A DNA stretch of 64,000 nucleotides from Sandaracinaceae bacterium (GTDB taxonomy: Bacteria; Myxococcota_A; Polyangia; Polyangiales; Sandaracinaceae). Where the stretch lies: positions 186,001-250,000 of the forward strand of contig JAVJQK010000050.1 of NCBI GenBank assembly GCA_040218145.1, written 5' to 3'. The notes beneath the pieces were generated by a model that did not search any database, had not been told where the DNA came from, and saw only the letters and a program-made list of their open reading frames with translations. The position numbers and the translations under genes were made by a program. The first letter of the stretch is position 1. Each line of letters begins with the position of its first letter. Below, one piece after another: positions 1-64,000 of the stretch.

Positions 1-822
1 ACGGGCAAGGAGGTCGCGGCCAAGGCGCTGCACGCGTCGTCGGACCGGGCCGACGGTCCGCTCGTGGCGCTGAACGTCAAGGCGCTCGGGGAGAGCGTGC
101 TGGAGAGCGAGCTGTTCGGACACGAGAAGGGCGCCTTCACGGGCGCCGACCGCAGCAAGCCGGGGGTCTTCGAGCGGGCGGACGGAGGCACCCTCTTCCT
201 GGACGAGATCGGGGAGATCAGCGCGTCGTTCCAGGCGAAGCTGCTGCGGGTGCTGCAGGAGCGCGAGATCCTGCCGGTGGGCGGCACGGAGGCGCGCCCC
301 GTGGACGTGCGCCTCGTCGCGGCGACCAACCGCGACCTCGAAGCGGAGGTGCGCGAGGGCCGCTTCCGCGAGGATCTGTTCTTTCGGATGAACGTGATCC
401 CCGTGCACCTGCCGCCGCTCCGTGAGCGCCCCGCCGACGTGCTGCCGCTGGCGCGGCGGTTCCTCGCGAAGCAGTCCCACGCGCTCGAGCGGCAGTTCGA
501 TGGATGGACCGAGGAGGCCGAGCGCTGGATGCTCGCCCACGACTGGCCGGGCAACGTGCGGGAGCTGGAGAACGCCATCGAGCGGGGCGCGCTGCTCGCG
601 GACGGACGCACCCTCGCGCTCTCGGACCTGACGCTGAAGCCGAGCGAAGCGGAGGGCGAGACGTGGCCGACCGACCTCGGCGCGTTCGTCGAGCGGGCCA
701 CCGCCGAGCACGTGCGCAGGGTGCTCGGCGAGGTCGAGGGCAAGCGCGTCGAGGCGGCCCGGCGGCTCGGGATCGACCGCACCACGCTCTACCGGCTGAT
801 GCGCAAGCACGACATCGAGTGA
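1..822 (+). CDS. sigma-54 dependent activator, C-terminal part (5' end outside window)
   Basis: The frame is open from base 1, reading [11 protein letters not shown], which is the end of a Walker A loop, so the sensory domain and the start of the AAA+ domain lie outside the window. The rest is a standard enhancer-binding protein: the sigma-54 contact loop GAFTGA (bases 130-147), Walker [10 protein letters not shown], the segment ATNRDLE, the arginine-finger stretch FREDLFFR, and a C-terminal Fis-type helix-turn-helix ([19 protein letters not shown]). Proteins of this class bind upstream enhancers and use ATP hydrolysis to open sigma-54 RNA polymerase promoters. The input signal cannot be told because the N-terminus is missing. 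Family assignment is secure. Confidence 0.95.
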
Positions 823-852
823 GCGGCCCATGACGCGGCGCGCGAACGACCC

Positions 853-858
853 CATACT
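853..858 (+). promoter_or_regulatory. -10-like hexamer, leaderless arrangement
   Basis: CATACT ends 7 bases before ATG 866, so transcription would begin at or next to the start codon. Weaker than the TAGACT/TAGGCT examples because the first base is C. Confidence 0.35.
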
Positions 859-865
859 GCGCCGC

Positions 866-1099
866 ATGTCGAACCGCCCCCATCCGGACGGCGCCGAGCC
901 GAAGGGCCTCCCCGGCGGCATCGCGCTGCCGGCGGTGCTCTTCCTGCTGTCGATGGCCGCGTTCGTGGTCTTCTTCTCGAACCCGGAGCTCGTCGACCTC
1001 GGCCCGAACCTCAGCCCCGGAGGGCTGGGCGTGCTCGGCGGCGCGGTGACCTTCCTCTGGCTGCTCGTCGCGATCGCGAAGAGGCCGCCCCCGGGCTGA
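866..1099 (+). CDS. small two-helix membrane protein, unknown function
   Basis: A 77-residue protein with two predicted membrane helices (about ALPAVLFLLSMAAFVVFF and GVLGGAVTFLWLLVAIA), a short loop between them and a proline-rich tail. I start it at ATG 866 rather than the in-frame ATG 830 because CATACT (853-858) sits 7 bases upstream, the -10/leaderless arrangement seen at many genes here, while neither start has a Shine-Dalgarno. It lies 43 bases after the sigma-54 activator and converges on the TerC gene. I do not recognise a family. Confidence 0.6.
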   Translation: MSNRPHPDGAEPKGLPGGIALPAVLFLLSMAAFVVFFSNPELVDLGPNLSPGGLGVLGGAVTFLWLLVAIAKRPPPG

Positions 1100-1112
1100 G
1101 CTACGGGCTGAG

Positions 1113-1895
1113 CTACTGACGGTCGTCGCGCGAGACGTCACCGGAGAGGGCGGCGACGACCTTCTTCACGCTCTTGCGCTTCTTGTTCTTGCGGAAGCGC
1201 ATGTTGACGAGCTCGACGAAGACCGCGAAGCCCATGGCCGCGTAGATGTAGCCCTTGGGGAGGTGCTGATCGAAGCCCTCGGCGACCAGCAGGACGCCGA
1301 TCAGGAGCATGAAGCTCAGCGCGAGGATCTTCATCGAGGGGTGCTCGTTGACGAACTCGCCGATGTGGCGCGCGAAGATGAGCATCATCAGCACCGCGAG
1401 CACGATGGCGGTGACCATGATCTCGACCTCCTCCACCATGCCGACCGCGGTGATGACCGAGTCGAGGGAGAAGATGATGTCCATGATCGCGATCTGGATG
1501 ACGATGGACGTCAGCGTCGAGCGGCCCTTGCTGCCGTCCTCGTCGTCCTCGTCGTCTCGCATCTCGACCTTCTCGAAGATCTCGTGCGCGCTCTTCCCGA
1601 TGAGGAACAGGCCGCCGACGAGCACGATGATGTCGCGCCCGCTGATGTCGTTGTCGAGCACCGTGAACAGCGTGTTCGTCAGGTGCATCACCCAGCTCAG
1701 GGCGAGCAGGAGCAGCACCCGCGTGAGCATCGCGCCGCCGAGCCCCAGCTTGTAGGCGAGGGGGCGCTCGGCGCGAGGCAGCCGATCGGTGAGGATCGCG
1801 ATGAAGACGAGGTTGTCGATGCCCAGGACGAGCTCGAGCAACGTCAGCGTGATCAGCGCGACCCAGGCTTCCGGATTGGTGAGCAGCTCGATCAT
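1113..1895 (-). CDS. TerC family integral membrane protein
   Basis: A 260-residue polytopic protein of the TerC/Alx family, inner-membrane proteins linked to tellurite resistance and, in better studied members, manganese export. The two family signatures with membrane-embedded acidic residues are present: LELVLGIDNLVFIAIL near the N-terminus and IIFSLDSVITAVG in the second half. An acidic cytoplasmic loop (RDDEDDEDGSKGR) separates the halves and the tail is lysine/arginine rich. I start at ATG 1895 (MIELLTNPEAW) because family members begin this way; an upstream ATG at 1958 would add 21 residues that do not resemble the family. Divergent from the ATPase gene at 1967. No tellurite genes are adjacent, so a metal-homeostasis role is the safer reading. 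Confidence 0.9.
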   Translation of the reverse strand: MIELLTNPEAWVALITLTLLELVLGIDNLVFIAILTDRLPRAERPLAYKLGLGGAMLTRVLLLLALSWVMHLTNTLFTVLDNDISGRDIIVLVGGLFLIGKSAHEIFEKVEMRDDEDDEDGSKGRSTLTSIVIQIAIMDIIFSLDSVITAVGMVEEVEIMVTAIVLAVLMMLIFARHIGEFVNEHPSMKILALSFMLLIGVLLVAEGFDQHLPKGYIYAAMGFAVFVELVNMRFRKNKKRKSVKKVVAALSGDVSRDDRQ

Positions 1896-1952
1896 GACCG
1901 GGTGCCGACCGTCCCCCGAGAACGTCCGCCGCGCAAGGGGACGGGCCTGCGC

Positions 1953-1958
1953 TACCAT
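1953..1958 (+). promoter_or_regulatory. -10 box for the HerA-like ATPase gene (leaderless)
   Basis: TACCAT ends 8 bases before ATG 1967, with no Shine-Dalgarno between. No convincing -35 hexamer is visible 17 bases further upstream. Confidence 0.5.
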
Positions 1959-1966
1959 CGCGCGCC

Positions 1967-4492
1967 ATGCGCGACGCCCTCGATCTAGGCGCCGACCCCG
2001 CCGGTCAAACGGTCTCCTTGCCCGTCGACGCGCTCCTGCGACACGTGATGGCGCTCGGCGCGAGCGGCTCGGGCAAGACCGTCTTCTGCAAGGTGGTCGC
2101 GGAGGAGGCCCTCCTCGCCGGGCTGCCCACCATCTGCGTCGACCCCCAGGGAGACCTCTGCAGCCTGGCCGCCGGCACGCTCGACGACGCGGAGCTCGAG
2201 GCGCGCGGCGTCGATCCGGAGCTCGCGGCTCGGTTTCGCGCCCTCGCCGAGGTCGTCATCTTCACCCCCGGCGCCCGCGTCGGCGTGCCCCTCTGCGCCG
2301 ACCCGGTGGACCCGAGCCTGGGGGCGCTCCCCACCACCGAGCGCGCGCACGCGGTCTCCCGGACGGCGGCGGTGGTGGTCGGGCTGCTCGGCTTCGATCT
2401 CGACTCCGACGACGGGGCGGGCCTCGCCGCGGTGCTCGACCGCGCGCTGACCACCCTGATCGAGGCCGGCGCGCCGCTGAGCCTCGCGGCCCTCGCGGAC
2501 CACCTCCACGAGGCGGAGCAGGCGGGGTTCGACGCCTACGCGCGCCTCCTCGACGTCCGCAAGCTCCGCACCGCGAACCAGCGCCTCGCCCGCCTCGACG
2601 TCGGCGCGCGCCGGCTGCTCTTCCACGACGGCCTGCCGCTCGACGTCGACGCCCTGCTCACGCCGTCCGAGCCCGGCAACGTGCGCGTCGCGGTGATCTT
2701 CCTCAACACGCTCCACGCCCAGGAGGACAAGGACTTCTTCGTCGCCGCCCTCGTCGACCGGCTCTACGCCTGGATGCTCGCGCACCCCTCCGCCGCGCCG
2801 CAGCTCCTCTTCTACATCGACGAGGTCGCGCCGTTCGTGCCCCCGGTCCGCAAGCCAGCTTGCAAGGAGGGGCTGACGATGCTGTTCAAGCAGGCCCGCA
2901 AGTACGGGGTCTGCTGCGTGATGGCGACGCAGAACCCGGGCGACGTGGACTACCGCGCGATGGCCCAGTTCGGGACCTGGGCCCTCGGGAGGCTGACGAC
3001 GCGACAGGACCTCAAGAAGATCGAGCCGACGCTGAAGAGCCTCGCCCCCGATCGGAGCGACGCGCTGATGGAGAAGCTGCCGTCGCTCGAGCCCGGGCAG
3101 CTGATCGTGATCAGCCCGGACCGCTTCGACGCGCCGGTGGAGCTGCAGACGCGCTGGCTGCTGACGCGGCACGAGACATGGAACGAGACGAAGATCACGG
3201 AAGCGACGCCGGTCAGCGCGCGAGAGATCGGCGCCTCTGCTGCGACCGTTTCCGCTTCCGCGCCCGCTTCCGCTTCCGCGCCCGCTTCCGCTCCCGCGCC
3301 CGCTACCGCGCCCGCTTCCGCGCCCGCTACCGCGCCCGCTTCCGCGCCCGCTACCGCGCCCGCTTCCGCGCCCGCTACCGCGCCCGCTTCCGCTACCGCG
3401 CCCGCTTCCGCTACCGCGCCCGCTTCCGCTACCGCGCCCGCTTCCGCTACCGCGCCCGCTTCCGCTCCCGCCTCCGCTACCGCGCCCGCTTCCGCTACCG
3501 CGCCCGCTTCCGCGCCCGCTTCCGCCACCGCGGCTGCGTCCTGGACCGATCCCGATCCCGATCCCGATCCCGATCCCGATCCCGATCCCGATCCCGATCC
3601 CGATCCCGATCCCGTTCCCGATCCCGGTGGAGCGTCCGACACGATCCCCGACGTCCCGCCCGCGCAGTCCGCCGCGCCCTCCCAGAGCAACCCAGAGCTC
3701 CTGACCCTCCTCGCCGCCCGCCCCAGTCACACCGTCAAGACCCTGTCCCCGCTGCTGCGCAAGAGCGAGAGCGCGACCCGCCGCGCGCTCGAGGGGCTGC
3801 TCGACGCGGGCGCGGTGCGGGCGTTCAAGGTCGGGCGCACGAAGCACTACTTCGATCCCGCCCTCGGGCTCCGCCCCGACCTCGGGCTGACGGCGCCCGT
3901 GCCGTGCCTCGTGGCCCACGTCGACATGCCATCGGCGGTGACGCTCGGCGAGCGCATGACGCGGAGCCGGGTGCTCGGGCTCATCGGGGAAGACGAGCGC
4001 TTCGCGCGCGCGGAGCCGCTGCACCGGCTCGTCTGGCAGCTCGACTTCGAGGAGCGGGTCGAGCGGCCGCTGCTGAAGCGGCTCTTCGGGGACGCGCACG
4101 ACGAGAAGCTCGGGGCCGTCTACGTGCACCCACACAACCTCGGGGTGCTCTCGTTCACCCACGAGGAGGGGATCCGGTTCGACGACCGCCCGACCGGATC
4201 GGCGAGCGCGGTGCGGGACTTCGACGGCGTGACCGAGCGCCACGAGGTCGCGCCGGGCGAGCTCGCGCTCGAGGACGACGACTGGACGAAGAGGCGGAGC
4301 GAGGACGCCGTGCGGGAGAGCTTCCAAGCGCGCTTCGCGGCGCGCCCGCTCGACGTGAAGCCGCTCTTCGTGCCGCTGTGGAACCTGCTCTTCGAGACCG
4401 AGGCCGGCTCCCTCCGCCGGATCACCGTCGACGCGCTCATCGGCCGGCCGGTCCGGTGGCTGCCGCCCGGTGGAGGCGTATCTCACCCCTGA
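1967..4492 (+). CDS. HerA/FtsK-like P-loop ATPase with long low-complexity linker
   Basis: An 841-residue protein. The N-terminal half is a HerA/DUF87-type ATPase: Walker A GASGSGKT at residues 31-38, the typical DPQGDLCSL segment, a Walker B-like LLFYIDEVAPF near residue 280 and MATQNPGDVDYR near residue 320. Then comes a long low-complexity linker (about residues 425-550) of Ala-Ser/Thr-Ala-Pro units followed by eleven Asp-Pro pairs. The C-terminal part begins with a winged-helix-like segment (HTVKTLSPLLRKSESATRRA) and ends in a domain I do not recognise. HerA-like ATPases drive DNA translocation or remodelling; which process is served here is unknown, as there is no NurA, BREX or conjugation partner nearby. 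The protein is probably cytosolic, with no signal peptide or membrane helix. Confidence 0.8.
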   Translation: MRDALDLGADPAGQTVSLPVDALLRHVMALGASGSGKTVFCKVVAEEALLAGLPTICVDPQGDLCSLAAGTLDDAELEARGVDPELAARFRALAEVVIFTPGARVGVPLCADPVDPSLGALPTTERAHAVSRTAAVVVGLLGFDLDSDDGAGLAAVLDRALTTLIEAGAPLSLAALADHLHEAEQAGFDAYARLLDVRKLRTANQRLARLDVGARRLLFHDGLPLDVDALLTPSEPGNVRVAVIFLNTLHAQEDKDFFVAALVDRLYAWMLAHPSAAPQLLFYIDEVAPFVPPVRKPACKEGLTMLFKQARKYGVCCVMATQNPGDVDYRAMAQFGTWALGRLTTRQDLKKIEPTLKSLAPDRSDALMEKLPSLEPGQLIVISPDRFDAPVELQTRWLLTRHETWNETKITEATPVSAREIGASAATVSASAPASASAPASAPAPATAPASAPATAPASAPATAPASAPATAPASATAPASATAPASATAPASATAPASAPASATAPASATAPASAPASATAAASWTDPDPDPDPDPDPDPDPDPDPDPVPDPGGASDTIPDVPPAQSAAPSQSNPELLTLLAARPSHTVKTLSPLLRKSESATRRALEGLLDAGAVRAFKVGRTKHYFDPALGLRPDLGLTAPVPCLVAHVDMPSAVTLGERMTRSRVLGLIGEDERFARAEPLHRLVWQLDFEERVERPLLKRLFGDAHDEKLGAVYVHPHNLGVLSFTHEEGIRFDDRPTGSASAVRDFDGVTERHEVAPGELALEDDDWTKRRSEDAVRESFQARFAARPLDVKPLFVPLWNLLFETEAGSLRRITVDALIGRPVRWLPPGGGVSHP
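3245..3541 (+). repeat. in-frame 6/12-bp minisatellite (Ala-Ser/Thr-Ala-Pro codons)
   Basis: The 12-base unit GCTTCCGCGCCC and its variant GCTACCGCGCCC repeat about two dozen times inside the ATPase gene, giving ASAP/ATAP peptide units. All changes keep the reading frame. Because the unit is a multiple of three, gain or loss of units would change linker length without a frameshift. Confidence 0.9.
3548..3613 (+). repeat. (GATCCC)11 hexanucleotide repeat encoding (Asp-Pro)11
   Basis: Eleven perfect GATCCC units follow the Ala/Pro minisatellite, then one GTTCCC and one further GATCCC. The array codes for alternating Asp and Pro in the linker. Perfect identity at the wobble position argues for recent expansion by slippage rather than selection on the protein alone. 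Confidence 0.95.
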
Positions 4493-4520
4493 GGCGACGG
4501 GATGTGCTATCCCGGCACGC

Positions 4521-5414
4521 ATGGGCGAGGCAGACCTCATCCAAGCGCTCACGCAGCACGGCTTCAGCTTGAACGAGAGTCGCGCGTACGCTGCGTTGAT
4601 CTCGAGCGGGCCCTCCACCGGCTACGAGGTGGGGCAGAAGGCGCAGATCCCGCGCTCCGCGGTGTACGGCGCCCTGCGGAGGCTCGTCGCGGCCGGCGCC
4701 GCGCGCTCCATCGCCGGCCACCCCGAGCGCTTCGTCGCCGCGCCCAGCGAGTCGCTGCTGACCTTGCTCCGCGATCGCTTCGACACCTCGCTCGGCCAGC
4801 TCGAGCACGCCGTGAAGAGCCTCGACGTCGCGCCGCCCGTGCCCGACGCGTTCAGCGTGCACGGCTACGACCGGGTGCTCGAGGAGGCGCGGCAGCTCAT
4901 CCAGAACGCGGAGGACCGCGTGGTGATCAGCGGCTGGCCGCGTGAGCTGAGCGAGCTGGCGGACGTGCTCGCGGGCGCGCAGAAGCGCAAGGTCAAGGCG
5001 TGGCTCTTCAGCCACTCGCAGATCCCCGAGCACGTGCCCGGCGTCCACTACAGCTACGGGCTGAACGAGGCCGACCTCGAGAGCTTCTGGAAGCACCGGC
5101 TCGTGATCGTCGCGGATGATCAGCGCACGCTCATCGGCGCGACCGAGAACGAAGACTCGGACAACGCGGTGATCAGCGAGACGGCGGCCATCGCCGAGAT
5201 CGCCACCAGTCAGATCGCGCTCGATCTGACCTTGCTCGCGCAGCGCTCGGGCTACGACACGAGCGAGCTGATGGCCGGGATCCTCGGCGACCGCGTCGGC
5301 CGGCTCGACTCGCTGCTCGCCGGCTCGCCCGAGGCCACGCTCGGTGTCCGCGTGGTGGCCAAGCGGCAGGCGCCCACCGCGAAGAAGAAGCGCGCGGAGA
5401 AGGCAGCTCAGTAG
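4521..5414 (+). CDS. TrmB family transcriptional regulator
   Basis: A 297-residue protein with the TrmB layout: an N-terminal winged helix (LTQHGFSLNESRAYAALIS, then the recognition segment IPRSAVYGALRRL), a short coiled linker, and a C-terminal PLD-like effector domain (about residues 115-240, including RVVISGWPRELSELADVL). TrmB proteins bind sugars or other ligands and control nearby metabolic genes, best known in archaea. The tail is lysine-rich (KKKRAEKAAQ). ATG 4521 is chosen because TGCTAT/TATCCC sits about 8-10 bases upstream. It follows the ATPase gene by 28 bases and could be part of the same unit. The ligand is unknown. Confidence 0.85.
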   Translation: MGEADLIQALTQHGFSLNESRAYAALISSGPSTGYEVGQKAQIPRSAVYGALRRLVAAGAARSIAGHPERFVAAPSESLLTLLRDRFDTSLGQLEHAVKSLDVAPPVPDAFSVHGYDRVLEEARQLIQNAEDRVVISGWPRELSELADVLAGAQKRKVKAWLFSHSQIPEHVPGVHYSYGLNEADLESFWKHRLVIVADDQRTLIGATENEDSDNAVISETAAIAEIATSQIALDLTLLAQRSGYDTSELMAGILGDRVGRLDSLLAGSPEATLGVRVVAKRQAPTAKKKRAEKAAQ

Positions 5415-5429
5415 GTCGGAGTCAGCGTC

Positions 5430-5864
5430 TCAACCGGTCTCTTCGCCCCGGCCTGCGCTCATCACGTCGTCGCGCGACAGCGTCCCCGAGATCTTCTGTC
5501 CGCGCACGAGCCGGCGGACCTCGCTCAGGAGCTGCTTCAGCGACACGGGCTTCTCGTAGGCCGCCTCGAAGAGGGCGCCCTCGTCGCGCGTCAGGTCCGT
5601 CAGATCGCCGCTGATGAGGACCATGGGAGGCGCCGCCTCTCCGAGCTCCAGCAACAACGCGCGGGCCAGCTCGACCCCGTTCAGCCCCGGCATCGCGAGG
5701 TCGAGCACGACCACCGCGGGTCGCTCCTTCGAGATCTGCGACGTCGCCTTCATGGGATCGCCGATCAGCAGCACGTGGTAGCCGTCGCGGCTCAGCATTC
5801 GGCCGGCCGTCGCCAACCACATCGGATCGTCGTCCACGACGGCGATCAAGGTCTGATCGTTCAT
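5430..5864 (-). CDS. single-domain response regulator
   Basis: A 144-residue CheY-like receiver with no output domain. The acidic pocket (VVDDDP, residues 9-14), the phospho-acceptor Asp55 in VVVLDLAMPGLNG, the conserved Ser in VLISGD and the Lys in YEKP are all present, so it should be phosphorylatable. A good Shine-Dalgarno (GGGGAGTGAG) precedes ATG 5864. It lies 89 bases downstream of the DUF4139 pair on the same strand, but no histidine kinase is adjacent; its partner is unknown. Such stand-alone receivers usually act in phosphorelays or by protein-protein contact. Confidence 0.9.
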   Translation of the reverse strand: MNDQTLIAVVDDDPMWLATAGRMLSRDGYHVLLIGDPMKATSQISKERPAVVVLDLAMPGLNGVELARALLLELGEAAPPMVLISGDLTDLTRDEGALFEAAYEKPVSLKQLLSEVRRLVRGQKISGTLSRDDVMSAGRGEETG

Positions 5865-5953
5865 GCGCTCACTCCCCAGATCGCGACGACCATGGCGGCC
5901 ATCAGGATGACATCGCGGTCATTCTGACGCGAGACCCCGGGCGGGGACGTCAG

Positions 5954-7549
5954 TCATATACCCACGACGTCGCCGTGGCGCCGCAGGGTGTACCGCAGCC
6001 GGATCGCTTGGCGGCCCATGGGGTCCAGCTCCACCAGCCAGCGGACGAAGCCGTCCGCGTCGGGCAGCCGACCTTCGTGTGTCTCCTCGGCGTCGACCTC
6101 GATCTTCACCTTCTCGATCTCGGAGACCGGCACACGCTCGACCAGCTCGATGTGCTTCACCTCGGGGCCGAGGTTGCTGAGCTTCAGGTCGATCGTCTTG
6201 ACCACGCCCACCCAGTTGCGGAGCAGGCTCTTGTCCGGCTTCCCCTCCTCGACCTCGCGATGCACGCGCAGCATCGGGTCGGGGCCCCAGCCGAGCTCGA
6301 AGCGCTCGTCGGGCGCGACATAGAGCACCTTCGTGCGACCCACCAACCCGCCGCTCTTCACGAGATCCACGGGGCCCGCCAGGATGGCGTGCGGCGACGC
6401 GTTGACGTGCGCCGTCTTGAGCAGGACCGCCGGCGCCAGCTCGGGCGCACACCAGAGCCACGCCTCGGCCGGCGCCTCGAACGCGAACAGCGCGACGCGA
6501 TGCGGGCGCCCATCGGATGGCACGATCGCGCGATGCGTCGCGTGCAGCTCCATCACGTCGCCCCCGTCGTCGATGCCCGGGAGCTCCGGGGCGACCTGCG
6601 ACTGTCGCCCGAGCCCCGTGGTCTCGATGACCTGCTCGCGCTGGGACACCTCGAGGGTCTCGCTCTTGCGCTGCACCCGCAGCCGATCCGTCGACAGCGC
6701 GGGAGGCTCCGCGCCGAGCGAAGGGCGCTGGGTCGAGAAGCGGAGCTGGACGTCGGGCCAGTCCTCGCCGGTGTTCTGCCAGACCGCGCCCTCGCACTCG
6801 AAGCGCAGCGCGTCGTCGTCGAGGGCCGCGCGGTGATGCGGCCGCCAGCAGGCGTTCGGCACCAGGTACTCGATCTCGACCGTCGCCTCGCCCTTGTCCT
6901 CGCGCACCAGGTCGAGCAGCAGCGTCGCGCGCACCTCTCCGCTCGGCTGGCTGACGGTCTGCCGGCGCGCGCGGAGCCGACCCAGCTCGCGGCGTCGCTC
7001 CATCAGGGCGCGCTGCGCCCCGAGGCGCTCCTCGCGGAGCGAGCGCTCGCGCTGCCCCATCTCGTCGAAGCGCGCCTCCGCGCGCTCGAGGTCCAGCCGC
7101 GACCAGGCGGCGTCCTGCGCCAGCTCGTCGAGGGTGACCGATCCCGCCTCGTCGAGCAGCGACAAGGCCGACTCGATGCGCCCGGCGCGACGCTCCATGC
7201 GGCGGACCGCGTCCTCGGTCTCCTCGATCTGCTCGTCGAGGGCGCGCAGCGTCTCCTCGCGCTCGTGCGTCTGGTAGACCGCGCGCCGCGTGATGCGCAC
7301 GTCGCGGACCTCCCCCTGGTCCACGCGCGCGGCGAGCGTCTTGTCGACGATGAGGGGCGAGACCCGCTCGATGCGCAGCCGGGTGACGCCGGCCCAGACC
7401 GGGATCGTCGCGCGGCGCACCACGCGCGCGCGGTCCTCGAGGAGCGTCACCTCGTCGGGATCGATCTTCACCGCGCGGCGCTCGCGATCGCGCGCGTCTT
7501 CGCTCGGTGGCGCCTCTTGCTCCTCGGGGGACGTGGCGACCTCGTTCAC
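5954..7549 (-). CDS. DUF4139 family protein, second of a coupled pair
   Basis: A 531-residue protein of the DUF4139/mucoidy-inhibitor-A-like family. It has a DUF4140-type N-terminal domain (EVTLLEDRARVVRRATIP), a long charged coiled coil (about residues 95-190) and a C-terminal DUF4139 region ending in LVELDPMGRQAIRLRYTL. The start is GTG 7549, which overlaps the TGA of the upstream paralogue in the sequence GTGA, with GGAGGGAG just before it; this means translational coupling. I see no signal peptide, so it looks cytosolic. Its biochemical role is not established for the family. It is paralogous to its upstream neighbour. Confidence 0.85.
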   Translation of the reverse strand: MNEVATSPEEQEAPPSEDARDRERRAVKIDPDEVTLLEDRARVVRRATIPVWAGVTRLRIERVSPLIVDKTLAARVDQGEVRDVRITRRAVYQTHEREETLRALDEQIEETEDAVRRMERRAGRIESALSLLDEAGSVTLDELAQDAAWSRLDLERAEARFDEMGQRERSLREERLGAQRALMERRRELGRLRARRQTVSQPSGEVRATLLLDLVREDKGEATVEIEYLVPNACWRPHHRAALDDDALRFECEGAVWQNTGEDWPDVQLRFSTQRPSLGAEPPALSTDRLRVQRKSETLEVSQREQVIETTGLGRQSQVAPELPGIDDGGDVMELHATHRAIVPSDGRPHRVALFAFEAPAEAWLWCAPELAPAVLLKTAHVNASPHAILAGPVDLVKSGGLVGRTKVLYVAPDERFELGWGPDPMLRVHREVEEGKPDKSLLRNWVGVVKTIDLKLSNLGPEVKHIELVERVPVSEIEKVKIEVDAEETHEGRLPDADGFVRWLVELDPMGRQAIRLRYTLRRHGDVVGI

Positions 7550-9690
7550 GGCTCCCTCCGGTTTCCGCCGACGAGCTCGTGCTTCGAGGCGATCTTCACG
7601 GTGTATCGGCTGCGCAGCTTCGCTTGCTCGCCTGCGGGGATGTCCAGCCGCCAGCGCCGACCGCCCTTCAGCGCGGGCTGGTCCTTCGGCTCCCAGACCT
7701 CCCACGCGGGGCTCACCTCCCCGTCCACCACCGTCACGTCGTCGTCGTCCTCGCCGGTGATCGGGAGGCGCTCGCGCACCTCCACGCTCGCGGTGCGCTG
7801 GAGCTGATTGCTCACCTCGATCTCGACCTCGTGCTCCAGCTCCAGGCGCCCGCCCATGAGGCCCGCGCTCCTCTCCTCGAAGCGCGCATTGCGCGAGACC
7901 TTCAGCCGCTGCTCCACCCCCAGCCCGAGGCGGACGATCCCCCCGGGGCCCACCTCGCGCAGCGGAGAGGTGAGCAGGAAGTCTTCTCCGACGTAGACGT
8001 CGATGGGCCCGTCCAGGAGCGGCGCGTCGAGCGGGTTGTCCAGCTCCACGAAGCGGAACGCCTCGCGGCTCTCGCGCGGCACCACCACGAAGCGGGCGCG
8101 GGCGGAGGAGGTGTGCTCGCTCAGCGAGAGGTTGTGGAAGACGCCGTCGGCGGGCGCGTTGACGCGTCCGCTCGCGCGATAGGCGTAGTCGTAGCCGCTC
8201 GGGGTGGGCGCGACGTGGGCGCCGGGGAGCGGGCGAGCCAGGCAGCGAGACGTGGCCTTGTCGACCCCGGCAAGGGCGCCGCTCAGGTCGATCTCGATCT
8301 GCTGCGTCTCGATGGCGTGCACGTAGAGCTCGCGCCGGCTCTGGAGCACGAGCCGCCCGCGCCCGCCCTCGTGCGGCGCGAGGAGGCGCAGCCGGCCGTA
8401 GTCCAAGAGCTCGTCGCTCGCCTCGAGGGGCGCCTCTTCTTCCTCGAGCGCATCCGCCACGCCGGCTCCGCCGGCAGGTCCGCCGCCACCCTCCGCGAAC
8501 GCGTCCAGGACCGCGCCGAAGAGGCCGCCTTTCGCCTCCAGCATCACCCCACCGGCCCGCGTCATCGAGCGCGCCGCCAGCTCGGCCGCCGGCTGGGGCG
8601 CCATCTGGGGCGCCGGCGCCGAGGCGGGCATCGGCGCGCGGGCCACCGGCGCGGCGGCGGGAGGCGGTCCGGCCGCGCGCTTCCGCTTCGGGCTCGGCTG
8701 GTCTTCGGCCGGCGTCTCGTCGATCGTCTCGAGGACCGAGGTCGACGTCGGCGCGATCACGGGCGGCTCGGGCGGGGCGGCGCGGTCGTAGTCGGTGAAG
8801 AGCGCGTCCGTGTCCTGCGGAGGCGGCCGCCAGCCTCGCTTCGGGGTGACGGGCTGGCGGCGACCGATGCGGATCGACGGCAGCTCCGGCAGCTCCGCCC
8901 AGCCGGTCGGCTCGGCGGTGGAGAGCATCAGCCGCACGCCGTCCCAGTCCTCACCCGTGCGCTGGCAGACCGCGGCCCGCACCTCGAGGGTGCCCTCGCG
9001 CAGCTCGCGATCGAGCCGCAGCGTGTAGCTCGGCGCCCAGCGCGCGGCGTCGATCCGGTAGCTCACCGCCACGCGCGAGGCCCTCTCGCGGCTCCCGCCC
9101 CGGAGCGCGATCACCGCGGCCTTGCGCAGCTCGTGCGGCTCGGCGCGCCGCGCGTTCGTCGCGCTCCGCTCGCGGTCCCACAGATCGGCGAGCTTGCGCT
9201 CCGCGTCGCGAAGCTCCCGCTGGATCCGGTCGCGCCGGTCGTCGATCGCGGTCAGCCGCTTCTCCCGCAGCGACAGCAGCGCCATGCGCGCCTCGGCCGG
9301 GCTCGCGGGAGGCTCGCGGCCGGCCTTCACCGTGGGGCGCGTGACGACGCCCAGCGTCTCGATGCGCTGGGCCTCGCGGGTCAGCTGCTGCAGCTGATCG
9401 CGCAGCTTCGCCACCCGCTGCTCCGCCGTCTCCACGTCCTCGGGCCGCGCGGGCGGGCGGCTCGGGTCGAAGTCCGGGACCTCGAGGGTCACCCGCACCT
9501 CGGTCGCCGTCGGCGCGTCGTCCCCCGTCACCGAGACCCGCACCGAGCCGTCGTCGAGCCCGAGGGGCAGCGGCCCGAGCTTGAACAGCTCGCCCTCTCT
9601 CGGCACGTCCGCCACGCGCGTGATCACCGCGCCGGCGCGGAAGACGGTGACCGCGTCGATGCGGCTCTCGAGGTGAATCGGCGCGCCCAT
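7546..9690 (-). CDS. DUF4139 family protein, first of a coupled pair
   Basis: A 714-residue protein with the same plan as the downstream gene: DUF4140-like N-terminus (IDAVTVFRAGAVITRVADVP), a coiled coil (about residues 90-190), then DUF4139, ending WRLDIPAGEQAKLRSRYTVK. An Ala/Pro-rich and Gly-rich insertion (about residues 330-410) is absent from its partner. Start ATG 9690 gives MGAPIHLESRIDAV; a CATCAT hexamer lies 8 bases upstream. The longer frame upstream overlaps the divergent gene and is unlikely. The two proteins may form a heteromer, which is inference from the coupling only. Confidence 0.85.
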   Translation of the reverse strand: MGAPIHLESRIDAVTVFRAGAVITRVADVPREGELFKLGPLPLGLDDGSVRVSVTGDDAPTATEVRVTLEVPDFDPSRPPARPEDVETAEQRVAKLRDQLQQLTREAQRIETLGVVTRPTVKAGREPPASPAEARMALLSLREKRLTAIDDRRDRIQRELRDAERKLADLWDRERSATNARRAEPHELRKAAVIALRGGSRERASRVAVSYRIDAARWAPSYTLRLDRELREGTLEVRAAVCQRTGEDWDGVRLMLSTAEPTGWAELPELPSIRIGRRQPVTPKRGWRPPPQDTDALFTDYDRAAPPEPPVIAPTSTSVLETIDETPAEDQPSPKRKRAAGPPPAAAPVARAPMPASAPAPQMAPQPAAELAARSMTRAGGVMLEAKGGLFGAVLDAFAEGGGGPAGGAGVADALEEEEAPLEASDELLDYGRLRLLAPHEGGRGRLVLQSRRELYVHAIETQQIEIDLSGALAGVDKATSRCLARPLPGAHVAPTPSGYDYAYRASGRVNAPADGVFHNLSLSEHTSSARARFVVVPRESREAFRFVELDNPLDAPLLDGPIDVYVGEDFLLTSPLREVGPGGIVRLGLGVEQRLKVSRNARFEERSAGLMGGRLELEHEVEIEVSNQLQRTASVEVRERLPITGEDDDDVTVVDGEVSPAWEVWEPKDQPALKGGRRWRLDIPAGEQAKLRSRYTVKIASKHELVGGNRREP

Positions 9691-9739
9691 CGCTGCTGAT
9701 GATGCCGGACAGCGCGTACGCATTGGAAGCGCCGCGCGA

Positions 9740-9745
9740 TAGGCT
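9740..9745 (+). promoter_or_regulatory. -10 box (leaderless) for the gene at 9752
   Basis: TAGGCT ends 6 bases before ATG 9752 and there is no Shine-Dalgarno. It lies in the 61-base divergent gap with the DUF4139 operon. Confidence 0.5.
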
Positions 9746-9751
9746 CCCCGG

Positions 9752-10312
9752 ATGGGATTCCGTGCGTCTTGGATCGCGCAGCGTCGCTGCGAGGAGCAGG
9801 CCATGCTGGAGGCCACCGGCTTCCACCTCGATGGCCGCCGCTACGACATGGCGGACATCGGGCTCTACCTGCTGTCGCTGTCGCCCAACGCTGCGCGCGA
9901 CGCGCCGTGGACGCTGGTGTTCGCGCTCGGATCCGAGCACTACGAGTGTCTCCATGACGGGATGGCGACAAAGCTCTCCCGCCGCGGCGAGCCCGCGTAC
10001 CATTTCTGGTGCACCGACACCGCGATGGTCACGGAGCTGACCTGCTACACGGACGGGAGGCCCGCGTGGTCGGTCGCGATCAGCCCCGACCACGACTCAC
10101 GCCCTGGCGTCGCGGGCACGCCTCCCGGGTGGGTGCGGGCCATCCTCGACGAGCGCGGGTTGCAGCAGTTGGAGGCCGACCTGGCGAAGGAGCGCGTCGA
10201 CCACCTCTACGACGCGACCGCGGACATCGGCTACGCGCTGGGGGGCTTCCGGCACGACCACGATCCCGTCACGGATCACCCGGAGCCGTTTCAACTCCTG
10301 CGGGCGTACTGA
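9752..10312 (+). CDS. hypothetical protein, 186 aa
   Basis: A soluble 186-residue protein with no signal peptide or membrane helix and a balanced composition that looks like a real folded protein (several Trp, Tyr, Cys and His). The C-terminal half ends in HDHDPVTDHPEPFQLL, rich in His and Asp. I do not recognise a family. TAGGCT ends 6 bases before its ATG. It runs opposite to the DUF4139 operon and converges on the kinase gene with a 5-base gap. Confidence 0.7.
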   Translation: MGFRASWIAQRRCEEQAMLEATGFHLDGRRYDMADIGLYLLSLSPNAARDAPWTLVFALGSEHYECLHDGMATKLSRRGEPAYHFWCTDTAMVTELTCYTDGRPAWSVAISPDHDSRPGVAGTPPGWVRAILDERGLQQLEADLAKERVDHLYDATADIGYALGGFRHDHDPVTDHPEPFQLLRAY

Positions 10313-10317
10313 GCGTC

Positions 10318-12390
10318 TCAGCGGCCGACGTGGAAGACGTGGGCGCCGCTGGCGCGGTCGTAGACGTCGACGTGACCCCCGTGGCCGACGGCGACGCGCT
10401 GCCGGCCCGCGATGACGTAGCGCGGGTCGAAGCGCGACTCGCTCAGGGGCTGGTCCCACAGGCGGCGGCCGCCGTCGAGCGCGATGGCCGTCACGCGCGC
10501 GGGCGCGTCGCCCTCCATGGCATACGCGAGGAAGACCGCGTCGTCGGCGATGAAGGTCGCGGCCGGGTCGTCGGCCTCGGCCGAGAGCGGAGAGACCCCC
10601 GGGACCTCGCTGATCCACCCGCCGCTCGGCGACACGAGCGCCACGCGCGGCGAGCCCGTGCCCGGGCGGCGCTGACCGATGGCGACCATGCGCGCGCCGG
10701 CGGGATCGTCGAACGCGGCCGCGACCGTCATGCCTTCGACCTCCGTGTCGCCGAAACGATCGCGCGCCGTCCACGCGGTCAGCGTCTGCTCGCGGCTGAA
10801 GGATGGCAAGGCGTCCGTCATCAGCCACCCGCAGGCCCCCGCCTCGGCGGGGCGGCTCGCGCCGTCGGAGAGCTGGATCAGACGGCGCGCGTCGTCGGCG
10901 AGCACCGCGATGGCCTGCCCGCCGCCGGCCGCGCAGAAGGTCTCCACGCGCTCGCCGAGGTTGAACTGCCAGCGCGGCCGTCCGTCGGTCACGTCGTACC
11001 CGTAGAGCGTCCCGTTGGGCGTGGCGTAGAGGAGCGTGTCCTCGGCGAGCGCGGCGCGCCCGTGGGTGCGGGAGTCGACCGGGCCGAGCTCCTCGCTCAG
11101 CCACAGGCGCCGGCCCGTCACACCGTCGTAGGCGGCGAAGTGGCTGATCATCTCGTCGCCCTCGTAGCGCATGACCGCGCCGAGCAGGTCCTCGACGCCG
11201 TCGTCCGTCACGTCGATCCACATGGGGACGCGCGACGCCTCGGGGAGATCGAAGTCGAGCGTGACCCCGAAGCCGCCCCCGCCCTCCGCGATGCCCTCCG
11301 CGACGCTGGCCGCGGTCCACACGCCGAGGCCGACGATGGCGACGAGCGTGCCGAGCACGCCCAGCCCGAGCACGACCACACCGCCGATCACCCACGGCCA
11401 GATGGAGCGCCGCGGCGCGGCGGCGGCGACGGGCGCGGCGCGCGTCGGGGGAGGCGAGTGGGAGGGGGAAGAGAGCACCGCGGTGCCGCTCGGCGCGAGC
11501 CCGCTGCTCTGCCACACGGGGCTCGGCCGGCTCACCGGCCCCGTCGCCGCGTCGGGAGAGAGGGCGCTCGTCAGCGCCTCGCTCAGCGCCCGCGCGGACT
11601 GCGGGCGGTGGGACGGATCCCGCGCGAGGCAGGCGTGCACCACGCGGGCGAGCGGCGCCGGGACATGGGGCGCCAGCCGTCCCAGCTCGCGCGGCGGCTC
11701 GCTGTACATCTTCGCGATCAGCTCCGGCACCGTGTCGGCCTCGTAGGGCATCTGGCCGCTCAGGCACTCGAAGAGGATCACGCCCATCGCGTAGAGATCC
11801 GTGCGCGGGTCGACGGTCTTGCTGTCTCTGGCCTGCTCGGGCGCGATGTAGTGCGCGGTGCCCACGATGGTCCCCGTCGCCGTCAGCCCGTGGATCGCCT
11901 CGGCCTCCTTCGCGATGCCGAAGTCGAGCACCTTGGTCCGCTCCCCCTCCGCGGTCCGCTCGAGGAAGATGTTGTCGGGCTTCAGGTCGCGGTGCACGAC
12001 GCCCACCGAGTGCACCGCGTCGAGCGCCCCGAGCACCCCGGTCATGACCCGCGCGGTCTCCTCCGGACCGAGGCGGCCCACGCGCTGGAGCCGCTCGCCG
12101 AGGCTCTCGCCCTCGAGCAGCTCCATCGCCATCCACGGCGCGCCGTCGTGGTCTCCCGCGTCGAAGACCTGCACCACGCCCGGGTGGCGGACCTTGGACG
12201 CGGCGACGCCCTCGCGGAAGAAGCGCTGCACCCAGTCGGCGTGCTGCTGGAACTCGGCGCCCATCACCTTCAAGGCGACCTGCTTCTCGAGGACCATGTT
12301 GGTCGCGACGTAGACCGCGCCCATGCCGCCCGCGCCGAGCTGGCGATCGACGCGATATTTGCCCGCCACGATCTGTCCGGGAGACAGCAC
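10318..12390 (-). CDS. Ser/Thr protein kinase with C-terminal beta-propeller
   Basis: A 690-residue bacterial Hanks-type kinase. The N-terminal domain has the glycine loop GAGGMGAVYVA, catalytic Lys41, HRDLKPDN at 133-140, DFG at 156-158 and the activation-segment motif APEQ, so it should be active. A Ser/Pro-rich juxtamembrane stretch leads to one membrane helix (about residues 332-358, WVIGGVVVLGLGVLGTLVAI). The external half contains repeated blade-like segments (RWQFNLGERVETF; RLWDQPLSESRFD) resembling PQQ/YWTD propellers, a plausible ligand sensor. Start is GTG 12390: TAAGCT ends 6 bases upstream and its TAA is the stop codon of the upstream membrane-protein gene, with which it probably forms an operon. 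Confidence 0.92.
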   Translation of the reverse strand: MLSPGQIVAGKYRVDRQLGAGGMGAVYVATNMVLEKQVALKVMGAEFQQHADWVQRFFREGVAASKVRHPGVVQVFDAGDHDGAPWMAMELLEGESLGERLQRVGRLGPEETARVMTGVLGALDAVHSVGVVHRDLKPDNIFLERTAEGERTKVLDFGIAKEAEAIHGLTATGTIVGTAHYIAPEQARDSKTVDPRTDLYAMGVILFECLSGQMPYEADTVPELIAKMYSEPPRELGRLAPHVPAPLARVVHACLARDPSHRPQSARALSEALTSALSPDAATGPVSRPSPVWQSSGLAPSGTAVLSSPSHSPPPTRAAPVAAAAPRRSIWPWVIGGVVVLGLGVLGTLVAIVGLGVWTAASVAEGIAEGGGGFGVTLDFDLPEASRVPMWIDVTDDGVEDLLGAVMRYEGDEMISHFAAYDGVTGRRLWLSEELGPVDSRTHGRAALAEDTLLYATPNGTLYGYDVTDGRPRWQFNLGERVETFCAAGGGQAIAVLADDARRLIQLSDGASRPAEAGACGWLMTDALPSFSREQTLTAWTARDRFGDTEVEGMTVAAAFDDPAGARMVAIGQRRPGTGSPRVALVSPSGGWISEVPGVSPLSAEADDPAATFIADDAVFLAYAMEGDAPARVTAIALDGGRRLWDQPLSESRFDPRYVIAGRQRVAVGHGGHVDVYDRASGAHVFHVGR

Positions 12391-12396
12391 GGGCGG

Positions 12397-12402
12397 AGCT
12401 TA
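12397..12402 (-). promoter_or_regulatory. -10 box overlapping the upstream stop codon
   Basis: On the minus strand TAAGCT ends 6 bases before GTG 12390; the TAA is also the stop codon of the 12400-13068 gene. This would give the kinase its own leaderless promoter inside the operon. Confidence 0.4.
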
Positions 12403-13068
12403 CATCGACTGGCTGGGATCGAGGGGCTCGGGCAGCGCGTCCCGCTCGTCCTCGCTCATCGCGTTCTGGATCGCCGCCACGCGTCGCCCCGCCTGCCAGA
12501 GCATCAGGCCGTGCAGCGCGCCGGGCGCCCAGAGCACCATCGCCATCACGCCGGCCACCGAGACGGGGCCCGCCAGCGCGGAGAAGATCGCGATGGGGAA
12601 GACATGGAGCAGCGCCTCGGTGGCGCCCACGCGCTCCGCCCGCTCACCCGCCCCGCGCTCGCAGCGCAGCAGGCTCGTCGACGCGGCGAACACGAAGTAG
12701 CCCGAGATGAACGAGAGGCCGGCGGTCAGCAGCCCCACCCCGAGCAGCGGCTCCATCACGCGGCTCGAGCCGAAGCCCGTGAACATCGCCAGCAAGGCGC
12801 TCGCCGGCGCCACCACCAGGGCGCTCAGCACGCCGAGCGCGGTCCCCGGGACGCCCGCGAGCCACACCACGCGCGGGATGCGCCGACCTCGAAAGCCGAC
12901 CAGCCGCGCCGAGCGGAACGCGCCGTCGCCCTTCACCTCGTCACGGGCGATGACCTGCCCCCAGCGCTCCTCGCCGTCGCGCGCTTGGCCTGCGGCCCGG
13001 ACCGCGGCCCAGCCGGCGGCGACCAGCACGCCGGCGAGTGTCACGAAGAAGCAGAGGACGCCCATCAC
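12400..13068 (-). CDS. polytopic membrane protein, paralogue of its upstream neighbour
   Basis: A 222-residue membrane protein with about five hydrophobic helices, starting MMGVLCFFVTLAGVLVAAGW. Its C-terminal signature GRRVAAIQNAMSEDERDALP matches GRRVRAIQGAFTDEEREALP of the next gene upstream, so the two are paralogues. Start is GTG 13068 (or ATG 13065); TATCCT (13076-13081, minus strand) ends 7 bases before the GTG. It is separated by 9 bases from the kinase gene, so a role with the kinase is plausible. No known family recognised. Confidence 0.75.
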   Translation of the reverse strand: MMGVLCFFVTLAGVLVAAGWAAVRAAGQARDGEERWGQVIARDEVKGDGAFRSARLVGFRGRRIPRVVWLAGVPGTALGVLSALVVAPASALLAMFTGFGSSRVMEPLLGVGLLTAGLSFISGYFVFAASTSLLRCERGAGERAERVGATEALLHVFPIAIFSALAGPVSVAGVMAMVLWAPGALHGLMLWQAGRRVAAIQNAMSEDERDALPEPLDPSQSM

Positions 13069-13108
13069 CGCTGTCAGGATACGCCGATCGCGGCGGCTTT
13101 CACCCGTC

Positions 13109-13786
13109 TCAGCCGAGCAAATCGACCGCCAGGATCGACTTCTCGTGCGTTGCCCAGGGAAGCGCCTCTCGCTCCTCGTCCGTGAAGGCGCCCTGGATGG
13201 CCCGCACCCGACGGCCGGCCACCCACGTCAGGATCGCGTGGAGCAGCCCCGGCGAGGCGAACGCGATCGCGACCCACCAGCCATCGTCGTGGCTCCACAC
13301 CGCGCCCGCGAAGGCCGCGATCAGCCCACCGTGGTGCAGGAGCGACCACACCCCGACCTGAATCGCCGTGGTCCCCGAGTCCCACTCGCACTCCAGCGTC
13401 TGCCGCGCGGCGAGGAACATGCCGATGGCGAGCGCGATTCCGTTCAGCGAGGCGACCATCAGCACCGGGGCCATCCACCGCGCGCCCGAGTACTCGTTGG
13501 CATAGACCAGCGCGCCGACGAAGCCCGACGGCGCGAGCACGAACCCCGTCAGCAGCGACAGCGCGGTGCCCGTCACCCCCGTGACCATCACCGTCCACGG
13601 CACCCCACGCAGCCGACTCTCCGTGATCGCCCCGGCCCGATAGGCGCCCGTCCCCGCCTCACGCAGCGCGTGCACACACCCCCAGCGCTCCCGGAGCTTC
13701 CATCCGATCACCGCGGACCTGACCGTCAGGGCCACCAGACCGACGACGAAGACGACGGGAACGGCCACGCAGATGAACTCGCCCAT
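13109..13786 (-). CDS. polytopic membrane protein, first of a paralogous pair
   Basis: A 225-residue protein with about five membrane helices (first one FICVAVPVVFVVGLVAL). It shares helix spacing and the C-terminal motif GRRVRAIQGAFTDEEREALP with the gene downstream, 40 bases away. TACGAT lies 5 bases upstream of ATG 13786. It sits at the head of a likely three-gene unit ending in the propeller kinase. Function unknown. Confidence 0.75.
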   Translation of the reverse strand: MGEFICVAVPVVFVVGLVALTVRSAVIGWKLRERWGCVHALREAGTGAYRAGAITESRLRGVPWTVMVTGVTGTALSLLTGFVLAPSGFVGALVYANEYSGARWMAPVLMVASLNGIALAIGMFLAARQTLECEWDSGTTAIQVGVWSLLHHGGLIAAFAGAVWSHDDGWWVAIAFASPGLLHAILTWVAGRRVRAIQGAFTDEEREALPWATHEKSILAVDLLG

Positions 13787-14014
13787 ACCCGATCGTACGG
13801 CTCACTCCCCGCGCATGTTCCCGCCCCCCGCCGACGGTAGAATCGGCCGGGTCAGCCGCACTTCATCCCACCCCAGTCGCGCCCCGAGGCGCCACAACGA
13901 AGCGCCGCAGCGAGAGTCGCGGTCAAAGCCTCGGTCCGAGGACCACGGGAGAGTCTGACGCCGCCGAGCGAGGCGCCGCGAGGTAGCGAAGCGACCCCCA
14001 GCTTTCGCGGCGCG

Positions 14015-14220
14015 AGCGCAGCAAGACGGTTTCCATCGCGCCAAGAGCGGCGTGCTTTCGCGAAGCGAAAGCGCGAGCCGCCGGGGCCCCAGCGCCCCGC
14101 GGCTGGGTTCGCGTCGCGAGAGCAGCGAAGCGGTCTCCGTCCCGCCAGGGCGGCCAGCGAGCGCGAAGCGCGAGCGCGAGCCGCGGGGGCCCCAGCGCCC
14201 CGCGCTGGGGTCGGCGCCCA
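14015..14220. repeat. two degenerate tandem units of about 103 bases
   Basis: Each unit carries a piece like AGCAGCGAAGCGG, then GCGCGAGCCG and GGGGCCCCAGCGCCCCGC. The two copies are offset by about 103 bases and differ at scattered positions. Confidence 0.7.
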
Positions 14221-14260
14221 AGCGCGCGGAGCGCGCGACGCGCCGTAGGTGGGAGGGGGG

Positions 14261-14375
14261 CCCCATGGGCGCTTCGCCCCATGGGGGGAGGGTCTGCGTT
14301 CAGACCCTCCAACAAGAAACGCGGGCCCCATTGGCGCTTTGCCCAATGGGGGGAGGGCCTGCGTTCAGGCCCTCC
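14261..14375. repeat. two 65-base units, each with two hairpins, copies covary
   Basis: Hairpin 1 is at 14261-14286 and again at 14326-14351 (loop CTT). Hairpin 2 is at 14287-14310 and 14352-14375 (ten-base arms, loop CGTT). Between copies, hairpin 1 changes a G-C pair (14267/14280) to T-A (14332/14345), and hairpin 2 changes a T-A pair (14293/14304) to C-G (14358/14369). Pairing is kept each time. Confidence 0.85.
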
Positions 14376-14382
14376 GAGAAAA

Positions 14383-15582
14383 CTAGTCCCAGCGGGACGT
14401 GACGGTCAGCGTGAAGCCGCGGAGCTCGCCCTCGCCCCGGCCGGCGACGTTCTGGACGAGGAGCGCCCACTCGCCGTTGACCGAGTCGTCGCGGTAGACG
14501 GCGCGGTCGATGAAACGCGCGGGGAGGGGGCCGGTCATGGTCGCGCCGTCCCAGAGGGTCACGGGCTCCTGGCCGGTGGGCGGCTGGAGGCCGATCCAGA
14601 GGCTCGACGGGTCGCTGTGGGTGATGTCGACGTCGACGATGACGTCCTCCGGCACCGTCGCCTGCCCGAAGACGAGCACGGGGTGCGCGGTCGGCTCGGT
14701 CATCGCCACGGCCGGGATGGAGCCGACGCCGCCGACCGTGAAGGAGTCGCGCATCCAGTCGTGCGCGCAGTAGCCGTCGCCGTACACGGTCTGGGCGATG
14801 CAGATGAGGCCGTCGCCGCAGTCGGCGTCCAGCGCGCAGATGTCCTGGAAGCCTTCGCGGTGCGAGACGTCGCGGCACTTGCCGTAGTCGTGGCCCCAGG
14901 GGCGACCCACGCAGCGGAGCCCCGCGCCGCACTCGTCGTTCGACATACAGACCTCACCCCCGGCCGGCTGCGCGACGGCGGCGAGCAGGTGCTCCAGGGT
15001 GCGCGTGCCCACCCAGTAGAGGTCCGCGAGCACGGCGATGGTGGCGACGGGGCGCGCCTCGACGATCGAGGTGACGGCGCGCGACGGGACGCTCGCCCCG
15101 CGGAGCTCGTCCTCGCTCGCCACGTTCACGAAGTCGAGCACGCGCTCGGCCTCGGCGTAGGTGAAGTCCACGTCGTCGAAGCGGCCGAGCCGCTCGTCGT
15201 CGCCGGGGAGGTAGTCGTTCAGGCGCGCGAACTCGCTGAGCGTCTCGAGGGCGGAGGGGCCGACCCAGGAGACCGCGTCGACCTCCTCGATGGTGTCGAA
15301 GAGATCGTCGTCGGCGGTCCCGAAGACGCCGTCGGCGCCGTCGCGGTGCGCCACCAGGTTGGTCGCCGCGCGGCGATCGAGCGCGACCACGTCGTCCAGG
15401 AAGACGAAGTCGCTCCCCTCACCGTCGTTCAAGAGGCGGAGCACGCCGTAGCCCTCGCGGGTCCCCTCGAGCGCGAGAGAGGCGCCGTCCGCCTTGCCGC
15501 CGACTCCGTCGAGGTCGCCCTCGAGGTCGGTGGGCGCGGCGCAGCCGGCGAGGACGAGGAGCACGGGGATCAGGTGGCGCAT
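14383..15582 (-). CDS. lipoprotein with helix-hairpin-helix-like repeats and P-domain
   Basis: A 399-residue secreted lipoprotein: signal MRHLIPVLLVLAGC with lipobox VLAGC, two helical segments that look like helix-hairpin-helix motifs (IEEVDAVSWVGPSALETLSE and a second around RPVATIAVLADLYWVG), a Cys-rich middle (CMSNDECGAGLRCVG; CALDADCGDGLICIA) and a C-terminal P/proprotein-convertase-like beta-sandwich ending in GELRGFTLTVTSRW. P-domains usually sit next to subtilisin-like proteases; here no protease is present. I start at ATG 15582 because only this gives a signal peptide; no Shine-Dalgarno is visible. It could be a cell-surface binding protein. The domain mix is unusual. Confidence 0.75.
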   Translation of the reverse strand: MRHLIPVLLVLAGCAAPTDLEGDLDGVGGKADGASLALEGTREGYGVLRLLNDGEGSDFVFLDDVVALDRRAATNLVAHRDGADGVFGTADDDLFDTIEEVDAVSWVGPSALETLSEFARLNDYLPGDDERLGRFDDVDFTYAEAERVLDFVNVASEDELRGASVPSRAVTSIVEARPVATIAVLADLYWVGTRTLEHLLAAVAQPAGGEVCMSNDECGAGLRCVGRPWGHDYGKCRDVSHREGFQDICALDADCGDGLICIAQTVYGDGYCAHDWMRDSFTVGGVGSIPAVAMTEPTAHPVLVFGQATVPEDVIVDVDITHSDPSSLWIGLQPPTGQEPVTLWDGATMTGPLPARFIDRAVYRDDSVNGEWALLVQNVAGRGEGELRGFTLTVTSRWD

Positions 15583-15725
15583 GGTCACCCGGCTCAGCAA
15601 CGCGCGTGCCGCCCGTTCGACGCCCGATCCTGCAGGGATCACCTCGCTGGAGCGGCGCCTGCGCCTGCCGGTGGCGACTGGAGAAGCCAGCTCCCGCAGC
15701 CGAACGGAGAGCGATCCGCGGGAGG

Positions 15726-17189
15726 TCAGGAGCTCGCGGCGGACTTGGACACCCACGCGACGAGCGCGGGGCGGTCGACCGGCTTCTCGATGACGCTCGC
15801 GCCGCGCGCGTCGAGCCGTCGGCGGCTCGGGTCCGACGCCTCGAGCGACGTCACGAAGAGGCACGCCCTCGCGAGCGACGGCCGCTCGCGCTCCAGCCAC
15901 TCGTGCAGCGCCTCGCCGTCCATGCCGGGCATCGAGACCTCGCTGATCACGACGTCGGCCTCCGTCCCGCTCTCGAGCAGCGCGATCGCCTCCTCGCCGT
16001 CCACCGCGCTCACGACGTCGTGCTCGTTCCCGAGCGCGCGCGCGTACGCCCGCAGCATGCGCTCGTCGTCGTCCACGACGAGGATGGTCCTCCGGCCCGG
16101 CGGCCGCGACGTCCGGGGGAGCCCGATCACGCGGCTCGAGCGCGCGAGCGCGTCGGGCTCAGGGAGCGGGAGCAACAGGACGAACTCCGCCCCCTGTCCG
16201 TGGATCGACTCGACGAGCAGGTCTCCGCCGAGGCTCCGCATGATGCTGCGTGAGATCGACAGACCGAGCCCGGTGCCGAGGCTCTGCCGCTTCGTCGTGA
16301 AGAACGGGTCGAAGATGCGCTCGACGTGCTCGGGCGAGATCCCGGGCCCCGTGTCGCTCACCGCGATCGCGACCGCCTCGTCGTCCGCGCGCACGCTGAT
16401 GCGCACCCGGTGCGAGTCCCGCTCGACCTCGCGGACCGCGTGCAGCGCGTTGACGAGCACGTTGGTCAAGACCTGGGCGAGACGCGAGCGCGGCGCGAGG
16501 AGCTTCGGCAGCTCCATGGGGAGGTCTCGCTCGAACACCGCGTGCTGCTGGATCTCGCGGCGGACGAGGCGTGAGACGTTGTCGACCAGGTCTCGCACGT
16601 CGACCGGCACGGCCGGCTCGCCCTCGTCCGTGCGGGCGAAGACGCGCAGGTCGCGCACGACGTTCGTCGCCATGTCGAAGAGGCTCTGCGTCTCCGCGAA
16701 CGCCCCGGCCAGCTCGTGGGTGAGGCGCGGGTCGTTCCCGAGCTGCGCCACCAGCGCGCGCAGCTCCTCTGGCTGCAGCGGCCGCTCCAGCGAAGCGAGC
16801 TGCTCGGCCTCCTCCGCGAGCTGGGTGAGCGGACGCACCTGCGCTTCGATGCTGGCCAAGGTCAGGGAGATGGCGGTCAGCGGGTTGTTGATCTCGTGCG
16901 CGATGCCCGCGACGAGCGTACCGAGCGCGGTGAGCTTCTCGGCGTGGGAGACGGCGGCGCTCGTCCGCTCTTGCTCCCGGCGCAGCGTGGCGCGCAGGAT
17001 CACGCGGTCGACGAACGCGTGCACGCGCACCGGGGACGCGTCGATCACCGCCGCCTCGTCGGCCCCGGCGCGGAGGGCGTCGAGGGCCGCCGCTTCGGTG
17101 GGCGCCGCCACGCCCAGGGGCAACGGGCCACGCCGCTCGCGCACGGAGCGCACCTGCTCGGCGAGGTCGCCGGTGGCCACTTCGACCAC
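15726..17189 (-). CDS. soluble hybrid histidine kinase with altered receiver
   Basis: From GTG 17189 the protein has 487 residues: a partial receiver-like N-terminal domain, a dimerization domain with phospho-His98 (GIAHEINNPL), an ATPase domain (N-box TNVLVNALHAV, DTGPGIS, GTGLGLSIS) and a C-terminal receiver from residue 368. No membrane helix, so it senses inside the cell. In the receiver the acidic triad is intact (Asp373-375) but the phospho-acceptor position is Glu417 (VVISEVSMPGMDG). The frame stays open upstream to 17294 and would complete the N-terminal domain (RIDALILSFDPALAEAI), but it has no ATG/GTG/TTG there; see findings for a possible ATC start at 17279. It is 15-105 bases after the KAS III-like gene and probably co-transcribed. 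Confidence 0.85.
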   Translation of the reverse strand: MVEVATGDLAEQVRSVRERRGPLPLGVAAPTEAAALDALRAGADEAAVIDASPVRVHAFVDRVILRATLRREQERTSAAVSHAEKLTALGTLVAGIAHEINNPLTAISLTLASIEAQVRPLTQLAEEAEQLASLERPLQPEELRALVAQLGNDPRLTHELAGAFAETQSLFDMATNVVRDLRVFARTDEGEPAVPVDVRDLVDNVSRLVRREIQQHAVFERDLPMELPKLLAPRSRLAQVLTNVLVNALHAVREVERDSHRVRISVRADDEAVAIAVSDTGPGISPEHVERIFDPFFTTKRQSLGTGLGLSISRSIMRSLGGDLLVESIHGQGAEFVLLLPLPEPDALARSSRVIGLPRTSRPPGRRTILVVDDDERMLRAYARALGNEHDVVSAVDGEEAIALLESGTEADVVISEVSMPGMDGEALHEWLERERPSLARACLFVTSLEASDPSRRRLDARGASVIEKPVDRPALVAWVSKSAASS

Positions 17190-17294
17190 GAGCGCGCCGC
17201 CGTCGCGGAAGCGGGAGTCCAGGACCTGCCTGATGGCCTCCGCGAGGGCTGGATCGAAGCTGAGGATGAGGGCGTCGATGCGGCAGAGCGTAGC

Positions 17295-18350
17295 TCAGAA
17301 CCGGACGATCGCCGCCGCGCGCGTGAACCCGGCGCCTTGCGCGTACAGCAGCACGTTGCGATCCGGCGCCGCGTGGCCGTGGCGGCGCGCCTCGATCAGG
17401 TTCGCCACCACGCCACACCCTCCGACGTGCGCCAGGCGCGTGAAGGTCGTGGGCGCGTGCGCGACCCCGAGGCCCTCCGCGATCGCCTCCGGGATCCAGC
17501 CTCGCGGCTGCACCGACGCCAGGGCCGAGATCTCGCCCGCGTCGAGGTGCGCGCGCTCGAGAGCGGCGGCGCAGGTCTCCACGCCGAAGCGCACGGTGTT
17601 CTGCATCAGCCCCTTCGCCCCCTCCGGCGCGCGGCTGCCCGGGCCATAGTCCCCGCCCGCCTTCCACCAGGGCGGATCGCTCTCGTCGTCGCGGCCCCGC
17701 ACCCAGGTGACGGCGTCCCAGTGCGCGCCGTGCGAGGCCGCGAAGCAGGTCAGCACGCCAGGGCGCTCGGACGCCGAGACGACCATCGCCGTGGCGCAGT
17801 CGCCGACCCCGGGGGCGGCCGGGTGGCTCATCGGGAAGGCGCGCGTGATCAGGTGCGACTGGGTGAGCAGCACGTGCCGCGCCCGACCCGACTCGATGAG
17901 CCCGGCCGCCACGTCGAGCCCCGTGATCGCGCTCGCGCAGCCCGCGTCGAGCCCCGCGCCCCACGCCCGCGTCGCGCCGAGCGCGTGCGCCACCTTGGTG
18001 GCCGTCGGGAGCAGCGGCCGATCGGTCACGATCGACCACGAGAGCACGGCGTCGAGCTGGTCGGCCTCGAGCGACGCGTCCTCGAGCGCGGCCCGCCCCG
18101 CGCGCGCCTCGGCGTCCCAGGCGGCCTCGTCCGTGGCCACGTGACGCCGCCTCGCCCCCACGAACGGATCGCCCGCGTCGCGCGCCAGGTGCCGCTGGGT
18201 GATCGCGTCCACCCAGTCGGTGGCGCGCGGCACGTCGACCAGCGTGCGGTCACCCCTCTTCGCCGCCTCGAGCAGCGCGTCGGGCCACGCGTCGTTCTCG
18301 CGCACCGTCTCCGGGAGCCACATGCCGAGCCCCGCGATGGCCGCCCTCAC
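17295..18350 (-). CDS. 3-oxoacyl-ACP synthase III-like enzyme with altered catalytic triad
   Basis: A 351-residue thiolase-fold protein of the KAS III/FabH-like group. The nucleophile Cys138 sits in the typical DAGCASAITGLDVAAG. The second catalytic position, normally His in PHQAN, reads Gln281 (SVQPRGW), and the third, normally Asn in GNTSA, reads His308 (LAHVGGCG), by my by-eye alignment. FabH proper is therefore unlikely; members with changed triads often join acyl groups to non-malonyl substrates in secondary metabolism. The start is GTG 18350, overlapping the TGA of the upstream ThDP enzyme as GTGA, so the two are translationally coupled and probably act in one pathway. Start MRAAIAGLGMWLPE fits the family. 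Confidence 0.85.
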   Translation of the reverse strand: MRAAIAGLGMWLPETVRENDAWPDALLEAAKRGDRTLVDVPRATDWVDAITQRHLARDAGDPFVGARRRHVATDEAAWDAEARAGRAALEDASLEADQLDAVLSWSIVTDRPLLPTATKVAHALGATRAWGAGLDAGCASAITGLDVAAGLIESGRARHVLLTQSHLITRAFPMSHPAAPGVGDCATAMVVSASERPGVLTCFAASHGAHWDAVTWVRGRDDESDPPWWKAGGDYGPGSRAPEGAKGLMQNTVRFGVETCAAALERAHLDAGEISALASVQPRGWIPEAIAEGLGVAHAPTTFTRLAHVGGCGVVANLIEARRHGHAAPDRNVLLYAQGAGFTRAAAIVRF

Positions 18351-20131
18351 GACGCGTCTCCGTCGAGCGACATGCGCTGGAGCGCCTCGTCTCGGCCCGC
18401 GCCGCGGATCTGCATCTCGCGGTCGATGCGGATGTCGAGCACGACCGGTCCGGGCCCGCTCGCCTGCAAGCGATCGAGCGTCGCGGCGTCGATCTGTCCG
18501 GGCGCGTGCACGCGGATCCCGGGCACGCCCATGGAGCGCGCCCACGCGGCGAAGTCCACCCAGCGGGTGTCCCACTCGGTTCCCCCAGCGCCGTAGAGCT
18601 GCTTCATGCCGTGGTGGACCATGTTGTAGCGGGCGTCGTTGAACACCGCGTACACGACCGGGAGGCCGAGGTCCGCGGCCACGAGCAGCTCCATGCCGTT
18701 CATCTGCATGCCGCCGTCGCCGCAGATGCAGACCACCCGCCGCTTTGGATCCGCGAGCCCCAGGCCGATGGCGCCGGCGATCCCGGAGCCCATGCTCCCG
18801 AGCCGGAGGTGGATGTGGAACCGGTCGGGGCGCTTCGCCGTCAGGTAGTGCAGCGCGTAGAGCATGTGCCCGCCGATGTCGGTGATGAAGCGCGCGTCCT
18901 CGCCCGCCGCCGCCTCGAGATCGAGCACCGCGCGCTGCGGCGCGATGGGTGAGCGCGTGTCGTCCGCCGCGTCCTCCGCGTCGAAGGGCGAGCCGCTCCG
19001 GGCCGCTTTGGCGAGCGCGCGGCCGCGTGGGTTGAGCAACCCCTGCGCCGTCGCGTGCTTCGTCAGGGCGCGCGCGAAGGCGCCGAGATCCGCGGCCACC
19101 GGGAGGTCGGCAGGCACGTTGCGGTGGAACACCGACGCATCGAGGTCGACGTGCACCAGCTTCCCGCCCTCTCGCACGTACGGGGTCGGCCCCACCGAGA
19201 CGTCGTCGAGATCGGTGCCGAGCACGAGCGTCGCGTCCACGCCGCCCGAGGTGTAGGCGCGGGCCCAGAGGCTCGCGGCCATGCCGCCGTGGCGGAGCGA
19301 GCGCGGGTGCGTCTCGGGCACCACGCCCTTCGCCTGCGGCGTGGTCACGAAGGGCACGCCCAGCGCGTCGACCAGCCGGCGCACGCTCGCCTCGTGGCCA
19401 CGGCACGCGGCGCCGAGCACGAGGAGGGGGCGCTCGGCCTCGGCCAGCCACTTCGCGGTCTGGTGCACGGCGGGGAGCGGGACCTCGTCGGTCGTCTGCC
19501 GGGTCGCGCGCACCACCGCGGGCTGCGCCTCGATCTCGCCCCGCCCGCGGTCCATCGGGATCACGCAGAGGGCCGGTCCGGGGATGGGCCCGGTCGCCGC
19601 GTCGAGCGCCGCGAGCACCTGCGTCGCCGCGCTCCGAGGGCTGGCGACGCGCACCGCGGCGCGACAGAGGTGACCCACCATGCGCTCCATGTGCAGCCCC
19701 TCCGGGCCCGTGTCCTGGAGCAGCAGCCGGCCGCTCGAGGCCCACGCGACGTCGCCCGTGATGACGATCATCGGCGTGCGGCCGAGGTGCGCGTTGGCGA
19801 TCCCGGTCACGGCGTTGGTCGCGCCCGGCCCCGCGGTGACGACGATGGCGGGCACGCGTCCGGTCGCCCGGTGGAAGCTCGCGGCGGCGAAGGCGGCCGA
19901 CGTCTCGTGACGCGACTCGATGAAGCGCGCGCCGGCGGTGTCGAGCACGGCCTTGCAGATCGGCGAGACCGGACCGCCCGGGACGCCGAAGAAGGAGTCG
20001 ACGCCTCGCGCGACGAGCGCCTCGACGATGGCATGAGAAGCAGACGCCGTGCGCGGAGCGACGGCCTGGACAGAGGAGTCGCGTGTGGGGCGCACGACGG
20101 CGCCTCGCGCGACCTGAGCGGCAGCGGACAT
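18347..20131 (-). CDS. thiamine-diphosphate dependent enzyme, acetolactate synthase/decarboxylase-like
   Basis: A 594-residue three-domain ThDP enzyme. The N-terminal PYR domain has the cofactor-activating Glu76 in SRHETSAA and TAGPGATNAVTGIA; the C-terminal PP domain has the ThDP-binding CGDGGMQMNGMELL followed by NDARYN. Family members decarboxylate 2-oxoacids and may carboligate the product to an aldehyde or ketone. Ile/Val biosynthesis is unlikely, because no ilvN-like small subunit is next to it and its partner is a KAS III-like enzyme. Start ATG 20131 has GGGAGG upstream and gives MSAAAQVARG. The first 25 residues are an extension before the PYR domain. Confidence 0.88.
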   Translation of the reverse strand: MSAAAQVARGAVVRPTRDSSVQAVAPRTASASHAIVEALVARGVDSFFGVPGGPVSPICKAVLDTAGARFIESRHETSAAFAAASFHRATGRVPAIVVTAGPGATNAVTGIANAHLGRTPMIVITGDVAWASSGRLLLQDTGPEGLHMERMVGHLCRAAVRVASPRSAATQVLAALDAATGPIPGPALCVIPMDRGRGEIEAQPAVVRATRQTTDEVPLPAVHQTAKWLAEAERPLLVLGAACRGHEASVRRLVDALGVPFVTTPQAKGVVPETHPRSLRHGGMAASLWARAYTSGGVDATLVLGTDLDDVSVGPTPYVREGGKLVHVDLDASVFHRNVPADLPVAADLGAFARALTKHATAQGLLNPRGRALAKAARSGSPFDAEDAADDTRSPIAPQRAVLDLEAAAGEDARFITDIGGHMLYALHYLTAKRPDRFHIHLRLGSMGSGIAGAIGLGLADPKRRVVCICGDGGMQMNGMELLVAADLGLPVVYAVFNDARYNMVHHGMKQLYGAGGTEWDTRWVDFAAWARSMGVPGIRVHAPGQIDAATLDRLQASGPGPVVLDIRIDREMQIRGAGRDEALQRMSLDGDAS

Positions 20132-20165
20132 TCTTGGGTTCCTCCCTGTCCCGCGCACCCCGCGG

Positions 20166-20191
20166 GACCGCGCGCCGTAAACGGCGCGGTC
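20166..20191. terminator. GC-rich stem-loop before the ThDP enzyme gene
   Basis: An imperfect inverted repeat, GACCGCGC with CCGT against ACGGCGCGGTC, two-base bulge, lies between the DUF2378-like gene and the ThDP gene. It could end the first transcript or act as an attenuator. No U-run follows, so the assignment is weak. Confidence 0.35.
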
Positions 20192-20239
20192 GCGAGGTTG
20201 TTGGAGGGGGGCGCCGAGCGCTTGCTCACAGGCGCCGCG

Positions 20240-20848
20240 TCAGGACCACCAGACGCGGATCACCCCGTGGAAGCGGTCATCGAGAGTTGCTTCGGACTGG
20301 ACGGTCTCTCCGAAGCGCACGTAGCTCCCGTGCGCCGCGCCGCGCATGTACGACTCGATCCACACGTACTCCTCGCGGAGGCGGACCTCGATGAAGTCGT
20401 CGCCGGAGTCGGTCAGCTCCCAGCTGCCATAGGTGGTCGTCTGGCGTCGGCTCGCGACCGCCTGCTCGGTGAGCTTGCGCGGGTCGTTGGCCAGGAACTT
20501 GAGCAGCGTGCGCGCGAACAGCGTGTTGGCGAAGCCGGCCGAGTTGTCCCGGGTGAGCGTGAACAGCCCCTCGTGGAGCCGCTCGGGCCCGGCGACGAGC
20601 GCGCCCGCCACGGCGGCGCGGGGCAGGAACTGCGCGACCGGGTGAAACGCGAGCGAGCTCGGGCTGGGCCCGGGGAACATCTCGCGGTAGCGATCGAGGA
20701 GCCCGCGCTGACCCAGCTGACGCTCGAGGAGCCGAAACCAGACCCCGCGGAGCTGCGCGCTGGGCGGGATGAGCGGCAGGCGCGCCTCGAGATCGCAGTG
20801 CTCCCCGACCAGGTCGAGGGCGCGCGCGGTCTCGGGCGGCAATTCCAT
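20240..20848 (-). CDS. DUF2378-like (TIGR02265) protein of the myxobacterial type
   Basis: A 202-residue soluble protein. Its layout resembles the DUF2378/TIGR02265 family, which is largely confined to myxobacteria: a helical N-terminal half (AQLRGVWFRLLERQLGQRGL), a central FLPRAAVAGALV stretch, and a C-terminal beta-rich part (SGDDFIEVRLREEYVWIESY). TAGGAT ends 7 bases before ATG 20848, so it looks leaderless. No biochemical function is established for the family. It is 108 bases upstream of the ThDP gene on the same strand and may be co-regulated. Identification is from memory of the pattern, so moderate. Confidence 0.55.
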   Translation of the reverse strand: MELPPETARALDLVGEHCDLEARLPLIPPSAQLRGVWFRLLERQLGQRGLLDRYREMFPGPSPSSLAFHPVAQFLPRAAVAGALVAGPERLHEGLFTLTRDNSAGFANTLFARTLLKFLANDPRKLTEQAVASRRQTTTYGSWELTDSGDDFIEVRLREEYVWIESYMRGAAHGSYVRFGETVQSEATLDDRFHGVIRVWWS

Positions 20849-21164
20849 CCCCGCGATCCTAGGGCCACGGAAGGACCGCGGGAGACTTTTCGTGGCCTGT
20901 TTCAGGCGTGCTTCGGCTCCGGTTCAACTTCACAGGGACAGAAGACAGGCGCCCGATGTGCGGCGCGGGGCTGCTAGTGCAGAGATCCGACCGGTGGAAG
21001 GGAGATGGCGCTGGACCGGCGTTTCAGGGCAAGGCGCGACGACGAGTCGATGCACCGCATCGGCGAGGAGGAGCAACGCTGCCCTGGAGCGTCGGGACAA
21101 GCCAGGTCCCTTCTACCGGGATGGATCTCGGACTAGGCTTCTCGGCCCGAGAGGAGGAGCGTGC
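20849..21164. other. divergent intergenic region, 316 bases
   Basis: Somewhat less GC-rich than its surroundings. It holds the minus-strand TAGGAT at its left end, and at its right end TAGGCT (21134-21139) followed by the Shine-Dalgarno GAGGAGGAG (about 21151-21159) for the dehydrogenase. I see no gene or further structure in the rest. Confidence 0.5.
20856..20861 (-). promoter_or_regulatory. -10 box (leaderless) for the DUF2378-like gene
   Basis: TAGGAT on the minus strand ends 7 bases before ATG 20848. Good match to TANNNT. Confidence 0.5.
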
Positions 21165-22199
21165 ATGAACGGAGCGTTGCCCCAGGACGTCGCGGCCCGC
21201 GTGCGGGAGCTCGGTCCCGAGCGCGTGGAGCGCATCTACGAGCCGGAGCTCGGGCTGCTCGCCTACGTCGTGCTCGACAGCACCGTGCTCGGCCCGGCCG
21301 CGGGCGGGGTGCGCACGCGCGCCTACGCCTCGGAGCTCGCGGTGGCCGAAGACGCCTGCCGGCTGGCCCGCGCGATGACCTACAAGTGCGCGCTCGGCGG
21401 CATCGACGCGGGCGGCGGCAAGGTCGTGGTGCGCGCGAGCCCCGCGTTGAAGCGCGAGGAGGCCTTCGCCGCGCTCGGTCGCCTCGTCGACTCGCTCGAC
21501 GGCGATCTCCGGACCGCGGGTGACTACGGCACGACCGACGCGGACCTCGCCGCGATGGGCTCGCGCTACGTGCACGCCGACACCGCCACCCTCTCCGGCT
21601 CGGTCGCGCGCGGGGTGCTGCGCTGCGCGGAGGCGATCGCCGACGTGAAGGGCCGCCCGGGGCTCAGCGGGCTGCGCGCCGCGGTGCAGGGCGTCGGAGA
21701 CATCGGGGCTGCCGTCGCGCGCGCCTTCACCGAGGCCGGCGCGCGGGTCTGCATCGCCGACGTGGACGAGGCGCGCGCGGCGCAGATCGCCGACGAGATC
21801 GGGGCCGAGATCGTCGCGCCCGAGGACATCCTCTACGAAGACGTCGACCTGCTCTCGCCGTGCGCGGTGGGCGACGTGCTGAGCCTCGACGTCGCCCAGC
21901 GGCTGCGGGCGTGGGCCATCGTCGGCGGCGCGAACAACATCACCACCGGCCTCGACGTCGACGAGGCGCTGCAGCGCCGCGGCGTGACCTTCGTGCCCGA
22001 CCTCCTCTCGAGCGCGGGCGCGGTGATCGAGGGCATCGGCCGCACGGTCATGGGCATGGGCCAGGAGGATCGGCAGAACCTGGTCGACACCCTCCGCCAG
22101 ACCGCGCTCCTCGTGCTCGAGGACGCGGCGCGCACGGGAGAGCCGCCCATCACGCACGCCATCCGCCGCGCCGAGGCGCGCATCGCGCACGCGCGTTGA
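21165..22199 (+). CDS. Leu/Phe/Val-type amino acid dehydrogenase
   Basis: A 344-residue NAD-dependent oxidative deaminase of the Glu/Leu/Phe/Val dehydrogenase family. Substrate-binding and catalytic lysines are in MTYKCALGGIDAGGGKVVV (Lys74 and Lys86), and the Rossmann domain has VQGVGDIGAAVARAF. The segment IVGGANNITTG matches the leucine-dehydrogenase GAANNQL region better than glutamate dehydrogenase, and the short length fits the branched-chain/aromatic subgroup. It would turn Leu or a similar amino acid into its 2-oxoacid, feeding branched-chain fatty acid or oxoacid metabolism. Start ATG 21165 has a strong Shine-Dalgarno and a TAGGCT -10 25 bases upstream, so this mRNA is leadered. Confidence 0.9.
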   Translation: MNGALPQDVAARVRELGPERVERIYEPELGLLAYVVLDSTVLGPAAGGVRTRAYASELAVAEDACRLARAMTYKCALGGIDAGGGKVVVRASPALKREEAFAALGRLVDSLDGDLRTAGDYGTTDADLAAMGSRYVHADTATLSGSVARGVLRCAEAIADVKGRPGLSGLRAAVQGVGDIGAAVARAFTEAGARVCIADVDEARAAQIADEIGAEIVAPEDILYEDVDLLSPCAVGDVLSLDVAQRLRAWAIVGGANNITTGLDVDEALQRRGVTFVPDLLSSAGAVIEGIGRTVMGMGQEDRQNLVDTLRQTALLVLEDAARTGEPPITHAIRRAEARIAHAR

Positions 22200-22233
22200 C
22201 ATCCCGTGCGGCCGGGCGGGATGCTCGCCGGCC

Positions 22234-23007
22234 GTGGGACGAGGCCGGAGCAGATGCGCGCAGGTGGCGCGAGGGATCGGCCTCGGGGCGCTCCCCGTCT
22301 TCGCGCTCCTCTTGTCGTCGAGCGCCTCGGCGCAGACGACCGAAGGCACCTCTCAGCCCGTCGTCACCCTCGTCACGATCGGCGCCCTGACCCTCCTGCC
22401 GTTCGTCTTCATGACCACCACGAGCTTCGTGAAGATCGCGGTGGTCTTCTCGATCCTGCGCAACGCGCTCGGCACGGGGCAGGTCCCGAGCGGCACGGTG
22501 ATCGCGGCGCTCGCGGCGATCCTGACCCTCTACGTGATGGCCCCGGTGGGCGAGCAGATCGCCGACGAGGCGGGCCCGACCGCGGCGCGCGTCGATCCAC
22601 ACGATCCCCTGTCCGACTTCGAGGCGCTGGGCGAGGCGGTGAGCGCGGGGCTCGTCCCGCTGAAGTCATTCCTCTCGCGCAACGCGGGCGCGCGCGAGCG
22701 CGAGCTGTTCTTCGATCTCGCGCAGCGCGCGCGCCCCGCCGACCAGCGGGACCGGGTGAGCGAGGACGACCTGCTCGTGCTCCTGCCGAGCTTCCTCATC
22801 ACGGAGCTGGGCGAGGCGTTCCAGATCGGCTTCCTCGTCTTCCTCCCCTTCCTCGTCGTCGACCTCGTGGTGAGCAACGTGCTGATGTCCCTCGGCATGC
22901 ACATGCTCTCGCCCACCCAGGTCAGCATGCCCTTCAAGCTCCTGCTCTTCGTCCTCGTCGACGGCTGGTATCTGCTCGCCAGAGCGCTCGTGCTCGGATA
23001 CGCATAG
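22234..23007 (+). CDS. SctR/FliP family type III export protein, orphan
   Basis: A 257-residue export-gate protein. Diagnostic segments are TSFVKIAVVFSILRNALG, ELGEAFQIGFLVFLPFLVVD and MLSPTQVSMPFKLLLFVLVD; the N-terminus is a cleavable signal peptide ending SSASAQ. SctR/FliP forms the entry portal of type III secretion and flagellar export with SctS and SctT (FliQ, FliR). None of these partners is in the window. The MLSPTQVS wording leans to SctR rather than FliP. Start GTG 22234 is chosen because GATGCT ends 8 bases upstream. It follows the dehydrogenase by 34 bases. Confidence 0.85.
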   Translation: MGRGRSRCAQVARGIGLGALPVFALLLSSSASAQTTEGTSQPVVTLVTIGALTLLPFVFMTTTSFVKIAVVFSILRNALGTGQVPSGTVIAALAAILTLYVMAPVGEQIADEAGPTAARVDPHDPLSDFEALGEAVSAGLVPLKSFLSRNAGARERELFFDLAQRARPADQRDRVSEDDLLVLLPSFLITELGEAFQIGFLVFLPFLVVDLVVSNVLMSLGMHMLSPTQVSMPFKLLLFVLVDGWYLLARALVLGYA

Positions 23008-23021
23008 TCAAGTCGCATCCT

Positions 23022-23555
23022 TTGCCTCCCCTCGAACCCGCTATCGTCGCCCTCCTCGACGGGAACGTACCGACGGCCGCCTGGTTAGCCTCGAGCCAGG
23101 CGGAGTCGCTCCTGAGTGACCCGCGCCGCCGCGCCCGCCTGTACGCGGAGATGCACGTCCGTCCGTCGCCCGCGCAGGCTCCGCTGCTGCGCGTCCTGCT
23201 GAGGCACGAGGTCGATCAGCGGCTGAAGGACGACGACGACTACGACTTCGAGCAGCTCTACTGGTGCGCGCTGCTCCTGTCGGCCTTCGGCTTCGTCGAG
23301 GACTCCTTGCGGATCTGGCGCGCGAAGCGGACGAACTTCGACACCGGTGTCGGGCTCGACGTGCAGTTCGTCGTCGGCGCCGGAGCTCGCGAGACGCTGG
23401 CTCACCTCGACTCCCTCGACGACCCCGAGGCCGCGCGAGCGGCGCGCTACCTGAGGGACTGCGAAGCGGCGGGGGACTTCGCGGATCTCGAGAGGTGGCG
23501 CGCTCTTCGGTGCGCCTACTTCGCACCCGCGGCTGCTCGGGGGCGGGCGCCGTGA
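23022..23555 (+). CDS. conserved hypothetical protein, 177 aa
   Basis: A soluble alpha-helical protein. The stretch LYWCALLLSAFGFVEDSLRI and WRAKRTNFDTGVGLDVQFVV looks like a conserved hypothetical family in which a WRAK-x-TNFDT signature is typical; no function is known to me. It begins 14 bases after the export protein. The only in-frame start that keeps the conserved part is TTG 23022, with no Shine-Dalgarno, so the start is uncertain. Codon use is normal for the window. Confidence 0.65.
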   Translation: MPPLEPAIVALLDGNVPTAAWLASSQAESLLSDPRRRARLYAEMHVRPSPAQAPLLRVLLRHEVDQRLKDDDDYDFEQLYWCALLLSAFGFVEDSLRIWRAKRTNFDTGVGLDVQFVVGAGARETLAHLDSLDDPEAARAARYLRDCEAAGDFADLERWRALRCAYFAPAAARGRAP

Positions 23556-23592
23556 TGGCCATGTCCTCCTCGAGCAGACCTACCCTCGACCG

Positions 23593-23700
23593 ACGAGGTG
23601 AAACCAGCGCCGAGAGGGTGTTCACCCTGTGATGACTGGTCGAAACCAGGGTCGCGAGGGTGTTCACCCTCTCCCGATTGGTCGAAACCAACGCGGAGGG
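23593..23700. repeat. 42-bp tandem repeat, about 2.5 copies, hairpin-forming
   Basis: GAAACCA recurs at 23600, 23642 and 23684, exactly 42 bases apart. Each unit holds AGGGTGTTCACCCT (perfect hairpin at 23615-23628 and 23656-23671) and a second hairpin, CTGGTCGAAACCAG at 23636-23649 and TTGGTCGAAACCAA at 23678-23691, where the outer pair C-G becomes T-A. The third unit is degenerate. Confidence 0.9.
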
Positions 23701-23759
23701 GGGGTGGCTCGCCCCGCGATCCTCGGCACGAGCCCAAGCGAACGTCGTGGGCGGTGTCG

Positions 23760-23765
23760 TAGGCT
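23760..23765 (+). promoter_or_regulatory. -10 box (leaderless) for the gene at 23774
   Basis: TAGGCT ends 8 bases before ATG 23774, with no Shine-Dalgarno. Confidence 0.5.
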
Positions 23766-23773
23766 GAAGCGGC

Positions 23774-24442
23774 ATGACCTACCGAGATGACCGGCAAGCG
23801 CTGAAGGACCGGATCGCCGAGCTCGAGCGGCAGGCGGCGGGGGCGGTCTCGAAAGAGGAGCTCGAGGGGCTGCAGCGCGAGCTGCTCGAGGCGCGCGCGC
23901 GCATGGACGAGGACCGGGAGGCGCTCGAGCGGCTGCTCGCGCGGCTCGACGGCAAGCTCCCCGCGCCTCGCAAGGGGGTGACGGTCCGCGTCGCGCTGGT
24001 CACCCTCGGTTTGCTGGTCGCGGCGGGCGCGATCGTGGCCACGGGCGTCTCGCTCCTCGCCCGCGAGAAGGTGCCCGTGGTGGAGACCGCGCGCGGGCTG
24101 CCCAGCGCCCATCGCGTGGCCCCGGCCCGGGTGGAGATCGACACCGAGGTCGAAGCCCGCATGCCCACGCTCGACGGCTGCCTGCCCGAGGGGCGTCACG
24201 CGCGCATCCAGGCGCAGCTGCTCTTCCAGGGGCTCGATGGCGCCGTGCACGACGTGGAGCTGTGGAACGTCTCGGAGCACGACGGCTACCCGGCGCAGAC
24301 CGTCGATTGCCTGCGGGACGCGTTCTCGTCCCTGCGGGTGCCGCCGTTCCGGAGCGCGACGTACCGCTATCAGCTCACGCTCGAGTGGACCGGTGAGGGC
24401 CTGGCGCGCCCGCCGATCTGGGATCGGCACGCGCGCGACTGA
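23774..24442 (+). CDS. single-helix membrane protein with coiled coil
   Basis: A 222-residue protein: an N-terminal coiled coil (about residues 5-62, LKDRIAELERQAAGAVSKEE and similar heptads), one membrane helix (about 69-95, VRVALVTLGLLVAAGAIVA) and a C-terminal outer domain with two cysteines (GCLPEGRHARIQAQLLFQG; VDCLRDAFSSLRVPPF). The C-terminal part resembles the TonB/AgmX-like domain often found in myxobacterial envelope proteins, but I am not sure. It is preceded by the 42-bp repeats and converges on the M29-like gene. Confidence 0.7.
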   Translation: MTYRDDRQALKDRIAELERQAAGAVSKEELEGLQRELLEARARMDEDREALERLLARLDGKLPAPRKGVTVRVALVTLGLLVAAGAIVATGVSLLAREKVPVVETARGLPSAHRVAPARVEIDTEVEARMPTLDGCLPEGRHARIQAQLLFQGLDGAVHDVELWNVSEHDGYPAQTVDCLRDAFSSLRVPPFRSATYRYQLTLEWTGEGLARPPIWDRHARD

Positions 24443-24451
24443 TAGACGGGG

Positions 24452-25468
24452 TCAGCGGAAGAGATCGACCTCGGCCGCGAGCGCCTCCGCGTGCCGGCCC
24501 TGCTCGACGAGCGCCGTCTCGCCCGCGCGCACGTCGAGGCGCCGCCCGAAGAGGCGCAGCTGGATGGGGCACTGGTACGGCGCGCGCGTGGCGCGGTGAT
24601 GCGAGAAGCCGAGGATGATGTTCAGGCCCGGCAAGAGCGCGTCCTGCACCTCGAGGCGCGTCTCCGAGCGGATCACGTAGTTGGTGGGGAAGGCGACGAT
24701 GCCGACGCGCGTGGCGTCTGCGTGCTGCTCGGCGTACTCGCGCGCCATGGCCGCGATGTCGTCGTCGGTGCTCTCGAAGCGCACGGCGCGCCCGCGCTCG
24801 AGGTGGACGTGGAGAGGGTGCCGGCGGAGCTCGGCCGGGTCGGGGCGGATGGCGCCGAGCGCCCCGCGGTCGGCCACGAACACGCCGTCCACCGTCGCCG
24901 GGTGGAAGAGCACGCTCCCCGACGGGAGGTTGTCGGGGTTGCCGGGGCTCGGGCGCCCATCCGAGCTGAGGAGCGGGTAACGCGAGGAGACGCCGATGTG
25001 CACGTCGGTGCCCGCGGGGCTGGTGGCGTGCAGGCTGCCGGCGGCCTCGATCGCCTCCACCACGCGCGCGTTGAGCTTCGCGATGCGCAGCGGATCGGCG
25101 CGGTAGGACTGGCTGAAGAGGCGCTCGTCGATGCGGGTCAGGTGCAGGTGTCGGAGCTTCGCGCGGGACGCGACGGCGAGCACGGCCATCGAGAGCGCGG
25201 GCGGGATCCCGTGCTCGGCGCAGAGGATGGACGCGACGGCGCCGTCGAGCCGGTCGGCGAGGGCGCGGGTGGCGTCCGCCTCGCTCGATCGGGCGAGATC
25301 ACGCGCGTCGACCTCGACGGGCTCGCCCCCCGCGCGCCGGACGGCGTCACGGAAGATGGTCCGGAACCGCGCCGCTTCCCACTCGAAGAGGGCGACGCGC
25401 TCTCCCTGCTTCACCTGCAAGACGTGCTGGACGACGTTGTCGGCGCCTCGGCGCAGCTTCTCGGACAC
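24452..25468 (-). CDS. M29 aminopeptidase-like protein
   Basis: A 338-residue protein with the overall pattern of thermophilic aminopeptidase AmpT/AmpS (peptidase family M29): an N-terminal domain (VQHVLQVKQGERVALFEWEA), then NLPSGSVLFHPATVDGVFVA and GLNIILGFSHHRATRAPYQC. Family M29 enzymes are dinuclear-metal exopeptidases in which the Glu of NLPTEEV is a metal ligand; here that spot reads Ser/Gly, so activity is doubtful or different. It has no signal peptide. The start is GTG 25468 with TATCCT ending 7 bases upstream. Confidence 0.7.
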   Translation of the reverse strand: MSEKLRRGADNVVQHVLQVKQGERVALFEWEAARFRTIFRDAVRRAGGEPVEVDARDLARSSEADATRALADRLDGAVASILCAEHGIPPALSMAVLAVASRAKLRHLHLTRIDERLFSQSYRADPLRIAKLNARVVEAIEAAGSLHATSPAGTDVHIGVSSRYPLLSSDGRPSPGNPDNLPSGSVLFHPATVDGVFVADRGALGAIRPDPAELRRHPLHVHLERGRAVRFESTDDDIAAMAREYAEQHADATRVGIVAFPTNYVIRSETRLEVQDALLPGLNIILGFSHHRATRAPYQCPIQLRLFGRRLDVRAGETALVEQGRHAEALAAEVDLFR

Positions 25469-25475
25469 GTCCGCG

Positions 25476-25481
25476 AGGATA
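25476..25481 (-). promoter_or_regulatory. -10 box (leaderless) for the M29-like gene
   Basis: TATCCT on the minus strand ends 7 bases before GTG 25468. Confidence 0.5.
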
Positions 25482-25513
25482 CGTCGGCGGCGCCTTCGAC
25501 CGGAAGGCGCGAC

Positions 25514-26308
25514 TCAGAAGCGGTAGCCGATCGACAGCAGCAGCTCCGGGCTGAAGCCGTACTCGGCGATGCCGTCCGACACGTCCGACTCGATCGATCC
25601 CGCCGGGTCACCGGGGAGGTCGCGCACCTCCTGGGGCACCTCCGCGTCGACCTCGTTGCCGACCTCGTGCGTCCAGCCGAGCGCCACCCGCAGGACGAGG
25701 TGATCGTCGACGACGAAGCGCCAGCCGACGCGGCCGTGCAGGGCGTGAATGGTGATCGAGATCGGGATCTCCGTCATGCCCGGCCAGCGCAGCCGCTGCC
25801 CGGTGCCCGCCTCGATGGCCTCGGCGCTCAGCGCGGAGTCGCCCGTGAGCATCGTGTAGCCGAAGGAGAGCTCGAGCCCGACCGGGAGGGTGAAGCCGCC
25901 GCCGAGCCGGACGTTCCACGCGCCGTTGGCGATGGCCTCGTCGACGATGGGCTGGAGGTCCTCGCGGTACACGCCCGCGCCCCGGAGGATGCCCGAGGCG
26001 ACGTTCAGGTACGCGTTCGGGGTGTGCCCGCCCGCGAGGTAGAAGAAGAGCCCCGCCGGGGTGGTGAGGGTCGCCTCCGCGCCGACGGACAATGGCACGC
26101 TGGTTTGCGCGCTCAGGTCGAAGCTCCACCCGCTGGGGGTCCCGCTCGAGGGGGCCGCGGCGGCGGGCGTGTCGAGGGCGCGTCCGAGCTGGGCGTGCGC
26201 GCTCGGCGTCGCGATCCACCCGAGTCCGAGCATGAGCGCGGCGAGGGCCGCGGCGCGACCGACGCGCTCCGTCGGTCGGTGTGCCGCGCTGCGCCAGCTC
26301 CCAACCAT
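25514..26308 (-). CDS. outer-membrane beta-barrel-like protein
   Basis: A 264-residue exported protein. From ATG 26308 it has a signal peptide (VGRAAALAALMLGLGW then TPSAHA-QLG). The mature part has alternating beta-strand patterns (FYLAGGHTPNAYLNVASG; LSFGYTMLTGD; LVLRVALGWTHEV) and ends in SIGYRF, a terminal aromatic typical of outer-membrane barrels recognised by the Bam complex. No function can be given. It resembles the protein at 40065-41006 in general style. No clear promoter; TACCGC lies near the start. Confidence 0.7.
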   Translation of the reverse strand: MVGSWRSAAHRPTERVGRAAALAALMLGLGWIATPSAHAQLGRALDTPAAAAPSSGTPSGWSFDLSAQTSVPLSVGAEATLTTPAGLFFYLAGGHTPNAYLNVASGILRGAGVYREDLQPIVDEAIANGAWNVRLGGGFTLPVGLELSFGYTMLTGDSALSAEAIEAGTGQRLRWPGMTEIPISITIHALHGRVGWRFVVDDHLVLRVALGWTHEVGNEVDAEVPQEVRDLPGDPAGSIESDVSDGIAEYGFSPELLLSIGYRF

Positions 26309-26428
26309 GGCCGCGGTAGCAGCACGGCACATGCCACGGGGCCCCGCGGGTGGGTTCTGCGCGCAGCGGGTGCGCGCTGGCGCCCACGTGACGCGCACGA
26401 CGTCACGCTTGCGCGCGGGGTGGGGAGG

Positions 26429-26434
26429 TATGCT
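26429..26434 (+). promoter_or_regulatory. -10 box (leaderless) for the GNAT gene
   Basis: TATGCT ends 6 bases before ATG 26441; good match to TANNNT and no Shine-Dalgarno. Confidence 0.5.
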
Positions 26435-26440
26435 CATCGA

Positions 26441-26992
26441 ATGGACGTGCAGCTCCTGTCTCCCGATCGGTACGGCGGGCTGCTCGAATTCTTCGACCGC
26501 CCCGACCAGGGGTTTTGCTTCTGCCGTTTCTGGGAGGAGGACGTCCCCAACGAGACGTGGGTCCACGGGGAGGCGAGCGCCCACCGGGCCGCGCGCAGCG
26601 CCGCGATGGATCGGCTCGAGGGAGTCGTCGCGCTCGAGGGCGCGAGCGTCATCGGTTGGCTGCGGTTCGCGCCCGCCGCGTCGCTGACGAAGCTCCGCAC
26701 GCAGCGCCTCGAGCCGGTGGGAGACGCGGCCGCGTACGCGATCCTCTGCCTGGCCGTGGCGAGCGACGCGCGCGGCCGCGGCGTCGCCTCGGCGCTCCTC
26801 GACCACGCCATCGCCGCCCTCGAGGCGCGCGGGGTCGCCGAGATCCACGCGTACCCTCGCCCGGAGGCGGCGCTGGGTCCCGCCGAGGTTTGGACGGGGC
26901 CGCGCGCTGCCTTCGAGGCGAGGGGCTTCACGGCCGTACGTTGCGAGGGGAGGCGCTGGACGTTCACGCGCCGGGGAACGGGACGCCAGTGA
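26441..26992 (+). CDS. GNAT family N-acetyltransferase
   Basis: A 183-residue acetyltransferase. Acetyl-CoA binding motif A is clear: ILCLAVASDARGRGVASALL, with the R-G-R-G-V-A pattern. The N-terminus (FDRPDQGFCFCRFWEED) is of the group seen in many uncharacterised GNATs that begin with a Cys-containing CRFW-like motif. The acceptor substrate is unknown. ATG 26441 is chosen from the -10 box 6 bases upstream. Its last 29 bases overlap the end of the sigma-factor gene on the other strand. Confidence 0.88.
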   Translation: MDVQLLSPDRYGGLLEFFDRPDQGFCFCRFWEEDVPNETWVHGEASAHRAARSAAMDRLEGVVALEGASVIGWLRFAPAASLTKLRTQRLEPVGDAAAYAILCLAVASDARGRGVASALLDHAIAALEARGVAEIHAYPRPEAALGPAEVWTGPRAAFEARGFTAVRCEGRRWTFTRRGTGRQ

Positions 26993-27893
26993 GCTTGCGT
27001 TCGTTCACCGTGGTCCAGATTCGATCGATGCGGCCCTGCGCGTCGAGGTGGAGGCTGACCGTGGCGCGCGGCGCGTAGCGCCCGCTCTCGGCGTACACGG
27101 CCATCAGGGCCGGCAGCCCGTTCAGCTCGCGGATGGCGACGCGCTCGGGGAGGCGGCCGACGGCCGCGATGTTCCGGTAGAGCTCGAGCACCTGCTCACG
27201 GCCCGCGACGGGGCGCACCGCCGCGATGTAGTCGCCGCCGCCGTCGTGCACGGTGAGGACGTCCTCGGAGAGCAGGTCCACGACCGCGGCGGGGTCGGCG
27301 CGGCTCAGCGCGAGCGTGAGCCGCTGCAGCGCCTCGCCCACCTTCGCCGCGAGCTCCGGGGTGATCGGGCGCCGGCTCTGGTCGTAGCCCTCGAGCGCTT
27401 TGCGCGCGCGGTGCAGGAGGACGCGCGCGTTCTCGGGCGAGACGTCGAGCGCCTCCGCGGTCTCGGGCCCCGTCAGCCCCATGACGTCGCGCAGCACGAG
27501 GGTGGCGCGCTGGCGTGGGTCGAGCGCCTCGAGCGCGATCAGGAACGCGAGCGACGCGCTCTCCACGAGGTCGTAGCGCGCGTCGGGGCCGGGCTCGAGA
27601 TCCCGGACGACCTTCTCGGTCTCGATCGGGCCCGGCAGCCACGGGCCGAAGTACTTCTCGCGGCGGCGCTTGCGGAGCGCGTCGATGCAGAGGCGCGTGG
27701 CCACGGTGACGAGCCACGGGCGCAGCGGCGCGGCGGTGTCCTTCGGAGGCCGCTCGAGCGCGCGTCGGAAGGTGTCCTGGACGAGGTCGTCCGCGTCGGC
27801 GGCGGAGCCGAGCATGCGATAGCAGAGCCCGAAGAGGGCCTGGCGGTGCTGGTCGAGCTCCGTGGCGAGCTGAGACATGGCGTGGGCGATCAT
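26964..27893 (-). CDS. ECF41-type RNA polymerase sigma factor with SnoaL-like domain
   Basis: A 309-residue extracytoplasmic-function sigma factor. Region 2 is ALFGLCYRMLGSAADADDLV and region 4 is VMGLTGPETAEALDVSPENA; a fused C-terminal SnoaL-like domain follows (about residues 195-300). Two ECF41 signatures are present: WLPGP (family WLPEP) in the linker and DGGG in the SnoaL-like domain. In ECF41 proteins the extension replaces a separate anti-sigma factor. Start ATG 27893 has AGGAAGG upstream. ECF41 genes usually sit beside carboxymuconolactone decarboxylase, oxidoreductase or epimerase genes that they control; here a FAD oxidoreductase is divergent and has a matching promoter. Confidence 0.9.
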   Translation of the reverse strand: MIAHAMSQLATELDQHRQALFGLCYRMLGSAADADDLVQDTFRRALERPPKDTAAPLRPWLVTVATRLCIDALRKRRREKYFGPWLPGPIETEKVVRDLEPGPDARYDLVESASLAFLIALEALDPRQRATLVLRDVMGLTGPETAEALDVSPENARVLLHRARKALEGYDQSRRPITPELAAKVGEALQRLTLALSRADPAAVVDLLSEDVLTVHDGGGDYIAAVRPVAGREQVLELYRNIAAVGRLPERVAIRELNGLPALMAVYAESGRYAPRATVSLHLDAQGRIDRIWTTVNERKLTGVPFPGA

Positions 27894-27894
27894 C

Positions 27895-27918
27895 GTGACA
27901 CCTTCCTGCGGGTGTCAC
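27895..27918. repeat. inverted repeat GTGACACC / GGTGTCAC
   Basis: Perfect eight-base arms (27895-27902 and 27911-27918) with an 8-base spacer, between the sigma factor and the divergent oxidoreductase. It contains the ECF41 -35 core TGTCAC on both strands and may serve as a two-way promoter element or operator. Confidence 0.6.
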
Positions 27919-27939
27919 GAGCGGCGGTCGCGGACCGTT
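27913..27939 (+). promoter_or_regulatory. predicted ECF41 promoter for the FAD oxidoreductase
   Basis: TGTCACG (27913-27919), a 16-base spacer, then CGTT (27936-27939). The published ECF41 consensus is TGTCACA, 16 bases, CGTC, so only two positions differ. It points at the oxidoreductase gene, 54 bases before its ATG. Confidence 0.65.
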
Positions 27940-27992
27940 ACGCGTAACGGACGAGCGCGCGGGGTCGTGGTGTCTTCATGAGGAGGAGACAC

Positions 27993-29252
27993 ATGACGAG
28001 AGCGATCGTGATCGGAGGCGGGCCCGCGGGGCTGGCGGCGGCGGTCGCGCTGGCGTCGGAGGGCGTGAGCGTGACGGTGCTGGAGGCGGACCGGGAGCTC
28101 GGCGGCCGAGCGCGCCACTGGGAAGGTGACGGCTACCGGATCAACCTCGGGCCGCACGCGCTGTATCCGCAGGCGGAGCGCAGCCTGAACGGCCTCGGCG
28201 TGGAGGTCACCGGACGGACGCCGAACCAGGACCTGACCTTCGAGCTGGACGGGCGAACGCACCCGATCCCGTCCGGGCCGCTCTCGCTCCTGTCGAGCGG
28301 CGCGTTCTCGCTGGCCGAGAAGATGCGCCTCGCGCGCCTGTTCGCGTCGATCGGCAAGCCCCCGACAGCGTCGCTGGCGACGCAGACCGTGGCCGAGTGG
28401 CTCGACGGACTGGGCCTGACCGGCGGCGCGCGCCGGTTCGCGGAGGCGGGGGTGCGGATCGCCACCTACGCGAACGCGCCCGAGCGTCTGAGCGCGGCGG
28501 TCGCGGTGCGGCAGCTCGGCAGCGCGCAGGTGCGCTACGTCGACGGCGGGTGGGGCGGCATCGTCGACGCGCTCGCGCGCCGCGCGGAGGGGCTGGGCGT
28601 CACGATCCGCACGCGCGCGAAGGTCCGCTCGGTCGAGCCAGGCGCTGTCCAGCTCGAAGGCGAGGCGCTGGCGTGTGACGCGGTCGTGCTGGCCGTCGGG
28701 CCCAAGCGCGCCGTCTCGCTCCTCGGCGCGCACGCGCCCGCGAGCCTGCGCGCGTTCGCCGAAGAGGCGGCGCCGGTGCGCGCGTCACACCTGGACGTCG
28801 CGCTCCGGGCGCTCCCCCGCGCGCGGCCCTCGCTCGTGCTCGGCGCCGATCGCCCGCTCTACGCGTCGGTTCACTCGTCCTACGCGGAGGTCGCCCCCGA
28901 GGGCGGCGCGGTGATCCACCTCGCGCGCTACCTCGCGCCGGATGAGCGGGTCGATCCCGCCGCGGCCCGGCGTGAGCTGGAGGCAGTGCTCGAGCAGATC
29001 CAGCCCGGCTGGCGCGGTCACCTCGTGCACGCGCGCTTCGCCCCCGCGTCCCTGGTGATGCACGCGCTGCCGGAGGCGCGCTCGGGGGGCGTCGCGGGCC
29101 GGCCGGCCGCGCTCGTCACGCCGGGCGTGGCCGTCGCGGGAGACTGGGTCGGCGACACGGGCCTCCTGCTCGAGGCGTCGCTCGCCAGCGCCCTCGCTGC
29201 GGCGCACGCCGTGATGCCGCTGTCGGTGAGCGAGCCGCGCGCGGCCGTGTAG
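27993..29252 (+). CDS. FAD-dependent oxidoreductase, phytoene-desaturase/amine-oxidase-like
   Basis: A 419-residue flavoprotein. The dinucleotide-binding motif is AIVIGGGPAGLAAAVALA at the N-terminus, continued by TVLEADRELGGRARH, and the C-terminal FAD contact is VAVAGDWVGDTGLLLEASLA. This is the layout of NAD(P)/FAD-dependent proteins of the amine oxidase/desaturase group; the substrate is unknown. I start at ATG 27993 because the strong Shine-Dalgarno AGGAGGAG lies 6 bases upstream; an ATG at 27978 is part of the leader. It is divergent from the ECF41 gene and is its likely target. It ends next to the stop of the small lipoprotein gene on the other strand. Confidence 0.88.
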   Translation: MTRAIVIGGGPAGLAAAVALASEGVSVTVLEADRELGGRARHWEGDGYRINLGPHALYPQAERSLNGLGVEVTGRTPNQDLTFELDGRTHPIPSGPLSLLSSGAFSLAEKMRLARLFASIGKPPTASLATQTVAEWLDGLGLTGGARRFAEAGVRIATYANAPERLSAAVAVRQLGSAQVRYVDGGWGGIVDALARRAEGLGVTIRTRAKVRSVEPGAVQLEGEALACDAVVLAVGPKRAVSLLGAHAPASLRAFAEEAAPVRASHLDVALRALPRARPSLVLGADRPLYASVHSSYAEVAPEGGAVIHLARYLAPDERVDPAAARRELEAVLEQIQPGWRGHLVHARFAPASLVMHALPEARSGGVAGRPAALVTPGVAVAGDWVGDTGLLLEASLASALAAAHAVMPLSVSEPRAAV

Positions 29253-29588
29253 CTACATCCCGGAGTCCATGAGCACGATGCCGCAGGATCCGCCGGAGCA
29301 CGGGCCGCCGCACACGTTGCCGCACGCGCCGCAGTTCATCGCGTCGGTGTCGGTGTCGACGCAGCTGTCGTCGCAGCACGCCTCGCTGCCCTGGCAGACG
29401 TCGGCGCCGCAGGTCTCGTCGCCCGCGCAGAGGCAGGCCTCGAAGGCGGTGCCGTCGTCGTTGCAGCGCTGTCCGCCCATGCAGCCACCGGCCCCGGTGC
29501 ACGCCCTGCTCTCGCCAGGCACGCAGACTTGGCTGTCGCACCCCACGAGCGAGAGGAACAGCAGCCCGACCATCGACAGGACCTTCAT
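29253..29588 (-). CDS. small Cys-rich lipoprotein
   Basis: A 111-residue lipoprotein with signal MKVLSMVGLLFLSLVGC (lipobox SLVGC). The mature part has 19 or so cysteines, including one copy of the CVDTDTDAMNCGACGNVC repeat found many times in the proteins at 42777 and 49685, here with a Gly/Ser/Cys-rich end. Start ATG 29588 gives the signal peptide; the longer frame does not. Likely a surface protein held by disulfides; function unknown. Its stop codon is directly against the stop of the oxidoreductase gene. Confidence 0.75.
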   Translation of the reverse strand: MKVLSMVGLLFLSLVGCDSQVCVPGESRACTGAGGCMGGQRCNDDGTAFEACLCAGDETCGADVCQGSEACCDDSCVDTDTDAMNCGACGNVCGGPCSGGSCGIVLMDSGM

Positions 29589-29650
29589 GGGCCCGAGACT
29601 GATTCGCTGGCGAGTGGCGATCAAGCCGTCCGCATCGCATACCCGCCAAC

Positions 29651-30595
29651 ATGTGGTTTGGACGAGATCAGGACTCCGCGTACGACCTCGAGGCGAAGGC
29701 GCACGGGCTGCTCGACGCGGGGCGGACCGACGAGGCGCGGGCCATCGCCGAGCAGCTCCTGTCGATGGGCTGGTCGGGCGGCTTCGAGGTCAAGGCGCTC
29801 GCGCAGCAGCAGGCGGGGGAGCTGCCGGGCGCGATCGCGACGCTCGAGGAGGCGGTCTCGAAGGTGCCGAACCTCTGGCACCTCTGGCAGCTCCTCGGGA
29901 ACCTGCGCTCGGACGCGGGTGACCTCGACGGAGCGCTCGAGGCGATGAACCAGGCGCTCGGGTGTGAAGCGGTGAGCGAGCCCGCGCTGCGCTTCAACCG
30001 CGCGATCGTGCAGCACCGCCGCGGCGAGCCGGGCAAGGCGCTCGACGACCTCGAGATGATCATGGCGCTGCCGCGCCCGCCCGAGTTCGCGGAGGACGTG
30101 CTCTCGCTCGCCGCGCGCTGCCTGTCGGAGCTCGGGCGAGCCGAGGACGGGCTGACGCTGGTGGAGAGCGCGCTCGAGGCGTGCGCCGAAGACGACCCGC
30201 GCCGGCCGCGGCTCGAGGGGGAGCGGGCGGTGGCGCTCGACCGGCTCGGGCGCGATCCGTCGGAGAGCTTCGCGGCCGCGAGCGAGGCGGGCGTGGCGAC
30301 GCAGGATCTGCTCGCGCTCCGACGCCGCCTGCATCCGGCGAGCTGCAGCGCGCCGAAGCGCTTCCGGCTCGTGACGCAGTCGCCGATGGACCACCCGGAG
30401 ATCAAAGGCTGCTTCCGCATCTCCGACGTGGTGGCGGACGACGAGGCGCAGGCGCTGGCGCTCGCCGCGGACACATTGCCCGTCGGGGCGCGCGACGGCG
30501 CGGCGATCGAGGAGTCGGCGGTGATCGAGGAGTCGACCGAGCTCGAGCCCGGCGTGCACGCGGCGAGCGGGCTGATCTACTTCGGCGACGAATAG
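29651..30595 (+). CDS. TPR-like repeat protein
   Basis: A 314-residue soluble protein. Residues 10 to about 210 are helical pairs in TPR spacing: EARAIAEQLLSMGWSG, QQAGELPGAIATLEEAVSKV, LLGNLRSDAGDLDGALEAMN, RRGEPGKALDDLEMIM, ELGRAEDGLTLVESALEA. The last 100 residues form a separate domain (FRLVTQSPMDHPEIKGCFRI) rich in acidic residues. TPR proteins act as binding scaffolds; the partner is unknown. CATACC lies 7 bases before ATG 29651, a weak leaderless-type box. Its stop codon is inside the inverted repeat that follows. Confidence 0.75.
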   Translation: MWFGRDQDSAYDLEAKAHGLLDAGRTDEARAIAEQLLSMGWSGGFEVKALAQQQAGELPGAIATLEEAVSKVPNLWHLWQLLGNLRSDAGDLDGALEAMNQALGCEAVSEPALRFNRAIVQHRRGEPGKALDDLEMIMALPRPPEFAEDVLSLAARCLSELGRAEDGLTLVESALEACAEDDPRRPRLEGERAVALDRLGRDPSESFAAASEAGVATQDLLALRRRLHPASCSAPKRFRLVTQSPMDHPEIKGCFRISDVVADDEAQALALAADTLPVGARDGAAIEESAVIEESTELEPGVHAASGLIYFGDE

Positions 30596-30669
30596 GATTC
30601 GGGGACGATCCTATTCATCTATTCAAACTGTCTGCCGGGGAGTTTGAATGAATGAATAGGATCGTCCCC
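30591..30669. repeat. AT-rich palindromic intergenic element
   Basis: Two 29-base arms (30601-30629 and 30641-30669) pair with only two mismatches around an 11-base loop. Arms run GGGGACGATCCTATTCAT inward to TTCAAACT. A further AATAGGAT copy overlaps the stop codon of the TPR gene (30591-30598) and pairs with 30608-30615. At roughly 45% GC it stands out sharply from its surroundings. Confidence 0.9.
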
Positions 30670-30745
30670 TGGGGTCACCCTGGGGTCATCGCGCGAATCA
30701 GGGCAGGGGCAAGGGCACGGGCACGGGCAAGGGGATCATCGAGCG

Positions 30746-31996
<1,251 letters not shown>

Positions 31997-32048
31997 GACT
32001 GTCTCCTGAATCCCCCGGGAATGGATCTCTACGGCCCGCCGCTCGGCG

Positions 32049-33218
32049 TCACCAGCCCATGATCTTGGCGATCATGTATTTCATCACCTCGCTCGTGCCG
32101 CCGCCGATGCGGAACAGGCGCTGATCGCGCCACGCCCGCGCGACCCAGAGCTCCTCGAGGTAGCCCATGCCGCCGTGGAACTGCAGGCAGCTGTCCATCA
32201 CCTCGTTCGCGACGTCGCCCACGAAGAGCTTGCACATCGCGATCTTCTTCACGGTCTCCATGGAGATCGCGCTCCGCTGCACGTAGCGCTCGTCGTTGAA
32301 GTCCGCGACCGTGTCATAGCAAAGCGAGTGGGCGGCCTCGACCTTGGTGTAGAGGTCGGCGAAGGTGTGCTTCCAGACCTCGCGGCTCATGATCGGCTTG
32401 CCGAACGCCTTGCGCTCGCGGCCATACGCGACGGAGCGGTCGAGCGCGCGGCGCGCGCCGGCGAGGGTGCTCGTGGCGCCGATGAGCCGCTCCGACTGGA
32501 AGTTCTGCATGAGGTACGAGAAGCCCTTGCCCTCCTCGCCGAGCAGGTAGCGCTTGGGGATCCGGCAGTCCTCGAAGAAGAGCTCCGCGGTGTCCGACGC
32601 GTGGTTGCCGATCTTCTCGAGCTTCTTGCTGACCGCGAAGCCCTTCGTGTCGGTCGGGAACAGCAGGATCGAGATGCCGCCGTAGCCCGCGTCGGGATCG
32701 GTCTTGACCAGCAGGGTGATGAAGTCCGCGCGCGTGCCGTTCGTGATGTACGTCTTGCTGCCGTTGATGACGTAGTCGTCGCCGTCCTTCTTCGCGGTGG
32801 TGCGGATGCCCGCGACGTCCGAGCCCGCGCCCGGCTCGCTCACCCCGAGGGCGGCGATGCGATCCCCCGCGAGGGCGGGCTTCAGGAACTCTTCTTTCTG
32901 CTCCTTCGTGCCCAGCTCGTTGATGCACGGCGTGGCCATGTCGCTCTGGACGAGCAGGCCCATCGTCACCCCGGCCGTCTCGGAGCGGATCAGCTCCTCG
33001 CTCTTGACCACGCTGAACCAGTAGTCGCCGCCGCCGCCGCCCACGTCTTCGGGGTAGTGCGCGCCGAGGATCCCCAGCTCACCGGCCTTCTTGAAGACCC
33101 AGTTCGGGAAGTTGCGGTCCCTCTCCCACTCGTCGGCGTGCGGGGCCAGTTCCTTCTCGGCGAACTGACGCACCTGCTTTCGGAACAGGTCGTGCTCTTC
33201 GGAATACGGACTCGGCAT
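32049..33218 (-). CDS. acyl-CoA dehydrogenase, isovaleryl/long-chain type
   Basis: A 389-residue FAD acyl-CoA dehydrogenase. Motifs: [50 protein letters not shown]. The usual Glu in YEGTSE is Gly here (RIGGGTSEV), while a Glu is present in SERL earlier, the catalytic position used by isovaleryl-CoA and long-chain dehydrogenases. So it likely belongs to that group and introduces the 2,3-double bond in branched-chain or long-chain acyl-CoA. Start ATG 33218 has GGGAGGGAG upstream; the longer frame from 33248 runs across it. It heads an operon with the thiolase. Confidence 0.92.
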
Positions 33219-33253
33219 CTCTGGCTCCCTCCCACCCTGAATGCCCATTCATT

Positions 33254-33282
33254 TATCCGGTTCGGCGACCCACCGCAACACG
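33254..33282 (-). promoter_or_regulatory. candidate sigma-70 type promoter of the beta-oxidation operon
   Basis: On the minus strand TTGCGG, then 17 bases, then TAAATG, about 35 bases upstream of the dehydrogenase ATG. Moderate match; positions are approximate. Confidence 0.35.
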
Positions 33283-33423
33283 CGCCGCGCGTCGGAGGTC
33301 GGGGCGGGAGCTCGACCGCGCGCACCGGCGGGGTGAACGTGCGCCACTCGGACGCCGTAAGCGCTCGTAATCACGAGGCTCTGGGTGCCCCGTGGCGCGA
33401 GCTGTGCCCTCGGGCGCGCCGCC

Positions 33424-33429
33424 TAGACT
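33424..33429 (+). promoter_or_regulatory. -10 box (leaderless) for the giant Kelch gene
   Basis: TAGACT ends 7 bases before ATG 33437; no Shine-Dalgarno. It decides the start of the gene. Confidence 0.55.
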
Positions 33430-33436
33430 GAGGCGC

Positions 33437-36400
33437 ATGTCGCACCGACCGCGTCTCCTCCCGCGCCCCCTCCCGCGCCCCCTGCTCGGCGCCATCGCTC
33501 TGACCGCCCTCGCCTGCGGCGGGCCCTCCGCGCCGCGGAGCGCCATGACCGCCAGCGCGGCGCGCCGCTGCGTCCCCGTCCCGCGCGAGGACATGCCGGT
33601 GGCCGATGACTGGGAGGGCGGCGTCGTCGGGCTCGGGGACGGGCGGGCGCTCTTCTACGGTCGGCGGAGCGCGGTGATCTACGAGGGCGCCACCGGGGCG
33701 TGGCGCCATCGCCGCCTGAACGCCGATCACTGGGGCTCGACCCTCACCCGTCTGCCCGACGGGCGGGTGCTCGCCCTCGACGCGTCGGCGCGGGAGGGCC
33801 AGGACGCGGAGCGCGGGTTCTTCTTCGACCCCGCCGACGACACCTACGCCGCGCTCGCGCACCCACCGTTCGGAGTCCATCGCGCCGCGGTCCTCGGAGA
33901 CGACGCGGTGGTGGTGGTGCACGGGGACGGGGCGCATCGGCTCGACCTGACGACGCGCGAGTGGCGCGCGCTCGACCCGCGGCTGGGGCGGGACGACGGG
34001 TTCGTGGTGGCGGCGGGCGGCGCGGTCTGGATCGCCGGCGGCTACGACGAGGGCGAGGGCCGACGGGACGTGTGGCGCGTCGACGAGCGCGGCGCCACGC
34101 GGAGCGACCCGCTGCCCGAGCCGGCGACCGGAGGTCGCGCGCTGGCGTTGCCGGACGGCCGGGTGCTGATCCTCGCGGACGGCGACGACGGCCCCGCGCG
34201 CGCCTGGGTCCACGGAGGTGAGGGCGGCTGGCGGGCGCTCGATCCGGCGCCGCTCGAGCGCGTCGACGCCGCCGTCTCGATCGGCCCCGACCGGGTCCTC
34301 GTCGCCACGCGCTACGGCGGGGCGTGGATCCTCGACGTCGACGCGGGGACCTGGAGCCGCGAGGCGCGTCTTCCGTCGCGCCTGGCGGACGTCGCGCTGG
34401 TGGCGCTCGACGAGCGGCGCGTGCTCCTGCGGGCGGAGGACCTCGACGCGGTCCTCGACCGCGAGACGGACACCTGGCACACGTCACCGGAGCGGGCGCT
34501 GCCGCAGGTCTCCGCGCTGAGGCCGGTGGGCCAGACGCTGGAGCTGTTCGGCCAGATCGACGCGCTCGACCGACCGCGGTGCGGGAGCGTGGAGCTGCTC
34601 CCGCGCCCCGCGTCCCTTCGCCATGCCGAGGCGTGGGCGCACCTGGCGGATGGCTCGGCCCTCGCGGTCGGCGCGGACGACGAGGACGCGCGGGTCGCTG
34701 CTCGCCGCGCGGCGGTGGGCGCGCCGTGGGTCCCCGTGGACGCGCCGCCGTTCCAGGTCGAGCGGCTGCTGGCGGTCGGCGACGCGGCGGTGGGCCTCGC
34801 GGCGCGCGACGGCCGGCTCGAGGCGTCGGTGTGGCGGGCGAGCGATGGCTGGGGACCGGCGCGACACCTCGACGGATGGAGCGACGTGGGCGCGGCGGCG
34901 GCGGTCGGGCGCGCGCTGTGGGTGGCCGGGTACGACCGAGACGGAGCCGCGACGCTCGCCCGCTTCACGCCCGACGACGGCGCGTTCGAGCCGCGGCCCC
35001 TCCCCGGCGGCCGCCCCTGCCAGCTCGTCGAGGGTCCCGACGGAGTGCCGTGGGCCGCCGTCGACCGTCAGTCCGACGCAGGCGCCACGATCGTGCGCTT
35101 CGACGCGCGCGCCGGGCGCTGGCTGGACGCCCCCCGAACGCGCGTCGAGCGGGACTGCCCCGCGCTCGTTCGCGACCCGGGCGGCGCGCTGCTCGCGGTC
35201 GGCGGCGTCGACGGCCTCGTCAGCGTCGAGCGCCTCCGCCCGGGCGCGGACACGTGGGAGGCGCCCCGGTCGTTGCCGCTCGAGTACGTCTCCGCGCTCG
35301 CCGTCCGCGCCGACGGCGTCCTGGCCGCGCTCGAGCACGGCGACTTCGCGAGCCCGCTCGTCCTGCACGATCCCGCCGCGGAGGCGGAGGCGCCCGGCGC
35401 CGCCGACGAGGCCACCTTCGCGCTGGCGCACCCGCACGGCGACGGCGCGGCGCCCTCCGCGTGCGCGGCCACGCCGCCGCCGCCGCTCCCGACCGAGCGC
35501 GCGGGCCACCTGCTCGTCCCCCTGACGGACGGCCGCGTGATGCTCCTGGGCGGCGCCCCCCGTCGCCCCGGCCGGCAGGTGTACGTCGCCGCGGGGGGCG
35601 ATGACGCATGGACGGAGGTCGCGCCGCTGCCCCTGTGGCCGGCCGCGGCCGCCGCCCTCCCGGACGGCGGGGTGGCGGTCGTCGCCCGCAACGCGAGCCG
35701 CAGCGAGCTCTCGATCCACCGGTGGGATCCGCGCGCGGACGCGTGGACGGCGATCGGCGAGCCCTGGCGCGGCTACGGAGAGGCCGACGTCGTGGCGAGG
35801 CCCGACGGCTCGCTCGTGGTGGTCGGCGGGGGCGTGCGGCTCGTCGATCCAGCGAGCCCCGAGGCGCGCGAGCTGTCGCTCCCGGCGGCGCGGTACGACC
35901 GCCCGCCGAGCGGCCTCGGGCAGCGAGTCCAGCGCCGCGTGGAGGCGTCGAGCTGGCGCTCCCAGCGAGCGACGCGCCTGGACGACGGCTCGGTCCTCGT
36001 CACGGGCGGTCGCCGCCGCGTGGACGGCGCGCCGCGGATGGAGGCGCGGGCGCTCCGCCTGGAGCCGGGCGCGGCGCAGCTCCGGGCGGTGGCCGACATG
36101 CGGGTCGGGCGCACGCATCACCACGCGACGCTCCTGGCCGACGGCCGCGTGCTCGTCACCGGAGGGCTCGTCACGGACCCCGATCCCGCGCCGGACGAGG
36201 ACGGGAACATCCGCGTCGGCGACCTCGGCGCCAACGCGCGCGGCACCGCGGCGACCGAGATCTACGACCCCGCGACCGACCGGTGGACCGACGCGGCGGC
36301 GATGCACGAGCCCCGCTACCACCACACCGCGACCCGGCTCGCGGACGGCCGCGTCCTGGTGGTCGGCGGCGTGCCCGGCGACGCGTGGGGCCCCCAGTCG

Positions 36401-37441
36401 ACCACCGCGGAGATCTACGACCCGTCGACCGACGCGTGGCGGCGCCTGGAGCTCGGCAGCGAGCGCTCTTCGCACGCCGCGGTGCGCCTCTCGAGCGGCG
36501 AGGTCTGGATCACGGGAGGGCGCGGGGTGAGCACGCGGAGCGCGGGCGGGCTCTCGTTCTCGGTGGAGGGCGCGTGCTTCGCCGTGTCGCCGGAGGCCCT
36601 CGAGGGGGTGGTGGCCGTGACGGCGGCCGACGGGACGGTCCTCGTCGTCGACCGCGGCGGCGCCGTGCACCGGACGGACGCGGCGGGCAGGTGGTGGCTC
36701 GTCGGCGCGCGCGCCCCGGGGGTGGGCTGGGCCACCGCGCTCGCGGACGGCCGCGTGATGTTCGTCGGACGCGAGGCGGCGACCCTCGTCGACCCGAACG
36801 GCGGCGCCACCCGCGCCGCGCCGCCGCTGCTGCGGACCTCGGTCTCGGACGCGCTGACCCTGAGCGACGGGCGAGTGTGGGTGTCGGGTCGAATGCGCGG
36901 CGACGCGGCGGAGATCTGGGATCCCGCGCGCGACGCGTGGCGCCGGACCCCGAGGGCCGGGCTCGGGCGCATCGTGCGCGCCACCCTGCTGGGCGATGGC
37001 CGCGTGCTCGCCGTGGCGGGGCGGTCGGCGCGCGTGTTCGACCCCGAGACGGGCGGCTGGTCGCCCGGCCCCGAGCTGCCCTTCGCGGTGGACGCGCGAT
37101 CGACCCTCGACCTGCTCCCGGACGGCCGGGTGATGCTGATCGCCGAGGGCGGCGTGGCCTGGCTCGGCCTCGACGGCCGGTGGGCGGTCGGCGCGCCTCG
37201 CTACGCGCGCACGGGGCACCGGACCGCGTGGCTGGGGAGCCGCGGGCTCGCCGTCGTCGGTGGCCTCCCCGCGCGCGAGGCGATCGGAGGCTTCGTCTGG
37301 TCTGGGCGCGACGACTCGCTCGAGACCGCGTTCGCGTCGCAGCGCGCCCGGGCCGTCCGCTTCGCGGCCGCGGTGGGGGACACGGGTGAGGTCGTGACCG
37401 TCCTGAGCGACTTCTCGGTCGCGCGCGTGGCCCCGCGCTGA
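33437..37441 (+). CDS. giant Kelch/beta-propeller lipoprotein
   Basis: A 1334-residue exported protein. It begins MSHRPRLLPRPLPRPLLGAI and then TALACGG, a lipoprotein-type signal with a loose lipobox. The rest is built of Kelch-like blades: LPDGRVLALDAS, LLADGRVLVTGGLV, RLADGRVLVVGGVP, LSDGRVWVSGRM, LLGDGRVLAVAG and others, with DPATDRW/DPSTDAW turns. Several propellers (perhaps three or four) are likely. Kelch repeats bind other proteins or glycans; the function here is unknown. The start at 33437 is set by TAGACT 7 bases upstream; the longer frame from 33392 has no signal. It converges on the FHA regulator. Confidence 0.85.
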   Translation: MSHRPRLLPRPLPRPLLGAIALTALACGGPSAPRSAMTASAARRCVPVPREDMPVADDWEGGVVGLGDGRALFYGRRSAVIYEGATGAWRHRRLNADHWGSTLTRLPDGRVLALDASAREGQDAERGFFFDPADDTYAALAHPPFGVHRAAVLGDDAVVVVHGDGAHRLDLTTREWRALDPRLGRDDGFVVAAGGAVWIAGGYDEGEGRRDVWRVDERGATRSDPLPEPATGGRALALPDGRVLILADGDDGPARAWVHGGEGGWRALDPAPLERVDAAVSIGPDRVLVATRYGGAWILDVDAGTWSREARLPSRLADVALVALDERRVLLRAEDLDAVLDRETDTWHTSPERALPQVSALRPVGQTLELFGQIDALDRPRCGSVELLPRPASLRHAEAWAHLADGSALAVGADDEDARVAARRAAVGAPWVPVDAPPFQVERLLAVGDAAVGLAARDGRLEASVWRASDGWGPARHLDGWSDVGAAAAVGRALWVAGYDRDGAATLARFTPDDGAFEPRPLPGGRPCQLVEGPDGVPWAAVDRQSDAGATIVRFDARAGRWLDAPRTRVERDCPALVRDPGGALLAVGGVDGLVSVERLRPGADTWEAPRSLPLEYVSALAVRADGVLAALEHGDFASPLVLHDPAAEAEAPGAADEATFALAHPHGDGAAPSACAATPPPPLPTERAGHLLVPLTDGRVMLLGGAPRRPGRQVYVAAGGDDAWTEVAPLPLWPAAAAALPDGGVAVVARNASRSELSIHRWDPRADAWTAIGEPWRGYGEADVVARPDGSLVVVGGGVRLVDPASPEARELSLPAARYDRPPSGLGQRVQRRVEASSWRSQRATRLDDGSVLVTGGRRRVDGAPRMEARALRLEPGAAQLRAVADMRVGRTHHHATLLADGRVLVTGGLVTDPDPAPDEDGNIRVGDLGANARGTAATEIYDPATDRWTDAAAMHEPRYHHTATRLADGRVLVVGGVPGDAWGPQSTTAEIYDPSTDAWRRLELGSERSSHAAVRLSSGEVWITGGRGVSTRSAGGLSFSVEGACFAVSPEALEGVVAVTAADGTVLVVDRGGAVHRTDAAGRWWLVGARAPGVGWATALADGRVMFVGREAATLVDPNGGATRAAPPLLRTSVSDALTLSDGRVWVSGRMRGDAAEIWDPARDAWRRTPRAGLGRIVRATLLGDGRVLAVAGRSARVFDPETGGWSPGPELPFAVDARSTLDLLPDGRVMLIAEGGVAWLGLDGRWAVGAPRYARTGHRTAWLGSRGLAVVGGLPAREAIGGFVWSGRDDSLETAFASQRARAVRFAAAVGDTGEVVTVLSDFSVARVAPR

Positions 37442-37448
37442 GGTCGGC

Positions 37449-38882
37449 TCAGACGTCGTCGGCGGAGATCTCGTACTTCTTCATCAGCTTTCGGAAGTAC
37501 TTGCGGTCGATGTCGGCCTCGCGCGCGGCGTGGCTGATGTTCCCTTCGTTCTTCCGGAGCAGCGCGAGGATGTAGTCGGCCTCGAAGGTGCTGACCCACT
37601 GCTCCTTGGCGTCCTTGAAGGTGCCCATCTGGTCGACCGGGACCGCGGGCAGCTCGATCGAAGGGTTGGTCTGCTCCGACGAGATCGGGCTCCCGTCGCG
37701 CGGGTGCGCGATGTGATCGGGGAGATCGTCCACCTCCACGACGTCGGCCTCGGCGAAGCTCACCGCGCGCTCGACCACGTTGTGCAGCTCGCGCACGTTC
37801 CCCGGCCAGCCGTATTGCTGCATGCGCTGGAGCACGTCGCTCGAGAAGTCGGTGACCCGCTTGCCGCCGAGCGCGTCGCGGTTGAAGCGCCCGCCCGCGA
37901 GGAAGTGCCTGGCGAGCAGCTCGATGTCCTCGCGCCGATCGCGGAGCGGCGGGAGCATGAGCCGCACGACCGACAGCCGGTAGAACAGATCCTCGCGGAA
38001 GCGGCCCTCGCGCACCTCCTCCTCGAGGTCACGGTTCGTCGCCGCCACCACGCGCACGTCCACCTTGAGCGGCTTGGCGCCGCCGACCCGCTTCACCTCG
38101 CGCTGCTCGAGCACGCGCAGGAGCTTCGGCTGGAGATCGAGCTGCAGCTCGCCCAGCTCGTCGAGGAAGACCGTGCCGCCGTGCGCGAGCTCGAACACGC
38201 CCTGACGCGTGGCCGTCGCGCCCGTGAAGGAGCCCTTCTCGTGGCCGAACAGCTCGCTCTCGATCAGGTTCTCGGGGACCGCGCCGCAGTCGAAGACGAT
38301 GAAGGGCCCGTCGCGGCGGCGTGACTGCTGGTGGATCGTGCGCGCGACGACCTCCTTGCCCGTCCCGGTCTCGCCCTCGATGACGACCGTGGTGTCGGTC
38401 GGCGCGATCTTCTCGAGGATCGCGTAGATCTCGCGCATCGTCCGGTCGCGCCCGATGATCTCGCCGTAGCGCTCGCGGTCGCTCGGCACGATGTGGAGCT
38501 TCTCGTCGACCGGCTGGAACTTGATGTCGGTCTTGCCGCAACTCAGCGTGCAGTTCTCGTGGAGGAAGGCCTCGCGGATGCGCACGCGGTTGACGAAGGT
38601 GCCGTTGGTCGAGCCGCCGTCCTGGATGATGTACTGATCACCCTCGCGGATGATCTTGCAGTGGTTGCGGCTGACCGTCTCGTCGTCGATGACGAGGTCG
38701 TTGTCCTCCATCGCGCCGATCGACACGACGTCTTGCTCGTAGGTGTACTCCTTGAGGGAGTCTCCGCGCTTCAGCGCCAGCTTGCAGCGGCGCAGCGTGA
38801 TCGTGGTCGGGCGACCGTCGATGTAGGTGATCTTCGTGGCCGGCGCGCGCATGGGGGCCGAGCCGTCGGGGTATTCTGACAT
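37449..38882 (-). CDS. FHA-domain sigma-54 dependent activator
   Basis: A 477-residue regulator with an N-terminal FHA domain (about residues 40-125; [20 protein letters not shown], then NHCKII and [11 protein letters not shown]), which binds phosphothreonine, a sigma-54 AAA+ domain (GETGTGKE; contact loop written GSFTGA instead of [15 protein letters not shown]), and a C-terminal HTH ([20 protein letters not shown]). This layout is typical of myxobacterial regulators linked to Ser/Thr kinases. ATG 38882 is used because TATCGT ends 8 bases upstream; GTG 38885 is the alternative. The target genes are unknown. Confidence 0.93.
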
Positions 38883-38890
38883 CACCGGCG

Positions 38891-38896
38891 ACGATA
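38891..38896 (-). promoter_or_regulatory. -10 box (leaderless) for the FHA regulator
   Basis: TATCGT on the minus strand ends 8 bases before ATG 38882. Confidence 0.45.
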
Positions 38897-38948
38897 CGTC
38901 CGGCCGCGCGCTGGGGTCAACGGTCCCCAGCGCTCATCGACCCCGCGA

Positions 38949-40028
38949 TCACGGATTCTCGTCGGTCGGGCTGCCGGGCACGGCGGGCGGCGGCGCGGGC
39001 GCGTTGGCGGCGCCCTCGGCGTGCGTGTCGGTCGCCTCGTCCTCGCGCTCGGGCGGGTCGAGCCGGATCGGCCGCAGGAGATCGTAGTTCACCTCGACCC
39101 CGGCCCGCTCGCGGAGCTGGGCGACGAAGTCCTCGAGCTCCTGCTGACGGGTCTCGCGCCAGACGCGCAGCCGGATGGTCGGGCCCGCCTGCTCGAAGCT
39201 GCGGTGCTCCGGCGGCCGGCGGCCGGTCAGCTTCACGATGCTCCAGCGCTCACCCACCTGGACGGGCTCGGGCGCCACGCCGCCGACCTCCTCGATGGCG
39301 AAGGCGGCCGCGGCGATGGCCTCGTCCACGCGCGGGTCGCGCTCGTTGCGCGGCGCGCCCTCGGAGTCGAAGTAGCGCAGGTCGCCGCCGCGCAGCCGGG
39401 TCTCCGGGTCGAGGCTGTGGTCGCGGGCCAGGGTGCGGAAGGCGCGCGCGTCGGCCTCGCGGGCCTGCTCGAGGAGCCGGGTCGCCTCCTCGCGGCTCGC
39501 GACCTGGATGTGCGCCGCGCGGCGCCGCTCGTCCCGGCTGAACTCGTCGGGGTGGCTGTCGTAGTACGCGCGGACCGTCTCTTCGGGGATGCTCTCGGGC
39601 GTGATGCGCTCGTCGAAGTCGCGGCGGATGAGCTGCTGCACCGCGTTCTGGCTCACGACCCGCTTCACCTCGTCGTGCTCGCCGATCTCGGCCCGCTCGG
39701 CCGCGCGCGCGAGCAGCTCGAAGCGGATCATGCTCTCGACGAACTCGCGCAGCTGCGCCGGGTCGCGGTAGCGGATGCGGAGGAAGGGCGACTGCTCGTT
39801 GATCGCGTCCTCGACCGCACCGATGGTGATCGTCTCGTCGCCCACCCGCGCGAGCACCTTCGCCCGGCGGGCGCGGTCGGCGGCGGAGGGCTCGGGCGCG
39901 TCGGCCTGCGCCTCGGTCGGCGTCTCTGCTGTCGGCTCTCCCTGGGCCTCTTCCTGAGCGAGGGCCACCGCGACCACGAGGCCGCACGCGAGGACCGAAC
40001 AGAGCGACAGGAGGATCACACGACGCAT
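38949..40028 (-). CDS. parvulin-type peptidyl-prolyl isomerase (PpiC/SurA-like), exported
   Basis: A 359-residue periplasmic folding factor. The N-terminus is a signal peptide (MRRVILLSLCSVLACGLVVA, cleaved near ALA-Q). A SurA-like helical part (LREFVESMIRFELLARAAER) is followed by a PpiC rotamase domain (RAAHIQVASREEATRLLEQA through LRYFDSEGAP and VGERWSIVKLTGRRPP). The C-terminal tail is acidic and proline-rich. It probably helps fold outer-membrane proteins. It is the gene before the outer-membrane protein in transcription order reversed: that gene lies 36 bases upstream on the same strand. No Shine-Dalgarno stands out at ATG 40028. Confidence 0.88.
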   Translation of the reverse strand: MRRVILLSLCSVLACGLVVAVALAQEEAQGEPTAETPTEAQADAPEPSAADRARRAKVLARVGDETITIGAVEDAINEQSPFLRIRYRDPAQLREFVESMIRFELLARAAERAEIGEHDEVKRVVSQNAVQQLIRRDFDERITPESIPEETVRAYYDSHPDEFSRDERRRAAHIQVASREEATRLLEQAREADARAFRTLARDHSLDPETRLRGGDLRYFDSEGAPRNERDPRVDEAIAAAAFAIEEVGGVAPEPVQVGERWSIVKLTGRRPPEHRSFEQAGPTIRLRVWRETRQQELEDFVAQLRERAGVEVNYDLLRPIRLDPPEREDEATDTHAEGAANAPAPPPAVPGSPTDENP

Positions 40029-40064
40029 GCCGCGGTTGTTCCACGCGCCCGAGGGCGGGTCAAT

Positions 40065-41006
40065 TCAGAACCCGTAGGACAGCGAGCCCCCGAAGAAGAA
40101 GTTGTACAGGCCGTAGCCGCCGTCGAGCCGGATCTGGATCTGCTTGATCGGCTTGATGCGCACCGCGATGTGCGGGAGCGAGACCCACGGGAAGAGGAAG
40201 GGCGTGTCGCCGCCGTCGGTGAACCAGTTGGGCTCCCGGCAGTCGTAGTGGCCGCCGTTGTTCGCGTAGCAGGGGTCCGGCGCACGCGGCTCGCAGTACG
40301 TGGTCGGGTCGTTCGGATCCCCGGGCCCGTCGCAAGGGCGGTACTCTCGCGAGCCCGGTGAGGTCTCGTACGCCTCGTTGCGGGTGAGGTCGCCGTAGAT
40401 GAAGCCGAAGCCGAGGTCGAAGCCGAGCTCGAACGCGAGCCAGTCGGTGATCGGGAACGACCACAGGAACTCGGCGGTGAAGAAGATCACCCCCAGCTGG
40501 ACGTCGATGAACTCGGTCTCGGTCGGCAGCTCGCCGTTCTGCCGGAAGTAGCCCTGCCCCGACGCGTTGTTCCACCAGGCGTTGGCGACGATGTTGAAGT
40601 TGTTGCGCCGGTAGTTGAACGAGAGGCCGGCCCCGGGGTTGGAGCCGTCGATGCCGCCCTCGACGAAGAGCTCCTGGATGAAGCCCGGGATGATCACGTG
40701 ACGGTAGAAGCCGCCCAGGAAGAAGTAGTCGGTGTTCGCCTCTTCGAAGGGATCGGTGGAGTCGCGCACCGTCTCGGCGGGCGCCTCGTCCTCCACGTCG
40801 GCCTGCTCGTCGTCGAGCCGCGGCGGCGCCTCGTCTTCCTCTGCCATCGGCGCGTCCGAGGGCGAGCCCAGCGCGGTCGGGTCGTCGTCCTGTGCGTGCG
40901 CGACGCCCGCCGCGAGGGTCAGCGCCAGCGCGCCTGACCAGACCAGGGCTCGAGAGACCGAGCCGCGAGAGAAGAGGTCACCAAAAGCCAAGTAGCGGAA
41001 TTTCAT
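40065..41006 (-). CDS. outer-membrane beta-barrel protein
   Basis: A 313-residue outer-membrane protein. The signal peptide (ALVWSGALALTLAAGVAHA-Q) is followed by an acidic linker (APMAEEDEAPPRLDDEQADV), then amphipathic strands (YFFLGGFYRHVIIPGF; FNIVANAWWNN; LAFELGFDLGFGFIYGDL) and the final SLSYGF with a terminal Phe, as expected for a Bam substrate. A Cys-containing loop (CDGPGDPNDPTTYCEPRAP) lies near residue 220. The Shine-Dalgarno GGGAGGA is clear, with TAGGCT (41038-41043) further upstream, so this mRNA has a leader. The parvulin gene follows it. Function unknown. Confidence 0.82.
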   Translation of the reverse strand: MKFRYLAFGDLFSRGSVSRALVWSGALALTLAAGVAHAQDDDPTALGSPSDAPMAEEDEAPPRLDDEQADVEDEAPAETVRDSTDPFEEANTDYFFLGGFYRHVIIPGFIQELFVEGGIDGSNPGAGLSFNYRRNNFNIVANAWWNNASGQGYFRQNGELPTETEFIDVQLGVIFFTAEFLWSFPITDWLAFELGFDLGFGFIYGDLTRNEAYETSPGSREYRPCDGPGDPNDPTTYCEPRAPDPCYANNGGHYDCREPNWFTDGGDTPFLFPWVSLPHIAVRIKPIKQIQIRLDGGYGLYNFFFGGSLSYGF

Positions 41007-41052
41007 CGCGTCCTCCCGACGGGGTTCCAGCGCACGCAGCCTACATCATCCG

Positions 41053-41916
41053 TCACCCGACGTGAGAGAGGATGGCCTCCGCGAGCGCCTCCGGCTGCAG
41101 CCAGTGGATCATGTGCCCGACGTCCGGCAGCACGATCTCCTCTGCGTTCGGGAGCGCCGCCACCCGCGCCTCGTGGTCCGCGGTGCGGAAGCCGCGCTCG
41201 CCGCTCACGACCAGGGTGGGCGCCTCGATGCGGGCCAGGAACGAGCCGAACTCGGCCGGGTCGAAGGGGCTCGGCGAGGTCGTGCGGTGCAAGGGATCGA
41301 AGCGCCAGGTCAGCCCGCCGTCGACCTCCACCGTCCCCTTCTCGGCGAGGAAGTAGGCGATGTCGGTCGGCATCGCGGGGTTCGCCATGCGCAGGCGCCG
41401 CACCGCGTCGGCCAGATCCGTCAGGAGCTTCGGCTCGCGGCGCCAGAAGCGGTCCATCGAGTCGAGCCACGTGCGCGCCTTGTCCGGGGCCTCGCCGTCG
41501 AACGCGGGCGGCCCGAGGCCCTCCACCAGGGTGACCGACTCCGCCACGCCGGGGTGCGTCGCCGCGTAGAGGCTCACCGCCGTGCCGCCCATCGAGTGAC
41601 CGACCACGTGCACGTCGCCGCTGGCCAGGAACGGCATCAGCGCGTGCAGGTCGAGCACGTAGTCGAGGAAGTGGTAGTAGCCGCCGCGGCCGACGTGCTC
41701 GGTCTCGCCGTGCCCGCGCCAGTCGAAGGCGACCACCCGGAAGCCCGCGTCGGCGAGCGGCTGCGCCACGCCCTGGAAGCTCCACGCCTGATCGAGAAAG
41801 CCGTGACAGCAGACGATCGTCGTGCCCGCCGCGTCGTTCCAGCTGAGCACGTGGTGCTTCAGCCCGTTCGCGGTCAGCGTACGCTCGACCGGCTGGTGCT
41901 TGCTGCCGAAGGCCAT
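41053..41916 (-). CDS. alpha/beta hydrolase
   Basis: A 287-residue alpha/beta-hydrolase-fold enzyme. The oxyanion region CCHGFLDQAWSF, nucleophile elbow GHSMGG (Ser108) and a late His (PDVGHMIHWL) are present; the acid is likely the Asp or Glu near VVSGERGFRTADHEA. No signal peptide. It resembles esterases and haloperoxidase-like hydrolases that act on small esters or lactones; the substrate is unknown. TAGGAA (41925-41930, minus strand) ends 8 bases before ATG 41916. Confidence 0.88.
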   Translation of the reverse strand: MAFGSKHQPVERTLTANGLKHHVLSWNDAAGTTIVCCHGFLDQAWSFQGVAQPLADAGFRVVAFDWRGHGETEHVGRGGYYHFLDYVLDLHALMPFLASGDVHVVGHSMGGTAVSLYAATHPGVAESVTLVEGLGPPAFDGEAPDKARTWLDSMDRFWRREPKLLTDLADAVRRLRMANPAMPTDIAYFLAEKGTVEVDGGLTWRFDPLHRTTSPSPFDPAEFGSFLARIEAPTLVVSGERGFRTADHEARVAALPNAEEIVLPDVGHMIHWLQPEALAEAILSHVG

Positions 41917-41959
41917 GGGCGCACTTCCTAGCGCGCTGCGTCAGCGGTGACGAGCGCGG

Positions 41960-42604
41960 TCAGCGCTCGCCTTCGCAGTCGACGCGCCAGCCTTCGTCGA
42001 ACGCCTCCTCGGCGCGCTCCAGGACATCGGGGGCGCTGGCTTCGTCCACCGTCCGCGTGCCGTCCGTCGGCGGCGGGAGCGCCGCGGCCGCGAGCAGCGT
42101 GGCGAGGGGCTCGAGGTCGAGCTGGAGGTCGAACCGCAGCAGCTCGCCCGGTCGAAGCGTGAGGCCGCCACCCTCGCAACGCGCCATGACCTCGAACCCA
42201 CGCCGGCTCACCACCTCCACGTCCTCGTCGCCGACGCGGAAGCGCAAGGCGAACGTGGGGTCCTCGACGTCCTCGGCGCCGCGCACGGTCACGCCTCCGT
42301 AGGTGGCTGGCGCCGCGTCCAGGGTCGCGCTCGGCGCCGACTCGCGCAGGTCCAGCTCCCCAAGCTCTGTCCAGACCGGCTCCATCGCGCTGCCCCGATC
42401 GTTGTCCGCACGCACCTCCGCGAGCCACACCTGGGCCGCGTCGACCTCCCACTCGGACGGGAGACCCTCCTCGGACAGCTCGAGCCGGACCTCGACGCGC
42501 GCCTCGTGCTGCTCCGCGTCCTCGCGCTCCCCCGCGTCGAGGAGGGGCGCCGGGCCGTCGCAGCCGGCGCTGCAGAGGAGCGCCACTGTACGCAGGAGGT
42601 ACAC
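41960..42604 (-). CDS. lipoprotein of unknown function
   Basis: A lipoprotein of 214 residues if GTG 42604 is used, which gives the compact signal MYLLRTVALLCSAGC (lipobox CSAGC). ATG 42682 would put 26 Arg-rich residues before it and is less likely. The mature protein is strongly acidic and beta-rich (EVRLELSEEGLPSEWEVDAA; LRFRVGDEDVEVVSRRGFEV; GELLRFDLQLDLEPL) and ends CEGER. I do not recognise a family. It lies at the left edge of the Cys-rich/kinase island and is divergent from the Cys-rich lipoprotein gene at 42777. Confidence 0.6.
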   Translation of the reverse strand: MYLLRTVALLCSAGCDGPAPLLDAGEREDAEQHEARVEVRLELSEEGLPSEWEVDAAQVWLAEVRADNDRGSAMEPVWTELGELDLRESAPSATLDAAPATYGGVTVRGAEDVEDPTFALRFRVGDEDVEVVSRRGFEVMARCEGGGLTLRPGELLRFDLQLDLEPLATLLAAAALPPPTDGTRTVDEASAPDVLERAEEAFDEGWRVDCEGER

Positions 42605-42734
42605 CGTGCACGCGGATGCGCAGCTGGCGCCGACCCGCGTTCGGGCGGAAGTGGGGCGTCTTCGTGGGTTTCTCGACGGCATCGTGGTTCGCGTCCCGGG
42701 CGTCGGGGTTCCGTGCTCGTGTGCGCCCCGATTC

Positions 42735-42739
42735 TTGCA
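42735..42739 (+). promoter_or_regulatory. weak sigma-54 -12-like element TTGCA
   Basis: TTGCA, preceded at the right distance by CGCCCCG where TGGCACG is expected (the key GG is GC). The Cys-rich paralogue at 49685 has a better version at the same place, which is the only reason to list it. Confidence 0.25.
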
Positions 42740-42776
42740 GAGACGGGGCCAAGGACCGCTTGCATGGAGGACTTGG

Positions 42777-44222
42777 ATGAACCGGACGCGCCCACAGAAT
42801 GCCATCGCCGCCTGGGCCACGCTCGCACTCGCCCTCGGGGCGTGTAGCGGAGGAGAGGACCCGCTCGCCGACGGGGCGCTCCCCGACGGGGCGACGCTCA
42901 TGGACGCGGCGGCGGCCGACGGCGCCGTGATGGACGCTGCCCCGCCGGACGCTGGCCGTCCGGACGCGGGCCCTCCCAGCTGCGACGCCCCCCGCGCGCT
43001 CTGCGGGATGCGCTGCGTCGATCTCTCGAGCGACGACGAGAACTGCGGCGCGTGCGGTGACGCGTGCGGCGTGGGCCAGGCGTGCACGAGCAGCGTCTGC
43101 GCGTGCGCCGGTGGCCTGGTGACCTGCGGCGACCTCTGCGTCGACCTCTCGCGCGACGTGGACCACTGCGGCGGCTGCGGCGACGGCTGTCTCCCGGGCG
43201 AAGACTGCGTCTCGGGCGCCTGCGCGTGCGCTGCCCCCGGCACGGCCTGCGTCGACGGCTGCTTCGACCTGGCGAGCGACCCCACCCACTGCGGCGCATG
43301 TGACGTCGCGTGCCTCCCCGGCGCCGTCTGTGACGGGGGCGGCTGCGTCTGTCCCCCCGGCACGATGGATTGCGGCGCGGGATGCACCACCGGGCTCGAC
43401 ACCGACCCGCTCCACTGCGGCGTCTGTGGCAACGCCTGCGCGATCGGCGCCTCCTGCGCGGCCGGCGCCTGCCGATGTCCGGCGGGGCAGGTGGTCTGCG
43501 GGGGGCGCTGCGTCGATCCGTCGACCGACGTCGATCATTGCGGGGGCTGCGGCAACGACTGCCCGACCGGGGCGAGCTGCACGTCGGGGGTCTGCAACTG
43601 CCCCGGGTCGCAGGTCGCGTGCGGCGGAGAGTGCGTCGATCTCTCCCGTGACCCCGCCCACTGCGGGGCGTGCGGCAACGACTGCGATCCGCTGGGCGGC
43701 TGCATCTCCGGCGCGTGCACGTGCCCGGCCGGGCTCACCGCGGACGGCGCGCGGTGTGTGGACACCAGCCGGGACCCGAGCCACTGCGGGGGACTGGATG
43801 TCCGGTGCCGCGACGATCAGGCCTGCGTGGCTGGAGCGTGCGCCTGCCGCCCCGGGCTCACCGCCGTCGGCGGGAGCTGCGTGGACACGTCGAGCGACCC
43901 CGCCCACTGCGGTGGCGTGGGCATCGCTTGCTCGGGCCCGACGCCGCGCTGCGCGGGCGGGACCTGCGTCTCGATGTGTCCGGGCGGGACGGACCGTTGC
44001 GGCGACGCGTGCGTGGATCGAGATCGCGATCCCTCGAACTGCGGCGGTTGCGGCGACGCGTGCGGGCGAGACGAGCTCTGCGTGGAGGGCAGCTGTCGCG
44101 TGTACGAGCCCGCCCTGGGGTGCACGAGCTGTCCGTGCGCGCGCTGTGTGGGCGACGTCGACAACTGCTGCACCTTCCCGGCCGGCGGCGAGCTGGTCTG
44201 CGTGGAGGACCGCTGCCCTTGA
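42777..44222 (+). CDS. multi-repeat Cys-rich lipoprotein
   Basis: A 481-residue exported protein: lipoprotein signal ending LALALGAC, a linker rich in Asp/Ala/Pro, then nine copies of a motif of the type CVDLSRDVDHCGGCGDGC (variants with CGACGN, CGGLDV) alternating with GxxCxxGxCxC units that look like EGF-type disulfide modules. The last 40 residues (YEPALGCTSCPCARCVGDVD) match the end of the protein at 49685. Start ATG 42777 has GGAGGA 6 bases upstream. Such proteins are probably surface- or matrix-exposed and disulfide-rigid; no function is established. The FHA sigma-54 gene follows, 102 bases away. Confidence 0.82.
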   Translation: MNRTRPQNAIAAWATLALALGACSGGEDPLADGALPDGATLMDAAAADGAVMDAAPPDAGRPDAGPPSCDAPRALCGMRCVDLSSDDENCGACGDACGVGQACTSSVCACAGGLVTCGDLCVDLSRDVDHCGGCGDGCLPGEDCVSGACACAAPGTACVDGCFDLASDPTHCGACDVACLPGAVCDGGGCVCPPGTMDCGAGCTTGLDTDPLHCGVCGNACAIGASCAAGACRCPAGQVVCGGRCVDPSTDVDHCGGCGNDCPTGASCTSGVCNCPGSQVACGGECVDLSRDPAHCGACGNDCDPLGGCISGACTCPAGLTADGARCVDTSRDPSHCGGLDVRCRDDQACVAGACACRPGLTAVGGSCVDTSSDPAHCGGVGIACSGPTPRCAGGTCVSMCPGGTDRCGDACVDRDRDPSNCGGCGDACGRDELCVEGSCRVYEPALGCTSCPCARCVGDVDNCCTFPAGGELVCVEDRCP

Positions 44223-44312
44223 GCCGATCCGAACCCGTCGTGCGCCTCGCGGCGCCCGACTCCTCCCCTCACGCCGCGCGGGGTCTCTCCCCCGACCTCG
44301 CGCGGCGTGCCT

Positions 44313-44318
44313 TATCCT
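44313..44318 (+). promoter_or_regulatory. -10 box (leaderless) for the FHA sigma-54 activator
   Basis: TATCCT ends 6 bases before GTG 44325; it decides the start, against an upstream in-frame GTG at 44307. Confidence 0.5.
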
Positions 44319-44324
44319 GAGCCC

Positions 44325-45635
44325 GTGAGCAGCGATCACGGCACCACCCGGGACGCGAGCCCGGCGCCCGAGCAGCCCCGGAGCGCTTGGGTCGCGGTGA
44401 CGTACGGGGCTCACAGGGACGTCATCGAGCTCCCCGAGGGCAGCGACGTCTCCGTCGGCCGGAGTCGCTCGAGCGGGATTCCGGTTCACGACGAGGGCGT
44501 CAGTCGATTGCATGCGACCCTGACGTGGTCGGGGGGGCCGACGGTCCGGGTCGTCGATCACGGGAGCCGCAACGGAGTCTTCCTCGGCGGCGAGCGGGTG
44601 GAGCGCGCGGACCTCGGAACGGGGGACGTGATCGTCATCGGGCCGGCGCGCATCCAGGTGGTCGTGCCCCCGAAGCCCCGTGAGCCGACCCGCGCGTTCG
44701 CGGTGGACCCCGCGATGCGTCCGGTGGTGGCGATGGCCGACAAGTCGGCGCAGTGTCACCTGCCCGTGCTCATCCTCGGCGAGACGGGGGTCGGCAAGGA
44801 GGTCCTCGCGCGACACATCCACGACGAGAGCCCCCGCGCCGCGGGGCCGTTCGTGCCCGTGAACTGCGGCTCGATCCCCGAGCCGCTGGCCGAGTCCATC
44901 CTCTTCGGCCACGAGAAGGGCGCCTTCACGGGCGCGGACCGGACGCACCCGGGGGTGTTCGAGCGCGCCGACGGCGGGAGCCTGTTCCTCGACGAGGTGG
45001 GAGAGCTGAGCTCCACGAGCCAGGCGCGATTGCTGCGGGTGCTCGAAGAGCGGCACGTGTATCGGGTGGGCGCGACGTCGCCGACCGCGGTGGACGTGCG
45101 CATCCTCGCCGCGACGCATCGGGACATCGATCGCATGGTCGCCGCGGGCGACTTCCGGCGTGACCTGCTCTATCGCCTGGACGTTCTGCGCGTGGAGATC
45201 CCTCCGCTCCGGGAGCGACCCGACGACGTGATCTGGCTGGCGGGCCGCTTCCTCGTCGAACAGGGGGAGGCGCTCTCGTTCGACGGGTCGGCGCTGGAGG
45301 CGCTCCGCGGCCAGCCGTGGCGCGGCAACGTGCGAGAGCTCGGCAACGCGATCGCGCGCGCGGTGGCGCTGCGGCGGCGTGACGTGCTGAGCGCGGCGGA
45401 CTTCGCCTTCGAGCCCGTGGCCGCGGCGCGCGGTGGGGTCGCGTTGAGCGGCGCGGTGGCCGACGCAGAGAGAGAGGCGATCGAGGCGGCGCTCGCCTCG
45501 TGCGACGGAAACCAGACGCGGGCGGCCGCCAGGCTCGGGATCAGCCGACGGGCGCTGATCTACAAGATGGAGAAGCACGCCCTCAAGCCGCTCCCTCCCA
45601 GCAAGCGCGATCACAGCTCGCGGGGGTCGAAGTAG
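44325..45635 (+). CDS. FHA-domain sigma-54 dependent activator
   Basis: A 436-residue regulator. The FHA domain (VSVGRSRSSGIPVHDEGVSR, LHATL, then VVDHGSRNGVFLGG) is at residues 25-110 and should bind phosphothreonine. The AAA+ domain has GETGVGKEVLARHIH, the intact GAFTGA loop, LFLDEVGEL and ATHRDID; the C-terminal HTH is GNQTRAAARLGISRRALIYK. It lies between the Cys-rich lipoprotein and the kinase/PEGA genes, so a chain from kinase to FHA to sigma-54 promoters is an attractive inference. Its end overlaps the propeller lipoprotein gene on the other strand by 25 bases. Confidence 0.93.
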   Translation: MSSDHGTTRDASPAPEQPRSAWVAVTYGAHRDVIELPEGSDVSVGRSRSSGIPVHDEGVSRLHATLTWSGGPTVRVVDHGSRNGVFLGGERVERADLGTGDVIVIGPARIQVVVPPKPREPTRAFAVDPAMRPVVAMADKSAQCHLPVLILGETGVGKEVLARHIHDESPRAAGPFVPVNCGSIPEPLAESILFGHEKGAFTGADRTHPGVFERADGGSLFLDEVGELSSTSQARLLRVLEERHVYRVGATSPTAVDVRILAATHRDIDRMVAAGDFRRDLLYRLDVLRVEIPPLRERPDDVIWLAGRFLVEQGEALSFDGSALEALRGQPWRGNVRELGNAIARAVALRRRDVLSAADFAFEPVAAARGGVALSGAVADAEREAIEAALASCDGNQTRAAARLGISRRALIYKMEKHALKPLPPSKRDHSSRGSK

Positions 45636-46975
45636 AGGGAGGCCGCGCCGCCCCCCACGACGAGCGTCGTGCCGTCGTCCAGCAACGCCGCCCGAGGTCG
45701 ACCGGCGGGAGACGCGAGCCGACCCGTGGCCGAGACGTCGCCTGGCAGCTCGTCCAGCCGCACTTCGAGCAGCTCCGCGGAGCCGAGCGGCGTGTCGCCG
45801 TCGCCCATCCCCCCCACGAACAGCACCGCGCCGGACGGCAGCTCCACGGTCGCGGCGTCGCGGCGCGGGACGAACAGCCGCGGGGGCGCGGGCGACAGCT
45901 CGGTGAGTGTGTCCCGTCGCACCACGAACACGGCGATAGCGTCCGTCACCGCGCCATCCTGCTCGCCTCCCGCGATGGCCACGAGCCCCGTCGCGAGCAC
46001 CGCGAGCGCGCTCCCTCGTGTGGGCAGCGCGGCGGTGGAGGTCAGAGTGGGCGCCTCGCCCCTCGGGTCGACGAGCCAGGGGGAGCTGGTCGGCGCTCCG
46101 CCGAAGAGGAGCAGCCGCTCGGTCGGTCGATCGGCGGCGTCCAGCACCGGGGTGGCCCGTCCCGACGCCTCGACGCGCGCCCCGGGGAGGTCGGGCAAGG
46201 CGAGGATCCTCGCCCCATCGGCGCCGAGCTCCACGCGGGTCACGGCGGTGGGCGAGGTCGCGCCGCCAGCGAGCAGCACTGCCCCGTCCACCACGGCGAG
46301 CACGGAGGTGGCGTCGTGCAGCGCGAGACGTGGAGAACGGATCGCGTGGCTCCGTTCTCCGTGGACGCTCCACGCCTCGAGGCGCTCCCCCGCGATCCCG
46401 ACGAGCCCCACACCCGACAGGGCAGACCATCGCGCCTCCGCGGGCAGCTCGGAGCGGCCGACCGTCGTGAGCTGCGCGTGCGCGCGCGGCCCGTGGCTCT
46501 CGTAGTGCTGGAGCTGGCCCGTCGCGCTCATCCACAGCGCCCCGCCCGCGATCGGGAGGATGGCGAGCGCGTCCTCCACCGTGCCCTCGAGCTCCGGGTC
46601 TGCGAGCGCGAGGCCGAAGCGCCCGAGCGTGCCCAGCGTCACGTCGAGGCTCCCCTCGGGCGGCGCGTTCGCCGGGTGATCGAAGGGGTGCGAGCGCCCG
46701 CGCGCCAGGACCAGCGCGTCGCGGCGCGCCTCGACACGCAGCCGGAGGTCGAACCCGTGCGCCAGGTTCGTCAACGGCCAGACCGGAGCGTCGACGGGGA
46801 TCTCCGTCGCGGTCTCGCTCTGAGGCCGGGACTGCTGTTCGAGCACGAGGTAGACGCGGTCGGCGCCCACGTACGGCGTGTCGTCGTGCGGCGCGACGAC
46901 TCGCACGGAGAGCGGCTCCGGCGCGCAGCCGAGGGCGAGGGCCGCCAGCCACGTGAGATGGCGCGCGCACCTCAC
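45611..46975 (-). CDS. Kelch/beta-propeller lipoprotein
   Basis: A 454-residue lipoprotein: signal MRCARHLTWLAALALGC (lipobox ALGC), a beta-sandwich-like N-terminal part (LSVRVVAPHDDTPYVGADRV) and then propeller blades (DGAVLLAGGATSPTAVTRVE; LPSGAVLFVGGMGDG; LDDGTTLVVGGGAA). Start GTG 46975 overlaps the TGA of the upstream PEGA-type gene as GTGA, so the two are translationally coupled. The propeller may sense or bind something at the cell surface. Similar in style to the giant Kelch protein at 33437 but much shorter. Confidence 0.82.
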   Translation of the reverse strand: MRCARHLTWLAALALGCAPEPLSVRVVAPHDDTPYVGADRVYLVLEQQSRPQSETATEIPVDAPVWPLTNLAHGFDLRLRVEARRDALVLARGRSHPFDHPANAPPEGSLDVTLGTLGRFGLALADPELEGTVEDALAILPIAGGALWMSATGQLQHYESHGPRAHAQLTTVGRSELPAEARWSALSGVGLVGIAGERLEAWSVHGERSHAIRSPRLALHDATSVLAVVDGAVLLAGGATSPTAVTRVELGADGARILALPDLPGARVEASGRATPVLDAADRPTERLLLFGGAPTSSPWLVDPRGEAPTLTSTAALPTRGSALAVLATGLVAIAGGEQDGAVTDAIAVFVVRRDTLTELSPAPPRLFVPRRDAATVELPSGAVLFVGGMGDGDTPLGSAELLEVRLDELPGDVSATGRLASPAGRPRAALLDDGTTLVVGGGAASLYFDPREL

Positions 46976-48108
46976 GGGACCGGTCGCGCCTCGATCGAGA
47001 AGCCGCTGGTCTGCGAGCCGGCCCACACCGCGATCGCGATCGCGGCGCCGAGGAGCGCGGCGGCGCCCGATCCGAGCGCGACCCAGGGCCACGCGTCCGG
47101 AGGAGGCGAGGTCTCCGAGTCCGAGGCGGAGGGCTGGGTGACCTGGGCCGCGACCCGATCCGCGAGCTCGAGCGCGCCGACGAGCCGCTCCGCAGCGCGA
47201 GCTGCGTCGGGCTCGTCACGCACGGTCGCGCGTTGGCCCGTGGCCAGGTCCAGCAAGGCCAGGCGCCACCCCTCCGGGCGCCGCTCGGCGTCGAGCAAGG
47301 CCAGGTATGCTGACAGCTCCCGAGCCGCACGCTCGAGCTCGGGGCCGATCTCCGAGCCCGGAGCGAGGCCGGCCGCGAGCGCGCGCTCCGGATCGAATCG
47401 CGGCGTCAGGCGCAGCCGCTCCGCATCCTCGTCGAGCGCGACGAGCGTCGCGGTGGGGGCCCTCCCCGGCGCCTCGAGCCGCACCAGGTGGAGACCCGGC
47501 GCCAGGCTCGCCTGCGCAGGGGCTCGGCCGATCGACGCGGCGTCCACGTAGACCACGGCGTCGGGAGCGCTCGATTCGACACGCAGCGGGACGAGCCGCC
47601 GGGGCTGCTGGCCGCGCCGCACCTCGAGACGCTCGCGGAGCGGCGGCGGGAAATCGATCTCGTCGAGCGAGAGGTCGGGCGCGACGGCCAGCGCGCGGTC
47701 CAGCGCGGCGTCGGCCGCGGGCTCGTCGTGGAGGGCGAGGCGTGCGAGCGCCAGCCACACGAGGCCTTCGAGCCAGACGTCGCGGCTCAGCCCCGCGGCT
47801 CCGCTGTGCTCCGCGCGCTCCAGCCAGGCCTCCAGCGTCCCGCGCGCCTCTTCGGGACGCAGCGCGTGGTAGGCGTCGCGAGCGCGGGTCAGCGGCGTCA
47901 GCTCGTCAGGTGACCTCCCCGTGCGCGCCAGCCGGACCGGTGTTCCCCGTCGCTCCCACGCGTCGCGTACGCGCTCGGCGACCTCTCGCGCAGCCTCCGG
48001 GTGCGACGCACGCACGACGATCACCCGCTGTCCGCTCTGCGCCGCGGTCGCCGAGGGTGCCAAGAGGAGCAGCGCGAGGCACCATGGAAGCGGATGACGG
48101 AGGAGCAG
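46972..48108 (-). CDS. exported PEGA-domain protein with C-terminal membrane helix
   Basis: A protein of about 378 residues. It has a signal peptide (PLPWCLALLLLAPSATA-AQ), a helical middle (residues about 30-170, DAYHALRPEEARGTLEAWLE), a PEGA-like beta domain (LRVESSAPDAVVYVDAASIG, APGLHLVRLEAPGRAP) and a C-terminal membrane helix (WVALGSGAAALLGAAIAIAV). The start is uncertain: no ATG/GTG/TTG lies in frame before the signal core without overlapping the divergent kinase. CTG 48108 gives MLLRHPLPWC, a good signal; it would overlap the kinase start by 15 bases. The kinase next door also carries a PEGA domain, so the two may work together. Confidence 0.72.
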   Translation of the reverse strand: MLLRHPLPWCLALLLLAPSATAAQSGQRVIVVRASHPEAAREVAERVRDAWERRGTPVRLARTGRSPDELTPLTRARDAYHALRPEEARGTLEAWLERAEHSGAAGLSRDVWLEGLVWLALARLALHDEPAADAALDRALAVAPDLSLDEIDFPPPLRERLEVRRGQQPRRLVPLRVESSAPDAVVYVDAASIGRAPAQASLAPGLHLVRLEAPGRAPTATLVALDEDAERLRLTPRFDPERALAAGLAPGSEIGPELERAARELSAYLALLDAERRPEGWRLALLDLATGQRATVRDEPDAARAAERLVGALELADRVAAQVTQPSASDSETSPPPDAWPWVALGSGAAALLGAAIAIAVWAGSQTSGFSIEARPVP

Positions 48109-49656
48109 ACGAAGCGCGTGGGGCGCTACCGCCTCCTCGGGCGCCTCGGTCGCGGCGGCATGGGCGAGGTCCACCGCGCGCGCGCCTACGGGGCGGAGGG
48201 TGTCTCGAAGGACCTCTGCATCAAGCGCATCCGCGCGGAGCGCCTCGCCCGGCCAGGCGCCGCGGCGCGCTTCGTGAGCGAGGCGCGCCTCTCGATCGGC
48301 TTGCAGCACGGCAACATCGTAGCCGTGTTCGACTTCGGTCGCTCCGACGACGGCTACTACCTCGCGATGGAGTGGGTGGACGGCGTCGACCTCGCCACCC
48401 TGCGCCGCGGTGGTGTCCTCGGGCCCGAGGTCGCGGCGCACGTCGTGGCCGAGATCGCGCGCGCGCTCGCCTACGCGCACGGCCGTGAGCCGCCCGTGGT
48501 CCACCGGGACGTCAAGCCGGCGAACGTCCTCGTCTCGCGCGCGGGAGACGTCAAGCTCGCGGACTTCGGTCTCGCGGTCGCCGAGCGCGTTGGCGCCGGA
48601 GAGCGTGCCGGGACGCCCGGCTACATGGCGCCGGAGCAGCGAGAGGGAGTCGAGGCCAATCCGAGCGCGGATCTCTTCAGCCTCGGCGTCGTGCTCGCCG
48701 AGCTGGCGAGCGAGGGGAGGCGGGCCGAGGAGATCGACGAGCCGGAGCTGCGGGAGATCGCCGCTTCGCTCACCGCGGCGCGCCCCGACGCCCGCCCCGC
48801 GTCGGCCGCGATGGCGGCGAACCGCCTGGAGGCGTTCGTGGCGCGCGCGCGCGCCGGCGGCGGCCGCTCGCCCCGCGAGTCGCTCGCCGAGGCGGTGCGA
48901 GTCATCGGCCGGCCCGAGGGGGGAGCGTCCGCCGTCGAGGAGCTGCAGCCCACCGCGAGCTACCTGCGCGACGGAGGCGACGCGTTGCTCGAGAGCCTCT
49001 CCCGGGTGAGCACCCTCGTCCCGGTGCCCGCGAAGCCGACGCAGGGCCACGCCCGTCGGTGGGTGGCCGCGCTCGTCGCGCTCGCCATCATGGGAGCCGT
49101 TGGCGTGGGCTTCGGGCTCGCCTCCTCCGAGGCTCATCCCGGCGATCCGGTCACAGCGTCTCCCGTAGCGTCGTTCGAGCGCGCGGCGGCTGCGGAGACC
49201 GCCGAGGACCCGCAGGCGTCGCCGGAACGGGCGCCGGGAGGAGGAGCGCCCGCCGAGTCGGTGTCGCCGGGGCGGGCCACGCGTGAGCAGACGTCCGCCT
49301 CGACGCCCTCGGTCGTGCTTCCCCCGCGACAGGAGCCGCCGCGGGCGCCGATGCGCATCGCGGTCACCCCGCCAGCGCGCCCGCGCGTCCCTCCGACGCA
49401 GGTGGAGCGCTCCCCGCAGCCGGAGCCAGCGCTCGTCTCCCTCAACGCCATTCCCTGGGGAGAGGTCGAGGTGGATGGCCGCCCGCTGGGCGCGACACCC
49501 CTCTTCGACGTGCCGCTGTCGCCCGGCGCCCACCGCGTGCGGTTCGCCAACGCGCCGCTCGGAGCGTCCCTCGAGCGGACCGTCGACGTGCGCGCGGGCG
49601 AGCGCCGGAGGCTCGTCGTGGACCTCCGGGTCGCCGACGACACGGCGCAGCGCTGA
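48094..49656 (+). CDS. Ser/Thr protein kinase with C-terminal PEGA domain
   Basis: A 520-residue Hanks-type kinase. The glycine loop GRGGMGEVHRA, catalytic Lys44, HRDVKPAN (Asp139), DFG (157-159) and APEQ are intact. The domain is shorter than usual in its C-lobe. One membrane helix (about 317-340, WVAALVALAIMGAVGVGFGL) is followed by a long Ala/Pro/Ser/Glu-rich linker and a C-terminal PEGA domain (IPWGEVEVDGRPLGATPLFD). PEGA domains are extracytoplasmic beta-sandwiches that may bind peptidoglycan or protein. CACCAT ends 8 bases before ATG 48094. It is divergent from the PEGA/propeller lipoprotein operon. Confidence 0.92.
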   Translation: MTEEQTKRVGRYRLLGRLGRGGMGEVHRARAYGAEGVSKDLCIKRIRAERLARPGAAARFVSEARLSIGLQHGNIVAVFDFGRSDDGYYLAMEWVDGVDLATLRRGGVLGPEVAAHVVAEIARALAYAHGREPPVVHRDVKPANVLVSRAGDVKLADFGLAVAERVGAGERAGTPGYMAPEQREGVEANPSADLFSLGVVLAELASEGRRAEEIDEPELREIAASLTAARPDARPASAAMAANRLEAFVARARAGGGRSPRESLAEAVRVIGRPEGGASAVEELQPTASYLRDGGDALLESLSRVSTLVPVPAKPTQGHARRWVAALVALAIMGAVGVGFGLASSEAHPGDPVTASPVASFERAAAAETAEDPQASPERAPGGGAPAESVSPGRATREQTSASTPSVVLPPRQEPPRAPMRIAVTPPARPRVPPTQVERSPQPEPALVSLNAIPWGEVEVDGRPLGATPLFDVPLSPGAHRVRFANAPLGASLERTVDVRAGERRRLVVDLRVADDTAQR

Positions 49657-49684
49657 ACGCTCGTCGCGTGAGACGCCGAGGTCC

Positions 49685-50779
49685 TCAGGGGCAGTCCCCG
49701 TCCACGCAGATCAGCGTCGAGGCGCTGGGGTATTCGCAGCAGCTGTCGCCGCGACAGATCTCGCACGGGCAGCTGGTGCATCCCGTGGCGGGCCGGTAGG
49801 CGTTGCAGCTGCCGCCTTCGCACACCTCGTCCGCGTCACAGGCGTCTCCGCAGCCGCCGCAGTGAGCGGGGTTCGTGTCCGTGTCCACACAGGCGCCGCC
49901 ACACTCGGTGAGGCCTCCGCAGTCCGTCGCGCACGCGCCTCCTGCGCAGACGTCCGGGCACGTCGTCCCCGCGGTGCCGCAGTTGCCGGGGTCGCTCGCG
50001 AGGTCGACGCACGCCCCGTCGACCTCGGTGAGCCCCGGCCGGCACGCGCAGCCGCCGTCCACGCAGCGCTCATCCCGGGCGCAGCGGTTGTCGACGGCGC
50101 CACAGTGATCGGGATCGCTGCTGACGTCACGACAATTGCCTCCGTCGGGGACCAGGCCGGGAGGGCAGGTGCACGCACCCGAGACACACGAGCCGCCCGC
50201 CGCGCAGTCGTTTCCGCAGCCGCCGCAGTGGCTCGGGTCCGAGCTCGGATCGACGCAGCCATCACCCGCACACGTGATCTGCCCGGCCGCGCACACGCAC
50301 ACGCCCATCTCACAGCTCCCCCCGGCGCCACAGGAATTTCCGCAGCTGCCGCAGTGGACGGGATCCGAGTCGAGCCCGGTGGTGCAGCCACCGCCGCAGT
50401 CCATCGTGCCCGCCGGGCACGTGCACACCCCCGAGACGCACACGGCGCCGGGATCGCAGTCGTTGCCGCACGCCCCGCAGTGCTCGACGTCAGCCGAGAG
50501 GTCGTGACAGCCCGCGCCGCCCGGGCAGGAGACGAGGCCGGGCCCGCACGTGCACACGCCCGAGGCGCACGCGCCACCCGCCCCACAGCTCTGATCGCAG
50601 GCTCCGCAATGACTCGCGCTGGACGAGAGGTCCGCGCATTCGCTGCCACACGCGACCTGCGAGCTCGTGCATGTGGGGACAGCGCCGTCGCCGCCGCCGC
50701 CGGAGTCACCGCCCCCGCACGCGGCGGCGAAGAGCGCGGTGGTCAAGGGGACGAAGAGCCGAACGAAGTGAAGCTGCAT
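49685..50779 (-). CDS. multi-repeat Cys-rich lipoprotein, paralogue of that at 42777
   Basis: A 364-residue exported protein with signal MQLHFVRLFVPLTTALFAAAC (lipobox AAAC; six-residue Gly-rich start after it) and seven to eight Cys-rich units (CADLSSSASHCGACDQSC, CHDLSADVEHCGACGNDC, CVDPSSDPSHCGGCGNDC and others). The end YRPATGCTSCPCEICRGDS matches the 42777 protein, so the two come from a duplication. ATG 50779 has GGAGG upstream, and a good sigma-54 type element lies 24 bases further back. Probably a surface disulfide-rich protein; no known function. Confidence 0.82.
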   Translation of the reverse strand: MQLHFVRLFVPLTTALFAAACGGGDSGGGGDGAVPTCTSSQVACGSECADLSSSASHCGACDQSCGAGGACASGVCTCGPGLVSCPGGAGCHDLSADVEHCGACGNDCDPGAVCVSGVCTCPAGTMDCGGGCTTGLDSDPVHCGSCGNSCGAGGSCEMGVCVCAAGQITCAGDGCVDPSSDPSHCGGCGNDCAAGGSCVSGACTCPPGLVPDGGNCRDVSSDPDHCGAVDNRCARDERCVDGGCACRPGLTEVDGACVDLASDPGNCGTAGTTCPDVCAGGACATDCGGLTECGGACVDTDTNPAHCGGCGDACDADEVCEGGSCNAYRPATGCTSCPCEICRGDSCCEYPSASTLICVDGDCP

Positions 50780-50803
50780 GGAGACCTCCATCCCTGGGGG
50801 CCC

Positions 50804-50819
50804 TGCAAGCGATACGCCG
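50804..50819 (-). promoter_or_regulatory. candidate sigma-54 promoter for the Cys-rich lipoprotein
   Basis: Minus strand: CGGC (GG of -24) and TTGCA (GC of -12) are spaced exactly as in the TGGCACG-N4-TTGCA consensus, 24 bases before ATG 50779. The -24 half matches three of seven positions. An FHA sigma-54 activator is encoded nearby at 44325. Confidence 0.5.
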
Positions 50820-50958
50820 CCGCGAAGGCGCTGAGGCTCCTCCGCGGCGCCTGTACCGCCAGCGTACAACCCGATCGAGCCGCGCCAACGTGTCCCGCCG
50901 CTCGCGCCTGGGGCTGCCTCGCCCGAAAGACGAACGGCGACGTTCCCGGACCTGCTGC

Positions 50959-50964
50959 TAGACT
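50959..50964 (+). promoter_or_regulatory. -10 box (leaderless) for the Cys-rich protein at 50974
   Basis: TAGACT ends 9 bases before GTG 50974. Divergent from the sigma-54 type promoter of the other Cys-rich gene. Confidence 0.45.
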
Positions 50965-50973
50965 GGCCCGGTC

Positions 50974-52251
50974 GTGCGCCTCTCTTCGCTCTTCTTCACT
51001 GTCCTCGCCCTCGCGCTCTCGATGCCCGGCTGCGCCGGTCAGGAGTGCGACTTCAACTCCCAGTGCGGCGAGCGCTTCTACTGCAGCTTCGGTCGGTGCG
51101 AGCAGGACTGCCGCATGGATCTCGACTGCGATCCGGGCGAGGGCTGCAGCGCGATCGGGCAGTGCATCGCGGGGCTCGACTCCGGGCCGCCGCCGCTCGA
51201 CTCCGGCCTGCCGACCGACGGCAGCCCGCCGCCGCCGACGGACACGGGCGTCGTGGACCCGCCGCGCGACTCGGGCGTCGACACGGGGGTGGTGGACCCG
51301 CCGCGCGACTCTGGCGTCGACACGGGCGTGCGCGACACGGGCGTGCCGACGGGCAGCGGCCGCTACCTCGACCGCTGCAGCGGCGGCGGCGACTGCGCGA
51401 GCGGGCTCTGCGTCGACGACGTCGGCGGCACGCGCATGTGCAGCATCTCCTGCGTCGCGCACCGCGACTGCGCGTCGGAGCACGTCTGCGTCTCGGGCGT
51501 GTGCATGCACGACGACACCGGCGCCAGCTGCTCCACGGCCAGCCCCGCCGCCTGCGCGCTCGGCCTCTGCATCGGCAACTCCTCGACCGGCACCGGCCAC
51601 TGCACCCGCGACTGCGCCACCGCGGGCGACTGCCCGGCCGGCTTCGCCTGCGCCGACGCGGGCGGCACGCGCGTCTGCGTCGACATCGAGCACGGCTGCA
51701 GCGGCGCCTCCCAGTGCGAGACCGGCCTCTGCCTCTCCGCCCAGGGCTGCACCGCCGAGTGCCGCACCGCCGCCGACTGCCCCCGCCGCTTCGGGTTCCT
51801 CCCGCAGTACACGTGCGAGCGCGCCTTCGGCTCGACCAACCCCATCTGCGTGCCCCCGTCCGACGTGCTCGGACCCGACCCGATCGGCGCTAGCTGTCCG
51901 GCGGTGGGCTCCAACACGTGCCGCAGCGGCGCTTGCGATACCGCGGCTCCCACGGGACCCAACTGCACCCAGTCCTGCACCCAGGAGGGCGGCTGCGGCG
52001 CGGGCACGGGCTGCTTCCCGTCGCTCGAGGACACCAACGGCGACGGCGCGCCCGACACGATCTACCTGCTCTGCTCGCGCTCCGGCAGCGGCGCGCTGGG
52101 ATCGCCCTGCTCGACCGGCCGCCAGTGCGACTCCGGCCTGTGCGACACGGCGGGCTTCTGCACGCGCCTCTGCACCGACGACGCGCTCTGCCCGACCGGG
52201 ATGCGCTGCGAGCGGGTCGCCGGGTTCACCGAGTCGTTCTGTCGCCGCTGA
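50974..52251 (+). CDS. Cys-rich lipoprotein with tandem repeat linker
   Basis: A 425-residue lipoprotein: signal MRLSSLFFTVLALALSMPGC (lipobox MPGC), a first Cys-rich part (CDFNSQCGERFYCSFGRC), a linker with a duplicated VVDPPRDSGVDTG unit, then further EGF-like Cys modules (CSGGGDCASGLCVDD; CSGASQCETGLCLSA; CTDDALCPTGMRCERVA). It is a different Cys-rich class from the CGGCGN proteins. The start GTG 50974 has TAGACT 9 bases upstream. The end overlaps the transporter gene on the other strand by 26 bases. Surface role likely; function unknown. Confidence 0.8.
   Translation: MRLSSLFFTVLALALSMPGCAGQECDFNSQCGERFYCSFGRCEQDCRMDLDCDPGEGCSAIGQCIAGLDSGPPPLDSGLPTDGSPPPPTDTGVVDPPRDSGVDTGVVDPPRDSGVDTGVRDTGVPTGSGRYLDRCSGGGDCASGLCVDDVGGTRMCSISCVAHRDCASEHVCVSGVCMHDDTGASCSTASPAACALGLCIGNSSTGTGHCTRDCATAGDCPAGFACADAGGTRVCVDIEHGCSGASQCETGLCLSAQGCTAECRTAADCPRRFGFLPQYTCERAFGSTNPICVPPSDVLGPDPIGASCPAVGSNTCRSGACDTAAPTGPNCTQSCTQEGGCGAGTGCFPSLEDTNGDGAPDTIYLLCSRSGSGALGSPCSTGRQCDSGLCDTAGFCTRLCTDDALCPTGMRCERVAGFTESFCRR
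51250..51327 (+). repeat. 39-bp tandem duplication in frame
   Basis: Two copies (51250-51288 and 51289-51327) coding for VVDPPRDSGVDTG, with only wobble differences. The linker thus appears recently lengthened. Confidence 0.9.
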
Positions 52252-53860
52252 CCTTGCTGTCACCGAGCGGGAGATCCTCGGCCGCGCGGACGAGGTGACG
52301 CGCGGCGCGGCGGGCCTCGGCGAGGAGGTGGTAGCTGGTCATCGATGGGCCGGCGCTGGCTTCCCCCCGGGTGGCGGCGGCGATGAGGGACTTGCGGTCG
52401 TGCTGGTAGCGCTCCTCGAGCACGCCGAGCGCCTCGTCGGCGTCCGAGAGGCGGAAGCCCTCGCGCTCGGGGTTGGCGAGGGTGATCACCCGGTGCAGGG
52501 CCTCGCCGAGGGGGCCGTCGAAGCGGGCGGCGCGGGTGGTGTCGGCCTCGCGCAGGGTCAGCAGCGCGGCCGCCTGCTCGACCGCGGTGTAGTAGTGGCG
52601 TGAGGTGCGGATGAGCAGGGCGAGGGTCCCGGCCGTCGCGTCCGACAGCTGCGCGCGATCGAGGGCGGAGAAGCCCTCGCCGATCGCGTCCATGAGGTGG
52701 TGGAAGCGCTCGATGCGTCGCTCTACCACCGCGCGGTCGGCGGCGGGCGCGCGGAGCGCGAGGCCGACGATCTCGCCCGCGTGTCGGCCCGCGCGCCGCA
52801 TCTCGAGCGTGAGGGACTCGATGGCGAGGGCGGGCACGCTCAGCACGTTGGCGTCGAGGTGGCGGGGCTCGCCTTTCTTCTCGTCCTCGCTGACGAAGCG
52901 GCGCTCGAGCCACACGCGGAGCCGCCCGCTGAGCGGCCACATCAGGAGCACGCCGAGCAGGTTGAAGACGGTGTGGAAGAGCGCGAGCAGGGTGGGGAGC
53001 GGCGTCTGATCCCCGAGCAGGAGCAGCATCGCGTCGAGCAGCCAGGGGAGGAGCGCGAGCGCGACCACGGCGGCCAGGAGGTTGAACGCGACGTGGCCGA
53101 CGGCGGTGCGCTTGGCCGCGCTCGTCGCGCCGACGGCGGCGAAGGCGGCGGTGGAGGTCGTGCCGAGGTTCGCGCCGATCACCATCGCGCCCGCGTCCTG
53201 CAGATCGATCAGCCCGCCCGCGGCCGCGGTGAGGGTCAGGGCGAGCGCGGCGCTCGAGGACTGCATGATGACGGTGAGCAGGGCGCCTAGACCGAAGAAC
53301 ACCAGCCCCGAGAGCGGCCCACCGAGCTTCAGGCTCGCCAGGTCCAGCTCCGCGCCGAGCCCGTCGAACGCGGCTTTGAGGATCCCGAGGCCGAGGAAGA
53401 AGAGCCCGAAGCCGGCGAGCGCCTCGCCCAGCGCCGCGCGCCGTCTCCCGCGGTTGCCGAGCCCGAGCAACATGCCGACGCCGATCATCGGCAGGGCGAA
53501 GGCCTCGAGGTCGACCTCGAAGCCGGTGAGCGCGACCAGCCACGCGGTCATGGTCGTGCCGACGTTGCTGCCGAAGACGACCCACAGGGCGCGGCCGAGG
53601 TCGAGCAAGCCCGCGTTGACGAAGCCGATCGCGGCCACGGTCACGGCGCTCGAGGACTGGACCAGCGCGGTCATCAGGACGCCGGCGAGCAGGGCGCGCG
53701 GGCGGTCCCGGGTCCAGCGCGCGAGCAGATCGCGCAGGAGCTTGCCGGCCGCGACCTTCAGCCCTTCGGTCATGAGGCGCATGCCGAGGAGGAAGAGGCC
53801 GACGCCTCCGACGACCGTGGCGATCAGGGCGCCGTTGAGCTCGACGGAGGGCGCGTCCAT
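52226..53860 (-). CDS. Na+/phosphate cotransporter family protein with PhoU-like tail
   Basis: A 544-residue NptA/PNaS family transporter. Two inverted copies of the family signature are present: ALVQSSSAVTVAAIGFVNAG and VIMQSSSAALALTLTAAAGG, each followed by GSNVGTT and GANLGTT. About eight membrane helices occupy residues 15-310. The last 200 residues are helical and PhoU-like (IERFHHLMDAIGEGFSALDR). It should import inorganic phosphate with sodium, or act in phosphate efflux. TAGCGC ends 6 bases before ATG 53860, and its TAG is also the stop codon of the site-2 protease gene 9 bases upstream. Confidence 0.92.
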   Translation of the reverse strand: MDAPSVELNGALIATVVGGVGLFLLGMRLMTEGLKVAAGKLLRDLLARWTRDRPRALLAGVLMTALVQSSSAVTVAAIGFVNAGLLDLGRALWVVFGSNVGTTMTAWLVALTGFEVDLEAFALPMIGVGMLLGLGNRGRRRAALGEALAGFGLFFLGLGILKAAFDGLGAELDLASLKLGGPLSGLVFFGLGALLTVIMQSSSAALALTLTAAAGGLIDLQDAGAMVIGANLGTTSTAAFAAVGATSAAKRTAVGHVAFNLLAAVVALALLPWLLDAMLLLLGDQTPLPTLLALFHTVFNLLGVLLMWPLSGRLRVWLERRFVSEDEKKGEPRHLDANVLSVPALAIESLTLEMRRAGRHAGEIVGLALRAPAADRAVVERRIERFHHLMDAIGEGFSALDRAQLSDATAGTLALLIRTSRHYYTAVEQAAALLTLREADTTRAARFDGPLGEALHRVITLANPEREGFRLSDADEALGVLEERYQHDRKSLIAAATRGEASAGPSMTSYHLLAEARRAARHLVRAAEDLPLGDSKVSGDRTTR

Positions 53861-53866
53861 GTCCGC

Positions 53867-53872
53867 GCGCTA
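53867..53872 (-). promoter_or_regulatory. -10 box overlapping the protease stop codon
   Basis: TAGCGC ends 6 bases before ATG 53860; TAG is the stop of the gene at 53870-54970. Would give the transporter a leaderless promoter of its own. Confidence 0.35.
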
Positions 53873-54970
53873 CTGCGTCAGGTTGATCACGTCGCGGCCC
53901 ATCACGAGCACGAGCACGCCGAGCAGGAAGATGATGCCCACCGTGTGAATGGCGGCCTCGACCTTCTCGTTCGCGCGGCGCCGGGTGATCACCTCGTAGC
54001 CCAGGAACGCGAGCCGGCCGCCGTCGAGGGCGGGGAAGGGCAGGAGGTTGAAGAGCCCGAGCGCGACCGAGAGGTTGAAGAGGAGCGCGATGTACATCTG
54101 CGCGCCGATCTCGATCGAGTCCGCCAGGACCTTCGTCATGCCCACCGCGCTGGTGACGCCGTCGGTGCTGCGCCGCTCGATCAGGTTCGCGATGGCCGCG
54201 AGCGAGAGCAGGGTGGTCACGAGCGGCTTCTCCCACGCGGCGCGCAAGGCGCCTTGGAAGTCGGTCGTGTGGTACGAGTAGATGGGCCGGCCGGCGATGT
54301 GCACGCCGAGGCGGCCGCGGTCGTCGACCCGCTCGGGCGTGGCCATGAACTCGAGGCGCTGGCCCTCGCGCTCCACCACATAGAGGGTGCGCTGACCGGC
54401 GGCGGCCGTGGTGGCCTCGACGAGATCGTCGAAGTCGCTGACCTCGGTCTGACCGACCTGGACGATGCGGTCGCCCGCGATGATGCCCTTGGCGTCCGTG
54501 TCTGCGTCCGGGTCGACCGCCTCCGCCATGTGCGCGGGGGAACCCTTTGTCGCGTACCAGACCTCGGCCTCGAGCGTGCGGCTGGGCCAGCCGCCCACGA
54601 GGTGGAGGCAGAAGGCGATGAGCGCGGCCGCGAGGTAGTTCGCGAGCGGGCCGGCGAAGATGGTCACGATGCGCGCGAAGACGCCCTTGTTGGCGTAGGC
54701 CTCGTCGTCGTCCGGGTCGATCGGCTCGACCGGGTTCATGCCGTCGATCTGCACGTACGCGAGGAGCGGCAGCGCGCAGACCTGGTAGGTGGTCGGGCTG
54801 TTCTTCGGCTTGTACTTCCAGAGCGCGGGGCCGAGGCCGATGCTGTACTTCAGCACCCGCATCCCGAAGGCGCGCGCCGCGAGGTAGTGCCCCGACTCGT
54901 GCACGATCACGAGGAAGGAGATGCCGAGGATGGCGATGGCGACGCTGAGCGGCGTGTTGAGGAATTCCAT
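53870..54970 (-). CDS. site-2 protease, M50 family (RseP-like)
   Basis: A 366-residue intramembrane metalloprotease. The zinc motif HESGH is at residues 24-28 in the first helix, and the third ligand lies in LFNLLPFPALDGGRLAF near the C-terminus. A PDZ-like domain is at about residues 160-220 (GIIAGDRIVQVGQTEVSDFD). Such enzymes cut anti-sigma factors in envelope-stress signalling, and also remove signal-peptide remnants. It is followed by the phosphate transporter 9 bases away. The leader has CTGGAG upstream and TATGGT about 33 bases from the ATG, so it has a normal leader. No rseA-like gene is near. Confidence 0.92.
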   Translation of the reverse strand: MEFLNTPLSVAIAILGISFLVIVHESGHYLAARAFGMRVLKYSIGLGPALWKYKPKNSPTTYQVCALPLLAYVQIDGMNPVEPIDPDDDEAYANKGVFARIVTIFAGPLANYLAAALIAFCLHLVGGWPSRTLEAEVWYATKGSPAHMAEAVDPDADTDAKGIIAGDRIVQVGQTEVSDFDDLVEATTAAAGQRTLYVVEREGQRLEFMATPERVDDRGRLGVHIAGRPIYSYHTTDFQGALRAAWEKPLVTTLLSLAAIANLIERRSTDGVTSAVGMTKVLADSIEIGAQMYIALLFNLSVALGLFNLLPFPALDGGRLAFLGYEVITRRRANEKVEAAIHTVGIIFLLGVLVLVMGRDVINLTQ

Positions 54971-55052
54971 GGGCTTCGGCCGGGCTCCAGAGGCCCGACC
55001 ATAACTTCATCCCCGCCACGGGGCTACGTTCGACCCGGCCCGCGTTCGTCCG

Positions 55053-55058
55053 TAGACT
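55053..55058 (+). promoter_or_regulatory. -10 box (leaderless) for the transglutaminase-like gene
   Basis: TAGACT ends 7 bases before ATG 55066; supports this ATG over the GTG at 55063. Confidence 0.5.
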
Positions 55059-55065
55059 TCCCGTG

Positions 55066-56742
55066 ATGACCCCCCGTCGGCGCGCCCTGATGCTCACCAG
55101 CGCGTTGCTCGGGCTCCTCGGTTTCGCGGCCCTCGCCTTCGCGGATGGGCCGACCCTGCACGAGTTCGTGCCCGACCTCGGGGCGGACGAGGGGGCGCTC
55201 GTGATGTCGAGCGGAGGGGAGACGCCGGACGCGATCGTCTCGCAGGGCGAGGTGCTGCCCGCGCCCGAGGGCGGCCCGCTCGACCGCAACTCCGAGGCGC
55301 CGATGGCGGCCGGGGAGGGCGACTCGGTGCGCCAGGAGGAGGCCGGCCGCCGCTCGCCCGACTTCCGCCCCGACCGGGTCACGGAGCTCAACGGGACCGT
55401 GGGCTACTTCACGGTGTTCACGCCGACCATCGCGCCGTTCAAGCGGGTGACCGCGCTCGACGCGGTGACGCTCGCCCGGGACGGCACGCCCATCCTCAGC
55501 GGCGCGAGCGCGACGCGCGTGCCCGTCGAGGTGCTCGGCGCGCACGCCCCGCCCCCCGACGAGCGGCCGCGCGACCGCTTCTGGGGCAACGTCGTGCTCG
55601 ACTTCTCGGAGGGCCGCACGGTGCCGTTCCCGTCGGTCGCGCCCGACGCGCGGCTCCTGACCGTCGACGCCGATCCCTCGGTGAGGCTGACGTTCTCGAA
55701 GGACTCGGCCGATAACTTCTTCGCCACGGCGGGCCCGGACGCGCCGCGCTACGTGCGGGTGATCTTCCTGACCGACGCGCCGCGCACGTACTTCGGACAG
55801 CCGATCCCGGCCGGGCCCGTGACGTTCCACGCCGACCAGACGCCGGCGCTCCCCGCCTCGGTGCAGCGCGACGCGAGCCTCTTCGCGGCCGAGCTCGGCC
55901 TCTCGCGCGACAGCGAGTTCGGGCAGGCCCTGCGCGCCCTGGCCACGCACTTCCGCAGCTTCGAGGAGTCGAGCGAGCCGCCGCGCGACACCGGGCGGAT
56001 CTATCTCGACCTCTCCCGCGGTAAGCGCGGCATCTGCCGGCACCGCGCGTACGGCTTCGTCATCACCGCGATCGGGCTCGGCATGCACGCGCGCTTCGTG
56101 CAGAACGAGGCGCACGCGTGGGCGGAGGTGGAGCTGCCGGGTGACGCGGGCTGGCTGCGGGTGGATCTGGGCGGCGCGGCGACGGGGCTCGAGGCGCGCG
56201 GCGCGGAGAACCGACCCCCGCACCGGCCCGACGTGACCGATCCGCTGCCGCGCCCCGAGGCGTACGAGCGCGCCTACGAAGAGGCGGCGCAGATGAGCGG
56301 CCTCCGCGCGCCCGAGCCGGGCGAGGGCGGCGGCGAAGGACAGGGCGGCGGCGCGTCTGGCGTTGGAGAGGACGGCGACTCCGAGCTGTCGGGCGCCGCG
56401 CCGTCAGAAGGCCCGAGCGCGCAGCCGCAGCCCGGGAGCGGGGCGCGACGCCCTCTCACGCTCACCGTCGATCGGCGCGCGTTCGAGGTCTTCCGCGGCC
56501 GGGAGCTCGAGGTGACCGGCGGCGCCCGATCCGGCGGCGGCGCCGTCGCGGGGCTCCGCGTCGAGGCGCTGCTGCGGGCCCCCCGCGGCGACCGCGAGTG
56601 GCTGCTCGGCGTCACCGTCACGGACGAGAACGGCCGCTACCGTGGGGTCTACGGCGTGCCCCCCGACTTGCCGGTCGGTGACTATCAGCTCCTCGTCCGC
56701 AGCCCGGGCAACCGCGAGCTCTCGGCGGCCACGGCGCGTTGA
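55066..56742 (+). CDS. exported transglutaminase-like domain protein
   Basis: A 558-residue exported protein: signal peptide (ALMLTSALLGLLGFAALAFA-D), an acidic region, then a beta-rich section and a transglutaminase-like core with the triad Cys in SRGKRGICRHRAYGF, His in NEAHAWAEVEL and Asp in WLRVDLGGAA. A Gly/Ser/Glu-rich linker (around residue 430) leads to a C-terminal Ig-like/macroglobulin-like domain (LGVTVTDENGRYRGVYGVPP). Such enzymes can be cross-linking or peptidase-like in the envelope. TAGACT 7 bases upstream sets the start. It converges on the MscS gene with a 3-base gap. Confidence 0.82.
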   Translation: MTPRRRALMLTSALLGLLGFAALAFADGPTLHEFVPDLGADEGALVMSSGGETPDAIVSQGEVLPAPEGGPLDRNSEAPMAAGEGDSVRQEEAGRRSPDFRPDRVTELNGTVGYFTVFTPTIAPFKRVTALDAVTLARDGTPILSGASATRVPVEVLGAHAPPPDERPRDRFWGNVVLDFSEGRTVPFPSVAPDARLLTVDADPSVRLTFSKDSADNFFATAGPDAPRYVRVIFLTDAPRTYFGQPIPAGPVTFHADQTPALPASVQRDASLFAAELGLSRDSEFGQALRALATHFRSFEESSEPPRDTGRIYLDLSRGKRGICRHRAYGFVITAIGLGMHARFVQNEAHAWAEVELPGDAGWLRVDLGGAATGLEARGAENRPPHRPDVTDPLPRPEAYERAYEEAAQMSGLRAPEPGEGGGEGQGGGASGVGEDGDSELSGAAPSEGPSAQPQPGSGARRPLTLTVDRRAFEVFRGRELEVTGGARSGGGAVAGLRVEALLRAPRGDREWLLGVTVTDENGRYRGVYGVPPDLPVGDYQLLVRSPGNRELSAATAR

Positions 56743-56745
56743 GTC

Positions 56746-57615
56746 TCAGAAGAGGCTCGTGTCCGCGTCCTCGCGCGGCGGGACGACGGCGGCGTCGCCG
56801 CGGCGGCGCTCGAGGAAGGTTCGCAAGATGCGCTGCTCGGTGCGGCCACGCTCGCGCACGGGCGTCGGGACGCGCAGGACGAGCTCGAGCTCGCCCGCCT
56901 TCGGCATCGCGACCAGGACCCGCGGCTCGACGGAGAACTTCGGGAGCGAGTGCTTGTCGCTGAGGCGGTCCATGAAGGCGCGCGCGGGCTCGACGAAGTC
57001 GGCGCACGCGTCGTTGGCCACCGCGAGCAAGGTCTCCTCCGCGCTCCGCCAGTCGTCCTCGGCCTTGATGGGCAGGGTCATCACGTGCACGACGTAGCGG
57101 TCCATGAAGGTCTCGTTGGTCACGCCGCCGCTCAGCATCACGCTGTTGGGCACGACGACCGCGCGGCCGGTCCGCTGGTGACCCGGGCCGACCTCGAGGA
57201 GCGTGGTCGAGAGCAGGGTGCTGTCGATCACGTCGCCGCGGACGCCGCCCATCTCGACCCGGTCGCCGATCGCGAACGAGCCGCTCGTCGCGCGCAGGAT
57301 CGAGCCGCTCACGCACATGATCAGCTCTTTGGTCGCGAGCACAATGGCGGCCGCGATGGCCACCACGCTCACCGCGAAGGCCTGGAGCTCCGAGGCCCAG
57401 ATGACCATCACGCCGAGGCCGAGGCCGATCAGCACGAGGTTCCGGACGCTCGCGGTCCAGCGTCGCCGCATCGCGTCCGACGAGACCTTCATGTTGCGGA
57501 TGGTCCGCAGCACCGCGAAGCGCGAGAGGATGAGCGCGAAGATGAGCGTCCCGGTGGCGAGCAGGTTCCGCCGCAGCTCGGGGTCGTCCAGGAACGTCCA
57601 GGTCACGGGGCACAC
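56746..57615 (-). CDS. MscS family mechanosensitive channel
   Basis: A 289-residue small-conductance mechanosensitive channel-like protein. There are three predicted membrane helices (NLLATGTLIFALILSRF; LVLIGLGLGVMVIWASELQA; VVAIAAAIVLATKELIMCVS), followed by the family motif GSFAIGDRVEMGGVRGDVID and the beta domain VVVPNSVMLSGGVTN. Its C-terminal part is acidic/basic mixed (RERGRTEQRILRTFLERR). It likely opens under membrane tension. The start is GTG 57615; GTG 57606 is possible. It is divergent from the DUF4442 gene. Confidence 0.9.
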   Translation of the reverse strand: MCPVTWTFLDDPELRRNLLATGTLIFALILSRFAVLRTIRNMKVSSDAMRRRWTASVRNLVLIGLGLGVMVIWASELQAFAVSVVAIAAAIVLATKELIMCVSGSILRATSGSFAIGDRVEMGGVRGDVIDSTLLSTTLLEVGPGHQRTGRAVVVPNSVMLSGGVTNETFMDRYVVHVMTLPIKAEDDWRSAEETLLAVANDACADFVEPARAFMDRLSDKHSLPKFSVEPRVLVAMPKAGELELVLRVPTPVRERGRTEQRILRTFLERRRGDAAVVPPREDADTSLF

Positions 57616-57650
57616 TTGCCGCCTCGTCGGCCTCCACGCAACATCCGGGC

Positions 57651-58193
57651 ATGAGCCTCGTCGCCAATGTCACCAGCGCCTTCGAGGGTGTCCTCCCGAG
57701 CGGCGTCCTCCCGGACGTCGAGAAGCAGGGCAACTTCATCCGGACCAGCTGGGACCGGCTCGCGAAGGTGCCCGGCGGCAAGGCCCTCTTCAGCCGCCTC
57801 GTTGGCGTGGCCGCGCCGTACACCGGCTCCATGGGGGCCAAGGTCGTGGAGCTGGGGCGTGGGCACGCGCGGGTCGAGCTCGCCGATCGCCGCAAGGTCC
57901 GCAACCACCTCGACTGCGTGCACGCCATCGCGCTGGCCAACCTGGCCGAGCTGACCGGCAACGTCGCGGTGGCCTACACGCTCCCCGACGACGCCCGCTT
58001 CATCGTCGCGGGCATGGACATCAGCTACCTCAAGAAGGCGCGCGGCACGATCACCGGCGCCGCGAGCTGCCCCCTGTTCGACTCGAACGAAAAATCCGAG
58101 CACGACATCGAGGTCAGCCTCACGAACCGACAGGGCGAGCAGGTGGTGGTCGCCACGCTGCGCACCCTCATCGGTCCGAAGAAGAAGCGGTAG
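57651..58193 (+). CDS. DUF4442 hotdog-fold thioesterase-like protein
   Basis: A 180-residue protein of the DUF4442/PaaI-like hotdog group. Conserved signs are NHLDCVHAIALANLAELTGN and FIVAGMDISYLKKARGTITG, which form the core helix and active-site region of hotdog thioesterases. The N-terminal 50 residues are helical. It likely hydrolyses an acyl-CoA or acyl-ACP; the substrate is unknown. CAACAT lies 6 bases before ATG 57651. It ends in PKKKR, opposite the lysine-rich end of GlmU. Confidence 0.8.
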   Translation: MSLVANVTSAFEGVLPSGVLPDVEKQGNFIRTSWDRLAKVPGGKALFSRLVGVAAPYTGSMGAKVVELGRGHARVELADRRKVRNHLDCVHAIALANLAELTGNVAVAYTLPDDARFIVAGMDISYLKKARGTITGAASCPLFDSNEKSEHDIEVSLTNRQGEQVVVATLRTLIGPKKKR

Positions 58194-58213
58194 CAGCCCA
58201 GCTACTTCTTCTT
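58179..58213. terminator. palindrome formed by two convergent poly-lysine gene ends
   Basis: AAGAAGAAG (58179-58187) pairs with CTTCTTCTT (58205-58213), and TAGC (58191-58194) with GCTA (58201-58204). Both stop codons are inside. In each transcript a U-containing stretch follows the stem, so it may end both genes. Confidence 0.5.
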
Positions 58214-59629
58214 GGCGGCCGCGGCCTTCGCCTCGAGCCGCGCGCGCAGCCGCGACGCGTAGCCTTCCTTGTTCTCCTGCTTGGCGCGCCCGACCGCGAG
58301 CGCGTTCGCCGGCACGTTCTTCGTCACGGTGGTGCCGGTCGCGACGTACGCGCCCTTGCCCACCCGGATGGGCGCGACGAGCTGGCTGTCCGAGCCGATG
58401 AAGCAGCCCTCCTCGAGGTGCGTCACGTGCTTCTGGAAGCCGTCGTAGTTGCAGAAGATGGTGCCCGCGCCGACGTTGACGCGGTCCTCGACGATGCCGT
58501 CCCCGAGGTAGGCGAGGTGGTTCGCCTTCGCGCCGCGCCCGAGCTTGGTCTTCTTGGTCTCGACGAAGTTGCCGACGTGTGACTCCGGGCCGAGCTCCGA
58601 GCCCGGGCGGAGGTGCGAGAACGGGCCGACCTGCGCCCCCTCGCCCACCTTGCTGTCCGTCGCGACGCTGTAGGGCTTGAGGTAGGCGCCCGCGTCGACG
58701 GTGACGTTCGTGAGCACGCAGCCCACGTCCAGGCGCGCGCCCTCGCCGATGTGCGTGTCGCCGCGGAGCACCACGCCCGGCTCGAGCACCGCGTCGACCG
58801 CGAGGGTGACCCCGTGGTCGATGTCGACCCGCGAGAGATCGCGGATGGTGACGCCGGCCCGGGCGTGCCGCGTCGCGATGCGGCGGCGCATCACGGCGGC
58901 GGTCTCGGCGAGCTGCGCGCGGTCGTTGACGCCCTGCAGGCTCGCGAGCGGCCACTCGATCCCCCTCGCGCCGCCGCCCGAGGAGGCGGCCGCGACGATG
59001 TCGGTCAGGTAGAGCTCGCCCTGCGCGTTGTCGTCCGAGAGCTCGGCGAGCGCGTCCCGCAGGAAGCCCGCCTCGGCCGCGTAGACCCCGGGGTTGATCT
59101 CGTCGATCGCGCGCTCCGCCTCCGACGCGTCCTTGTGCTCGCGGATACCGACGACGGCGTCTCCTTCGCGCAGGATCCGGCCGTAGCCCGTGGGATCGGG
59201 CGCGCGGCAGGTCAGGAGGGACAGGGGGCCCTTCCCGTCGGCCCGCGCCTCGGCGCGCGCTTCGACCAGCGCGCTGACGGCCTCGGCCTCGAGGAGCGGC
59301 ACGTCGCCGTAGAGGATCACGACGTCGCCATCGAAGCCCTCGAGCGCGGGCATGCCGCAGCGCGCCGCGTGCCCGGTGCCTCGCTGCTCGGCCTGCAGCG
59401 CGGTCTTCACGCGGTCACCGAAGTCCGCGCGCAGCGCCTCCTCCACCGCCTCGGCGCCGTGGCCGACCACGACGACGACCTCGCTCGCCCCGGCGTCGAA
59501 GGCGGCCTGCACGGGCCAGCAGACCATCGGCCTCCCGGAGACCTCGTGCAGCACCTTGGGGAGGCGGCTCTTCATGCGGGTGCCCTGGCCGGCGGCGAGC
59601 ACGAGGGCGGCGAAGCGGGGGGCGCTCAT
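58202..59629 (-). CDS. glmU: bifunctional UDP-GlcNAc pyrophosphorylase / glucosamine-1-phosphate acetyltransferase
   Basis: A 475-residue GlmU. The nucleotidyltransferase domain has LAAGQGTRMKSRLPKVLHEV at residues 11-30, LQAEQRGTGHAARCG and YGDVPLL; the C-terminal left-handed beta-helix has hexapeptide repeats and the acetyltransferase segment LGDGIVEDRVNVGAGTIFCN. The enzyme makes UDP-GlcNAc for peptidoglycan and lipopolysaccharide. It normally has about 456 residues; the extra is a C-terminal Ala/Lys tail. ATG 59629 is chosen from the family start MSAPRFAALVLAAGQGTRM and TATGTG 8 bases upstream. Confidence 0.95.
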   Translation of the reverse strand: MSAPRFAALVLAAGQGTRMKSRLPKVLHEVSGRPMVCWPVQAAFDAGASEVVVVVGHGAEAVEEALRADFGDRVKTALQAEQRGTGHAARCGMPALEGFDGDVVILYGDVPLLEAEAVSALVEARAEARADGKGPLSLLTCRAPDPTGYGRILREGDAVVGIREHKDASEAERAIDEINPGVYAAEAGFLRDALAELSDDNAQGELYLTDIVAAASSGGGARGIEWPLASLQGVNDRAQLAETAAVMRRRIATRHARAGVTIRDLSRVDIDHGVTLAVDAVLEPGVVLRGDTHIGEGARLDVGCVLTNVTVDAGAYLKPYSVATDSKVGEGAQVGPFSHLRPGSELGPESHVGNFVETKKTKLGRGAKANHLAYLGDGIVEDRVNVGAGTIFCNYDGFQKHVTHLEEGCFIGSDSQLVAPIRVGKGAYVATGTTVTKNVPANALAVGRAKQENKEGYASRLRARLEAKAAAAKKK

Positions 59630-59637
59630 GGCTCGTG

Positions 59638-59643
59638 CACATA
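59638..59643 (-). promoter_or_regulatory. -10 box (leaderless) for glmU
   Basis: TATGTG on the minus strand ends 8 bases before ATG 59629. Confidence 0.4.
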
Positions 59644-59675
59644 GCGCACGGACCGCCGACACCCAAGAGGTCTGA

Positions 59676-59681
59676 TACCCT
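59676..59681 (+). promoter_or_regulatory. -10 box (leaderless) for the gene at 59690
   Basis: TACCCT ends 8 bases before ATG 59690 and sets this start over GTG 59684. Confidence 0.45.
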
Positions 59682-59689
59682 CGGTGACG

Positions 59690-61216
59690 ATGCGCTTTCC
59701 TTCGTGGGCCCTCGTCGTCGCTGCGTGCGCGCTCTCTGGCCTCGGGCCTCGGGTCGCGCTCGCGCAGGACGGCACGCTCGTCGTGCCGCCGCCTCCCCCT
59801 GCCGACGCGCCGGCCCCGGCGGAGACGCCGCCCGGCGAGGCGCCGCCGCCCGAGTCACCCGCGCCCGAGTCACCCGCGCCTGGCGTCGGCCTCGACTCCC
59901 CCGTCCCGGGGCCGAGCGTGCCGGGGTCGGGCGCGCCGCGCCCCGCCGCGTCGCCGCTCGAGGACGCGGTCGCCCCGCTCCTCATCGCGGCCGAGGTCGA
60001 CCTCGGCGCCGGGCGTCCCGCGCTCGCGCACGCCCGCGCGGGCATCGTCGTGGCCACGCTGCCCCCGGGCACGCCGCTCCGGATCCGCGCCGAGGGGCTG
60101 CAGCTCCGCGCGGCGTCCGGGCTCGCCGGCACCGCCGCGCCCTCGCTCGAGGAGGTGCTGGCGCCGCTCGTGGCCCAGGCGGAGCTCGATCTACGCGCGG
60201 GGCAGGTCGCCTACGCGGTGCCGCGGCTCGACGTGGCGCTGGGCATGCTGCCGCCGGGGCCGCTGCGACAACGCGCCGAGCAGCTCCGCGCGAGCGTGGG
60301 CGGGCCTCCGTTCCAGGGGCAGCAGGCCATGGGCCGGATGCCGCGCCGCGGTGAGATCGTGCGCCCCCCGCGCGATCCCGACCAGGCGGGCGGCGGGGAG
60401 TGGGCCGAGCTCTACATCACCAGCGCGCTGTTCGGCGCCGTGACGGGGAGCTGGCTGACCACCGTGGCGTCCGACGGCACGGCGAGCCCCACGACGTACA
60501 CGCTGACCACGGTCGCGGGCGGCGGGCTCATGGCGGTGGGTGTGCTGGGGCTTCACCTCTCGAACGCGCTGCGCACGGGGGTCCCGCCCACGATCTCGAG
60601 CAGCATCCGCTTCGGCTTCCTCCACGGCGGCCTCGTCGTCGGCCTGGTGGGGACCGAGGCGGGCATCGACGGCGACGCGGCGTTCACGCTCATCTGGGGC
60701 GGCGGCGCGCTCGGGCTCGCCACGGGGCTCGCGGTCGGCCTCGGCCTCGAGCCGAGCGTGAGGCAGGAGCGCTTCGTCGAGTCGCTCGGGATCTGGCTCG
60801 GCGGGCTCGGGACCTACGCCGCGATGATGAGCGACTACGCGGAGCCCACGGTGGGGCTCGCGCTCAGCCTGGTGGGCCTCGACGCCGGCATCCTCCTCGG
60901 CCTCGCGCTGGTCGCGGCGGGCCGAGAGCTCCCGCAGCGCCGGACCATGTTCCTCGATCTCGGCTTCGTCGCGGGCGGCGGCTTCGGCGCGCTGGCGGTG
61001 CTCGCGGGCTACTACGCCGATCAGTTCCGCGGCGGGGCGGACGTCTGGGCGTTCGGCATCGGCGCCGCGGTCGGCTCGATCGCGGGCTGGACGCTGCTCT
61101 GGTTCTTGACCGAGGGGATGACGGACGAGCCGGAGGCGGCGGCGCCCCCGCCGGTGCACCTGACCGCGGCTCCGATCGAGGGCGGCGCGACGGTCGGGCT
61201 CTACGGTGCCTTCTGA
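59690..61216 (+). CDS. exported protein with repeats and polytopic membrane domain, unknown
   Basis: A 508-residue protein. The signal peptide (MRFPSWALVVAACALSGLGP then ALA-QD) is followed by a Pro/Ala/Glu-rich linker with a duplicated ESPAP unit and two similar helical segments (ASPLEDAVAPLLIAAEVDLG and APSLEEVLAPLVAQAELDLR). The second half (residues 225-480) has about eight glycine-rich hydrophobic helices (TLTTVAGGGLMAVGVLGLHL; GGLVVGLVGTEAG). I do not recognise it; a similar arrangement is common in myxobacterial hypotheticals. Its last 16 bases overlap the next gene on the opposite strand. Confidence 0.7.
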   Translation: MRFPSWALVVAACALSGLGPRVALAQDGTLVVPPPPPADAPAPAETPPGEAPPPESPAPESPAPGVGLDSPVPGPSVPGSGAPRPAASPLEDAVAPLLIAAEVDLGAGRPALAHARAGIVVATLPPGTPLRIRAEGLQLRAASGLAGTAAPSLEEVLAPLVAQAELDLRAGQVAYAVPRLDVALGMLPPGPLRQRAEQLRASVGGPPFQGQQAMGRMPRRGEIVRPPRDPDQAGGGEWAELYITSALFGAVTGSWLTTVASDGTASPTTYTLTTVAGGGLMAVGVLGLHLSNALRTGVPPTISSSIRFGFLHGGLVVGLVGTEAGIDGDAAFTLIWGGGALGLATGLAVGLGLEPSVRQERFVESLGIWLGGLGTYAAMMSDYAEPTVGLALSLVGLDAGILLGLALVAAGRELPQRRTMFLDLGFVAGGGFGALAVLAGYYADQFRGGADVWAFGIGAAVGSIAGWTLLWFLTEGMTDEPEAAAPPPVHLTAAPIEGGATVGLYGAF

Positions 61217-61884
61217 GCGGCCTGGGCTCGCGCTTCGTCTGGATCCAGGAACCACACCAAGGTCGTAGCGGGTGACAGCCGCGGGGGGCGCTCGCGGGTC
61301 GCGAGGCTCACCGGGACGTCGCCCGCGCGGCCGAAGAGCGCCGCGCGCAGGCTGTCGGCGAGCACGCTCTGATGCTCGGGCCCCGCGCGGTGGTGCACGT
61401 GCTCGACGAGCTCCACGAAGTGGCGGCCCGCGAGCTCGAAGCGCGCGATCGCCTCCACGTGCAGGAGGCCGCCGTGGGCCGCGATGGCCGCGATCCGCGC
61501 CTCCGCGAGGGCCGGGTCGACGCCGAAGGCCGCCTCCGCCCCGAGCGCCGTGACGGCCACGAGGTGTGCGTCGCGGGGGATCGCGTCGAGCACGGACGCG
61601 CCCCCGCACGCGAACGTGAGGTCGAAGCCCGTGTGGTCCTCGACCACGCGGGTCTCGCGCGCCTGCTCCGCGTACCACTCGTTCACGTACGCCGCCCACT
61701 CGGGCTCGCCCGGCCCCGCGGCGGCGTCGCAGCCGAGCCGAACGTCGTGCCCGGCCGCCTCGAGGGCCAGCGCGAGGGGGGTCGACGCCATCAACGCCTC
61801 CGGCCCCCCGACCGCGAGCACGAGCACCCGGCGTGGCGTGGCGAGGGCTCCGAGCCCGGACATCATCAGCGGCATCGCCCCCAT
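61201..61884 (-). CDS. DUF1152-like hypothetical protein
   Basis: A 227-residue soluble protein. The start TPRRVLVLAVGGPEALMAST and LALALEAAGHDVRLGCDAAA resembles the beginning of DUF1152 proteins or sugar-nucleotide-binding enzymes, and ELVEHVHHRAGPEHQSVLAD resembles their later part. Both likenesses are weak. TATAAC (minus strand) lies about 11 bases before ATG 61884; ATGs at 61866 and 61863 are alternatives. It is divergent from the M3 peptidase gene. Confidence 0.55.
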   Translation of the reverse strand: MGAMPLMMSGLGALATPRRVLVLAVGGPEALMASTPLALALEAAGHDVRLGCDAAAGPGEPEWAAYVNEWYAEQARETRVVEDHTGFDLTFACGGASVLDAIPRDAHLVAVTALGAEAAFGVDPALAEARIAAIAAHGGLLHVEAIARFELAGRHFVELVEHVHHRAGPEHQSVLADSLRAALFGRAGDVPVSLATRERPPRLSPATTLVWFLDPDEARAQAAQKAP

Positions 61885-61897
61885 ACCCAGCAGCTGT

Positions 61898-61903
61898 TAT
61901 ATC
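61898..61903 (+). promoter_or_regulatory. -10 box (leaderless) for the M3 peptidase gene
   Basis: TATATC ends 7 bases before ATG 61911. Its surrounding GTTATATC also reads as TATAAC on the other strand, so the same AT-rich spot may serve both divergent genes. Confidence 0.55.
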
Positions 61904-61910
61904 GCCTGCC

Positions 61911-63962
<2,052 letters not shown>

Positions 63963-64000
63963 GCACGTCGCGGTCCGAGGTGTCGCTCCCGAGCCCGAGC

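Follow-up and report, generated by a model that had tools for sequence, protein, structure and literature searches.

Palindromes that lie two helical turns apart near a promoter are known from tandem operators in helical phase. Among intergenic repeats, BIMEs and REP clusters are described, as far as the retrieved text of the two articles goes, as regularly spaced, alternating intergenic palindromes that are tandemly repeated and form hairpins (PMC2817692; PMC3733652), and the same portion of the latter article places REPs mainly between unidirectional and convergent ORFs (PMC3733652). The array analysed here stands in a 218-bp intergenic gap, between an ORF end at 23555 and the start of a 222-aa gene at 23774, in the 11.06-Mb genome of a marine uncultured myxobacterium; the positions refer to the window, the whole 64,000-nt stretch of DNA that was analysed (G000:C50:186001-250000). 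In this array, palindromes GGTGTTCACC and GGTCGAAACC alternate, with four intact palindromes and a 42-bp unit at 23615-23691. It thus has the intergenic palindromes, regular spacing, alternation and tandem repetition of BIMEs and REP clusters, but it differs from them in lacking a high copy number (one locus per 11.06 Mb), in having no GTAG or CGTC tag beside its four intact palindromes, in its half-unit of 21 bp, and in that the class of arrays discussed below has no preference for gene ends, the array itself lying between co-directional genes. With bacterial minisatellites (VNTRs) it shares a tandem and non-coding nature, 2.5-3 copies and a period of 42, whereas its unit holds two alternating palindromes with conserved cores; copy number was the same in the single comparison possible, with one other genome of the species. 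As in tandem operators, the palindromes lie two helical turns apart near a candidate promoter, but here two different palindromes alternate, and no regulator or second target is known. A literature search by sequence and phrase, including the retrieved parts of PMC2817692, PMC3733652, PMC5010890 and PMC3696898, found no description of such arrays, and the retrieved text of PMC3733652 has no word that starts with Sorangium, Myxococc or Deltaproteobacteria.

The array is real, non-coding and a sequence orphan. The original prediction of a 42-bp tandem repeat with two palindromes per unit was borne out by TRF (23600-23702, period 42, 2.5 copies, 77% matches) and by the centres of the four intact palindromes, which are spaced by 21.0, 21.0 and 21.0 bp, and shuffled sequences do not reproduce it: the pattern GGTnnnnACC-N11-GGTnnnnACC (at most one mismatch) occurs three times in the window versus a mean of 0.10 in 100 dinucleotide shuffles, none of which reached three, and the longest exact-period chain in the window is four versus at most two across 200 mononucleotide shuffles of the window. 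Half-units of 21 bp begin at 23575, 23596, 23617, 23638, 23659 and 23680, and the last four bear the palindromes; the predicted end at 23700 was right, but the start, placed at 23593, extends back to about 23575 via two degenerate half-units (Table 1). The two 42-nt copies are 81% identical, with AGGGTGTTCACCCT at 23615-23628 and 23657-23670 and GGTCGAAACC at 23638-23647 and 23680-23689. Both centres and arms of the palindromes are conserved between copies, and the cores are identical at 20 of 20 positions versus 11 of 22 in the linkers (Fisher p 2e-4), a comparison that is partly circular, as conservation drew attention to the cores. The array also forms an overall inverted repeat centred on palindrome A1 (arms 23612-23628 and 23657-23673, 88%). 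A CRISPR array had already been dismissed in the original prediction, and we agree: unique spacers are absent, the repeats abut at 42 bp, and the linkers are diverged copies. A coding repeat, namely a 14-residue peptide repeat on the minus strand, was likewise rejected, since all six frames over the array score non-coding, and tblastn of this peptide against 377 genomes of the phylum returned its own locus and three weak matches with E above 0.07.

Table 1. Features of the array and its surroundings (window positions).
Feature	Position	Strand	Basis
Whole array, three 42-bp units, two intact	23575..23700	.	Period and half-unit register; non-coding in six frames
Degenerate first 42-bp unit, half-units 23575-23595 and 23596-23616 (second retains GAAACC)	23575..23616	.	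Half-unit register; 2 mismatches to triple pattern at 23596
Palindrome B1 AGGGTGTTCACCCT, centre 23621.5	23615..23628	.	
Palindrome A1 CTGGTCGAAACCAG, centre 23642.5	23636..23649	.	
Palindrome B2 GAGGGTGTTCACCCTC, centre 23663.5	23656..23671	.	
Palindrome A2 TTGGTCGAAACCAA, centre 23684.5, carries the sole two-sided pair change	23678..23691	.	
Type III secretion export apparatus protein, SctR/FliP family	22234..23007	+	Pfam FliP 1.3e-63; NCBIfam SctR TIGR01102 232.9 bits, cut-off 208.6
Upstream ORF of unknown function, stop 19 nt before array	23151..23555	+	Frame open from 23007, start uncertain; no Pfam/NCBIfam match
Candidate -10 box TAGGCT of leaderless promoter, offset -14 from start codon of 222-aa gene	23760..23765	+	TANNNT enrichment
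222-aa coiled-coil / one-TM membrane protein of unknown function	23774..24442	+	

The membrane-protein gene expected directly downstream was found 74 nt past the array end, and this gene and the upstream ORF have full-length matches in two of ten family genomes, the own one and that of the same species. The sctR/fliP-like gene further upstream scores over the SctR and under the FliP cut-off, and a leucine/glutamate-dehydrogenase-like gene adjoins it. Of the -10 box predicted ahead of the membrane-protein gene, TAGGCT fits an enrichment of TANNNT in the own genome, but a sigma-70 consensus scan gave no promoter match at the locus. Before predicted start codons, TANNNT clusters at a distance of 12-15 nt (54 occurrences in these four positions among 688 starts, versus about 2 per position elsewhere), which suggests that leaderless transcription is frequent in this lineage. 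As the array sits upstream of a likely leaderless promoter, a role as a 5' UTR element is improbable, and if the 222-aa gene is leaderless, the array could be transcribed only from the upstream side or antisense. No intrinsic terminator (a G+C-rich hairpin followed by a T-run) was detected in 23000-24500.

The original prediction looked to further copies in the genome and in relatives and named their absence as grounds for refutation; in terms of sequence this absence was confirmed, with no copy outside the species among the 183 genomes of the order. The paired motif, searched exactly and with two mismatches in the whole 11.06-Mb genome, occurs at this locus only. A looser triple pattern with three mismatches matched 34 forward places versus 5 for the reversed control; four of these are the array itself, and inspection by eye revealed no further array among the others. 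Order-wide, the sequence was present in 2 of 183 genomes, the own genome and one of the same species, in which the array has the same copy number and no differences in 126 bp; as the two genomes are 99.2% identical over 8000 bp, about one difference would be expected, so that this lack of differences hardly counts. A sctR/fliP homologue is present in ten of ten family genomes, and in the eight of other species no similar array was found in the 1500 bp behind the best homologue. A wide paired-motif scan returned 25 contig stretches, one from the same species and 24 without an array within 60 bp on either side (by eye); two Nodosilinea matches with the right spacing were rejected, as they are not arrays. 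Viral scans gave one, zero and zero stretches, the single match being no array, and a search of plasmids and phages gave none. The reversed control motif was found in 5 of 56 genomes and the motif in just 2 of 56, so that GGTnnnnACC itself is not special.

The architecture does recur, as spacing and not as sequence. When 1.18 Mb of the own genome were scanned for hairpins at even spacing, two chains of four came up, one being the array itself and the other having a period of 45, along with twelve chains of three, including a period-21 chain at C50:78444; five shuffles produced 16 chains of three but no chain of four. This period-21 chain is part of an array, here called A2 (G000:C50:78190-78600), made up of roughly ten units of 42-43 bp with CTTCGCGAAG and GGTGGTTCGGAACTACC in alternation, and a sequence relative of it, A3, lies at C104:164389-164924 of the same genome; the spacing of both drifts between 42 and 43, and a second chain scan that allowed drift missed both. 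Array A2 matches nine of 377 genomes, including a 74% match in a genome of another family (G159), and the seven beyond this and the own genome, one of them of the same family, have matches of 25-59 bp. A census covering 0.4 Mb of G159 in addition to 1.96 Mb of the own genome yielded 34 non-coding tandem arrays with a period of at least 20 bp, of which 11 had a period of 41-43 bp and 4 one of 21-22 bp (15 of 34). Its rows depend on one another in part (A2 is a relative of A3, A3 and one G159 region contribute two rows each, and the G159 arrays L221a, L221b, L224 and L229 are interrelated), and its G159 stretches include the region around the A2-like match and are not a random sample. A control of 500 kb from two other GC-rich replicons contained eight arrays with periods of 21, 24, 27, 36 or 39 and none at 41-43. 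The census arrays at 41-43 or 21-22 bp are mostly of unrelated sequence, and under half are clearly palindromic. Hairpin content exceeded that of shuffles (p<0.05) in four of ten tested units of 41-44 bp, most strongly in our array (p 0.005), and the sequence similarity between it and other arrays fell short of significance (13 comparisons, best p 0.046). A statistic of unit symmetry gave only a weak signal, with one of 11 arrays of 41-43 bp, again ours, at p<=0.01, and a median z of 1.2 for the 41-43-bp arrays versus 0.1 for other non-coding arrays. No dispersed intergenic word common to the arrays was found, and in base autocorrelation over the whole of the intergenic DNA, periodicity of 3 and 6 bases drowned out any other signal. 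Of 16 arrays examined, the 13 with both neighbours predicted have six tandem, five divergent and two convergent flanks (190, 126 and 28 for intergenic gaps overall in the sample from the own genome), and this mixed orientation indicates that the class is confined strictly neither to 3' ends nor to promoters.

The original prediction read the exchange of CTGGT for TTGGT as compensatory, which would point to a structured RNA element maintained by paired changes. The reading of the letters is correct, as between the copies of palindrome A a single outer pair is changed on both sides, from C-G to T-A. As evidence for an RNA element, however, covariation fails: compensatory changes amount to this one pair against one counter-example, the outer pair of palindrome B, which is G-C in one copy and a broken G.G in the other, and the arrays A2 and A3 are at the shuffled level (score 0.050 versus 0.048; 16 of about 22 units, 15 distinct), with almost invariant stems and no two-sided change. 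One pair in A2/A3 is G.U, G-C or A-U and fits RNA on that strand, but not above chance. The 116 nt of the array do fold well as RNA on both strands (-57.3 and -50.5 kcal/mol, z -4.01 and -3.96, with none of 200 shuffles as good), which should be expected of an alternating palindrome array; taken singly, the hairpins have little stability as single-stranded DNA (-3.1 to -4.8 kcal/mol in six stretches). Rfam gave no match on the array, save one below threshold outside it, and only sub-threshold, chance-like matches on array A2. We therefore consider a structured RNA very improbable.

That A2 and A3 lack RNA covariation would also suit an operator or enhancer array, in which one DNA-binding dimer, or two in alternation, would occupy palindromes on one helix face, two turns apart and 74-178 bp upstream of the leaderless start, and would control the 222-aa gene. 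The exact two-turn spacing, the conservation of palindrome centres and arms, and the likely promoter just downstream all argue for it, but AGGGTGTTCACCCT has no exact copy elsewhere in the genome, 23 of its 26 near matches (at most two mismatches, 24 further loci) lie in predicted genes, the A2/A3 spacing drifts, and two of 13 arrays stand between convergent genes, so that we regard such control as unlikely. A drifting minisatellite without function, made by palindrome-assisted replication slippage, is a doubtful but somewhat better candidate; it would account for the restriction to the species and absence behind the sctR/fliP homologues of eight other family genomes, for the already degenerate first unit and for arrays without orientation preference, and what speaks against it is the contrast between cores and linkers and, hardly counting, the unchanged copy number and sequence in the second genome. 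Both are close rivals of the explanation that we tentatively prefer, namely that the array is a palindromic minisatellite resembling BIMEs, one instance of a non-coding array type that recurs in these genomes, and that it probably acts, if at all, as a hairpin spacer. Its exact spacing, non-coding nature, RNA folding and conserved cores, and the other arrays of like period, are consistent with this; the missing sequence relative in the genome, the non-significant similarity to the other arrays, the lack of a concentration of the class at gene 3' ends, the missing T-run and the hairpin excess in no more than four of ten tested units count against it, and as there is no sequence relative in the genome, the array does not belong to a dispersed BIME family. 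According to the BIME-like model, the array would have arisen by tandem amplification of a palindromic seed of about 21 bp, in the spacer that separates two genes of like orientation; its palindromic cores would have been kept while linkers drift, and it would be a small case of a kind that recurs in these myxobacterial genomes, with a 21-22-bp half-unit and a 41-43-bp unit. A transcript from the side of the upstream sctR-ORF may then fold the array into hairpins, which, if functional, could serve as a 3'-end barrier or attenuator that parts the upstream transcript from the next gene's own promoter.

Taken alone, the array is a small intergenic repeat, and it matters because it pointed the way to other non-coding arrays with a period of about 43 bp; this recurrent period is the part worth following. 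It is a rather improbable idea that in these myxobacterial genomes some non-coding arrays form a class marked by their spacing and not by their sequence, with palindromes or repeats every 21-22 bp, a unit of 42-43 bp and array-specific sequence. If so, either something would read the geometry, be it a structure-specific nucleoid protein or a fixed-step hairpin-driven amplification, or each array would have its own cognate binder, and if the spacing is the conserved trait, it would allow helical-phase constraint on repeat DNA to be tested.

Several other repeats were seen along the way. One further genome (G047) contains two arrays of 21-bp period with GGTCTTGACC palindromes, and in G159 four non-coding arrays of 21-22 or 43 bp (L221a, L221b, L224 and L229) are related among themselves and form a dispersed tandem family. 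A palindrome-rich repeat with GCGGCCAGCGAGCGCGAAGCGAAAGCGCGAGCCGC-like and GGGGCCCCAGCGCC-like stretches occurs in the window at 14004-14213 and again at L108 10776-11093 and L214 13841-14020; recurring in the own genome, it is possibly a dispersed REP-like element. On contig C104 of the own genome, a large non-coding array (L219 13815-15449) consists of units of about 25 bp, GGCTCACCCACGTGGGGGTCGACGA, with a CACGTG palindrome, and in the intergenic DNA of this genome, words of the TATCGTCATATCGTC type and AAATGCTT are over-represented.
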